This document shows positions 1 to 43,324 of a stretch of 43,324 bases of DNA, piece by piece. Every line of letters begins with the position of its first letter. Position 1 is the stretch's first letter. The stretch is from Nitrospirota bacterium (GTDB lineage Bacteria > Nitrospirota > Thermodesulfovibrionia > Thermodesulfovibrionales > UBA6898): positions 1-43,324 of the forward strand of contig JAKAIE010000018.1 of assembly GCA_021814475.1 (NCBI GenBank), written 5' to 3'. The notes under the pieces are model-generated. The model made no database searches. It was not told the origin of the DNA and saw only the letters and a list, made by a program, of their open reading frames with translations. The position numbers were made by a program, and so were the translations under genes.

Positions 1-390
1 AGGAAGGCCTTTGATTATTCCCGCGTCCTGATCGAATATGATGACGGGACAACAGTCGGGCTCTGCGGTATGCGCTGTGCCGTCCTCGATCTGGCGCTGA
101 ACATCGGAAAGGTCCCGAAGTCGGTTATGGTCGGGGACTTCACTACACACCAGCTTATTGATGCGGAGAAGGCTTATTGGGTGATCGGGGGGAAGAAGGA
201 GGGGACCATGTCGTCAAGGGGCAAGTGGGCCTTTGCCACGAAAAAGGGGGCTTCGGTCTTCATCACCGCAAACGGCGGGAGGCATGCCACGTACCAAAAG
301 GTGCTCAAGGTGAGCTTCGAGGACCTGTATACAGACCTGACGACCTTCTGGGAAGAGATGAAAAAGCATAGTGAGGAGAGGGAGCAGTGA
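1..390 (+). CDS. NosL-like protein, C-terminal part (5' end outside window)
   Basis: The reading frame is open from base 1 and ends with TGA at 388-390, so the start lies upstream; about 129 residues are visible. The fragment contains GLCGMRCAVLDLAL, a DAEKAYWVIGG stretch and SSRGKWAFATKKGA. These match, segment by segment, the second half of the tandem NosL-like protein at 4922-5776 (GLCSLHCAGLDLAL, DAEKAVWVLGG, LRGKWAFETRDAA). NosL-family proteins are small exported copper-binding proteins; the best-studied member delivers copper to nitrous oxide reductase. No nos genes are visible here, so the copper role is inferred from family membership only. An internal ATG at 70 is in frame but would delete the start of the conserved domain, so it is not the true start. 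Confidence 0.75.
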   Translation, partial: RKAFDYSRVLIEYDDGTTVGLCGMRCAVLDLALNIGKVPKSVMVGDFTTHQLIDAEKAYWVIGGKKEGTMSSRGKWAFATKKGASVFITANGGRHATYQKVLKVSFEDLYTDLTTFWEEMKKHSEEREQ

Positions 391-509
391 ATGGATAAAG
401 ACGCAATGGCGCCGGTCCCGGCTGCGCATCTCTATGGTCTGGAACGCAAGGTCGAGGGCCGCTGCGGAGTGATTTTTCCTGCCAGTCCTCGGAATCCTTC
501 CTGCCTGTG

Positions 510-1295
510 TTAATCCGGCAGCGGGCAGGAGGACGAGGGTCTGTGCGCGCAGACGGTCGAGATAAGGACCTCTCTGCCACTGGCGGAGAGCCCGAACCCG
601 TCCACCTCCTTTTTTACCGAAGCGCAGTCTCCGTATCCGCCGAGGTAGCCGTTGACGCGGGTGACCGCCGTGGAGTTCCTGAAATCCCCTGGGTCAGGGT
701 AGATCGCCTCGAACTCTTTCAAAAGGTCGTGGAATAACCTCAACCCGTGCTTCTGGTGATAGTCCTCGGCAACATGGAACCCTGTATACGGTTCTATGGC
801 CGTGACGATCTTCTTTCCCGTCGTGGAGGCGAGCCGGTCACGGGTCTCCTCTGCCAGCCTTTTCTGCCCTTCATTGTGATAAAAGACCGCTGCCCTGTAC
901 TGCCGTGACCACGAGCCGGACGAAGGGTCATGGTCTTTCCAGAATACATCGAGAAGGTCACTGTACGAGACGCGGGCAGGATCGTAATCGATCTCGACCG
1001 TTTCGGAATGGTCGCCGAGATTATAATACGTGGGGTTCTTCGTCGTGCCTCCTGCATAGCCGACCCTTGTCCTTATCACACCGGGGATACTCCCGAACCG
1101 GGAGTCAGGTCCCCAGAATCAGCCGAGGCTGAAGGTCGCCGTTTCGAATCTTGCCGGCGTCTGCCTGTCCAGCGGAGGAAGGTCCGTTTTCACTAGATGA
1201 GTCTTCGTAGCCATATGCGTGCCTCCGGTATGAGAAACCATCACGGCCGCGATCACCGCCAGCCCGATCAGCAGAGATGAGCCAACACTTTTCAT
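510..1295 (-). CDS. msrA: Exported selenocysteine-containing peptide methionine sulfoxide reductase A
   Basis: MsrA reduces methionine-S-sulfoxide in proteins. A conventional reading begins at a GTG at 1079 and lacks the catalytic motif. Reading the same frame upstream to the ATG at 1295 gives a hydrophobic signal-like N-terminus (MKSVGSSLLIGLAVIAAVMV) and then ETATFSLG-TGA-FWGPDSRFG. The TGA (complement 1119-1121, codon 59) sits exactly where the family has its nucleophilic Cys in the GCFWG motif. Everything after it is intact MsrA: PGVIRTRVGYAGG, the HSETVEIDYDP strand and AEDYHQKHG. Reading TGA as selenocysteine gives 261 residues, longer than a typical ~180-residue MsrA because of the signal and a C-terminal extension containing several Cys that could act as resolving residues. 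A hairpin follows the TGA (separate entry). Sec-MsrA is known in some algae and clostridia. The ribosome-binding site is weak. The alternative is a nonsense-mutated pseudogene, but the intact flanks and the hairpin argue against it. Confidence 0.82.
1081..1116 (-). promoter_or_regulatory. Putative bacterial SECIS element in msrA
   Basis: On the minus strand, six nucleotides into the reading frame after the TGA codon, the RNA can fold as a two-part stem-loop. The outer stem pairs CTGGGGA with TCCCCGG (7 bp, one G-U). An asymmetric internal loop (CCTGA opposite TA) follows, then an inner stem CTCCC/GGGAG closed by the loop GGTTC. The loop starts about 19 nt after the TGA. Bacterial SECIS elements lie within the coding region directly 3' of the UGA and carry a G in the first loop positions for SelB recognition. 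Spacing and the GG loop start both fit. No covariation or SECIS search was run. Confidence 0.65.
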
Positions 1296-1462
1296 GCTTT
1301 CATGCTACCCGTTTTTTTTGAAGGAATTGTGAATAGCGTCGCTGATGTATGGGACCCCCTCGCGGGGCAAGAGGCGATGAGGGAATTACGCTGCCGTGTG
1401 TTGTTATCCGGAATCCGTGTTTATCGCCTCACGACCCTGATGGGCATGGTATTCTTTAACCG

Positions 1463-2416
1463 ATGACAAAACGAATTGCCTTCCTTTCTGCGATCCTTCT
1501 GTTCTGGGTGCAGGCCGCACGTCCTGCGTCCGCAGGGGTGAGTTCAATTAACGGGGAGGGTGTGTCTGTCCGCTTCGATGCGCCTCTCCTGAACGCGGCA
1601 AAGGATATCCTGAAGGTCTATCCCGCTGTCCGCGATGAGCTTGCCATGGACCTCGGTATGGGAACGGACCTCCGGCCGGAGATCGTCCTGATAAAGGACC
1701 GTGCCTCTTTCAGGAAAGAGGCTGGCAGCGATCTCGTCACCGCCTACGCAATACCTGGGAAAGACCTCATCGTGATCGATTATTCGAAGATGGGCGGACA
1801 TCCCTATACAGTGGAGGTGACGCTGAAGCATGAACTCTGCCACCTCGAACTGCACCATCAGATCGGCCAAAACGGCGACGGACGTATGCCGAGATGGTTT
1901 GACGAGGGGATATGCCAGTGGGTCACAGGAGGGTTCGGCGAGCTCATAGACGGCGGAGACCGTTCGGTCCTCACCTCCGCCGTCCTGTCCGGCCGGTTGC
2001 TCAGCATCGGCCGCATGACCGCATCCTTTCCCTCTGACGGGAGGGAGATGCTCCTCGCCTATGCAGAGAGCAGGAGCATTGTCGAATACATAGAAAAGAC
2101 CTTCGGCGCCCGGGCTGTCCGCGCGGTCCTCGACCGCATGAGGGGTGGAGACGACCTCGATGCCGCGATCTCGAACAGCCTCCATATCTCCTCCGTCGAG
2201 CTTGAAAAGAGGTGGAAGGCCTCTCTCAGCACGAAGAACGCCTGGCTCTATTATCTCCGCGACAACCTTTACGAGATCCTCTTCATGCTGGGTGCACTCT
2301 TCACTGTATGCGGATTTTTCAGGGCGCTGAAGAGAAGGAGGGAGTATAAGGACGATGAAGAGGGCGGGGAGAAAGACGAGGATGGTGACGGAGAAGAGAC
2401 GCCTCCCCCTCCCTGA
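1463..2416 (+). CDS. Membrane-anchored zinc metallopeptidase, peptidase MA-like
   Basis: This is a 317-residue exported protein. It has an N-terminal signal peptide (hydrophobic to about residue 24, ending ARPASA). A gluzincin-type zinc site appears as HELCHLELHH (HExxH, about residues 127-131), followed about 20 residues later by PRWFDEGICQWV, whose Glu is the expected third zinc ligand. This is the layout of the peptidase MA-like family. Near the C-terminus there is one transmembrane helix (about residues 268-287, ILFMLGALFTVCGFF) and then a charged, Asp/Glu-rich tail ending in four prolines. The catalytic domain should therefore face the periplasm, with the acidic tail in the cytoplasm. 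Substrates are unknown. It is divergent from msrA with a 167-bp gap, and the upstream ribosome-binding site is weak. Confidence 0.72.
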   Translation: MTKRIAFLSAILLFWVQAARPASAGVSSINGEGVSVRFDAPLLNAAKDILKVYPAVRDELAMDLGMGTDLRPEIVLIKDRASFRKEAGSDLVTAYAIPGKDLIVIDYSKMGGHPYTVEVTLKHELCHLELHHQIGQNGDGRMPRWFDEGICQWVTGGFGELIDGGDRSVLTSAVLSGRLLSIGRMTASFPSDGREMLLAYAESRSIVEYIEKTFGARAVRAVLDRMRGGDDLDAAISNSLHISSVELEKRWKASLSTKNAWLYYLRDNLYEILFMLGALFTVCGFFRALKRRREYKDDEEGGEKDEDGDGEETPPPP

Positions 2417-2449
2417 AGCGGTACATTAAAGTTTTTCAGACAAAATCTC

Positions 2450-2479
2450 TTGACACATGTCCGGCGAAAAATATATAAA
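2450..2479 (+). promoter_or_regulatory. Predicted sigma-70 promoter
   Basis: TTGACA at 2450-2455 and TATAAA at 2474-2479 are separated by 18 bp, directly after the peptidase gene. The next convincing gene starts at 2741, which would leave an AT-rich leader of about 250 nt. The leader contains an AGGAGG (2511-2516) followed only by very short frames, so no gene is called in 2417-2740. The TTGACA also begins a 15-bp sequence that recurs inverted at 4484-4498. Confidence 0.45.
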
Positions 2480-2740
2480 TAGTGCAGTCGATGGGAAAAG
2501 GGAATCCTCAGGAGGGACTTCTTGAAAGCAGCGGAAACCGCGTCTATATTTTGTCGTGAATAGAATTATGGATTAATATGCAGAATCGGTATAACACCCT
2601 CCTGGGCATTATTATATAGAATCATAGGACCAAAAACGGGGTAGATTTCCCCTGTTGCTCTCATGAACAGGGACTGGATAACAATAAATCCGAAAAATGC
2701 GGAAGCGGCATAAAAAATAATGTTAAGGCGCAAATTGAAT

Positions 2741-3340
2741 ATGAAAGGCAATAATATAAAACGCATCATTATAGTTTATGTGCTCCTGATTCCGCTTATG
2801 TTGGTCCTCACCGAAGCGGTATGGGGCGGCTTTCACGGCATAGTCGCCGGCAAGTTTTTTCGGGATTCAAATAAATTAGATGAAGTCAAAGCATTTATGA
2901 AGAAGCACGGCATTTCTGAAACAGCTACAAAGAGCGAGGGCGAGGAGTGGCTTGATAACCTTTCTCCCGAGGACAGAGCAGAGTATGAACAATTAATTAA
3001 GAAGGCGATCAAGATAGAGGACATTGTCACCTTCGGCTCGGCGCTGACAGTTTGTGTTATTGTGTTTGGCTTGATTGGCTTGCTCGGCGGCGCTTTTACA
3101 AAGTCATGGCAGGCCGTCGGTATCCTGCCAGGGATATCCTTCTTACTGAACAATCCTGTGATCAGGTTTAAATCTGTTCTCCATATATCAGACAGTCAAA
3201 AAGTCATACTTGTGGTGGTTGGGCAGTTTGTTGCGGCGTACCTTTTCGCATTTTTGGGATCCCATATCTGTAAAGCTATGAACGACAGAAAACAACAGAA
3301 ACTGAGCCTTAACAACAGCGTCCACACCGACGCGGGATAA
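2741..3340 (+). CDS. Small multi-pass membrane protein, unknown function
   Basis: I do not recognise this 199-residue protein. It has an N-terminal membrane helix (IIIVYVLLIPLMLVLTEAV, about residues 8-27) and a charged soluble region (about 35-95; DEVKAFMKKHGIS, LSPEDRAEYEQL). Two or three further hydrophobic segments follow (about 97-120, 125-140 and 157-180), and the C-terminus is polar. The ATG at 2741 is preferred because it gives a normal start (MKGNNIKR) before the first helix and has an AAGG upstream; an in-frame ATG at 2720 would add seven residues. Codon choice is clearly more AT-rich than in flanking genes, which fits an acquired gene. It sits beside a toxin-antitoxin pair and repeat fragments, also suggesting an accessory island. 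Confidence 0.55.
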   Translation: MKGNNIKRIIIVYVLLIPLMLVLTEAVWGGFHGIVAGKFFRDSNKLDEVKAFMKKHGISETATKSEGEEWLDNLSPEDRAEYEQLIKKAIKIEDIVTFGSALTVCVIVFGLIGLLGGAFTKSWQAVGILPGISFLLNNPVIRFKSVLHISDSQKVILVVVGQFVAAYLFAFLGSHICKAMNDRKQQKLSLNNSVHTDAG

Positions 3341-3392
3341 TGCTGGGTTGGTTTTCGCAAAAAGCTATTGCCCGCGCGGGTGACACCCTCGT

Positions 3393-3456
3393 GTGTGCCG
3401 GACATGGCACAGAACTTACCGGGTGGAAGTCCCGGTGCCAGGTAGAAGCAGAGCCG
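3393..3456 (+). repeat. 64-bp dispersed repeat, copy 1; group II intron domain I-like
   Basis: This segment recurs at 4212-4275 in the same orientation with three mismatches. The piece GGGTGGAAGTCCCG followed by AGGTAGAAGC and AGCCGAAGGCAAGG resembles the domain I region of bacterial ORF-containing group II introns, as I remember those structures. No reverse transcriptase and no domain V are present between or beside the copies, so these would be remnants. The stretch to 3590 also holds ATTCCGGGGACACC and a short GCTGGC/GCCAGC stem (about 3568-3583), but no gene. Confidence 0.5.
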
Positions 3457-3596
3457 AAGGCAAGGAGAAGGGCAACGTGTAATTCCGGGGACACCATACT
3501 GATTAAATGAACACGAGGAGGGATCGGGAAAGGGTATGGGGAGAATAGCAAGGCTAGTGGCTCCAGCTGGCAAGGCCAGCGTTCACGAGAATTGAC

Positions 3597-3631
3597 TTGA
3601 CAATAAATGCTGACGTACCATATATAGTACG
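3597..3631 (+). promoter_or_regulatory. Toxin-antitoxin promoter with palindromic operator
   Basis: TTGACA (3597-3602) and TATATA (3621-3626) are 18 bp apart. Overlapping the -10 element is an 18-bp near-perfect palindrome, CGTACCATATATAGTACG (3614-3631), with one mismatched pair. Autoregulation by the antitoxin binding such palindromes is the rule for YefM/YoeB-type operons, so this is the likely operator. An AGGAGG at 3635-3640 lies 9 nt before the antitoxin ATG. Confidence 0.65.
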
Positions 3632-3649
3632 CTTAGGAGGAAATAGGAC

Positions 3650-3892
3650 ATGACGACTTTATCAGCATCTGAGGCAAGAAAACGGTTATACAGCTTGGTC
3701 GACGAAGTCAAAGACTCACATGAGCCTGTCCAAATTGTAGGCAGGAGAAGTTCCGCGGTCCTTATATCGGAAGAAGACTGGAAGGCGATTGAAGAAACAC
3801 TCTATCTTGTTTCCATTCCGGGTATGAGGGAGTCCATCAAGAAAGGCCTTAAGACGCCTGCAGGGAAATGTTCGGAGAAACCTGGCTGGTGA
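3650..3892 (+). CDS. yefM: Antitoxin of the Phd/YefM family
   Basis: This 80-residue protein begins MTTLSASEARKRLYSLVDEV, the classic N-terminus of Phd/YefM antitoxins, where this part forms the DNA-binding dimer. The core PVQIVGRRSSAVLISEEDWKAIEETLYL matches the family's conserved strand and helix. The C-terminal part (about 55-80) is expected to be flexible and to wrap the toxin. It has a strong AGGAGG ribosome-binding site and a palindromic operator just upstream. The toxin gene overlaps its 3' end by a few bases, indicating translational coupling. The flanking 64-bp repeats suggest the pair came with mobile DNA. Confidence 0.88.
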   Translation: MTTLSASEARKRLYSLVDEVKDSHEPVQIVGRRSSAVLISEEDWKAIEETLYLVSIPGMRESIKKGLKTPAGKCSEKPGW

Positions 3893-4152
3893 ACTGGCGA
3901 TTGGTCTTTACCAAGCAGGCCCAGAGAGACGCAAAGAAGATCGCACAGTCCGGCCTTAAACCGCAAACTTCAAAACTCTTAGAAATACTACACAACAATC
4001 CTTTCCAAAACCCGCCGCCCTACGAGAAGCTGGTCGGTGACCTTACCGGGGCTTTCTCTCGAAGAATAAATATTCAGCATCGTCTTGTCTATCAGGTGCT
4101 CGATGACATTAAGACCGTGAAAGTGATACGCATGTGGACACACTACGAATAG
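3889..4152 (+). CDS. yoeB: YoeB-family toxin, ribosome-dependent mRNA endonuclease
   Basis: YoeB toxins bind the ribosomal A site and cleave mRNA. The protein starts VNWRLVFTKQAQRDAKKIA and contains FQNPPPYEKLVGDLTGAFSR, RRINIQHRLVYQVLD and the C-terminal IRMWTHYE. The family's catalytic Glu, Arg, His and terminal aromatic residues all appear to be present, so the toxin looks active. I chose the GTG at 3889 because it overlaps the antitoxin stop by 4 nt and gives the usual family N-terminus (87 residues). An in-frame ATG at 3868 would add seven residues and sits too close to its AGGGA. Confidence 0.88.
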   Translation: MNWRLVFTKQAQRDAKKIAQSGLKPQTSKLLEILHNNPFQNPPPYEKLVGDLTGAFSRRINIQHRLVYQVLDDIKTVKVIRMWTHYE

Positions 4153-4211
4153 AACGGCGAACAAAGCGTTCCACCGAATCGCCCCCAAACCGGTCTCCTG
4201 CTGAACTTCTC

Positions 4212-4275
4212 GTGTGCCGGACATGGCACAGAACCTACCGGGTGGAATTCCCGATGCCAGGTAGAAGCAGAGCCG
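4212..4275 (+). repeat. 64-bp dispersed repeat, copy 2; group II intron domain I-like
   Basis: This is the second copy of the repeat at 3393-3456 (61 of 64 identical, same orientation). Homology stops just after AGCCG. The sequence then runs GGGGGTGACACC, and a TGACACC also stands immediately upstream of copy 1, so the copies share edge sequence in a shuffled order. The pair brackets the toxin-antitoxin operon. The rest of 4276-4653 contains no gene I can support. Confidence 0.5.
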
Positions 4276-4445
4276 GGGGGTGACACCATCTCATCTCGGG
4301 GACGTGCCAGGGACTGCCGACCTTTTCTGCCGCCGCCATACCCACGCTGAATGAATGGGGGATGATTATCTTTTCGTCGGCTGCCGGGCTCTGCTCGGTG
4401 TATTTCATCAGGAGACGCAGACACGCAGCCTGATCGCAGGAACTT

Positions 4446-4485
4446 ATACCGGATAAGGCAGAATCTACCCCGCCTTATCCGGTAT
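4446..4485. repeat. Perfect 14-bp inverted repeat (hairpin)
   Basis: ATACCGGATAAGGC (4446-4459) and its exact complement GCCTTATCCGGTAT (4472-4485) enclose a 12-nt loop. No T-run follows on either strand, so it does not look like an ordinary intrinsic terminator. Its right arm runs into CCGGACACTTGTCAA, the inverted partner of a sequence at 2450-2464. It could be the end of a mobile element or a REP-like palindrome. Confidence 0.5.
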
Positions 4486-4653
4486 CCGGACACTTGTCAA
4501 TCAGGATACGCCCTTCGCATCGCAATGTGATCATCGGGTTGTGAGTTATGTCGTATCCGCGCATGTCAGTTCAACTCTGCTATTGACCTTATCGCCCATT
4601 GACAAGCCCTTCATTTCCCCTGATGCTTTGTATATATGCCAGTGAGGAGAACG

Positions 4654-4890
4654 ATGAGTACCCGCCTTGACAGAGTTGTCGTCTATTCCGGATATCGGGG
4701 AGAGGAGAGCCCCCGGGCCTTCTTCATCAGCGACGAGAAGATCACGGTCGCCGAGATTATCGGGATGTGGGTGGACGAATCTGTGCACGACAGGTCCAGA
4801 AAGAGGTTCTTCAGGATCAAAGGGAGTGACGACAAAATCTATACGCTCTGCCATGACCCCGAGACATCGGAGTGGTCTTTCGAGAGGTGA
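4654..4890 (+). CDS. Small conserved-looking protein, unknown function
   Basis: The product is 78 residues: a predicted soluble, mixed alpha/beta protein with several aromatic positions (RVVVYSGYRGEE, RAFFISDEKITVAEIIGMWV, KRFFRIKGSDDKIYTLCHD). I do not recognise a named family. The ATG at 4654 is preferred over an in-frame ATG at 4636 because AGGAG lies 4 nt upstream of it. It ends 31 nt before the tandem NosL-like gene and is probably co-transcribed with it. One Cys and no signal peptide are visible, so a cytoplasmic location is likely. Confidence 0.6.
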   Translation: MSTRLDRVVVYSGYRGEESPRAFFISDEKITVAEIIGMWVDESVHDRSRKRFFRIKGSDDKIYTLCHDPETSEWSFER

Positions 4891-4921
4891 GAAATCGGCA
4901 GTAGCAGGAAGGGGGATTAAT

Positions 4922-5776
4922 ATGAAGACTGTGAAGGCCTTGGCCGGAATCGTTATGGGGACGATTATATTCGCCTTTCTCTATGCAAGCGTACATGCGG
5001 AGACCACGGCGTGCCGTACGTGCGAGGGGGTGACAGCCGGGTCGCCCCGGGAAGTCCGCATCGAATACCGGGATGGAACCGTGCGTGCGGTCTGCGGCCT
5101 TCGGTGCGCAGGCGCGGCGCTTGCGGCATACCGCGATAAACGTGTGGAGAAGATCCGGGTCAGGGAACATGGGACCGGAAACCTCCTGGATGCAGCGAAG
5201 GCGGTCTGGGTGATCGATACAGGGACAGGAGCCTTCGAGCCGTTTTCAGGCAGACAGGAGGCTGAGGCCTTTTCAGCGGCCCGAGGAGGGCGTGTTGTGA
5301 ATTATGCCGACATGATGGCGGCTGTCTTTTCATCAATGGGAGACAGGGTTCGTGATATGAAGCCCCGCATCGGAGTGGTGACGGGAGATGACATCGCCCG
5401 TCATCCCGACTGTCTCTACTGCGGGATGGACAGAAAGAAGTTTGCCTTCAGCAGGGTGTTGCTCAAGTATAGCGATGGTACGGAAGTGGGTCTCTGCAGC
5501 CTCCATTGCGCCGGGCTCGATCTCGCCCTCCATCCCGAGAAGCAGCCGGGTCAGATATTTGCAGGAGCCTATGATACGGGTAAACTTCTGGATGCCGAAA
5601 AGGCGGTATGGGTCCTGGGAGGATCAAAGTACGGTGTCATGTCACTGAGGGGCAAATGGGCCTTCGAAACAAGAGATGCCGCCGCTGCCTTCATGCGTGA
5701 CTTCGGCGGCGTGCCGTCTGATTTCGGGGCTGTCATGAGAGCGGCCTACGAGGATATGTGGGAGATCATCAGGTAG
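4922..5776 (+). CDS. Exported protein with two tandem NosL-like domains
   Basis: This 284-residue protein has a signal peptide (about residues 1-26, ending SVHA) and then two copies of a NosL-like module. Domain 1 (about 28-145) has CRTC, YRDGTVRAVCGLRCAGAAL and LLDAAKAVWVID. Domain 2 (about 160-284) has CLYCGM, YSDGTEVGLCSLHCAGLDL, LLDAEKAVWVLGG and LRGKWAFET. Each module has a CxxC and a second CxxxC within GLxxxCAG, plausible copper ligands. The M of CGM in domain 2 matches the NosL metal-binding motif, while domain 1 lacks that Met. The frame is open further upstream, but the ATG at 4922 has a purine-rich GGGGG just before it and starts a proper signal peptide. The gene is paralogous to the partial gene at 1-390. 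Confidence 0.78.
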   Translation: MKTVKALAGIVMGTIIFAFLYASVHAETTACRTCEGVTAGSPREVRIEYRDGTVRAVCGLRCAGAALAAYRDKRVEKIRVREHGTGNLLDAAKAVWVIDTGTGAFEPFSGRQEAEAFSAARGGRVVNYADMMAAVFSSMGDRVRDMKPRIGVVTGDDIARHPDCLYCGMDRKKFAFSRVLLKYSDGTEVGLCSLHCAGLDLALHPEKQPGQIFAGAYDTGKLLDAEKAVWVLGGSKYGVMSLRGKWAFETRDAAAAFMRDFGGVPSDFGAVMRAAYEDMWEIIR

Positions 5777-5798
5777 CCGGAAGCTCCAAAGAAATTTC

Positions 5799-5857
5799 TT
5801 GACAGGCAACTCCCGTGGTACTAGAGTGGAATCACATCCTAAAGCTGGAACTTTAGG
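5799..5857 (+). promoter_or_regulatory. Candidate promoter region with palindrome before the Cys-rich gene
   Basis: TTGACA at 5799-5804 is followed by weak -10 candidates (TAGAGT at 17 bp spacing). Downstream is a perfect 7-bp inverted repeat, CCTAAAG (5838-5844) and CTTTAGG (5851-5857), with a 6-nt loop, close to the AAAGGAGG ribosome-binding site at 5868-5875. It could be a regulator-binding site or an RNA hairpin in the leader. It does not match any riboswitch consensus I know. Confidence 0.4.
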
Positions 5858-5881
5858 GGAAACCGCAAAGGAGGTGAAATC

Positions 5882-6253
5882 ATGAGGAAGACAGTGCTGT
5901 TAGCAGTTATCGTCCTGTTCTGTGCCGCGCTGGCATTTGCTGCCTCGTCATCCAAGATGGACCTGAAAGCGGGTGACAAGGTCTATGCCTGCAACTGTGG
6001 CGAAAAATGTCCGTGTCAGACCATGTCCAGGAATCCTGGCAAGTGCACGTGCGGCAACGAAATGGTCAAGGCGGAAGTGATGAAGGTTGAAGGTGAGACG
6101 GCGATGCTGAAGGCCGAGTCCTGGGAAAAGGAGCGTCCGTTCAGGACGGTCGGCAAGTATGCCTGCGCATGCGGGCCGGAATGCAAGTGCAACACCATCA
6201 GTCAGAACCCGGGCAAATGCACCTGCGGTACGGAGATGAAGAAGGTGGATTAA
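5882..6253 (+). CDS. Exported Cys-rich protein with two metal-site-like repeats
   Basis: This 123-residue protein has a signal peptide (about 1-20, ending LAFA). Two copies of a motif of about 30 residues follow: YACNCGEKCPCQTMSRNPGK with CTCGNEMVK, and YACACGPECKCNTISQNPGK with CTCGTEMKK. Each copy has six Cys in C-x-C-x3-C-x-C and C-x-C patterns, so a periplasmic metal-binding role (copper, zinc or similar) is a reasonable inference; no experimental family function is known to me. About 30 charged residues separate the copies. The ribosome-binding site is strong (AAAGGAGG) and an intrinsic terminator follows, so the gene is monocistronic and probably well expressed. It sits next to NosL-like copper-type proteins. 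Confidence 0.75.
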   Translation: MRKTVLLAVIVLFCAALAFAASSSKMDLKAGDKVYACNCGEKCPCQTMSRNPGKCTCGNEMVKAEVMKVEGETAMLKAESWEKERPFRTVGKYACACGPECKCNTISQNPGKCTCGTEMKKVD

Positions 6254-6273
6254 CGCGGGGATCAGGGACGCGG

Positions 6274-6302
6274 AAAAAGGCGGGGCCTAGCCCGCTTTTT
6301 TT
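6274..6302 (+). terminator. Intrinsic terminator after the Cys-rich gene
   Basis: AAAAAGGCGGGGCCTAGCCC is followed by GC and a run of seven T. The GCGGG/CCCGC stem is flanked by the A-run and T-run, so it may also work for the convergent gene on the minus strand. Confidence 0.75.
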
Positions 6303-6339
6303 ATGTCCGGATGAGGGCGCGGAAGAGGGGGGTGAAAGG

Positions 6340-7512
6340 TCAGAGCCTCCGCCTGAAGAGGGCGTAGAACTGCTCTTTCACCTTCTCAGTCCAGGGCCGC
6401 CCGGCCCAGGCCTCGGGGGTTATTTCATCCGCCGTCAGCATGTCCTGTTCGAATATGTAGGACATCAGCCCTCCGAACTCTGCCTTGAGTATCCCTACAT
6501 TCCCTTCGTCGTTCCTCCTGAGGGACTGGAAATCCAGGTTTGTTGACCCGATGACCGACCATTCATTGTCGAAGACCGCGGTCTTCGCATGGAGGATCAC
6601 CCCCCGGTAATTGTAGATCCTGACCCCGGCCTTGAGCAGCCTGGTGAAGAACGCCCTGCCTGCATAATGGGCCGAGGAGATGTCCGACAGTCCCGGCAGC
6701 ATCAGCCGCACGTCGACGCCGCGTTTGACCGCGTCGGTCAGCACTTCTGCCATCCTCCAGCTCGGCGTGAAATACGCCGTTGTCAGGAAGATGCTCCTCC
6801 TCGCGCTGCCGATGCTGAAGTATAGAAGTTTTCTCATGCGTCTCCGTGACCTTGCCGAATTCGTGAATATCGGCAGCACCGGGATGCCATCAGGAAACGG
6901 CAGGGGCCTATCACAGGGCGCGAAAGGCCGGCCCTTCCAGATCTGCCAGGTCCTGCGGAACCGGTCGAGGAGGTCGGCCGCTGCAGGCCCCTCGAGAAAG
7001 ATCCCGGTGTCGCGCCATCCCGAGCCCTTCCTGCGAGCGTAATATCCGCGGTATTCATCCGCGATGTTCAGCCCCCCGGTGAAGGCGATGCGTCCGTCGA
7101 TGATGATCAGTTTCGTGTGGTCGCGGTGGACGTAGTGGAGTGGGGAGGTCCATTTGAAGGGACGCGAGGCCCTCACCTCGACGCCCGCATGCAGCAGGTC
7201 CCTCCAGAAACTTCCGGGGGTGAAGAGCGAGCCGAAATGGTCGTACAGGATGCAGACCCGGACACCTTCGGCAGCCTTCTGTTTCAGGATCCCCGCCAGT
7301 TCGGTGCCTGTCTCGTCGTTTCTGAATATGTAGAACTCGAGACATATCAGTCGACGGGCGCCTCGTACGGCGTCGAATATGATCGAGAAGGATTCCCGTT
7401 CTTTCCAGAGCAGGGTGACGCGGTTCCCGTCCGTGAACCGGCTGCCGGAGACCCCTTCGATCCCGGTCACGTCCAGGCTGCCGGATCCTCCGGCCTGTCG
7501 GATGGGCCTCAT
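6340..7512 (-). CDS. Cardiolipin synthase-like phospholipase D superfamily protein
   Basis: The 390-residue product has two PLD catalytic motifs: HRDHTKLIIIDGRIAFTGG (HxKx4D, about residues 133-142) and LHAKTAVFDNEWSVIGSTN (about 302-320). Both keep His, Lys and Asp, so a phosphatidyl-transfer enzyme making cardiolipin, or a related phospholipase, is likely. There is no N-terminal pair of transmembrane helices as in ClsA; length and layout are closer to ClsB. The first 25 residues (RQAGGSGSLDVTG) look unstructured. An AAGG-rich sequence stands just before the ATG. It begins 7 nt after the uvrB stop, so it is probably the last gene of a HAD-uvrB-cls operon. Confidence 0.82.
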   Translation of the reverse strand: MRPIRQAGGSGSLDVTGIEGVSGSRFTDGNRVTLLWKERESFSIIFDAVRGARRLICLEFYIFRNDETGTELAGILKQKAAEGVRVCILYDHFGSLFTPGSFWRDLLHAGVEVRASRPFKWTSPLHYVHRDHTKLIIIDGRIAFTGGLNIADEYRGYYARRKGSGWRDTGIFLEGPAAADLLDRFRRTWQIWKGRPFAPCDRPLPFPDGIPVLPIFTNSARSRRRMRKLLYFSIGSARRSIFLTTAYFTPSWRMAEVLTDAVKRGVDVRLMLPGLSDISSAHYAGRAFFTRLLKAGVRIYNYRGVILHAKTAVFDNEWSVIGSTNLDFQSLRRNDEGNVGILKAEFGGLMSYIFEQDMLTADEITPEAWAGRPWTEKVKEQFYALFRRRL

Positions 7513-7519
7513 CCTTCCC

Positions 7520-9553
7520 TCATCGCTTTTTTGAAAGTTTTACCTCTTTCTTCATACGCGGCACTTCCTTTTGAGGCTCATCTTTTTCGGCCCTGAGCTT
7601 CTTTATCCTGTCGCGGAGCAGGGCGGCGCGTTCGAAGTCGAGCGCCTTCGCCGCCTGTTTCATCTCCTCTTCCAGTCTCTGCAGCGCCTTTTCGTCTCCC
7701 GCATACGCCGCAACCTCCTCCGCGACCGCGGGGACCGTGTAATAGTCGGATTCGTATATCGAACCGGCGATGTCCTTGATGCTCGATTTGATCGTCTCGG
7801 GCGTAATATTCATACGCTCATTATACTCGGTTTGAACCTTCCGGCGGCGTTCGGTTTCATCGATCGCCCTTTTCAGGGAACCGGTGATGATGTCCGCGTA
7901 GAATATCACCTCGCCGTTGACGTTTCTGGCGGCCCTGCCGGTAGTCTGGATGAGCGACCGCTCGGACCGGAGGAAACCTTCCTTGTCCGCGTCGAGGATG
8001 GCGACGAGCGAGACCTCCGGGATGTCCAGCCCCTCCCTCAAAAGGTTGACGCCGACCAGTACGTCGAATTCCCCGAGCCTCAGGTCCCTGATGATCTCGA
8101 CCCTCTTGAGGGTGTCGATGTCCGAATGGAGGTACCTCGCCCTTACCCCCAGCTGTATATAATAGTCCGTCAGGTCTTCCGCCATCTTCTTCGTCAACGT
8201 GGTGACAAGGACGCGTTCGGACCTCCCGACTCTCTTCCTGATCTCGCCGAGGAGGTCGTCGACCTGCCCGGAAACGGGCCTGACAGTGGGTTTCGGGTCG
8301 GTCAGACCGGTCGGCCTGATGATCTGCTCCACAACCCTTCCGCCGGACTTCACGATCTCGTATTCGGAGGGGGTTGCAGAGACATAGACCGCCTGGTTCA
8401 CCATGCGTTCGAACTCATCGAATTTCAGGGGCCGGTTGTCGAGGGCGGACGGGAGCCTGAACCCGAAGTCGATGAGGTTCTGTTTCCGGGACCGGTCTCC
8501 TTCGTACATGCCCCGGATCTGCGGCACGGTGGCATGGGACTCGTCGATAAAGAAGACAAAGTCTTCCGGGAAGTAGTGGATCAGGGTATACGGCGGCTCT
8601 CCCTGCTCCCGGCCGCTGAGGTGGCGGGAATAATTCTCGATGCCGTGGCAGTAGTTGAACTCCTTCAGCATCTCCATGTCGAACCGGGTCCGCTCCTCGA
8701 TGCGGCGGGCCTCTATAATCTTCCCCTGCCGGAGGAACATCTCGACCGACTCCTTCATCTCCCGCTCGATGCCCACAAGCCCGGACTCCAACCGTTCCCG
8801 CGGCGTCAGCCAGTGGCTGTTCGGGAAGATCGCGATTTTGTCGATGCGGCGCAGCCGCCCGCCGCTCGCCGGGTCCACCTCGCTGATCGTGTCGATGTCG
8901 TCCCCGAAGAATTCGACCCTGAGCACCTTGTCGAAAGAGAAGGACGGGAAGATCTCGACGACATCTCCCCGGACCCTGAATCTGCCCCTCTTGAACTCGT
9001 TGTCCGAACGTTCGTACTGGATCTCGATCAGCCTGGAGAGAATCTCGTCGCGTTCGACATGCATCCCCTCCTCAAGAAGAAGGTGCATATCCATATAGTC
9101 CTGCGGAGAGCCGATACCGTAAATGCAGGAGACAGAGGCTACGACGATAACGTCCCGCCTCTCAAGCACCGCCCGTGTGGCCGAATGCCTGAGCCGGTCT
9201 ATATCGTCGTTGATCAGTGCGTCCTTCTCTATGTATGTGTCGGTGGTGGGGATATACGCTTCCGGCTGGTAATAGTCGTAATAGCTGACGAAGAACTCGA
9301 CCGCGTTGTCGGGGAAGAGCTCTTTGAACTCGCCGTAGAGCTGCGCCGCCAGAGTCTTGTTGTGGGCCATGACGAGTGCCGGCCGGTTCACGCCGGCGAT
9401 CACCTGGGCCATGGTGAAGGTCTTGCCCGAGCCTGTGACACCGAGAAGGACCTGGTGCTTCCGGTCCGCGAGGATGCCCTCGGACAGTTCCCTGATCGCC
9501 CGGGGCTGGTCGCCCTTCGGGGTAAAATCTGAAGAAATCCTGAAGTCGGGCAT
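7520..9553 (-). CDS. uvrB: UvrABC excision repair protein subunit B
   Basis: UvrB is the damage-verifying helicase-like subunit of nucleotide excision repair, loaded by UvrA and then bound by UvrC. The 677-residue product is full length. It has Walker A GVTGSGKT near residue 38 and the beta-hairpin [12 protein letters not shown] near 92-103 that threads behind the damaged strand. DESHATVPQ (motif II region), the helicase motifs [11 protein letters not shown] and [10 protein letters not shown], and QTTGRAARN follow. The C-terminal UVR domain contains [17 protein letters not shown], and a Lys-rich tail ends the protein. The ATG at 9553 is preferred to an in-frame GTG at 9556; AAGGACAGG lies just upstream. 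It follows the HAD gene by 37 nt. Confidence 0.96.
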
Positions 9554-9590
9554 CACCTGTCCTTCATCACGCCGGAAGGGTTCGCTGTCG

Positions 9591-10286
9591 TCACTCCTGG
9601 ACAGCGGCCGGCGTTGTAAGGGAGGAGAGAAACCGCTCTGTGTCTGAAAGGTCTTCGAAGACGATGTCCGCCCCTGCCTTTTCCAGGCTCTCTGCCGTGT
9701 ACGGCCCCGTGGCGACAGCGATCGAGAGGGCGCCGTAGGCCTTGGCGCAGTCCACGTCCCGGGGAGTATCGCCTATGACAACGCAGTCCCTGTAGTCCAC
9801 GAGGAGTGACCGCGTCCTGTAGAGTTTGTCGACCGCCACCGGCAGGAGTTGATTCCTGTCCTCCGAATCGTTGCCGAAGGCCCCGACCTCGAAGAAACAG
9901 TCCAGACCGAAATTTTTGAGTTTTATATTCGCGCCGTCCCGTATATTGCCGGTCAGGAGCCCGAGTACATGCAGCTCTTCAAGCCTGATCGCTTCGAGGG
10001 CCTCACAGATGCCCTGTTTGACCTCGCCGCGGGTGGTGCGCATTTCCACGCCGAGAAAGCGTATGTATCTCTCGAAAAAGACGGTAGCGGCCTCCTCGCT
10101 GAAGGGGATGTTGTGCAGCAGCATCCCTTCGCGGAGGATCTGGGTATCCGTTTTCCCGGCCATCGAAATATCCCTGAACGCCTCAGGTATCCCGAACATC
10201 TGCTCAAAGGCCCTGTTCAGGGAACGGGAACCGGCGCCGCCCGAATCGATGAGCGTCCCGTCGATATCGAAGAGGAGAAATTTCAT
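9591..10286 (-). CDS. HAD-superfamily hydrolase, phosphoglycolate phosphatase-like
   Basis: This 231-residue protein starts [20 protein letters not shown], the HAD motif I with both Asp residues. It continues with a helical cap (about residues 20-90), motif II LGLLTGN, and motif [20 protein letters not shown] followed by [10 protein letters not shown]. This is the subfamily that includes Gph-type phosphatases of small phosphorylated metabolites; the substrate cannot be fixed from sequence. The ATG at 10286 gives the normal family start; a TTG at 10322 in frame would add 12 unlikely residues. A TTGACT/TATCGT pair overlaps that upstream piece, which would place transcription only a few bases before the ATG, a near-leaderless arrangement. 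It is probably the first gene of the operon with uvrB and the PLD gene. Confidence 0.85.
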
Positions 10287-10335
10287 AATTGTACGATAGC
10301 GGGAGGAGAGGGGGTAAGTCAATGAAGAGAGGTGC

Positions 10336-10363
10336 GGGGGCAGGCGTTATAAGGCCTGCCCCC
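10336..10363 (-). terminator. Strong hairpin downstream of the surface protein gene
   Basis: GGGGGCAGGC (10336-10345) pairs perfectly with GCCTGCCCCC (10354-10363) around an 8-nt loop. It lies 20 nt past the stop of the minus-strand gene ending at 10383. No clear T-run follows, so it may be a weak terminator or an mRNA-stabilising end. Confidence 0.5.
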
Positions 10364-10382
10364 GGGTATCCGCATTCAGGGA

Positions 10383-11852
10383 CTAGTTCTTCCTGCGCCT
10401 GAGTGCCCTCATTATTCCGAGCACGAACAGCGGCAGGAGTATCAGCGCAGCATCGGCTGCCGCTGCCGGACCGTTCTGATGACCCCCGATCGTACAGCCT
10501 CCGCCTCCCTCGTCCCCGCCTGTCGCTACAGGGGATGCCACACCGACAGGGTCGGTGATAGAACCGTTCGCAACTCCGTCGCTGTCTCCGGCGCCTCCGT
10601 CGGTCAGGGTAAGCGTAACGGTGTTGCCGGATATGGCTGCATTAGTATATTCATGGAATCCGTCCGCCAGTGCCTTGTATACCTTGCTCCCTGAAGGGAT
10701 CGCAGAGGGGAAGGTGAGCGTTACCTGGGAAGTGCCGCCTATGGCGACCCCATTCACCTTGAAGGTGACCAGGCCGTTGTTGAAGGCAAAGCCCGAGGGT
10801 TTTCCTGCCTGGTTTATCGAGCCGTCGGAGTCAGAGACCGCCGACACGCTGGTCAGGTTGGTGCCTCCGGTCATCGTCTCGACCGTGATCTGGCCCGATC
10901 CCCTGGCCGCATTCACCGTGACGGACGTCTGGCCTGCCGGCGGGGTCTGCACGGTGATCGTCGTCTGGGCGCTCATAGATGCCGATACATTGCCTGCAGC
11001 GTCCCGGGCCCATGCAAAGAGTGTCTTTGCTCCGTCCGAGGCGAACGTGTAGCTTGCGGGCGCGGTTGCAGACCAGCCGGTGGCGCTCGCTGAAGGGGCG
11101 GTGGCCGATTCAGTGACCATATACCCGGTGACGCCGACATTGTCCGTTGCCGTAAACGAGGTGATGGTCACCGTCAGGGAGGTTGAGGAAGACGGGATCG
11201 AGAAGGCGGTCACTGTCGGAGCCGTGGTATCGGCTGTGGGCGGCAGGGTGATCGTAGTGGAGGCGCTCAGAGATGCCGAGACGTTGCCTGCAGCGTCCTT
11301 TGCCCATGCGAAGGCTGTCTGCGCTCCAGCTGAAGCGAATGTGAAGTTTGCAGGCGGGGTCGCGGACCAGCCGGTGGCGCCGGCCGCGGGGGCGGTGGCC
11401 GATGCGGTGACCATATACCCGGTGACGCCGACATTGTCCGTTGCCGTGAACGAGGTGACGGCCACAGTCAGGGAGGTTGAGGAGGACGGGATCGAGAAGG
11501 CGGTCACCGTCGGAGCAGTAGTATCTCCTGCAGGCGCCGGGTGACTGGCCGCATCACCGGGGTTGGTGCCGGCGTTGATCTCGACGATATTCGTGAATCC
11601 GTCGCCGTCTGAATCCAGGTTCTCGATAGGAGCAAAGGCATGGCCGGCGCCAGCATAGGCGGTGCCGTAGGGGTTCCTCGGCCCCGGGCTCTGGGCATTG
11701 AGATGACATATCCCACAGCCGAAGGCCACAGTCCCCGATGAGGGATATGTGCTCGTAAACGAGCTGAAATATGCGGGCAGTGCGGAGGCCGATCCGTACG
11801 CTGCCAGAGAAATCGCGCAACACATAAGCAATATACCTGTGAGTCTCTTCAT
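10383..11852 (-). CDS. Exported surface protein: one haem motif, two Ig-like repeats, C-terminal anchor
   Basis: The product is 489 residues. The signal peptide covers about residues 1-24. One c-type haem motif, CGICH, lies at 46-50. A calcium-type DSDGDGFTNIVEINAGTNPGD loop lies near 80, and two 98-residue repeats begin near 110 and 208, each starting DTTAPTVTAFSIPSSSTSLT. The next domain (about 305-445) contains NAARGSGQITVETMTGG and resembles what I recall as choice-of-anchor U. The C-terminus is a Gly-rich, Cys-containing linker (GGGGCTIGG), a hydrophobic helix and RRRKN, the layout of CTERM-type sorting tails. The ATG at 11852 is chosen because AAGGAG precedes it by 6 nt; the frame is open to 11963 but without a signal peptide in front. 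Role unknown; an electron-transfer or adhesion protein on the cell surface is an inference. Confidence 0.75.
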   Translation of the reverse strand: MKRLTGILLMCCAISLAAYGSASALPAYFSSFTSTYPSSGTVAFGCGICHLNAQSPGPRNPYGTAYAGAGHAFAPIENLDSDGDGFTNIVEINAGTNPGDAASHPAPAGDTTAPTVTAFSIPSSSTSLTVAVTSFTATDNVGVTGYMVTASATAPAAGATGWSATPPANFTFASAGAQTAFAWAKDAAGNVSASLSASTTITLPPTADTTAPTVTAFSIPSSSTSLTVTITSFTATDNVGVTGYMVTESATAPSASATGWSATAPASYTFASDGAKTLFAWARDAAGNVSASMSAQTTITVQTPPAGQTSVTVNAARGSGQITVETMTGGTNLTSVSAVSDSDGSINQAGKPSGFAFNNGLVTFKVNGVAIGGTSQVTLTFPSAIPSGSKVYKALADGFHEYTNAAISGNTVTLTLTDGGAGDSDGVANGSITDPVGVASPVATGGDEGGGGCTIGGHQNGPAAAADAALILLPLFVLGIMRALRRRKN

Positions 11853-11970
11853 TGTTTTCTCCTTGTTCTGTGAGGTGATATTTTCTTGAACTGTTTTTTC
11901 AAAACTCTGCAGGGGCTTCATTGAATTTCCGGGAGACGTACCTCCTTTCGTTAACGCGGCCACTTTTAAA

Positions 11971-11999
11971 AATTAATTGATACCCGCCCCGGCGGTCAA
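11971..11999 (-). promoter_or_regulatory. Predicted promoter of the surface protein gene
   Basis: On the minus strand TTGACC (11994-11999) and TTAATT (11971-11976) are 17 bp apart. The resulting leader of about 110 nt contains AAAGGAGG near 11948 without a start codon at the right distance, so part of it may be a short untranslated or leader-peptide region. Between here and 12186 I see only AT-rich DNA and no gene. Confidence 0.45.
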
Positions 12000-12185
12000 G
12001 TTAAATAAAGTTAATTACAGGATGAAATTACTCTTTTTTGTCGGCAACATTTTTATAATATGCCTCCGGAGACAATAATTATATCAGGCACCCGCTGCCG
12101 GACCTGTAGGATTTTGCCGACGTCTTCTTGAAAATAATCTCTCCGGACTAGTAATGTATTGGGGTAGTTTCCAGGAAGGGGGAAT

Positions 12186-13205
12186 GTGGTGCCGCAGCGA
12201 AAAATACTGGTCACCGGGGCAGCCGGGTTTATAGGATTTCATCTCTCGAAGAGACTGATCGCAATGGGCGACGCCGTCGTCGGCCTCGACAATCTCAATG
12301 ATTATTACGACGTCAACCTGAAGCTCGCACGGCTGAAACAGATGTCTTTCGAGCCGAGTTTCACTCCGGTGAGGATCGACCTGGCGGACAGGGAGGCAGT
12401 GGAGCGCCTCTTTGCCGGTGAGAAATTCGATATTGTCGTGAACCTTGCGGCGCAGGCAGGGGTCAGGTATTCCCTTGTCAACCCGCACGCCTATGCCGAA
12501 AGCAATCTCGCCGGGTTTCTGAACGTCCTCGAAGGGTGTCGCCGGCACGGTGTGAAGCATCTCGTCTTTGCATCATCGAGTTCGGTCTACGGCGCCAACA
12601 CGACCGTGCCGTTTTCGGTCCATCATAATGTGGACCACCCGGTCTCGCTCTATGCCGCGACAAAAAAGGCGAATGAGCTCATGGCCCATTCCTACTCAAG
12701 CCTGTACAACATCCCCTGCACGGGGCTGAGGTTCTTCACGGTCTATGGTCCCTGGGGCCGGCCCGACATGGCCTATTTTCTTTTTACGAAGGCTATTATC
12801 GAAGGCAGGCCTATCGATGTCTTCAACTTCGGCAGGATGCAGAGGGATTTTACCTATATCGACGACATCGTCGAAGGGGTGGTGAGGGTGATGTGGCGCA
12901 TTCCCTCCCCCGACCCCGGCTGGTCCGGAGCTTCGCCTGATGCGGCGACGAGTTATGCGCCGTACCGCATCTACAATATCGGCAACAACCAGCCGGTGGA
13001 ACTGCTGCATTTCATCGGGGTCCTCGAGGACTGCCTCGGGAAAAAGGCGGAAAAAAGGATGCTGCCGATCCAGGCCGGCGACGTGCCGGTAACGTACGCA
13101 GATATAGACGATCTTGTCCGGGACACCGGTTTTACGCCGTCGACCACGATCGGGGACGGTCTCCGCAGATTCGTGGAATGGTATAATGAATACTATAAAA
13201 ATTAA
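12186..13205 (+). CDS. UDP-glucuronate 4-epimerase-like NAD-dependent epimerase
   Basis: This is a 339-residue short-chain dehydrogenase-type sugar-nucleotide epimerase. The N-terminal Rossmann motif is [10 protein letters not shown], followed by [18 protein letters not shown], which is typical of the CapI/LpsL group converting UDP-glucuronate to UDP-galacturonate. The catalytic set is present: SSSSVYG and YAATKKANE (YxxxK, near residue 160). [10 protein letters not shown] follows. It would supply galacturonate for lipopolysaccharide or capsule. Two GTG codons (12186 and 12189) can start it; AGGAAGGGGG precedes both. It ends 12 nt before galE and the two are likely co-transcribed. Other UDP-sugar substrates cannot be excluded. 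Confidence 0.85.
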
Positions 13206-13214
13206 GGAGACTGA

Positions 13215-14624
<1,410 letters not shown>

Positions 14625-14768
14625 TTCCTCTCTCCTCGATAATAATGAGCTTCCGGATGCTGTCGTAGATTATCACACGCCGCTGCCGGAGGGCAAAAAG
14701 AGGGGAGCGGCCGGCAGAACATACTACTCCTTGACACTTCATGTATCGAATGGTATTTTATGACCTGA

Positions 14769-16766
14769 ATGACCAGCGTATTCTCCAGTGCATTTCTCAG
14801 GATCCGGACCTGTCTTGCGATGACCCTCCTGGCGGCATGCTGCCTGACCGGTGTTGTCACTGCGGGAACAGCCTTTGCCGCCTCTTCGTCCGGAGACGGC
14901 AATGAAGCGGGGATCACCACAAAGGACGAACTCCTCCTCTTCTGGGACGAAAAAGACCTCTATGTCCAGTCTGCCACGAGAAACGGGAAACCGATCTCCC
15001 AGGCTGCCGAGAATATCACCGTCGTCACCTCGAAGGAGATAGAGGATATGAACGCCCACAATGTAGGCGAGGTCCTGAACAGGATCACCGGTCTCTTTGT
15101 CGATTCGAGCGGCCTTGACCTGGGGAGCAGCTCCCTCCTCCATATCCAGGGTTCCGAAGAGAGGCATGTGCTCGTGCTTGTCGACGGTATCACCTGGAAC
15201 ACGCTCACAGGCGGAAACGCCGAGACTATGACGATCCCAGTCAGGATCATCGACCGCATCGAGGTGATAAAGGGGCCCGCGTCCTCCTCGTGGGGTTCCG
15301 CCCTTGGTGGTGTGATCAATATCATCACAAAGAAAGCAGGGGACACCAGGGTCCCGACCGGCACCATGTCCGTCTCGTACGGGGAGAGGAACACGTCTGA
15401 CCTTTCCGCAGGCATATCCGGCAGGGCCGGCGCTGCAGGATATTATATCTATGCAGGGAGACAGGAATCGGACGGCCTGAGGGACGGCAGGGACTTCAGG
15501 AGCAACAGCTTCTTTTCGAAGTTCAATGTGCCTGTCTCGAAGGATGTCAGCCTCGGCTTCAGCCTCGGCTACAGCGAGCCGCAGTCGACCCTGGCGGTCC
15601 TCCCGAGTTTTGACCTCCTGAACCACGCGATTATCCGGGCGTTGTATGCGACCGCGTCTCTCGATGCGGCGGTTGCTCAGGACCTGAAGCTGAACCTGCA
15701 GCTCCAGACACTCAAACAGAAGTTCGATCTGAATAATTCAGTCCTCGGGCTGGGGATGATCGGCAATGCCGGTGACCTCTTCCAGGACGCCGTCTATGAC
15801 GAAAAGACGATCGGCGCTGCCGGCAAGCTCGTCTGGACAAAGGGCCCACATACAGCCGTCCTCGGAGTCGACTTCAGCCACGGCAGCCTCGACCAGGTCC
15901 TCACCTCGGGGGCGCTCCTCCAGTCCTTCGGTGTCCCCGAGGTCCTGAGCACCAATCCCGATATCGACAAGTGGGCTGTTTATGCGAATGATACGATAAC
16001 AGTCGGGAGCTTCTCCCTCACCCCGGGCATACGGTTCGACCATAACAATATCACCGGCTCTTTCACGAGTCCTAGCATAGGGGCGACGTACAAACTTGCC
16101 GAGAGGACGATCCTCAGGGCCTCTGTTGCAAGGGGCTTCACCATCCCCCCCCTTTCACTGACATCAGGTGGCGCAATATTCCTCGATCCGAACCCCTCAC
16201 TTAAACCTGAAAAGGTATGGTCGTACCAGGCCGGCGTTGAATCGGGTGTCACGGAGTATCTCTGGGTCAAGGCGACCGTCTTCAGGCATGACCTGAGCAA
16301 TAACCTGGTGAGATCGCCCCTGGCAGGCGGGCCGCCCCTGTTTAACGATTTAGAGGTGAACCAGGGAGACATCAAGAGGCAGGGCGCCGAGCTCGAGGCG
16401 GACACAGTGCCTTTCCATAACTTCTCCCTGAGGGCCGGCTTCGCCTATGTGAAGATAGCGCCCTCTCTGAAGGACAGCCTCGTGAATTATGCATACAATA
16501 TCGGGATCAGGTACGACGACAAAAAATCCCTTGAGGCCCAGCTCTTCGGACACTATGTCTGGTGGAACGCCGACGGGGCAATGAACGGGAAGTACGATGC
16601 CTTTATCTGGGACCTGAACGTCAGGAAGAAGATATACTCGACCGAGATGACCGATACAGAGCTCTTCCTGACCGCCCACAACCTCTTCAACGGTTCCCAG
16701 TATGCGAGCGGAGACATGAAGAACCCCAGGAGATGGGTCGAGGCCGGCCTTAGATTCAAGTTTTAA
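14769..16766 (+). CDS. TonB-dependent outer-membrane receptor
   Basis: The product is 665 residues with a signal peptide (about 1-38, ending GTAFA). A conserved ELLLFWDEKDLYVQSATRNG stretch precedes the plug domain (about 75-185), whose signature parts are ITVVTSKEIEDMNAHNVGEV, LVLVDGITWN, RIIDRIEVIKGPASSSWGS and GGVINIITKKAG. The remaining ~450 residues form the beta-barrel, ending in the aromatic-terminal strand RWVEAGLRFKF needed for BAM recognition. Such receptors import metal chelates or cobalamin with TonB energy; the ligand is not predictable here. Translation start at 14769 is supported by the signal peptide although the ribosome-binding site is weak. It lies just upstream of the peptide cassette but has its own terminator. 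Confidence 0.9.
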   Translation: MTSVFSSAFLRIRTCLAMTLLAACCLTGVVTAGTAFAASSSGDGNEAGITTKDELLLFWDEKDLYVQSATRNGKPISQAAENITVVTSKEIEDMNAHNVGEVLNRITGLFVDSSGLDLGSSSLLHIQGSEERHVLVLVDGITWNTLTGGNAETMTIPVRIIDRIEVIKGPASSSWGSALGGVINIITKKAGDTRVPTGTMSVSYGERNTSDLSAGISGRAGAAGYYIYAGRQESDGLRDGRDFRSNSFFSKFNVPVSKDVSLGFSLGYSEPQSTLAVLPSFDLLNHAIIRALYATASLDAAVAQDLKLNLQLQTLKQKFDLNNSVLGLGMIGNAGDLFQDAVYDEKTIGAAGKLVWTKGPHTAVLGVDFSHGSLDQVLTSGALLQSFGVPEVLSTNPDIDKWAVYANDTITVGSFSLTPGIRFDHNNITGSFTSPSIGATYKLAERTILRASVARGFTIPPLSLTSGGAIFLDPNPSLKPEKVWSYQAGVESGVTEYLWVKATVFRHDLSNNLVRSPLAGGPPLFNDLEVNQGDIKRQGAELEADTVPFHNFSLRAGFAYVKIAPSLKDSLVNYAYNIGIRYDDKKSLEAQLFGHYVWWNADGAMNGKYDAFIWDLNVRKKIYSTEMTDTELFLTAHNLFNGSQYASGDMKNPRRWVEAGLRFKF

Positions 16767-16877
16767 GGATACTTTCCCTTAGTCGCTGCACCTCATTGCT
16801 GTTTTTTCCCTTTCTTTCCTTTTGAACTCTTTCCCGTACTGACAATGATCTTCCCTGTTGCCTGAATTGCGCCTCTA

Positions 16878-16907
16878 CCTGGCCTAAGGTTGCCAGGAAT
16901 ATTTTTA
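16878..16907 (+). terminator. Probable intrinsic terminator after the TonB receptor
   Basis: CCTGGC (16878-16883) pairs with GCCAGG (16892-16897) around an 8-nt loop, followed by AATATTTTTAATT. It lies 112 nt after the receptor stop and just before the promoter of the peptide cassette, separating the two transcripts. Confidence 0.6.
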
Positions 16908-16929
16908 ATTAAATTTATTTAATATTTAG

Positions 16930-16958
16930 TTGACAACAGGTAAAATATGTCATATATT
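16930..16958 (+). promoter_or_regulatory. Strong sigma-70 promoter of the peptide cassette
   Basis: TTGACA (16930-16935) and TATATT (16953-16958) are separated by exactly 17 bp in AT-rich DNA, about 64 nt before the precursor start codon. This near-consensus match suggests high or housekeeping-type expression of the short peptide gene. Confidence 0.8.
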
Positions 16959-17021
16959 TATGCACTTTTCAAACCGCCCTTGGCGCTTAACGATCAGAGA
17001 TAGAAATAATCAGGAGGTAAT

Positions 17022-17123
17022 ATGGAAAAGTCGATTGTGATCCTTGACTGCGGCATTGACATGGAAGAGATCGCGGGTCCGCTCGGATGCTGCCTGTCTG
17101 CTGTTGTTGCCACACGGGCCTAA
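17022..17123 (+). CDS. 33-residue RiPP precursor peptide with Gly-Cys-Cys core
   Basis: This short frame, ATG at 17022 to TAA at 17121-17123, has AGGAGG 4 nt upstream and a near-consensus promoter. Its peptide can be read as a leader MEKSIVILDCGIDMEEIAG followed by PLGCCLSAVVATRA. Cysteines are at positions 10, 23 and 24. An acidic leader, a small Gly/Ala/Cys C-terminal part and an adjacent radical SAM/SPASM enzyme are the hallmarks of a ribosomally made, post-translationally modified peptide. The adjacent enzyme resembles, as I recall, the group annotated as putative geopeptide maturases, whose substrates are similarly tiny peptides. The modification (thioether, other crosslink or epimerisation) and the cleavage site cannot be read from sequence. 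It is too short for most gene callers. Confidence 0.8.
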   Translation: MEKSIVILDCGIDMEEIAGPLGCCLSAVVATRA

Positions 17124-17131
17124 CAGATATG

Positions 17132-17171
17132 AGAAGGGGGTAATGCCTGACTTGAGGCATTACCCCCTTCT
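17132..17171 (+). terminator. Long hairpin between precursor and maturase genes
   Basis: AGAAGGGGGTAATGCCT (17132-17148) pairs over 17 bp without mismatch with AGGCATTACCCCCTTCT (17155-17171) around a 6-nt loop. It is followed by only ATTTTG, a weak T-run. It starts 8 nt after the precursor stop and ends 19 nt before the maturase start. Partial termination or protection of the 5' mRNA would give much more precursor than enzyme, a common arrangement in peptide cassettes. Confidence 0.8.
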
Positions 17172-17190
17172 ATTTTGAAGCCACCCACTC

Positions 17191-18495
17191 ATGCTTTCTC
17201 CCTATCTCAGTATATTTCCCTCTGAAGAGAGGCCCGGCTCCAGGCTCGTCTTCTCCTCGAAAAAGACTTCTGTTGCGGTTCTGACCGATGAAGTTCTTCA
17301 ATTGATAGAATCCGGCACCCTCTCTCCCGAAGACCTTGCGACCCTCACGAAGCTCGGTGTAGCCGTCCCCGACAGGGAGGAAGAAAGACATTCGATGCTC
17401 ACCTATGTCGACGGGCTGAATGCGAGGAACCGCAACCTGAATATCTCGGTGATCATAAACCTGGACTGCAACTTCAGGTGCGTCTACTGCTACGAGGAGG
17501 GGCTGAAGGGGCAGATCTACATGTCCGACGAGACTGTAGGGCAGCTCCTCTCTTTCATAAAGGCCAGGTTCACCCCGGACAAGAATGACCTGAATATCGA
17601 TTTCTACGGCGGAGAGCCGCTGATGTCAAAGGCTGCTATCAGATATATATCCGAGGATCTGAAGTCCTTTACGTCTGAACGGAATGCGGAATACGGGTTC
17701 ACCCTTGTCACTAACGGCTCGCTCTTTACCCGGAAGGCGGCGCAAGAGCTGTCAGAGGTGGGGCTGAAGGCGATAAAGGTGACCCTGGACGGACCCGCCG
17801 AGGTCCATGACAGATACAGGCCTTTCAAGACCGGAACGGGGAGCTTCGAGGCGATCATGAGGAACCTGAAGCAGACCTGCGATATCGTCAAGATAGGCAT
17901 CGGCGGGAATTTCGAAAGAGGGAACTATGAGAAGTTCATTCCACTCCTCGATATCCTCGAAAAAGAAGGCCTCACCCCCGACAGGGTAAGCCAGGTGAAA
18001 TTCAGCCCGGTGATGAGCCGGCCGGCCGGCGATATATCCCCTGCAGACTATACTGACGGCTGCATGTCGATCAACGAGCCGTGGCTTTTCAAGGCAGATC
18101 TCCTGCTGAGGGAAGAGGTGTTGAAGAGAGGATATCAGGTGCCGAGGCATATGCCGATGCCCTGCCATGTCGAGATCGACGACGCCTTTGTCGTGAACGT
18201 CGACGGGGAGATCTACAAATGCCCTACCTTCATCGGAAGGAAGGGCTACGGGATCGGCAATGTGAAGGAGGGCATACGGGATTACCGGGATGTCTACAGG
18301 CTCGACATCTGGAAGAACGAAAAGTGTCTCGACTGCGAATACCTGCCGATCTGCTTCGGCGGCTGCCGTTACATGGCCTTCCTGAGGGACGGCAACCTCG
18401 AAACCATAGACTGCAAGAAACCCTATCTCGACGCAGCTCTCGAGACCCTGATCAGGCAGGACATCAAATACAGGAAGCCCTCCGGGGCGGCATAG
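17191..18495 (+). CDS. Radical SAM/SPASM peptide maturase
   Basis: The 434-residue enzyme should modify the peptide encoded at 17022. The first ~80 residues (SPYLSIFPSEERPGSRLVFS, LGVAVPDREEER) resemble the small winged-helix recognition part (RRE/PqqD-like) common in such enzymes. The radical SAM core starts near 90 with CNFRCVYCYEEG (CxxxCxxC binding the SAM [4Fe-4S] cluster). FYGGEPLM, LVTNGSLF and KVTLDGPAEVHDRYRP follow. The SPASM region has C-x2-C-x5-C-x3-C in CLDCEYLPICFGGC, preceded by GEIYKCPTF and followed by IDCKKPY, enough Cys for two auxiliary clusters. From memory it is closest to the putative geopeptide maturase group. The start has no strong ribosome-binding site, in keeping with lower expression than the precursor. 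The MFS gene follows after 33 nt. Confidence 0.9.
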   Translation: MLSPYLSIFPSEERPGSRLVFSSKKTSVAVLTDEVLQLIESGTLSPEDLATLTKLGVAVPDREEERHSMLTYVDGLNARNRNLNISVIINLDCNFRCVYCYEEGLKGQIYMSDETVGQLLSFIKARFTPDKNDLNIDFYGGEPLMSKAAIRYISEDLKSFTSERNAEYGFTLVTNGSLFTRKAAQELSEVGLKAIKVTLDGPAEVHDRYRPFKTGTGSFEAIMRNLKQTCDIVKIGIGGNFERGNYEKFIPLLDILEKEGLTPDRVSQVKFSPVMSRPAGDISPADYTDGCMSINEPWLFKADLLLREEVLKRGYQVPRHMPMPCHVEIDDAFVVNVDGEIYKCPTFIGRKGYGIGNVKEGIRDYRDVYRLDIWKNEKCLDCEYLPICFGGCRYMAFLRDGNLETIDCKKPYLDAALETLIRQDIKYRKPSGAA

Positions 18496-18528
18496 CTTGG
18501 CGTCTTCCTGCCGAGGGGACATCTGTTC

Positions 18529-19089
18529 ATGAGGAAGATGAGCAACCTCCTAGCCTTCACGATGGTCAACTCCATTTGGGGGGTGGTCTACGGGATGATC
18601 GGTCCCTTCTATGCGATCTACGTGGCGAAGATCAGCGGGGGGCTGGAGAAGGTCGGATTCTCTTTCAGCATCATGATCCTGGTGCAGGCCGCCTCATCCT
18701 ACTATGTAGGCCGCTATTCGGACAGGCTCGGGAGGAGACCCTTCCTCTTTGCCGCCGCCTATATGGACGCCGTCATCCTCTTCTGCTATACCATGGCGGA
18801 CCAGGCCTACCAGATATATATACTTCAGGGGCTGCTCGGCATCACGAACGCGGTGAATATGACGATCAGGGGGTCCCTCCTTGCCGACATTACGCAGGCG
18901 GACAGCAGGGGCCTGGAGATCGGCAGGTTCAACGCCCTGGTGAGCATATTCACCGCAGGCGGATTTACCCTCGGCGGTTTTATGGCGAAAGATTTCGGGC
19001 TGCAATCCATCTTCTACTTCGGTGCCGTCACCATCGCCTGTTCGACCGTCCTGCTTTTCTTTGTCCATGAGCCTGGGGGGGCGGATTGA
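18529..19089 (+). CDS. Half-size MFS transporter (six transmembrane helices)
   Basis: The 186-residue product corresponds to only the N-terminal half of a major facilitator protein. Six hydrophobic helices can be counted (about residues 8-30, 42-63, 70-90, 97-118, 135-155 and 160-180). The family motif A lies between helices 2 and 3 as GRYSDRLGRRP. It ends with VHEPGGAD and TGA. The next ~100 bases hold a promoter and no continuation in any frame, so a simple frameshift or fresh nonsense mutation does not explain the missing half. In the cassette it would be the natural exporter of the modified peptide, possibly working as a dimer. A degenerate remnant is the alternative. It is probably translated from the maturase transcript. 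Confidence 0.72.
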   Translation: MRKMSNLLAFTMVNSIWGVVYGMIGPFYAIYVAKISGGLEKVGFSFSIMILVQAASSYYVGRYSDRLGRRPFLFAAAYMDAVILFCYTMADQAYQIYILQGLLGITNAVNMTIRGSLLADITQADSRGLEIGRFNALVSIFTAGGFTLGGFMAKDFGLQSIFYFGAVTIACSTVLLFFVHEPGGAD

Positions 19090-19114
19090 GGTTTTTCCCT
19101 GTTGTCTATATAAT
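19086..19114 (+). promoter_or_regulatory. Predicted promoter for binding protein and kinase genes
   Basis: TTGAGG (19086-19091) and TATAAT (19109-19114) are 17 bp apart, the first overlapping the stop of the MFS gene. It suggests that the next two genes form a separate transcript from the peptide cassette. Confidence 0.6.
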
Positions 19115-19185
19115 CTATGAATCTTATTGCAAAATCTTGATTGACATGGGGGTGGAGGGTTGAATCCGTTTGCCGGAGGGGAAGG

Positions 19186-20067
19186 GTGAGAAAGGTCAGC
19201 AGTGTGCGCCTGCTCCTTGCCGCTTTCGTTCTCTTTCTCCTGGGTGCATCGCCATCCGAACCTGCGGATGTTATCGTTGTCGGAGATATGCGGCTGGCCC
19301 CTGTCGATCATATTGTGTCAGGCATCAGGGAGGCCCTGGACGTGAAGTTGAAGGTGTTCGCGCCGTTGGACGTGAAAGACAGGCTGAGCAGTATCGCCTC
19401 GAGGGAGGATGCGAAGGTGGTCGTTGCCCTCGGGAGGGATGCGCTTGAGGAGGCCCTCCGGCTTCCACAGTCGGTTGCGGTCGTATACGACCTCGTCGTG
19501 AGCCCGCCGGCGGTGAAAAGGCTGAATATGACGGGGCATTATATGGCGACCCCGGTCAGGGAGTATGTCTCGATCATACGCAGGTACCTGCCTCTGATAA
19601 GGCACATTGCGGTCGTCGGGAGTTCTGAGTTGATGAGGACCCTGGAGACCTCCGGTGATCCGATGGTGTCGCCTCACAGGGTGAAGAACGCCTTTGAACT
19701 GGTCGAAACCGTGAAGCAGCTCGATTCCGCTGATGCCATATTGCTGCTTCCGGATGTCTCGTTCCTGACCGCCTCTGCCCTGGAGGAGGTGTACCTGTAT
19801 TCCTTCCGGAGGGGTATTCCCGTGCTCGGCATCTCTGAAAAGAACGTGCGGCAGGGAGCCCTCTTTGCCCTCGTCTTCGATCCCGTATACGTCGGAGCGA
19901 ACCTGGAAAACGAGGTTTCTCTGGCGATCCACGGAGAGGACATCGGTAGGATACCCCCTTCGCCTTCACAGAAATTCGAACTCTACATCAATCTGAATAC
20001 CGCTGAAAAGATGAATATTGCCATGCCCGGAGAGCTTGTCAGGAAGGCGAAAAAGGTCTTCCATTGA
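19186..20067 (+). CDS. Periplasmic ABC-type substrate-binding protein
   Basis: The 293-residue product starts with a signal peptide (VRKVSSVRLLLAAFVLFLLG, cleaved around residue 23-26) and then a two-lobed periplasmic binding fold of the ABC_sub_bind (DUF534) kind. It has a KVVVALGRDALEEALR strand-helix, VAVVYDLVVSP, HIAVVGSSEL, AILLLPDVSFLTASALEEVY and the hinge-side IPVLGISEKNVRQGAL. The GTG at 19186 is chosen because CGGAGGGGA lies just before it; a TTG at 19141 in frame would put charged residues ahead of the signal. No permease or ATPase gene is present, and the next gene is a sensor kinase. It may therefore act as a sensory binding protein that presents a ligand to the kinase, not as part of a transporter. 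Confidence 0.78.
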   Translation: MRKVSSVRLLLAAFVLFLLGASPSEPADVIVVGDMRLAPVDHIVSGIREALDVKLKVFAPLDVKDRLSSIASREDAKVVVALGRDALEEALRLPQSVAVVYDLVVSPPAVKRLNMTGHYMATPVREYVSIIRRYLPLIRHIAVVGSSELMRTLETSGDPMVSPHRVKNAFELVETVKQLDSADAILLLPDVSFLTASALEEVYLYSFRRGIPVLGISEKNVRQGALFALVFDPVYVGANLENEVSLAIHGEDIGRIPPSPSQKFELYINLNTAEKMNIAMPGELVRKAKKVFH

Positions 20068-20103
20068 GATTTATGATACCGGGAAGACAGAAGGACAGGA
20101 TGC

Positions 20104-22338
20104 GTGTACCGGGCGAAGGGCATGCCGGGGAGTAATGGCGTGAGGATAACGTTCAGGAAGAAGGCACTTCTGATTATCCTGCCGATGCTCTGCGTGGCGT
20201 CGATGGTCTATACCTATGATGCGATAAGGACCGAGAAGGAGATCGTGCGCAGTGAAATCATCAAGAGGGCCGAGGCGATCACCAGCCTGGCGACGAGGAC
20301 CGGGGAACTGCCGATCCTCTCGGGCAGCGGGGAATTTCTCAAAAACGCGGTCGCGCCCCTGAGCGAAAATCCGGAGGTGGTTTCTGTCGCCTTCTTCGAT
20401 GCCGGCATGCACGAACTCATCCGTGAAGGAAGGCCGATTCCCGGTCCGCTTCCTCTCCTGTCGGCCGGCAACCCCATCTCGATGACCGATGCAAAGGATA
20501 TGTTCATCTTCTATGCGCCGATATTTGCGGTACGACAGAGTGATGCCATCGGCATCTTTCATGAGGGGTCGGGGGCAAGCCCGGTCAGGGAGCATATAGG
20601 CTGGGTGCAGTTAGGCTTCTCCAAGGGCATTATGAACGACGCGGTAGGCAAGGTCGTCTCGAGAGGCATTTTGCTTGCAGTCGTATTCACCGGCGGCATC
20701 AGCCTCGCGGTCTTTTTTCTGATCACCGTGACGACGAGACCCCTCATGGTTCTTTTTCAGGCGGTGAAGAAACTGGAAAAGGGAGAATACCCCGAAATAA
20801 AGCATATCTCTTCCACGGATGAAATAGGGGAGCTTGCGGTGGCCTTCGACAGGATGAGTACGGCGATCAAGGAGAGGGAGTCCGAGCTCGTCGCGTCCGA
20901 AAACAGGCTGAGAGAACTCTTCGAGCGCGTTGAACACGCGATCTTCAGGCTCGACGCGGGCGGCGCCATCATAGATGCGAACTCGAGGTTCCGCGACCTC
21001 TTCGGTGAAGCAGGGTCGTTTAGCGATGTGGTGGGCGGTGAGAAGGAGGTCCTGAACTGCTTTCAGGCGGCCTCCTCAGGCGGTGCGGCGCATCTGGAGA
21101 AGAGGACAAACGGGAAGGACGGGGAGCTCGTCATATCGCTCTCTCTCTACCCTGTCATCGGGCAGGGCGGAGAAATCGTGGGATATGACGGATATATCAT
21201 GGATATAACAGAGAAGAAGACGATGGAAGAAGGGCTGCTCCGTTCCCAGAAACTGGAAGCGGTCGGCACCCTTGCCGGCGGAATGGCGCATGATTTCAAT
21301 AATGTCCTGACCGCGATCCTGGGCTATTCCGAGCTGATGCTCGAAGAGATAAAAGAGGGGGAGCATTTTTACAGGGCGGTATCGACTATCAACAGTGCGG
21401 CGAAGCGGGGGGCTGACCTGTCCATGAAGATACTCAGTGTCACCCGGAAAGAGAAACTGTTGATAAGGCCCATCGACATGAATGAGATCGTGAAGAACTC
21501 AATCGAATTACTTCACAGAAGCATTCCAAAGGATATCCAGATTGTCACGGCGCTCGGTCCGGATATCCCCATGGCGATGGCGGACCCCTCCCAGATGCAG
21601 CAGGTGGTCCTGAACCTGGCGATCAACGCCCGGGACGCGATGAGCGGGGGTGGAAGGTTGACCATAGGCACGGAACTGGCGCAGGATTATGTGAGGCTGT
21701 CTGTTTCGGACACAGGCACCGGCATGTCGGGAGCCACGCGCAGCAGGATATTCGATCCCTTTTTTACGACAAAGGAGGCCGGCAAAGGCACCGGTCTCGG
21801 TCTCTATATAGTGCATTCGATCGTCGCCAACCACGGGGGGCATATCAACCTGTACAGCGAGCAGGGGAGCGGCACGGTGTTTAATGTGTACGTGCCCGTT
21901 GCAAGGGGTGAAGCCCCTGAAGAGGCTGCCGAGCCCGGGGAACTCGGAGGCCAGGAAACGATCCTCATGATAGATGACGAGACCACGGTGAGAGAAATGA
22001 CCAGGGACATGCTGTCCCGGCTCGGCTACGAGGTGCTGCTGGCCGGGGGAGGGACGGAGGGACTCCGCATATTCAGGGAAAAGAAGGCGGATATATCCCT
22101 GATCATCCTCGATATGGTGATGCCGGAAATGGGAGGAAAGGACGTCTTTCGGCTCCTGAAGGAGATAAACCCCGCGGTCAAGGTGCTGATCTGTTCCGGG
22201 TTCAGCCAGGAAGGGTTTGAGGGCATAGAAAATCTTTTGGCGCAGGGTGCCGACGGATTCATACAGAAACCCTTCAGCTGCCACGATATCGCATCGGCGA
22301 TGAGAAAGGCCCTGTCCGGAAAACGTCCGGTGCCCTGA
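20104..22338 (+). CDS. Hybrid sensor histidine kinase (HAMP-PAS-HisKA-HATPase-receiver)
   Basis: This is a 744-residue membrane kinase. A transmembrane helix near 20-38 (LLIILPMLCVASMVYTYDA) and another near 190-212 enclose a periplasmic sensor of about 150 residues. A HAMP region with TRPLMVLFQAVKKLEKGEYP follows. A PAS domain (about 255-370) comes next, then HisKA with the phospho-acceptor H-box GGMAHDFNNVL. The HATPase has the N-box NLAINARDAM, DTGTGM and GKGTGLGLYIV. A C-terminal receiver carries the phospho-Asp in LIILDMVMPEMGG. No output regulator is next to it, so the signal probably leaves through a phosphotransfer partner elsewhere. Starts at 20104 and 20140 (both GTG) are possible; each has a purine-rich ribosome-binding site. 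It is likely coupled to the binding protein 36 nt upstream. Confidence 0.88.
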   Translation: MYRAKGMPGSNGVRITFRKKALLIILPMLCVASMVYTYDAIRTEKEIVRSEIIKRAEAITSLATRTGELPILSGSGEFLKNAVAPLSENPEVVSVAFFDAGMHELIREGRPIPGPLPLLSAGNPISMTDAKDMFIFYAPIFAVRQSDAIGIFHEGSGASPVREHIGWVQLGFSKGIMNDAVGKVVSRGILLAVVFTGGISLAVFFLITVTTRPLMVLFQAVKKLEKGEYPEIKHISSTDEIGELAVAFDRMSTAIKERESELVASENRLRELFERVEHAIFRLDAGGAIIDANSRFRDLFGEAGSFSDVVGGEKEVLNCFQAASSGGAAHLEKRTNGKDGELVISLSLYPVIGQGGEIVGYDGYIMDITEKKTMEEGLLRSQKLEAVGTLAGGMAHDFNNVLTAILGYSELMLEEIKEGEHFYRAVSTINSAAKRGADLSMKILSVTRKEKLLIRPIDMNEIVKNSIELLHRSIPKDIQIVTALGPDIPMAMADPSQMQQVVLNLAINARDAMSGGGRLTIGTELAQDYVRLSVSDTGTGMSGATRSRIFDPFFTTKEAGKGTGLGLYIVHSIVANHGGHINLYSEQGSGTVFNVYVPVARGEAPEEAAEPGELGGQETILMIDDETTVREMTRDMLSRLGYEVLLAGGGTEGLRIFREKKADISLIILDMVMPEMGGKDVFRLLKEINPAVKVLICSGFSQEGFEGIENLLAQGADGFIQKPFSCHDIASAMRKALSGKRPVP

Positions 22339-22367
22339 TCCGGCCTTGACACGGCAACGAGCCGCTC

Positions 22368-22397
22368 TTGACACGGCCGGCGGATTCGTGATATAAC
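22368..22397 (+). promoter_or_regulatory. Predicted promoter of the 12-haem cytochrome, with direct repeat
   Basis: TTGACA (22368-22373) and TATAAC (22392-22397) are 18 bp apart. CTTGACACGGC occurs twice, at 22345-22355 and 22367-22377, exactly 22 bp apart (two helical turns). The second copy contains the -35 element. The repeat may be a regulator-binding pair. Confidence 0.6.
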
Positions 22398-22458
22398 CTT
22401 GTCCGAATGTCCGCACCCTGAAGAAGCTGTTCAGTAAATCATAATATAAGGAGGTCGT

Positions 22459-23331
22459 ATGAAGAGAGAAAGTTCCAAGGTTTTGTACCAGGTCTGTCTC
22501 ATCGTTTTCGCCCTTGTCCTCGGCGGCGCAGTGGCATTTGCAGCTCCCCAGGATGCGAAGTCGGCTCAGCCGGCCCTTGGCAGCGACGACTGTGTCAAGT
22601 GCCACGCCGGACCGCCTGCAGACATCGCCGCCAACGGAGGCAAGCACAAGAAGGTGGCATGCCAGGACTGCCATGTCGGCCATCCGCCCTCGGTCCCTGC
22701 CAAGAGCATCATTCCGAAGTGCAGCAAATGTCATGTCGGCAAGCCCCATTTCGAACTCCAGGGATGTCTGGGGTGTCACACGAATCCGCATACCCCGAAG
22801 AAAATCACGATCGGTCCGAATCTCACCGATCCCTGTCTGACCTGCCATACAAAGCAGATCGAGCAGCTCAGGGAGAATAAAACAAAACATTCCAGGCTCT
22901 TCTGTTCGACCTGCCACAGCAACACTCATCCGAACAAGCCCGAGTGCTTCAAGTGCCATAAGGGCCACACGCCTGATATGGTGATGGCGGACTGCAGGAG
23001 CTGTCATAAGGCCCATGCGCCGAAGCCGGTGACCTATGAAGATGTGCCGGCAAAGTTCTGCGCAGGCTGCCACAAGCAGGTCTACGATACGCTGATCGCA
23101 AGCAAGAGCAAGCACAGTCAGTTTGCCTGCTCGTTCTGCCATCAGTCAAAGCACAAGATGATTCCCAAGTGCCAGGACTGCCACGGGGAGAAGCATCCCG
23201 CCGGCATCATGGCGAAGTTCAACAAGTGCGGCGACTGCCATTATATCGCCCACGATCTGAACAACTGGTCACACCTGAAGAAGAGCGAGGAGAAGGAGCC
23301 CTCTGCTCGCAAGGGCGGAAAGAAGAAGTAA
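22459..23331 (+). CDS. Periplasmic multihaem (12-haem) c-type cytochrome
   Basis: The 290-residue protein has a signal peptide (about 1-29, ending GAVAFA). Twelve CxxCH motifs follow: CVKCH, CQDCH, CSKCH, CLGCH, CLTCH, CSTCH, CFKCH, CRSCH, CAGCH, CSFCH, CQDCH and CGDCH. That is one haem per about 21 residues, with many additional His for distal ligation. The later part pairs motifs with KSKHSQFAC and KTKHSRLFC, a partial internal repeat. The C-terminus is Lys-rich (ARKGGKKK). Such proteins carry electrons between the inner membrane quinone pool and periplasmic or extracellular acceptors. AAGGAGG lies 6 nt before the ATG, and a strong terminator follows, so it is monocistronic. Cytochromes of this density are typical of dissimilatory anaerobes. 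Confidence 0.93.
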   Translation: MKRESSKVLYQVCLIVFALVLGGAVAFAAPQDAKSAQPALGSDDCVKCHAGPPADIAANGGKHKKVACQDCHVGHPPSVPAKSIIPKCSKCHVGKPHFELQGCLGCHTNPHTPKKITIGPNLTDPCLTCHTKQIEQLRENKTKHSRLFCSTCHSNTHPNKPECFKCHKGHTPDMVMADCRSCHKAHAPKPVTYEDVPAKFCAGCHKQVYDTLIASKSKHSQFACSFCHQSKHKMIPKCQDCHGEKHPAGIMAKFNKCGDCHYIAHDLNNWSHLKKSEEKEPSARKGGKKK

Positions 23332-23354
23332 GCGGCATTCCATAACGGAACGCG

Positions 23355-23388
23355 AAAAGGCCCGGTCGATCGACCGGGCCTTTTTTTT
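23355..23388 (+). terminator. Strong intrinsic terminator after the cytochrome
   Basis: AAGGCCCGGTCGA pairs with TCGACCGGGCCTT as a near-continuous palindrome, followed by eight T. It is a textbook intrinsic terminator 24 nt past the cytochrome stop. Confidence 0.92.
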
Positions 23389-23549
23389 GGTGCGCAGGGG
23401 CAAGCACCATGACTCCGCGCCGCATACCCTGTCATTTTCACCGGCCCGGAGATGCGCCGAAGATAACAGGGCTCTGTTCACGACAAGAAAATTCTCAAAC
23501 CCGTCTCTCCATATATAGTGGTTGTGCCTCAGCTGGCAGCTATATATAG

Positions 23550-23575
23550 AAAGGTGGCGCTCCCGCCTTTTTTTT
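23550..23575 (+). terminator. Second intrinsic terminator upstream of the dcw promoter
   Basis: AAGGTGG (23551-23557) pairs with CCGCCTT (23563-23569) around CGCTC, with one G-U pair, followed by a T-run. It comes 160 bp after the cytochrome terminator and just before the mraZ promoter, insulating the division operon. Just upstream is a TATATAG...CTATATA inverted repeat (about 23512-23549). No gene is visible in 23390-23577. Confidence 0.7.
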
Positions 23576-23577
23576 GC

Positions 23578-23606
23578 TTGACTCTAAATCCAATCTCCTT
23601 TATATT
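23578..23606 (+). promoter_or_regulatory. Promoter of the division and cell wall (dcw) cluster
   Basis: TTGACT (23578-23583) and TATATT (23601-23606) are separated by exactly 17 bp. Transcription should start near 23613, inside the MraZ boxes. All seventeen genes to ftsZ are then on the same strand with gaps of at most 27 nt, consistent with one long transcript, although internal promoters are possible. Confidence 0.85.
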
Positions 23607-23609
23607 TAA

Positions 23610-23639
23610 GTGGTAAATTGTGGTAGAAAGTGGAGGAGA
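23610..23639 (+). promoter_or_regulatory. MraZ operator: three 10-bp-spaced GTGG boxes
   Basis: GTGGTAAATT, GTGGTAGAAA and GTGGAGGAGA stand head to tail at 23610, 23620 and 23630. MraZ binds arrays of such short repeats with 10-bp spacing (TGGG-type in Escherichia coli, AAAGTGG-type in mycoplasmas) at its own promoter. Here the array covers the predicted transcription start, and the third box contains the ribosome-binding site of mraZ, so binding should repress the cluster. Confidence 0.85.
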
Positions 23640-23640
23640 C

Positions 23641-24093
23641 GTGCCAGCTTTCTCTGGAAAATATTATTATACACTCGACCCAAAGGGGCGACTTATCATA
23701 CCGGCTCCTTTCAGAGAGATAATTTCATCTAATTATAATCATAAACTCTACCTTGTCAACGCGGCGTTTGATACCTGCCTGCATCTGTATCCCCAGGAGG
23801 AGTGGCAGAAGCTCGAAGATAAGGTCCGTCAGTTGCCGGCCAGTGACGATGCGGTCAAGTACTTCAAGCGCCGGGTCGTTGCCTCGGCGCAGGAAGTCGA
23901 ACTCGACAAGCAGGGCAGGATTCTTGTCCCTGCATCTCTCCGCGAGGACGCCCGCCTGAATTCCGATATCGCCATCGTCGGCCAGATAGACCGCATAGAC
24001 CTGTGGGACAGGAAAGAGTGGGACCTGGTGACCGATCCTTCGAAGGTCGACAAGAGGGCGGTAGAAGCAAAATTGACGGAATTCGGGCTGTAG
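23641..24093 (+). CDS. mraZ: Transcriptional regulator MraZ
   Basis: MraZ is a ring-forming SpoVT/AbrB-fold DNA-binding protein that autoregulates the dcw cluster. The 150-residue product has the two tandem domains: FSGKYYYTLDPKGRLIIPAPFRE (residues 4-26, cited in parts: TLDPKGRLIIPA) and VELDKQGRILVPASLRE in the second half. Each carries the conserved DxxGR. I place the start at GTG 23641 because it gives the usual short N-terminus. The alternative GTG at 23620 lies inside the operator, only a few bases past the predicted transcription start. GGAGGA lies 4 nt upstream and is part of operator box 3. Confidence 0.93.
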   Translation: MPAFSGKYYYTLDPKGRLIIPAPFREIISSNYNHKLYLVNAAFDTCLHLYPQEEWQKLEDKVRQLPASDDAVKYFKRRVVASAQEVELDKQGRILVPASLREDARLNSDIAIVGQIDRIDLWDRKEWDLVTDPSKVDKRAVEAKLTEFGL

Positions 24094-24097
24094 CAGT

Positions 24098-24973
24098 ATG
24101 ACGTTTGCCCATCTCCCGGTCCTCGTCAGGGAGGTGGTCGACCTGCTCTCACCCAGAGAGGGCGGGACCTATGTGGATGCGACGGTAGGACTTGGGGGGC
24201 ATTCTGAAGTGTTACTCGAAAAGATCGGCCGGGACGGCAGGATTGTCGGTATCGACAGGGACGAAGAGGCCCTGAGAAGGACCGCGGAGCGGCTTCATGA
24301 CGACCGCCTGATCCTGCGAAAGGGCAGCTTCTCCGGCATCGCCGGGCTGCTCCGTGCGGAAGGCATCGGGGAGGTCGACGGCATACTCCTGGACCTTGGT
24401 GTATCGATGATGCAGCTGAAGGACCTGACAAGGGGCTTCAGTTTCACCTCCGCCGGGAGGCTCGATATGAGAATGGACATGTCACAGCCGATCTCTGCCT
24501 GGGATATTGTCAATGCCTGGCAGGATCGCGACCTTGTCCGGATATTGCGGGAGTATGGCGAGGAGTACCGCGCTGCCAGGATCGTCAGGTGGATCACGGA
24601 GGCCCGGAAGAAGAAGACGATCGATACCTGCGCCGAACTGGCGGGTCTCATCGAGCGGGCTGTCGGACGGTCCGGCAGGACCCATCCCGCGACGCGGACA
24701 TTCCAGGCCCTCCGCATCCAGGTGAACCGTGAGATGGAAGAGCTTGCCGGCGCGCTGGACGCGTCACTCGGTCTGTTAGGGAAAGGCGGACGCCTCTGCG
24801 TCATTTCGTATCATTCGCTGGAGGACAGGATCGTGAAGAACTTTATCAGGGATAACGCAAAGAAAATGACGCTCCTGCCGCTTGTGAAGAAGCCGGTGAC
24901 GGCCGGCATGGAGGAGCTGAGGGCAAACCCCTCGGCCAGGAGCGCAAAACTGAGAGGAGCCGAAAAGTTATGA
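24098..24973 (+). CDS. rsmH: 16S rRNA (cytosine-1402-N4)-methyltransferase
   Basis: RsmH (MraW) methylates N4 of C1402 in 16S rRNA. The 291-residue product starts TFAHLPVLVREVVDLLSP and contains the SAM-binding motif VDATVGLGGHS, followed by IGIDRDEEAL-like VGIDRDEEALRR and GILLDLGVSMMQL. The late motif FQALRIQVNREMEEL and the C-terminal ISYHSLEDRIVKNF are family signatures. The position directly after mraZ (4-nt gap) and the 4-nt overlap with ftsL match the standard cluster. Confidence 0.96.
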   Translation: MTFAHLPVLVREVVDLLSPREGGTYVDATVGLGGHSEVLLEKIGRDGRIVGIDRDEEALRRTAERLHDDRLILRKGSFSGIAGLLRAEGIGEVDGILLDLGVSMMQLKDLTRGFSFTSAGRLDMRMDMSQPISAWDIVNAWQDRDLVRILREYGEEYRAARIVRWITEARKKKTIDTCAELAGLIERAVGRSGRTHPATRTFQALRIQVNREMEELAGALDASLGLLGKGGRLCVISYHSLEDRIVKNFIRDNAKKMTLLPLVKKPVTAGMEELRANPSARSAKLRGAEKL

Positions 24974-25341
24974 TGCGGACCAAGTCTGACAGCACATTCG
25001 TGTCCCTGTTGTACAAACCCCTCTGCGTCGTGCTGGTGCTCGCTGGTCTTTTTTCCCTCATATGGCTGAGGTCCAGCATCGTTTCGATGACGTACAGCAT
25101 GCGTGAACTGGAGGAGAAGTCGATGGCAGCCCGGAAGGACATGAAGACGCTCCTTGCCGAGCGTGCCCACCTCATGGCGGTCTCCCGCATAACAGCCTCC
25201 CTGGACACTCCGGCCTACGGCAGGGCGAAATCTCCCGAAGACGTCTATGTGACCCCGGACAGGACTAGGGTCGTGCTGGTAAGACATAATACGGCGGCAG
25301 AGCCGAGACAGGCATCTCTGAGACTGGGGGACACCCGCTGA
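24970..25341 (+). CDS. ftsL: Cell division protein FtsL
   Basis: FtsL is a small bitopic protein that forms a complex with FtsB and FtsQ and helps activate septal peptidoglycan synthesis by FtsWI. The 123-residue product has a short cytoplasmic N-terminus, one membrane helix (about 17-36, LCVVLVLAGLFSLIWL) and then a periplasmic coiled coil (MRELEEKSMAARKDMKTLL, about 45-75). Sequence conservation in this family is low, so the call rests on topology and on the position between rsmH and ftsI. It overlaps rsmH by 4 nt. Confidence 0.85.
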   Translation: MMRTKSDSTFVSLLYKPLCVVLVLAGLFSLIWLRSSIVSMTYSMRELEEKSMAARKDMKTLLAERAHLMAVSRITASLDTPAYGRAKSPEDVYVTPDRTRVVLVRHNTAAEPRQASLRLGDTR

Positions 25342-25344
25342 CCG

Positions 25345-27105
25345 ATGGCGCAGAAGCTTCAGCAGGGAGGCGGACTCAGCAGGAAACGTGTCGTAATTCT
25401 CAATACGACGATCATCTTCGGTTTTATTGCGATATTCCTGCGCCTAAGCGATCTCATGATCTTCAATCACAAGCTCCTCTCCGAAAAGGCGAGAATGCAG
25501 CAGGAAAAGTCGGAAGATATCCATGTGATGAGGGGCAATATCTATGACCGCCGCGGGAGGGCGCTGGCGGTGAATATGGAACTCGAATCCCTTTACTGTG
25601 ACTCCCGCGAGGTGGATATCGACGGAGAGAAGGTGAAGAGGCTCTCCAACGTGCTTGGCATGGAGCCACGCGCTATTCAGGCGAAGTTCAAGGAGGAGAA
25701 GCGCTTTTCCTGGATCGACAGGAAGCTTCCGGCCGAGACAGTGGCGAAGGTGCGCGAGCTTCTCGGCATGGAGCCCGGGGTGAGGGAGCCCGGCGTGAAG
25801 GGCTTCGGTTTCATGACCGAGTCGCAGAGGTTCTATCCGAAGAACGAGCTCGCCGCCCATATTGTCGGCAACGTCGGGCTGGACAACCAGCCGCTCGAAG
25901 GGATAGAACTGCGCTACGACAAGTACCTGAAGACCTCCGGGGGCAAGGTATCACTTGCACGCGATGCCAGCGGAAGGGTGCTCTCCTCGGGGGTGAACAT
26001 GGAATCCAGGGGAGACGATATCCAGCTGACGATCGACGAGGGTCTTCAATATATTACGGAGAGGGAGCTTGACAAGGCCATGGCGAAGTGGCGCTCTGTC
26101 GCCGCCACCGCCATTGTCATGGATCCGTTCACCGGAGAGATTCTCGCCATGGCGAACCGTCCGACGTATGACCTGAACAACCTGCACCGTGCTAACAGGG
26201 CCGATGTCAGAAACCGTTCGATTACTGATATCTATGAGCCCGGGTCCACCTTCAAGATCGTTATCGGGACCGCTGCGCTTGAAGAGAAGGTCTTCAGCCC
26301 GAATTCCACCTTCGACTGCAGCAGGGGTTCTATCGAGGTCGGCGGCAAGGTGGTCCACGACGCACACCGGCACGGTCTTCTTGCCTTCCACGAGGTGATC
26401 CAGAAGTCCTCGAACGTCGGCTCAATCATGATCGGCATGAAACTCGGGAAGGAAAATATATACAAGTATGCGAAGCTCTACGGCTTCGGAGACAAGACCG
26501 GAATCGACCTGCCCGGGGAGGTGTCCGGATGGATCAAAAAACCGGAGAGGTGGTCCGCGACGTCGATAGGCGCGATCCCGATAGGGCAGGAGGTGGCCGT
26601 GACGCCGCTTCAGGTGCTGCGGGCATATGCCACCGTTGCCAACGGCGGCTTCCTCGTCAAGCCCCATGTGGTTTCCGAGATCAGGACATCCGCGGGACTG
26701 CCCGTGTATTCGTTTGAAGATACGGAGAAAAAAAGGATCCTGTCCGCCAGGACGGCGGAGACCTTCAGGGATATCCTTAAGACCGTGGTCGAGGAGGGAG
26801 GCACGGCGACGGCTGCTGCGGTCGACGGCAACCAGGTGGCGGGCAAGACCGGTACTGCGCAGCTTGTTGACAGCAGGACGAAACGCTATTCAAAAGACCG
26901 CTACATAAGTTCTTTTGTGGGTTTCGTGCCGGCCGACAATCCAAAACTTGCGATGATCGTCGTGGTGTATGAGCCGAAGGGGTCGATTTACGGCGGTGTG
27001 GTCGCGGGCCCTGTTTTCAGGAGCATCGCGGACCAGGCGCTGTCCTATATGAACGTGCCCCGGGACGACGGCAAGGAAAAGACCCTGCTGCTGGTGGCCA
27101 GATGA
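25345..27105 (+). CDS. ftsI: Division-specific transpeptidase FtsI (PBP3)
   Basis: FtsI crosslinks septal peptidoglycan together with the glycosyltransferase FtsW. The 586-residue class B penicillin-binding protein has an N-terminal membrane anchor (about 18-38) and a pedestal domain containing RGNIYDRRGRALAVN. The transpeptidase motifs are intact: SxxK in YEPGSTFKIVIG (about residue 300), SxN in KSSNVGS, and KTG in AGKTGTAQL. No C-terminal PASTA domain is present. It starts 3 nt after ftsL and its stop overlaps the murE start by 4 nt. Confidence 0.95.
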   Translation: MAQKLQQGGGLSRKRVVILNTTIIFGFIAIFLRLSDLMIFNHKLLSEKARMQQEKSEDIHVMRGNIYDRRGRALAVNMELESLYCDSREVDIDGEKVKRLSNVLGMEPRAIQAKFKEEKRFSWIDRKLPAETVAKVRELLGMEPGVREPGVKGFGFMTESQRFYPKNELAAHIVGNVGLDNQPLEGIELRYDKYLKTSGGKVSLARDASGRVLSSGVNMESRGDDIQLTIDEGLQYITERELDKAMAKWRSVAATAIVMDPFTGEILAMANRPTYDLNNLHRANRADVRNRSITDIYEPGSTFKIVIGTAALEEKVFSPNSTFDCSRGSIEVGGKVVHDAHRHGLLAFHEVIQKSSNVGSIMIGMKLGKENIYKYAKLYGFGDKTGIDLPGEVSGWIKKPERWSATSIGAIPIGQEVAVTPLQVLRAYATVANGGFLVKPHVVSEIRTSAGLPVYSFEDTEKKRILSARTAETFRDILKTVVEEGGTATAAAVDGNQVAGKTGTAQLVDSRTKRYSKDRYISSFVGFVPADNPKLAMIVVVYEPKGSIYGGVVAGPVFRSIADQALSYMNVPRDDGKEKTLLLVAR

Positions 27106-28577
27106 TCCTCCGCGAACTCATGCGCGGCATAGAGACGCTTCGGGTAGAAGGGAGCATGGAAGTCGGGATCAGCGGCATCTCCTACGACTCAAGGAAAACA
27201 GCGGAGGGCGACCTCTTTGCCGCAGTGAGGGGAGAAAGCTCCGACGGGCATGACTTCATCGGCAAGGCCGTGGAAAAGGGCGCGGTGGCGGTGATGCATC
27301 AGGGGCCGGCAGTCATGCGCCGGGGGGCAGAGGGCAGGGAAGTTACCTATATACAGGTGGCGGACAGCAGGGAGTCGCTTGCCGGCGTTGCCAACAATTT
27401 TTATGGCAGGCCCTCGGCAAGGCTCCAGGTGATCGGTGTGACAGGGACGAATGGCAAGACGACCACCACCTATCTGATAAAATCCATACTCGAAGAGTGG
27501 GGGAAGAAGACCGGCCTCATCGGTACGATACAGTATCTTGTCGGTCACGAGGTCCATGAAGCGACGCATACGACACCCGAAGCCCCGGAATTCCAGCATC
27601 TGCTGCACGAGATGCTCCTGGCCGGCTGCACGCATGTCGTCTCCGAGGTCTCCTCGCATGCCCTTGCGCAGAAACGCGTTGACGGGACGGTCTTCAGCAC
27701 GGCCGTCTTCACCAACCTGACGCGGGACCACCTCGACTTCCATGAGACCATGGAAGAGTATTTCCTTGCGAAGGGTCGTCTCTTCAGCAGCCTCCTCAGC
27801 AAAGAAGGGATGGCGGTTATCAACTGCGACGACGAGTATGGCCGGAGGCTCTGGAACGACTGCGGCCGCGGGTATACGTACGGCCTTGGTCCCGGCGCAG
27901 ACCTCAGGGCCGAAGATATCGTGAACAGTCCGGTGGGTCTCCGGTTCCGCCTGGTCTTCAGGGATTCGTCCCACCCTGTGGAATCCTCGCTGATCGGGCA
28001 GCATAATGTTTATAATATCCTGGCAGCAGCAGGCGCCGGGCTTGCCGCCGGGATACCGGTCGGCACGGTTCTCCGGGGCATCCGGATGGCCGGAAATGTA
28101 AAGGGCCGGTTCGAACGGATCGACGCTGGTCAGCCGTTCATCGCCGTGATCGATTACGCTCATACCGAGGATGCCCTCGAAAGGACGCTCCTGACCGCGC
28201 GGCAGCTGACGCGGGGCAGGGTGATCACCGTCTTCGGCTGCGGCGGTGACCGCGACAGGGGCAAGAGACCGCGTATGGGAGAGGTTGCGGCGCGGCTGAG
28301 CGATCTTGTGATCATCACCTCGGACAATCCGCGGTCGGAGCGTCCGGAGGATATCATCCGCGATATTGAGGCCGGTGCCCGTGGGGGGCATTACGTGATC
28401 GAACCGGACCGGACCGAGGCGATACGGCGCGCGGTGAAGGAGTCGCGGGAAGGCGACCTTCTGCTCGTTGCGGGCAAGGGCCACGAGGAATATCAGGAGA
28501 TGGGCGGACGACGGTGTCAGTACAGTGACAGGGAGGTGCTGCAGGAGACTATCCGGCGTTTCGTACTCAATACATAA
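27102..28577 (+). CDS. murE: UDP-MurNAc-tripeptide synthetase (meso-DAP-adding)
   Basis: MurE adds the third residue of the peptidoglycan stem peptide. The 491-residue product has the substrate-binding N-domain with ISYDSRKTAEGDLFAAVRG, the ATP loop VTGTNGKTTTTYLI, TPEAPEFQHLLHEM, and the C-domain signature SDNPRSERPEDI. The DNPR motif selects meso-diaminopimelate over lysine, which indicates a Gram-negative type cell wall. FGCGGDRDRGKRPRMGEVA is also present. It overlaps ftsI by 4 nt. Confidence 0.96.
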   Translation: MILRELMRGIETLRVEGSMEVGISGISYDSRKTAEGDLFAAVRGESSDGHDFIGKAVEKGAVAVMHQGPAVMRRGAEGREVTYIQVADSRESLAGVANNFYGRPSARLQVIGVTGTNGKTTTTYLIKSILEEWGKKTGLIGTIQYLVGHEVHEATHTTPEAPEFQHLLHEMLLAGCTHVVSEVSSHALAQKRVDGTVFSTAVFTNLTRDHLDFHETMEEYFLAKGRLFSSLLSKEGMAVINCDDEYGRRLWNDCGRGYTYGLGPGADLRAEDIVNSPVGLRFRLVFRDSSHPVESSLIGQHNVYNILAAAGAGLAAGIPVGTVLRGIRMAGNVKGRFERIDAGQPFIAVIDYAHTEDALERTLLTARQLTRGRVITVFGCGGDRDRGKRPRMGEVAARLSDLVIITSDNPRSERPEDIIRDIEAGARGGHYVIEPDRTEAIRRAVKESREGDLLLVAGKGHEEYQEMGGRRCQYSDREVLQETIRRFVLNT

Positions 28578-28618
28578 ATGTGTTTGTGCTTATACAAGGC
28601 GGGGGAAGCGGCAGCGTA

Positions 28619-29986
28619 ATGGCATATTTGAAGACTGAAGACATACTGACAGCAACAGGGGGAAAGATACTCTGCGAAGGACTGCGTGAATTTGCCGGGG
28701 TCTCGATCGACTCAAGGACGATCGGGGACGGCGAACTCTTTGTTGCGCTCGCCGGCGCCCGCAGCGACGGGCATCAGTATCTGTCCGCGGCGCTCGAACG
28801 GGGCGCAGGGGCGCTTGTGAGCGTTCCTCCCTCCGGTTCCCTGAAGGACCGGACGGTCATCCTGGTGCAGGACACTCTCGCAGCCCTGCAGGCTACGGCG
28901 CGCTCTCTGAGGCGGAAACGCGGCATCCCCGGGATCGCGGTCACCGGGACAAACGGCAAGACCACCACCAAGGAGTTGACCGCGTCGATCCTCTCCGTGA
29001 CGGGGAAGGCACTGACCACCACCGGCAATCTCAATAACCATATCGGCCTTCCCCTCTGCATCTGCAGGATGGCGGGAGATGAAGAGATAATGGTGCTCGA
29101 GATGGGATCGAACGCCCCCGGCGATATAAGGCTTCTCTGCGGCATTGCGGAGCCGGAGTATGCGGTCATGACCAATGTCGGTCCCGCCCACCTCGAAGGC
29201 TTCGGCAGCATGGAGGCGGTGAGGTCGACCGATCTGGAGGTCCTTGAGTATGTCGGGACGTTTGCGGTGAATGCCGACGACCGTTTCCTGATGGACGGGA
29301 TACGCGGCTACTCCGGGAAGACGATAACCTACGGTATCGACCACGAAGCCGGTGTGACCGCCCGGGAGATCGAACTCCGGGACAGGGGTTCCCGCTTTAT
29401 CCTGCGCCTGCAGGACGGCACGGAGATGACGGTCGCGCTTCAGCTCCCGGGCAGGTTCAATATCTCCAATGCGCTGGCCGCCGCGGCAATCACCTCCGCG
29501 GCCGGCGCCCCGCCGGATGCGATAAGGAAGGGGCTCGAGGCCTTTACCGGGGTGCCGATGCGCCTCGAGATCGCTGATCTCGGAGGCATGCTGATCATCA
29601 GTGATGTGTACAACGCCAACCCGGCCTCGATGAAAGAGGCGGTGAGTGAACTGGGGAGGCTCCGGCGCAGCCGGGCGGTTGCGGTGCTCGGCGATATGCT
29701 CGAACTCGGGAGCCATGCCGGTCCTGCGCACGCGGAACTTGCCGGCCGGCTGAATGATCTGGGCGTGGATATGCTGATCGCCGTGGGCAGCGAGATGAAG
29801 AAGGCGGCCCCGGGTTTCAGGGGCGACCTCTACTTTGCCGACGAATCTCTTCAGGCCGGAGCGATCCTCGCCGGCGTGGCCCGCGCGGGGGATACCATCC
29901 TCCTGAAGGGCTCACGGGGCATGCGCATGGAGAAGGCGCTGGAAGAACTGAAGACCTCCGTGGAAGGAAGGGCCGATGCTCTATAG
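28619..29986 (+). CDS. murF: UDP-MurNAc-tripeptide D-Ala-D-Ala ligase
   Basis: MurF adds D-Ala-D-Ala to complete the UDP-MurNAc-pentapeptide. The 455-residue product begins MAYLKTEDILTATGGKIL. It carries SIDSRTIGDGELFVALAGAR, the ATP loop VTGTNGKTTTKELT, NLNNHIGLP and the late motif ISDVYNANPASMKEAV. The ATG at 28619 gives the usual family start, with GGGGGAAG upstream; the frame is open back to a GTG at 28580 that would add 13 unlikely residues. It overlaps mraY by 11 nt. Confidence 0.95.
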   Translation: MAYLKTEDILTATGGKILCEGLREFAGVSIDSRTIGDGELFVALAGARSDGHQYLSAALERGAGALVSVPPSGSLKDRTVILVQDTLAALQATARSLRRKRGIPGIAVTGTNGKTTTKELTASILSVTGKALTTTGNLNNHIGLPLCICRMAGDEEIMVLEMGSNAPGDIRLLCGIAEPEYAVMTNVGPAHLEGFGSMEAVRSTDLEVLEYVGTFAVNADDRFLMDGIRGYSGKTITYGIDHEAGVTAREIELRDRGSRFILRLQDGTEMTVALQLPGRFNISNALAAAAITSAAGAPPDAIRKGLEAFTGVPMRLEIADLGGMLIISDVYNANPASMKEAVSELGRLRRSRAVAVLGDMLELGSHAGPAHAELAGRLNDLGVDMLIAVGSEMKKAAPGFRGDLYFADESLQAGAILAGVARAGDTILLKGSRGMRMEKALEELKTSVEGRADAL

Positions 29987-31058
29987 GATCCTGTACAGTT
30001 TTCACGAGATCTTTACGCCGGTGAATGTATTCAGGTACATCACCTTCCGGACTGCCCTCGCGATCATCACGGCGATGATCATTTCTCTCATCATCGGGCC
30101 CGGGATGATCGCCTATCTCAAGAGGATCAGCATGACCCAGCAGATCCGCGACGACGGACCCAAGACGCACCTTAAAAAGTCCGGGACGCCGACGATGGGA
30201 GGGCTGATCATCATCATCTCGATCATCTCCTCTATACTGCTCTGGGGCGACATGGAGAATGCCTATGTCTGGCTGATGATCGGCTCCCTGGTCATGTTCG
30301 GCGCCATCGGTTTTCTCGACGACTACCTCAAGGTGGTGAGGAAGAACCCGAAGGGGCTCAGGGCCTGGTACAAGTTCGGGGCGCAGATCGGCATCGCCGC
30401 GGCGATTGGCGCACTTCTGTATTTCAATCCCAGGGACCCTTACAGCGAGGTGCTGAGCATCCCGTTCTTCAAGAGATGGATGATTGACCTCGGCTGGTTC
30501 TACGTCCCTTTTTCGGTGCTGGTGATCGTAGGGTCGTCGAATGCCGTGAACCTCACCGACGGCATCGATGGGCTCGCGATCGGCCTTGTCGGTATTGCTC
30601 TCCTGGCGAACATGATCCTGGTCTATATTTCGGGCAACGCCAAGTTCGCCTCGTACCTTCAGGTGCTCTATCTCCAGGGGACGGGAGAACTGACGGTGGT
30701 CTGCGGCGCCATGCTCGGGGGGGCTCTCGGGTTCCTCTGGTTCAATTCCTATCCCGCCGATATCTTTATGGGTGATGTAGGCTCGCTCGGACTGGGCGGC
30801 GCGCTCGGCACCCTCGCCGTGATCACAAAGCATGAGATAGTCCTTGCCGTCGTCGGCGGCATATTTGTCATAGAGACGCTTTCGGTCGTCTTCCAGGTCG
30901 CATCGTTCAAACTGACCGGGAAGAGGTTATTCAGGATGGCGCCGATCCACCATCACTTCGAACTCGAGGGGTGGCACGAGTCTAAGGTGATCATACGGTT
31001 CTGGATCGTCGGGATAATGCTGGCGCTGCTCAGCCTGGCAACTCTGAAATTGAGGTGA
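29976..31058 (+). CDS. mraY: Phospho-MurNAc-pentapeptide transferase
   Basis: MraY transfers phospho-MurNAc-pentapeptide to undecaprenyl phosphate at the inner membrane, making lipid I. The 360-residue, ten-helix protein has DDGPKTHLKKSGTPTMGG, the catalytic IGFLDDYLKV, NLTDGIDGLA and the C-terminal HHHFELEGWHESKV, all hallmark sites. The length equals that of most Gram-negative homologues. It starts inside the end of murF. Its stop is followed at once by the carboxypeptidase gene, not by murD. Confidence 0.96.
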   Translation: MLYRILYSFHEIFTPVNVFRYITFRTALAIITAMIISLIIGPGMIAYLKRISMTQQIRDDGPKTHLKKSGTPTMGGLIIIISIISSILLWGDMENAYVWLMIGSLVMFGAIGFLDDYLKVVRKNPKGLRAWYKFGAQIGIAAAIGALLYFNPRDPYSEVLSIPFFKRWMIDLGWFYVPFSVLVIVGSSNAVNLTDGIDGLAIGLVGIALLANMILVYISGNAKFASYLQVLYLQGTGELTVVCGAMLGGALGFLWFNSYPADIFMGDVGSLGLGGALGTLAVITKHEIVLAVVGGIFVIETLSVVFQVASFKLTGKRLFRMAPIHHHFELEGWHESKVIIRFWIVGIMLALLSLATLKLR

Positions 31059-31060
31059 AG

Positions 31061-32221
31061 ATGAAGAACAAGGGGCACGCGATAGACATCAGGACAAAAG
31101 GGACCAGTGGCAGGAGGACCTGGCTGATACTGGCCCTGGTCATATGCATGGCCGCTGCTGCCGCGACCGCCTTTGCCGGTGACATACGGTCGAAGGCGGC
31201 GGTGGTTCTGGACGCCGAAACCGGCAGGATTCTTTATGCGAAGAATCCCGACATGAGGCTGCTCCCGGCGAGCACCACGAAGCTGATGACCGCGCTGGTG
31301 GTGCTCGACAGGGCGAAGCTGAGCGATGTCGCGACCATAAGCAGAAAGGTCTCTCTGACACCCGCCATGAGGGTCGGGTTTAGGGAAGGAGACAAGGTTT
31401 CGGTCGAGACGCTCCTCTACGCGGCCCTGATGAAGTCGGCGAACGATGCGGCGGTGGCCCTTGCCGAGGAGGTCGCCGGCTCGGAGGAGAAGTTCGTTGC
31501 CCTGATGAACAGGAAGGCGATTGCGATCGGGGCAAACGACACCAGGTTCATCAACGCCAACGGGCTGCCGGGCCCGGGGCAGTATATCACCGCGTATGAC
31601 CTCGCGAAGATCATGCGCGAGGCGATCAAATATCCGGTACTCAAGGAGATTATCAGCACCCGCATGACCGAGGTTTCGACCGAGTCCGGCAAGACGATGC
31701 ACATCAGGAATACGAACAAGCTCCTCTGGTCCGACGAGGAGATCCTCGGGGGAAAGACCGGGTTTACGCGGCAGGCACGCCATTGCTTTGTCTGCGCCGG
31801 AGAGCGCGATAAGGACACGATCATCGTAGCCCTGCTCGGGGCCCCGGTCAGGGACCTGCTCTGGAAGGAGTCCGAGGAACTGCTCGCCTTCGGCGCGAAG
31901 GTGCTGAACAATACCGAAGAACCTGTTGTCTACCTCGCACGGACCGGCGAGGGGCGGGCGAAGGTCTCCCATGCCGTTTATACCACGACCTCCGGGGATG
32001 GACCGCGCAAGGTGCGGTACGCCGGAGCAACCGGGAAGAAGGGCCGCAAGCACAGCGTTATACTGGCGAAAAAACGGTCCAGGCACGATCGTCTACATGC
32101 AAAACTGAAGAAGCCGAACAGGCACTCAAAATCCGGCAGCAGGTATGCGAAGCTGAAGAAGGTGAAAAGACATAAAGCGCAGAACATGGCCCGGAGGGCG
32201 GTGAATGAACCTCGGGGGTAA
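31061..32221 (+). CDS. D-alanyl-D-alanine carboxypeptidase (S11) with basic C-terminal tail
   Basis: This is a PBP5/DacF-type enzyme that trims the terminal D-Ala from peptidoglycan stem peptides. The 386-residue product has a signal peptide (about 18-38, ending ATAFA) and the three active-site motifs: STTK in PASTTKLMTALVVL, SAN in MKSANDAAVALAEE and KTG in GGKTGFTRQARH. A short domain follows (WKESEELLAFGAKVLNN). The usual C-terminal amphipathic anchor helix is absent. Instead, the last ~65 residues are packed with Lys, Arg and His (KKRSRHDRLHAKLKK, KLKKVKRHKAQNMARR). The ATG at 31061 has GAGGTGA just upstream; a GTG at 31055 is in frame. The gene sits between mraY and murD, where the standard cluster has none, and overlaps murD by 17 nt. 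Confidence 0.9.
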   Translation: MKNKGHAIDIRTKGTSGRRTWLILALVICMAAAAATAFAGDIRSKAAVVLDAETGRILYAKNPDMRLLPASTTKLMTALVVLDRAKLSDVATISRKVSLTPAMRVGFREGDKVSVETLLYAALMKSANDAAVALAEEVAGSEEKFVALMNRKAIAIGANDTRFINANGLPGPGQYITAYDLAKIMREAIKYPVLKEIISTRMTEVSTESGKTMHIRNTNKLLWSDEEILGGKTGFTRQARHCFVCAGERDKDTIIVALLGAPVRDLLWKESEELLAFGAKVLNNTEEPVVYLARTGEGRAKVSHAVYTTTSGDGPRKVRYAGATGKKGRKHSVILAKKRSRHDRLHAKLKKPNRHSKSGSRYAKLKKVKRHKAQNMARRAVNEPRG

Positions 32222-33656
32222 GAACGTTACGGTCGTCGGGCTTGCACGCAGCGGTGTGGGGGCGGCAAACCTCCTCACTGCGCTCGGCGCCCGCGTGACC
32301 GTGACCGACATAAAAACGGAGGAGCTGCTGAAGGATGCGGTGACAAGGCTGGCGCCTTCTGTGAAGAGGGTCCTGGGTTCCCATCCCGCCGAGCTTTTCC
32401 TGTCTGCCGACCTGATCGTCACGAGTCCCGGGGTCCCTGAACTGGGCCCGATCTCGGCCGCCCGCAACAGGGGCATACCGGTCATCGGCGAACTGGAACT
32501 CGCCTGGCAGGTCTTCCAGGGTGAGGCCGGAAAAAGGGCGAAAGGCACGCGGCAGAAGGAAGCGACTGTGCCCTTTTTAGCCGTCACCGGCAGCAACGGC
32601 AAATCCACGACCACGACCCTGGTCAATCTCATGATGCGGCGGCAGGGCTTCAGGACGGTGCTCGGCGGCAATATAGGCAACGCCCTGACCGAAGAGTTGA
32701 TGGCTCTGGCGCAGGGTGATACCGGGTTCGGGATACCGGAAGGTGCTCTGCCTGACGCCGTGGTGGCGGAGTTGTCGAGTTTCCAGCTCGAGGCGATCGA
32801 CACCTTCAGGCCCCGCATTGCGGCGATACTCAATATCACGCCCGATCACATGGACCGCTATCATTCAATGACCGCCTATGCCGGGGCCAAGGCGCGCATA
32901 TTCGAAAACCAGGGGCAGGGAGACTCCCTTGTGCTGAATGCGGACGACCCGGGGACCGGGGAAGTGTATGATGCCGGATTGAGACGGCGGGAAGACACTG
33001 GGCCTGCGGTCATCTTTTTCAGCAGAAGGCGCGAGGTCACGGGCGTCTACGCGAAGGAGGGGACCGTCTACTCATCTCTGGCCGGCGGGAATGCGGTGCC
33101 GCTCGTCTCTGTCGGCGAGATAGCAATGCACGGAGTCCACAACCTGGAGAACGCCATGGCGGCTTCCGCCATGGCCCTCCTTGCAGGATGCGGCCCGGCC
33201 GCGGTCGCCGCGGTGCTGCGAGAGTTTACGGGGCTTGAGCACCGGCTCGAATTCGTCCGGGAGCTCGACGGGGTCGGGTATATCAACGACTCGAAAGGGA
33301 CGAACGTCGATGCGGTACTGAAGTCACTCGAGGGCTTCGACAGGCCGGTCGTCCTGATCGCCGGGGGCAGGGACAAGTCCGGCGACTTTACGGTCCTGAG
33401 GGATACCGTCAGGAGAAAGGTGAAGGCCCTTATATTGATCGGCGAGGCTGCCGGGAAGATGGGAAAGGCACTGGAGGGCACGACCGGGATCTATACGGCG
33501 GACAGCCTTGCCGGCGCCGTCGAAAGGTCCCGGCAGCTGGCACTGCGCGGAGATGTGGTCCTGCTCTCTCCCGCCTGCACCAGTTTCGACATGTTCAGGG
33601 ATTTTGAAGACCGTGGGCTGCAGTTCAAGGCCGCGGTGCGGGGGCTGCAGGAGTGA
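32205..33656 (+). CDS. murD: UDP-MurNAc-L-alanine:D-glutamate ligase
   Basis: MurD adds D-Glu to UDP-MurNAc-L-Ala. The 483-residue product has an N-domain starting NLGGKNVTVVGLARSG, the ATP loop AVTGSNGKSTTTTLVN, GGNIGNAL, ELSSFQLEAID, NITPDHMDRYHSM and LEHRLEFVRELDGVGYINDS with GTNVDA. The N-domain is followed by a Lys-rich stretch (GEAGKRAKGTRQKEA) just before the ATP loop that looks like a small insertion. GGAGGG lies upstream of the ATG within the tail of the carboxypeptidase gene. The stop overlaps the ftsW start. Confidence 0.95.
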   Translation: MNLGGKNVTVVGLARSGVGAANLLTALGARVTVTDIKTEELLKDAVTRLAPSVKRVLGSHPAELFLSADLIVTSPGVPELGPISAARNRGIPVIGELELAWQVFQGEAGKRAKGTRQKEATVPFLAVTGSNGKSTTTTLVNLMMRRQGFRTVLGGNIGNALTEELMALAQGDTGFGIPEGALPDAVVAELSSFQLEAIDTFRPRIAAILNITPDHMDRYHSMTAYAGAKARIFENQGQGDSLVLNADDPGTGEVYDAGLRRREDTGPAVIFFSRRREVTGVYAKEGTVYSSLAGGNAVPLVSVGEIAMHGVHNLENAMAASAMALLAGCGPAAVAAVLREFTGLEHRLEFVRELDGVGYINDSKGTNVDAVLKSLEGFDRPVVLIAGGRDKSGDFTVLRDTVRRKVKALILIGEAAGKMGKALEGTTGIYTADSLAGAVERSRQLALRGDVVLLSPACTSFDMFRDFEDRGLQFKAAVRGLQE

Positions 33657-34864
33657 TGCGGACTAGGGCATACGGCATGAAGCCGCCGGTGGCGAGGACC
33701 TACGACAAGGGACTCCTGGCGGCGATGCTCCTCCTGATCGCCTTCGGCGCCCTGATGATCTACAGTTCGACGTCGGTCATCACCCCGGTCCTGGCCAGGC
33801 ACAATATCAGCGAATTCTATTATGTCAAGCGGCATATCTTTACGGTGGCGCTCGGGTTTGTGGTCTTCCTCTTCACCTACCGTCTGAACCCGTCCTTCCT
33901 GAAGAAGGCGTCAATCCCGCTGCTGATCTTCTCCTTCGCGCTCCTGCTTGCGGTCTTTCTCCCGTACATCGGCGTGACCGCGGGCGGCGCACGCCGCTGG
34001 ATCAGGCTCTGGCCGACGACCTTCCAGCCCTCGGAACTCGTGAAGCTCTCGATGGTGATCTTTCTTGCGCGCTACCTTTCGATGCCCGGGTACAACCCCG
34101 ACAGTTTCATGTCTTTCATCAGGCCCCTGATCATTATGGCGTCCTTCCAGGTCGTCTTCCTGAAGCAGCCGGACTTCGGTTCAACGATGAGCCTGGCCTT
34201 TCTCACCTTCGGGATGCTCTTTATTTCGGGGATGAGGCTGCGGTATATCGGCTCGGTGCTCCTGCTTGCGGTCCCCGTCGTGTACAAACTCGTCATGGAA
34301 CCGTACAGGCTGAGACGGATCACTTCGTTTCTCGATCCGTGGAAAGACCCCCTGGGGAGCGGATTCCAGCTTGTCCAGTCCTTCATCGCCCTCGGCAGTG
34401 GCGGGGTCACCGGTCTCGGTCTTGGCGAGTCGAGGCAGAAACTGGCGTTCCTGCCGGCCTCGCATACCGATTTCATCTTCTGCCTCGTCGGCGAGGAACT
34501 TGGGCTCGTGGGGGCTTCCGTCCTGATATCCCTCTTCGTCTTTCTCTTCAGCCGGGGCATCTCGATCGCCAACCGTTCGCAGGAGAAATTTGTATGCTAC
34601 CTTTCCTACGGGCTGACGATGATGATCTCCCTGCAGGCGCTGATCAATTTCGCGGTGGTGACCGGCCTCGTGCCGACCAAGGGGCTTCCGCTGCCGTTCC
34701 TCAGTTACGGCGGCTCGGCGCTGCTCGTGAATATGGCTGCGGTCGGCATCCTTCTGAAGATATCCCGGGGGGATGAGGCTGAGCCTGAACGCGAGGACGG
34801 CATTGCAAAGGTGCGGCGTGTTGCAAGGAGAAATATATACGGCGGGAAGGGGTCCCAGGCATGA
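33656..34864 (+). CDS. ftsW: Septal peptidoglycan glycosyltransferase FtsW
   Basis: FtsW is the SEDS-family polymerase that acts with FtsI at the septum. The 402-residue product has about ten membrane helices. Recognisable parts are GGARRWIRLWPTTFQPSEL and KQPDFGSTM (the catalytic Asp lies in this region). FLDPWKDPLGSGFQLVQS, FLPASHTDFIF and the signature PLPFLSYGGSALLVN follow. I take the ATG at 33656, which overlaps the murD stop by one base (TGATG) and has CAGGAG just before it; a GTG at 33653 would add one residue. It overlaps murG by 4 nt. Confidence 0.95.
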   Translation: MRTRAYGMKPPVARTYDKGLLAAMLLLIAFGALMIYSSTSVITPVLARHNISEFYYVKRHIFTVALGFVVFLFTYRLNPSFLKKASIPLLIFSFALLLAVFLPYIGVTAGGARRWIRLWPTTFQPSELVKLSMVIFLARYLSMPGYNPDSFMSFIRPLIIMASFQVVFLKQPDFGSTMSLAFLTFGMLFISGMRLRYIGSVLLLAVPVVYKLVMEPYRLRRITSFLDPWKDPLGSGFQLVQSFIALGSGGVTGLGLGESRQKLAFLPASHTDFIFCLVGEELGLVGASVLISLFVFLFSRGISIANRSQEKFVCYLSYGLTMMISLQALINFAVVTGLVPTKGLPLPFLSYGGSALLVNMAAVGILLKISRGDEAEPEREDGIAKVRRVARRNIYGGKGSQA

Positions 34865-35958
34865 AGGTGATCATAGCGGGGGGCGGCACTGGAGGCCATC
34901 TCTTCCCCGGGCTTGCCATCGCCGAGGAGTTCAGGAGAAGGGACGGCAGCGCCGAGATCGTCTTCGTGGGGACCGAGCGCGGCATCGAGGCGAAAATCAT
35001 CCCCCGCGAGGGCTACCCGATACGGTTCCTCAGGTCGCAGGGCATCGTCGGCAAGTCCTTTACGGGAAAGGCGAAGGGGGTCGCGGGGCTGTTCCTTTCG
35101 TTTTTCGATGCGCGGCGGATCCTTGCGGCGGTCTCCCCTGATATCGTGATAGGGGTTGGCGGGTATGCCTCCGGCGCGATCGTCGCTGTCGCGGACCTGA
35201 AATCGATCCCGACGATGATCCATGAACAGAACTCCGTGCCGGGCCTTACGAACAGGATCCTAGGCAGGATCGTCCGGAGGATCTGCGTCACCTATCATGA
35301 GAGCCTGTCGTCGTTCCCGATGAACAAGACCTTTCTGACCGGCAACCCGATACGCAGGAAGATCCTGAAGGGAGACCGCGATGCCGCATGCAGGCTGTTT
35401 TCGCTCAACAAGGACCTCTTCACCGTCTTCATCTTCGGGGGCAGTTCCGGGGCGCAGGCGATCAACCGGACGATGGTCGACAGCCTGAACCACCTTTCCG
35501 ATCTCAAGTCGGATATCCAGTTCCTCCATCAGACCGGGGACAGGGACTTCGAGGGGATCCGCGACGCCTATCGCAAGACAGGGGTCAAGGGAACCGTGGC
35601 GCCTTTCATCTACCAGATGGCCGAGGCGTATGCCGTTGCGGATGTGGTTGTCTCGAGGGCCGGGGCGACGACCCTTGCCGAACTCACGGCGCTCGGCAAG
35701 CCGGCAATCCTGATCCCCTTTCCGCACGCCGCGGGGCGGCACCAGGAGTTCAACGCGATGAAGCTGCGCGAGATGGGGGCGGCAATGGTGATGCTCGAAG
35801 ACGACCTCGGCGGAGAGGCCCTTGCAGGGGCGATCCGGGAGGTCTACCTCAACGCAGATCTCCGCGCGGAGATGAAGAGCGCGAGCAAGGGGCTGGGGCG
35901 GCCCGATGCCTGTACGAAGATAGTGGATGTCGCGATGAGCCTGATGAGGAACGGATGA
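34861..35958 (+). CDS. murG: Lipid II synthase MurG (GlcNAc transferase)
   Basis: MurG transfers GlcNAc from UDP-GlcNAc to lipid I on the cytoplasmic face of the inner membrane. The 365-residue GT-B protein begins KVIIAGGGTGGHLFPGLAIA, contains GVGGYASGAIVAVA and IHEQNSVPGLTN, and the donor-site motifs FGGSSGAQAIN and VVSRAGATTLAELTALGKP. Four bases overlap ftsW. The last motifs IPFPHAAGRHQEFNA match the family. A 27-nt gap separates it from murC. Confidence 0.96.
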   Translation: MKVIIAGGGTGGHLFPGLAIAEEFRRRDGSAEIVFVGTERGIEAKIIPREGYPIRFLRSQGIVGKSFTGKAKGVAGLFLSFFDARRILAAVSPDIVIGVGGYASGAIVAVADLKSIPTMIHEQNSVPGLTNRILGRIVRRICVTYHESLSSFPMNKTFLTGNPIRRKILKGDRDAACRLFSLNKDLFTVFIFGGSSGAQAINRTMVDSLNHLSDLKSDIQFLHQTGDRDFEGIRDAYRKTGVKGTVAPFIYQMAEAYAVADVVVSRAGATTLAELTALGKPAILIPFPHAAGRHQEFNAMKLREMGAAMVMLEDDLGGEALAGAIREVYLNADLRAEMKSASKGLGRPDACTKIVDVAMSLMRNG

Positions 35959-35985
35959 ACAATAAGACACTAAGAAGGACAGGCC

Positions 35986-37377
35986 ATGTTTGAGAAATAC
36001 AGGAGAATACATTTTGTAGGCATCGGCGGCATCGGCATGTCGGGCATCGCGGAGGTCCTCGCAAACCTCGGGTACGAGGTGACCGGGTCGGACCTGAAGG
36101 AATCCGACACGACCAGGCGTCTTGGGGCGATGGGGGTGAAGATCAGCATCGGCCATCGCGAAGAGCATGTCGGTGAGGCGCATGTGGTGGTCATCTCCTC
36201 TGCGGTCCGCAGTGACAACCCCGAGGTGACGGCGGCGAAACGTCGCTCGATCCCGGTGATCCCGAGGGCAGAGATGCTGGCCGAGCTGGCCCGCCTGAAA
36301 TACGGAATACTTGTGGCAGGAGCCCACGGGAAGACGACGACGACCTCCCTGATCTCGACGGTGCTGGGACAGGGCGGTTTCGATCCGACAATCGTCATCG
36401 GCGGAAAGCTCAAGGGGATCGGCAGCAACGCCCGTCTCGGGTCCGGGAATTTCCTGGTCGCAGAGGCGGATGAGAGCGACGGGTCTTTCCTGAAGCTTTC
36501 ACCCACGATTGCGGTCGTGACGAACATCGACCGGGAGCATATGGAATTCTTTAAAACAATGGACAGGCTGAAGGAGGCTTTCCTCTCCTTTATCAATAAG
36601 GTGCCTTTTTACGGGGCGGCCTTTATCTGCCTCGAAAACAGCTATATCAGGGAGCTGATCCCTGACATCCACCGCAGGTACGTCACATACGGTTTCTCGC
36701 CAGAGGCGGATATCCACGCGGCGAATATCGAAAAGTCTTTCATGGCTGTCTCTTTCGACCTGGTGTACCACGGGGAGAATGCCGGCAGGTTCAGCATCCC
36801 GGTGCCCGGCATGCATAATGTCCTGAACGCCCTCGCCTGCATCGGCGTTGCTCTGGAGCTCAAGATGGACCCGGAGCAGATTCGGTCGGCCCTCGTCGGG
36901 TTCAGCGGGATACAGAGGCGGTTCGAGTTCAAGGGGGAGGGCACGGGGATCAGGGTTTATGACGACTACGGGCATCATCCGACCGAGGTCCGGGCGACGA
37001 TCATGGCGGCCAGGGAGAACATGCAGTACCTGGGGACCCGGTCGCAGCTCTTCGTCGTTTTTCAGCCCCACCGGTATTCGAGGACCTCAGACCTCATGGA
37101 CGAGTTCGCCTCGTCCTTCGATGCCCCGGACCATACAGTGCTCCTCGATATTTACGCGGCCGGTGAGATGCCGCTCGAGGGTGTGGACTCGAAGGCCCTG
37201 CTTCAGAAGATCAGGGACAAGGGGAACAGCAATGCCGTCTACTTTGCGGACAGGGAAGAGGCCCTGCGATACCTGTCCGCCGGGATGCACGAAGGCGACC
37301 TCCTCCTGACCCTCGGGGCGGGGGATGTATGGAAACTGGGAGAGAGGTTCGTGGAGATGCTGCATGAGGGTCAGTGA
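35986..37377 (+). CDS. murC: UDP-N-acetylmuramate:L-alanine ligase
   Basis: MurC adds L-Ala to UDP-MurNAc, the first stem-peptide step. The 463-residue product has HFVGIGGIGMSGIAEVL at the N-terminus, the ATP loop AGAHGKTTTTSLIS, EADESDGSFLKL, NIDREHMEFF and VYDDYGHHPTEVRAT, the latter typical of MurC. QPHRYSRTSDLMDEF completes the C-domain. AGGACAGGCC lies before the ATG. Its 3' end overlaps the start of murB by 14 nt. Confidence 0.96.
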   Translation: MFEKYRRIHFVGIGGIGMSGIAEVLANLGYEVTGSDLKESDTTRRLGAMGVKISIGHREEHVGEAHVVVISSAVRSDNPEVTAAKRRSIPVIPRAEMLAELARLKYGILVAGAHGKTTTTSLISTVLGQGGFDPTIVIGGKLKGIGSNARLGSGNFLVAEADESDGSFLKLSPTIAVVTNIDREHMEFFKTMDRLKEAFLSFINKVPFYGAAFICLENSYIRELIPDIHRRYVTYGFSPEADIHAANIEKSFMAVSFDLVYHGENAGRFSIPVPGMHNVLNALACIGVALELKMDPEQIRSALVGFSGIQRRFEFKGEGTGIRVYDDYGHHPTEVRATIMAARENMQYLGTRSQLFVVFQPHRYSRTSDLMDEFASSFDAPDHTVLLDIYAAGEMPLEGVDSKALLQKIRDKGNSNAVYFADREEALRYLSAGMHEGDLLLTLGAGDVWKLGERFVEMLHEGQ

Positions 37378-38290
37378 GCAGGAATGGAAAGAGGCCCTGG
37401 CTGGGATGTACCAGGGGCACATCGGGTTTGATATCCCCATGAGCGAACATACGAGCCTCGGTATCGGCGGCGCTGCCGACGTCTTCATGACCCCCGATGA
37501 CCCGCTTTCGATGAGGAACCTCGTTGCGCTTCTCGGAAAGAGGAAGATGCCCTACATGACGATAGGCAGGGGGTCCAACCTCCTTGTCCTGGACGGGGGG
37601 ATCGAAGGCGTGGTGATCTCTGTGAATACCTTCAGCAGGGTTGAGGTCATAAGGCAGGCCGGGGACGCGGTGGAGCTCTTCGTCGAGGCGGGGGTCCCGC
37701 TTCAGAAGCTCGTCAATTTCTGCAAGGACAACGGCTTTGCGGGGATGGAGGGTCTGACCGGCATCCCGGGCAGCGTCGGTGGTGCGATATGCGGAAACGC
37801 AGGTTCGTACGGGTATGAGATAAAGGATGTTGTCGTCTCGGTGGCGATCATGGATGCGGCGGGGAGGCTCGACCGGTTCAAGGGAGAGGGGCTCGAATTC
37901 GGGTACCGGCAGTCCGGTATACAGCCGACCGATATCGTGCTGAGCGCAAATCTGAAATTGCGGACCGATGACAAGGATGCGGTGGCGGCACGGACAGAAG
38001 GGTTTTTCAGAGAAAAAAAAGCGGCCCAGCCGATCTCTCTCCGCTCCGCCGGGTGTGTCTTCAAAAACCCGGACGGGGACTTCGCCGGCAGGCTGATCGA
38101 TGAGGCCGGGTGCAAGGGGATGAGGGTCGGTGATATCGAGGTGAGCAGCATGCATGCGAATTTCTTTGTGAATGCCGGCACAGGGAGCGCAGCCGATTAC
38201 ACGGCGCTGATGGAGAAGGTCGCCATGACGGTGCAGCAGAGGTTCGGCATCACGCTCGAACCCGAGATCAGGCTCGCCGGAAGGGCATGA
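37364..38290 (+). CDS. murB: UDP-N-acetylenolpyruvoylglucosamine reductase
   Basis: MurB is the FAD enzyme that makes UDP-MurNAc. The 308-residue product, of the shorter type II form, has SLGIGGAADVF, GRGSNLLVLDGGIEGVVI and GLTGIPGSVGGAICGNAG for FAD binding. The catalytic SAGCVFKNP and the late GMRVGDIEVSSMHANFFVN follow. I choose the ATG at 37364 (MRVSEQEWKEAL): GGAG lies 8 nt upstream, and the longer frame from 37325 would read the murC end in another frame. It is followed by ddl after 12 nt. Confidence 0.94.
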   Translation: MRVSEQEWKEALAGMYQGHIGFDIPMSEHTSLGIGGAADVFMTPDDPLSMRNLVALLGKRKMPYMTIGRGSNLLVLDGGIEGVVISVNTFSRVEVIRQAGDAVELFVEAGVPLQKLVNFCKDNGFAGMEGLTGIPGSVGGAICGNAGSYGYEIKDVVVSVAIMDAAGRLDRFKGEGLEFGYRQSGIQPTDIVLSANLKLRTDDKDAVAARTEGFFREKKAAQPISLRSAGCVFKNPDGDFAGRLIDEAGCKGMRVGDIEVSSMHANFFVNAGTGSAADYTALMEKVAMTVQQRFGITLEPEIRLAGRA

Positions 38291-38302
38291 GGGAGGTTGT
38301 TG

Positions 38303-39228
<926 letters not shown>

Positions 39229-39232
<4 letters not shown>

Positions 39233-40005
39233 AATCCAGGAAGGTCAAGAAGAATACGGTGGTCGGAACAGGAGGCCTCGCAGGGGCGGCTGTCCGTCTC
39301 CGGCAGGCAGGGCTGGTCGCCCTCCCGCTGCTGGCGGTGCTGACAATATCCTATGCCGGCTATGCGTTCCTGCATACCGCCTTTCCTCTCCGGCAGGTCT
39401 CTTTTTCGGGGAACCGGCACCTCAGCGACGAGGACCTCAGGGGATTCACCGGCCTTGGAGCCCATGAAAATCTCGTGACCCTTTCGTCCGGGGCAGTCTA
39501 CAGGAGCCTGATCGCGTCTCCCTGGGTCCTGTCCGCCTCGGTCAGAAAGGAATTTCCCGGCACGCTGCATATACTGATCAGCGAGGCAGAGCCCTTTGCG
39601 CTGCTGGACATGGGAGGCAGGCATTTCATCGTCGACGACCGGGGGAAACTTCTGGAGGAACTGAAGGACAGCGCGATCCCCTTCCTGCCGGTGATCGTCG
39701 GCAATCCCTTTGATAAGAAGGACGTCTATGCCCAGGCGATCGATCTTGTCAGGGCGATCAAGGAGACCGGGCTGATATCGCGCAAGGACCGCATCGAGGT
39801 GATCGCGAACAGGCCGCAGGATATGACCGTGAACCTCGATGGCGTTGTGGTGAAGGTGGGGAGCGGCGAGTACCATGACAAGCTGGTGAGATACATGGAG
39901 CTCGAAGACGAGATCAGGACGCGCAATATCCCGGTCGATTATATCGACCTGAGATTCGCCAACCGCGTCGTGGTCAAACCGGTAAGCGAGGTGGTCCGCA
40001 GATGA
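39229..40005 (+). CDS. ftsQ: Cell division protein FtsQ
   Basis: FtsQ (DivIB) links FtsL/FtsB to the septal synthases. The 258-residue protein has a basic cytoplasmic N-terminus (SRKVKKN), a membrane helix (about 28-48, VALPLLAVLTISYAGYAF), and a POTRA domain with FPLRQVSFSGNRHLSDEDL. It then has the beta domain containing ALLDMGGRHFIVDDRGKLLEEL and IPVDYIDLRFANRVVVKP at the end. The start is GTG, overlapping the ddl stop (GTGA). It ends overlapping ftsA by 4 nt. Confidence 0.9.
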
Positions 40006-41276
40006 GGCAACAGGTGGTCGTGGGACTTGATGTAGGTTCATCGAAGGCAGGTGCGGTGGCAGCGGCTGTCCGGCCCGGCAGCATCGATGTCCTCGGGCTG
40101 GGGCTCTCTCCGGCGACAGGGCTCAGGAAGGGCGTGGTGACCGACATTGACGAAACAGTCGACTCGATCAGGAGGGCGGTCCGCGAGGTCGAGTCGTCGG
40201 CCGGCGTCAGGGTCCGGTCGGTTGCGGTCGGGATATCCGGGGCCCATATCGAGAGCTTCGAAGGCCGGGGAGCCGTGGGTGTCAGGGGCAGCGAGGTGGC
40301 GTACACGGACGTCAAAAGAGCCATTGAGGCTGCAGGTTCGGTCTATATACCACTTGACCGCGAGGTGCTGCATGTTATTCCGACCGGTTTTGTCCTAGAC
40401 GGCCACGAGGGGATAAGCAACCCCGTTGGCATGTCCGGCGTAAGGCTTGAGGCAAAGGTCCATATAGTCACCGGTGCGGTTTCTGCCATACAGAACCTGC
40501 TGAAATGCTGCGAAAAGTCCGGACTCGATATCGCAGACGTCGTCTTCGCCCCGCTTGCGTCCTCCCGCGCCGTTCTGACCGCGGAGGAGAGGGACTCGGG
40601 CGTGGTACTGGTCGATATAGGCGGCGGGACCACGGATATCGCCCTCTTCAGGGGGGGCAACCTGCTCCACGCATCGGTGCTGGGGGTCGGGGGCGGGCAT
40701 ATCACGAATGACATCGCTGTCGGGCTCAGGGTCCATATGTCCGAGGCCGAGCGGCTGAAGAGGTCATCGGGCTCGGTCGCCATGGACCGGGACGATGCGG
40801 AACCCGAAATCCGGATCACCCAGGCAGGAGGGCAAGTCAGGACGTTGCAGCGTGAATGCCTGGTGAATATCATACAGCCCCGCTGCGGAGAGATGCTCGA
40901 ACTCGTACGCGCGGAACTGAAGAGGGGCCTCGGGTACGAGCACGCCTCCTGCGGAGTTGTGCTGACAGGGGGGTCTGCATTGCTGGAGGGCTTCGCCGGG
41001 ATGGCGGAGGAGGTGCTTGCGCTTCCGGTTCGCGTTGGGGTTCCCTCCGTTGCCGGAGGTTGCGGCGCGATTCTGAATAACGTGCAGTTCGCAACAGTCG
41101 CCGGTCTGGTCATGCATTGTCCTGAATTCGACCGGCCCCGCGCAGTACACCCGGTCAGTTCCAATAGTCTCTTCGGCAGGATGAGGCACTGGGCGCGGGA
41201 TTTCTTTACCACGACGGATACGTTGTCGATAGATCAAGAATACAACAAGAAGGGGGAATCACATGTTCGAGATTGA
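40002..41276 (+). CDS. ftsA: Cell division protein FtsA
   Basis: FtsA is the actin-like ATPase that tethers FtsZ to the membrane. The 424-residue product has VVGLDVGSSKAGAVAAAVRP, the 1C domain with VAVGISGAHIESF, the phosphate loop VLVDIGGGTTDIALFRGGN, GGGHITNDIAVGL and VVLTGGSALLEGFAGMAEE. The C-terminus (SLFGRMRHWARDFFTTTD) looks like the amphipathic membrane-targeting region, extended by a short tail. It overlaps ftsQ by 4 nt and ftsZ by 14 nt. Confidence 0.95.
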   Translation: MRQQVVVGLDVGSSKAGAVAAAVRPGSIDVLGLGLSPATGLRKGVVTDIDETVDSIRRAVREVESSAGVRVRSVAVGISGAHIESFEGRGAVGVRGSEVAYTDVKRAIEAAGSVYIPLDREVLHVIPTGFVLDGHEGISNPVGMSGVRLEAKVHIVTGAVSAIQNLLKCCEKSGLDIADVVFAPLASSRAVLTAEERDSGVVLVDIGGGTTDIALFRGGNLLHASVLGVGGGHITNDIAVGLRVHMSEAERLKRSSGSVAMDRDDAEPEIRITQAGGQVRTLQRECLVNIIQPRCGEMLELVRAELKRGLGYEHASCGVVLTGGSALLEGFAGMAEEVLALPVRVGVPSVAGGCGAILNNVQFATVAGLVMHCPEFDRPRAVHPVSSNSLFGRMRHWARDFFTTTDTLSIDQEYNKKGESHVRD

Positions 41277-42408
41277 AGAGATCAGGGGGCAGAAGGCAAA
41301 GATCAAGGTCCTGGGAGTAGGCGGCGCGGGAGGCAATGCGGTCAATAATATGATCGCCTCGACCCTGCATGGGGTCGAGTTCATCGCGGTCAATACGGAC
41401 CAGCAGGTACTGGAGACATCCCTTGCGCCGGTGAAGGTCCAGATCGGCGCGGAACTAACCAGGGGGCTCGGGGCGGGATCGAACCCGGAGATTGGCAGGC
41501 AGGCCGCCGAGGAGAGCCGCGAGGCGCTGATGGAGGTGATGGACGGCTGCGACATGGTCTTTATCACCGCAGGCATGGGCGGAGGTACCGGCACCGGCGC
41601 GGCCCCGGTGGTTGCGGCCGTGGCCCGGGAACTCGGCATCCTGACCGTAGCGGTCGTCACAAAGCCCTTTTTCTATGAGGGGAAAAGGCGAATCATGAAT
41701 GCGGAAGAGGGCATGAAGGAGCTGTCGAAAAATGTCGACACGATCATCGTCATCCCGAACGACAGGATCAGTATGGTCGTCGAAAAAGGGACGCCGCTGC
41801 TGAAGTCCTTCTCGATCGCGAACGATGTCCTCCGGCAGGCGGTGCAGGGCATATCCGATATCATCCTCGTCCCTGGCCTCATCAATGTCGATTTCGCGGA
41901 TGTCAAGACAATCATGGAGAATATGGGCCGCGCGGTCATGGGATCTGGTGTTGGCAGGGGTGAAAACGGAGCGTTCGAGGCGGCGAAACAGGCGATATCA
42001 AACCCCCTTCTGGAGGATTCGTCGATCGAAGGGGCAAAGGGCATCCTGGTGAATATCACCGGGGGCATAGAGATGTCCCTCAACGAGCTCAACGACGCGA
42101 CCGCCCTTGTGTACGACCTGGCCCATGAAGACGTGAATGTCATCTTCGGCGCGGTCGTTGACCCGGACATCAAGGACGAGGTCAGGGTGACGGTGATCGC
42201 GACCGGTTTCGAGGAGAAGCGGGAAAAGGCCGAACTCCCCCATGTCCCGAAGTGGAAGCCGGTGAAGGAGCCGCTGAGTTATAAGGGGTCAGAAAGGGTT
42301 CTGGCGAAGAATCTCAATTTCGATCTGGAGACGGTCGGAAAGGGCGGCGACGGGTTCAAGTACGAAGAGGCGATTGACCTGCCCACTTTTCTCAGAAAGT
42401 CGGTGTAG
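41263..42408 (+). CDS. ftsZ: Cell division GTPase FtsZ
   Basis: FtsZ polymerises into the division ring. The 381-residue product has KVLGVGGAGGNAVNNMI, the tubulin signature GMGGGTGTGAAPVVA, the NADFADVK-like NVDFADVKTIMENMG, GRGENGAFEAAKQAI and the T7-loop region. A linker of about 60 residues follows. The C-terminal DLPTFLRKSV is the conserved peptide that binds FtsA. AGGGGGAA lies before the ATG inside ftsA. It closes the dcw cluster. Confidence 0.97.
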   Translation: MFEIEEIRGQKAKIKVLGVGGAGGNAVNNMIASTLHGVEFIAVNTDQQVLETSLAPVKVQIGAELTRGLGAGSNPEIGRQAAEESREALMEVMDGCDMVFITAGMGGGTGTGAAPVVAAVARELGILTVAVVTKPFFYEGKRRIMNAEEGMKELSKNVDTIIVIPNDRISMVVEKGTPLLKSFSIANDVLRQAVQGISDIILVPGLINVDFADVKTIMENMGRAVMGSGVGRGENGAFEAAKQAISNPLLEDSSIEGAKGILVNITGGIEMSLNELNDATALVYDLAHEDVNVIFGAVVDPDIKDEVRVTVIATGFEEKREKAELPHVPKWKPVKEPLSYKGSERVLAKNLNFDLETVGKGGDGFKYEEAIDLPTFLRKSV

Positions 42409-42425
42409 CGCATAGTCTTTCCCCC

Positions 42426-42461
42426 GAGGGGCTTTCCGCTCCCCCCACAGGAAAGCCCCTC
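42426..42461 (+). terminator. Stable hairpin after ftsZ
   Basis: GAGGGGCTTTCC (42426-42437) pairs with GGAAAGCCCCTC (42450-42461) over 12 bp with a C-rich 12-nt loop. It lies 18 nt after the ftsZ stop. It lacks a T-run, so termination here may need Rho or the hairpin may simply stabilise the long dcw mRNA. Confidence 0.55.
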
Positions 42462-42552
42462 ACCCCCCTACAATGATGACGCCGCTCATTCCTCTGCATA
42501 CGGCCCCGCTGCGTCTCTCTGCGCAGGCGCGGCGGAATAAGGCTGTCCCGGG

Positions 42553-42579
42553 TTGAGAACGATTTTTGTGTGGTACAAT
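42553..42579 (+). promoter_or_regulatory. Weak candidate promoter of the SCO-like gene
   Basis: TTGAGA (42553-42558) and TACAAT (42574-42579) are separated by only 15 bp, shorter than ideal. They stand 70 bp upstream of the start of the SCO-like gene, in an otherwise gene-free gap of 240 bp after ftsZ. Confidence 0.35.
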
Positions 42580-42648
42580 GAGTAGACATCGCCCGGATCC
42601 CGGGCTGCACGACAGCTGACCGAGGCGAAGAATCATGGAGGACACTCA

Positions 42649-43323
42649 TTGAAGACGGACCGGAATGCGAAAATAGCCCTGCCGGGATGCAGGCAGGAGG
42701 CAAAAGGCCGCCCCGCAGTATCGGCGGGACGGCGGTTGGGGGCCGCAGGGACGTTTCTCATTGCACTGGCTGTTCTCTGCGTCCTGATGCTGCCTCCCGG
42801 TTCAGACAGCCGGACGGAGGCCGGCGGCAGGAGGTATGCGCGGACGCTGGAGGTTTATACGATACCGGACGTCGTGCTGGTAAACCAGGACGGGCATAAG
42901 GTGCACCTGAGGACCCTGCTGTCTTCGGAAAAACCGGTTGTGGTCGATTTTATCTTCGGCACCTGTACGACCATCTGCCCGGTCCTCTCGGCCGGTTTTG
43001 CCAATCTCCAGAAGACCCTTGGACCTGATTCCCACAAGGTGCATCTCGTGTCGATCTCGATCGATCCTGAAAACGATACCCCGAAGGTGATGAAAGAGTA
43101 CCTGAAGAGGTATGGGGCAAGACCCGGCTGGGACTTCCTGACCGGGACGCGCGGGAATATAGATGCGGTCACGAAGGCCTTCAACGCCTCTGTGTATAAC
43201 AAGATGTCCCATGACCTCCTGACCTTTATCCGCGACCCCCGGGAGGGGAAATGGGTCAGGATACGCGGGATGATGAGTACCGCGGAATTCACGGCCGAAT
43301 GCCGCGAGGCGGGCATTTTATGA
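42649..43323 (+). CDS. SCO1/SenC-family thioredoxin-like copper protein
   Basis: SCO proteins deliver copper to cytochrome oxidase CuA sites or act in thiol-disulfide control in the periplasm. The 224-residue product has a membrane anchor or signal (about 30-51, GAAGTFLIALAVLCVLMLPP). Its thioredoxin-like domain keeps the copper ligands: FGTCTTICPVLS (CxxxCP, near residue 105) and the distal His in MSHDLLTFIRD. VHLVSISIDPENDTPKVMKE and GWDFLTGT are typical. The start is a TTG at 42649 with GGAGG 7 nt upstream; no better ATG exists. The gene is complete, ending one base before the window edge. Confidence 0.87.
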   Translation: MKTDRNAKIALPGCRQEAKGRPAVSAGRRLGAAGTFLIALAVLCVLMLPPGSDSRTEAGGRRYARTLEVYTIPDVVLVNQDGHKVHLRTLLSSEKPVVVDFIFGTCTTICPVLSAGFANLQKTLGPDSHKVHLVSISIDPENDTPKVMKEYLKRYGARPGWDFLTGTRGNIDAVTKAFNASVYNKMSHDLLTFIRDPREGKWVRIRGMMSTAEFTAECREAGIL

Positions 43324-43324
43324 A

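Follow-up and report, generated by a model that had tools for sequence, protein, structure and literature searches.

Our results indicate that a short open reading frame of a Nitrospirota bacterium, located upstream of a radical SAM/SPASM enzyme gene, is a real and previously unannotated gene for a Cys-Cys peptide, and that, across one phylum, the genes for this peptide and its maturase almost always neighbour those for a TonB-dependent receptor, a periplasmic binding protein and a sensor kinase. This gene arrangement is directly observed; that it represents RiPP genes joined to an uptake-and-sensing module, with a chemistry and a circuit that we infer, is a reading to which we give about an even chance. 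The window, i.e., the whole stretch of DNA analyzed, comprises 43,324 nucleotides (contig JAKAIE010000018.1), and its relevant features are the following:

14769-16766, forward strand: TonB-dependent outer-membrane receptor with plug and barrel (Pfam Plug and TonB_dep_Rec_b-barrel), directly upstream of the peptide gene.
16930-16958, forward strand: sigma-70-like promoter, TTGACA-17-TATATT, a consensus match only.
17012-17017, forward strand: Shine-Dalgarno AGGAGG, read from the sequence.
17022-17123, forward strand: geopeptide-like precursor of 33 residues with Cys23-Cys24, a conserved Cys-Cys frame under purifying selection.
17132-17171, forward strand: hairpin with a 17-bp stem between precursor and maturase genes, found by scan and likely a leaky terminator.
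17191-18495, forward strand: radical SAM/SPASM maturase, a TIGR04280 member by score and cluster cysteines, with a CteB-like fold.
18529-19089, forward strand: half-size MFS protein, probable exporter (N-terminal half of MFS_1, conserved at half size).
about 19186-20067, forward strand: periplasmic binding protein PF04392 with a TrpX-like fold (Pfam, AlphaFold2 model); the GTG start at 19186 is our choice within a frame listed from 19141.
about 20140-22338, forward strand: hybrid sensor histidine kinase with HAMP, PAS, HisKA, HATPase and receiver domains (Pfam); the GTG start at 20140 is our choice within a frame listed from 20104.

The surroundings of these genes include two neighbouring NAD-dependent sugar epimerase-like genes ahead of the receptor gene (12186-14201, called by eye), a small, cytochrome-like multihaem protein rich in CxxCH motifs right after the kinase gene (22459-23331), and the beginning of a cell-division cluster at 23620-27105 (mraZ, rsmH, ftsL-like and penicillin-binding protein genes, also called by eye).

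The precursor gene extends for 33 codons from the ATG at 17022, with its stop codon at 17121-17123, and its product (MEKSIVILDCGIDMEEIAGPLGCCLSAVVATRA) contains three cysteines in all. A test frame was defined as an open reading frame of 18-100 codons led by a Shine-Dalgarno sequence, containing Cys-Cys and ending at most 250 nt upstream; such a frame was found for 41 of the 48 maturases with usable upstream sequence, versus 10 of 395 other genes from the same loci that served as controls, one of these ten passes being a genuine precursor. After manual inspection, Cys-Cys precursors were recognized at 45 of 48 maturase loci, four of them being added by eye, namely L136 (weak Shine-Dalgarno), L144 (709 nt away), L152 (truncated maturase match) and L167 (frame partly composed of N). 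The three loci lacking a precursor (L122, L145 and L147) have no co-directional TonB gene upstream. These 48 loci, which include one fragment at a contig end (L156) and 47 members exceeding the TIGR04280 cut-off, are not fully independent, since the L112 and L113 precursors are identical. Across 42 aligned precursors, no positions are invariant except Met1 and the two cysteines, and the pooled pN/pS of the peptide gene (0.31, 15 pairs) indicates purifying selection. With TIGR04229, the geopeptide precursor model, the window precursor aligned over all 22 model positions and reached 17.5 bits, thus staying below the curated cut-off of 30; no match above this cut-off was found among 27 genomes of the family. 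The original prediction of an unannotated 33-residue precursor escaping existing detection is upheld by the frame counts, the pN/pS value and the low TIGR04229 score, and the failure it foresaw, i.e., a short frame not conserved beside maturase homologues, was examined and conservation was found. The EEIAGP-LGCC pattern it proposed is retained in the nearest relatives only (L132 and L156), whereas the pattern that holds in general is [IV]x[VI]LxxG...CC.

In the majority of precursors, the core is preceded by this [IV]x[VI]LxxG motif. Furthermore, a second leader type was recognized, long, histone H1-like and built of Lys/Ala/Thr-rich repeats, in precursors that reach up to 88 residues and end in the same Cys-Cys core; it occurs at L133, L135, L137, L138, L140, L141 and L146, at L110 and L115, and at L112 and L113, and a few of these Lys-rich precursors match histone-like models. 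Most of these loci form one group in the maturase tree, with L110/L115 and L112/L113 placed separately. The L110 precursor (MAKRIAVKKKAMKKK...) resembles a form halfway to that of the ordinary L117 type (MEKRIVILKKGMEKK...), suggesting that the Lys-rich leaders may have arisen through expansion of a normal leader by repeats. At one locus (L119, genome G005), two tandem similar Cys-Cys precursors end 240 and 77 nt ahead of a single maturase.

Regarding expression signals, the near-consensus promoter that had been called holds as a sequence match, with 11 of 12 consensus positions; promoter-like sites in the region number 5 versus 1.5 expected, and both hexamers are shared by one relative (L130) and absent from most others. 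A hairpin lies within a few tens of bases after the precursor stop at nearly every locus, differing in sequence and constant in placement; a leaky terminator would be placed in this way, and the hairpin likely acts as one, giving more precursor than enzyme. Given the NtrC-type regulators present at some loci, a sigma-54 promoter ahead of the precursor was sought, and this candidate was dropped because it concerned few loci, mostly without an NtrC-type regulator. A riboswitch near the receptor gene (e.g., cobalamin) was likewise dropped, as the window has no Rfam match and the sole match among eight relatives is a tRNA.

The maturase scored 560 bits with TIGR04280, the model of geopeptide radical SAM maturases (cut-off 400), by which the resemblance proposed in the original prediction becomes family membership. 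The full set of cluster cysteines was also recovered as described there: CX3CX2C (C93, C97 and C100), the GGEP motif and six SPASM cysteines (C325, C344, C379, C382, C388 and C392) are invariant in 45 homologues, and the seventh SPASM cysteine, C408, is conserved in at least 90% of them. Strong TIGR04280 matches numbered 24, in 18 of 41 relatives; within a phylum sample of 396 genomes, 53 have a match at E ≤1e-60, 40 being above the cut-off, and about 60 matching regions were retrieved for the comparison of loci. A search of genome contigs added a single close relative, from a Nitrospirae MAG (L033, 61% identity), the remaining matches being distant SPASM maturases that were left out, and in a plasmid search all relatives fell below 60% identity and mostly belonged to other maturase families. 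The AlphaFold2 model of the enzyme (mean pLDDT 93) predicts three strands followed by helices at residues 6-79, an RRE-like arrangement, and the best solved match, by sequence as well as by fold, is CteB, a ranthipeptide synthase whose leader is described as bound to the RRE and whose auxiliary cluster is described as having a free coordination site (PMC8326336). As CteB is the best match and the seven SPASM cysteines fit what is described for CteB, the most likely chemistry would be, by analogy, that the Cys-Cys pair forms thioethers; no acceptor residue for the crosslink is conserved enough to be named.

The commonest gene order is TonB receptor, peptide, hairpin, maturase, MFS (when present), PF04392 protein and kinase; at some loci, the PF04392 and kinase genes are instead found in divergent orientation upstream of the TonB gene. 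Partners were counted by tblastn at 29 loci with enough flank on both sides, in a comparison that covers one phylum: a TonB receptor accompanies the maturase at 28 of them, a PF04392 protein and kinase/regulator genes at 26 each, and the half-size MFS protein at 8. Moreover, peptide and maturase directly follow the receptor gene at 36 of the 39 loci with enough upstream sequence. The compact cassette originally delimited at 16930-19089 is therefore too small, since these near-universal partners lie outside it; from the RiPP system it was thought to define, precursor and maturase stand, and the exporter applies to only the 8 of 29 loci. The transporter-like half-size protein was correctly described: its match to MFS_1 spans positions 9-177 of the 347 in the model, which is the N-terminal half. 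Copies were noted in 8 relatives. A truncated pseudogene is ruled out, every copy being half-size; as the homologues also have about 186 residues, the half size is a conserved trait rather than the mark of a broken gene. In a survey of 198 genomes the protein was found in 3, always as an immediate neighbour of the maturase and nowhere else.

The window receptor is related to BtuB and to siderophore receptors. Across 15 genomes, receptors of the window type form a distinct group with at least 145 bits to the window receptor, all other TonB matches reaching at most 68; in a second, more distant genome set, weaker intermediate TonB matches were found. Tree distances of receptor and maturase correlate with r = 0.89 (44 loci), a value that is compatible with shared descent, and those of maturase and PF04392 protein with r = 0.55; once shared descent is accounted for, the covariation of the core tail with the receptor is weak and is not claimed (partial r = 0.11, 5% of permutations). 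The nearest solved folds to the AlphaFold2 model of the PF04392 protein (mean pLDDT 92) are 3lkv and the L-Trp-bound 3lft, and given this TrpX-type fold and the lack of a recurring ABC permease in the loci, the modelled protein looks sensory.

Modules lacking the maturase, as well as decayed copies, were also identified. At L222 (genome G026), TonB, PF04392 and kinase genes stand in order without peptide or maturase, possibly as a receiver-only module, and the genome of the window itself carries, at L189 (contig C60), a second module of PF04392 protein, kinase and NtrC-type regulator without TonB or maturase. The latter lies downstream of the ATP synthase beta subunit gene. Two further modules are decayed: at L190 (G036), the TonB gene is split in two frames and the maturase is gone, and at L225 (G038), a transposase pair interrupts the TonB gene. 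Since there are maturase-free PF04392-kinase modules, one of them accompanied by a related TonB receptor, the ligand of the sensing part may be a different one; the genes neighbouring the orphan TonB copies offered no hint of a ligand.

Seven divergent maturases, with about 255-305 bits to TIGR04280 (below its cut-off), constitute a sister branch. No Cys-Cys peptide is encoded upstream of these seven, and just downstream of the maturase lies a peptide of 23-25 residues with one cysteine (consensus MKIVKKGERKxKxxPxxCxxxIx; L154, L155, L157, L159, L160, L161 and L165), which matches no NCBIfam model. After the peptide follow genes for an SBP_bac_5 binding protein and a kinase, with TonB upstream at several loci. 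Two unrelated binding-protein families occupy the same slot, each beside a kinase, pointing to ligand sensing as the probable logic common to both branches.

The maturase-peptide pair being almost always accompanied by receptor, binding protein and kinase suggests release, recapture and sensing. According to the circuit that we propose, whose chances of being right or wrong we hold to be balanced, the Cys-Cys peptide would be exported, taken up again by a TonB receptor of its own, and sensed in the periplasm by the binding protein and the kinase. The RRE-like N-terminal domain of the maturase would bind the [IV]x[VI]LxxG leader, the enzyme would, like CteB, form thioether crosslinks between nearby residues and either one or both of the two adjacent cysteines, and an unlinked protease would trim the modified peptide, which would leave the cell, at the window locus through the half-size MFS protein; the TonB receptor would then bring it back to the periplasm, perhaps with cargo, where the PF04392 protein would bind it and signal to the kinase. 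Altogether, this would make for an extracellular peptide that is private to its producer and sensed by it, serving as a pheromone or as a carrier reporting its own return. The circuit is supported by a conserved and coding peptide followed by a hairpin, by a maturase above cut-off with intact cysteines and with CteB as its best solved match, by the partner counts (28/29 for TonB, 26/29 for binding protein and 26/29 for kinase) together with the receptor-maturase correlation of 0.89, by the distinct TonB group (≥145 versus ≤68 bits in 15 genomes) and the MFS protein exclusive to maturase loci, and by the sister branch, with its unrelated SBP_bac_5 protein in the same slot beside a kinase. Against it stand the PF04392-kinase modules that lack a maturase, the linkage of exporter or protease at only a minority of loci, the weaker agreement of the binding-protein tree (r = 0.55) and the weak core-receptor covariation (partial r = 0.11). 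A broader formulation, in which a Gram-negative self-sensing circuit exists in two branches, one with Cys-Cys peptide and PF04392 protein and another with the 23-25-residue single-Cys peptide and SBP_bac_5 protein, is put forward tentatively, as possible rather than probable.

The main rival to recapture and sensing is a metallophore, i.e., a secreted peptide binding metal via its modified cysteines, with TonB uptake serving mainly for the metal and the kinase sensing the loaded carrier. Precursor, TonB receptor and exporter together follow the operon logic of methanobactin (PMC3621798), the receptor has BtuB and siderophore receptors among its relatives, and soft metals could be bound by vicinal cysteines; however, the loci have no recurring metal transporter, metal regulator or ABC permease, the PF04392 protein is nearest to amino-acid-binding proteins, and we consider a metallophore rather doubtful. 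Alternatively, receptor, binding protein and kinase might form a separate nutrient uptake-and-sensing module, with the peptide as an intracellular cofactor or an unrelated add-on. The immediate succession of receptor gene, peptide and maturase at 36 of 39 loci argues against such independence, as do the strong agreement between receptor and maturase trees and a sister branch that swaps the binding-protein family and keeps the layout; this explanation is thus unlikely, even with the TonB-PF04392-kinase set without maturase (L222), the decayed copy (L190) and the PF04392-kinase pair alone in the window's own genome (L189) in its favor.

An antimicrobial peptide, for which the TonB receptor would provide entry into competitors or self-protection, is a quite improbable reading: it would fit variable cores with invariant cysteines and the half-size MFS exporter of some loci, but no immunity gene recurs, the receptor sits in the producer's own operon, and kinase and binding protein are left without explanation. 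As for a chance origin of the 33-codon frame, with the enzyme acting on another substrate, its shortness and its TIGR04229 score below cut-off could be invoked; this is already contradicted by the frame counts (41/48 versus 10/395 controls), the pN/pS of 0.31, the invariant Cys-Cys and the hairpin placement, and we grant it practically no credence.

With respect to known systems, the window resembles the geopeptide system (TIGR04280 plus TIGR04229) in a maturase above cut-off and an adjoining short Cys-Cys precursor with a full-length alignment to the model (17022-17123 beside 17191-18495, a trait present at 45 of 48 loci), and differs from it in a precursor below the curated cut-off and in the TonB receptor, PF04392 protein, kinase, Lys-rich leaders and half-size MFS protein, which appear in no description found. 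Ranthipeptides, or SCIFF, with CteB as the nearest solved enzyme, share a SPASM domain, a similar cysteine set and, judging from the structure predicted for the window enzyme, an N-terminal RRE-like domain; however, SCIFF precursors contain six cysteines in about 45 residues, whereas the window peptide has one Cys-Cys pair and three cysteines in total, and TIGR03974 gives 111 bits against a cut-off of 425, which places the window outside this family. To our knowledge, no TonB or sensing module accompanies SCIFF. The thioether crosslink is known for CteB, and for the window it is only predicted by analogy. Methanobactin operons also unite a short precursor, an exporter and a TonB receptor, but they employ MbnB/MbnC enzymes and no radical SAM enzyme, and carry MbnI/MbnR where the window has binding protein and kinase; neither MbnB nor MbnC was found among the six scanned proteins of 14769-22338, so the operon in the window is not a methanobactin operon. 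PQQ is a radical SAM/SPASM RiPP product imported by a TonB receptor, PqqU (PMC12124388), and thus such a product can be a TonB substrate; unlike PQQ, one fixed cofactor, the window family has variable cores and an attached sensing module. CefB (NF038107) and the TIGR04463 SPASM maturases are the next best NCBIfam models for the window enzyme and the sister branch, yet both enzymes score far below the curated cut-offs and the precursors differ. In the literature searched, 'geopeptide', TIGR04280 and TIGR04229 appear in no paper, and a radical SAM RiPP with TonB in such an arrangement is not described. By profile score, the enzyme belongs to a known family, TIGR04280; the association with TonB receptor, binding protein and kinase, as well as the single-Cys sister peptide, are new within that literature.

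A profile model is all that defines geopeptide maturases here, the literature searched giving them neither a product nor a function, and their link to TonB receptor, binding protein and kinase turns an 'unknown natural product' into a testable prediction on the receptor, the sensor and the quantities to be measured. Furthermore, the approximately 46 Cys-Cys and 7 single-Cys precursors, which lie below or outside current models, are directly usable in genome mining. If the proposed circuit is true, a radical SAM peptide would act as an extracellular signal or as a reporting carrier in mostly uncultured diderm bacteria.
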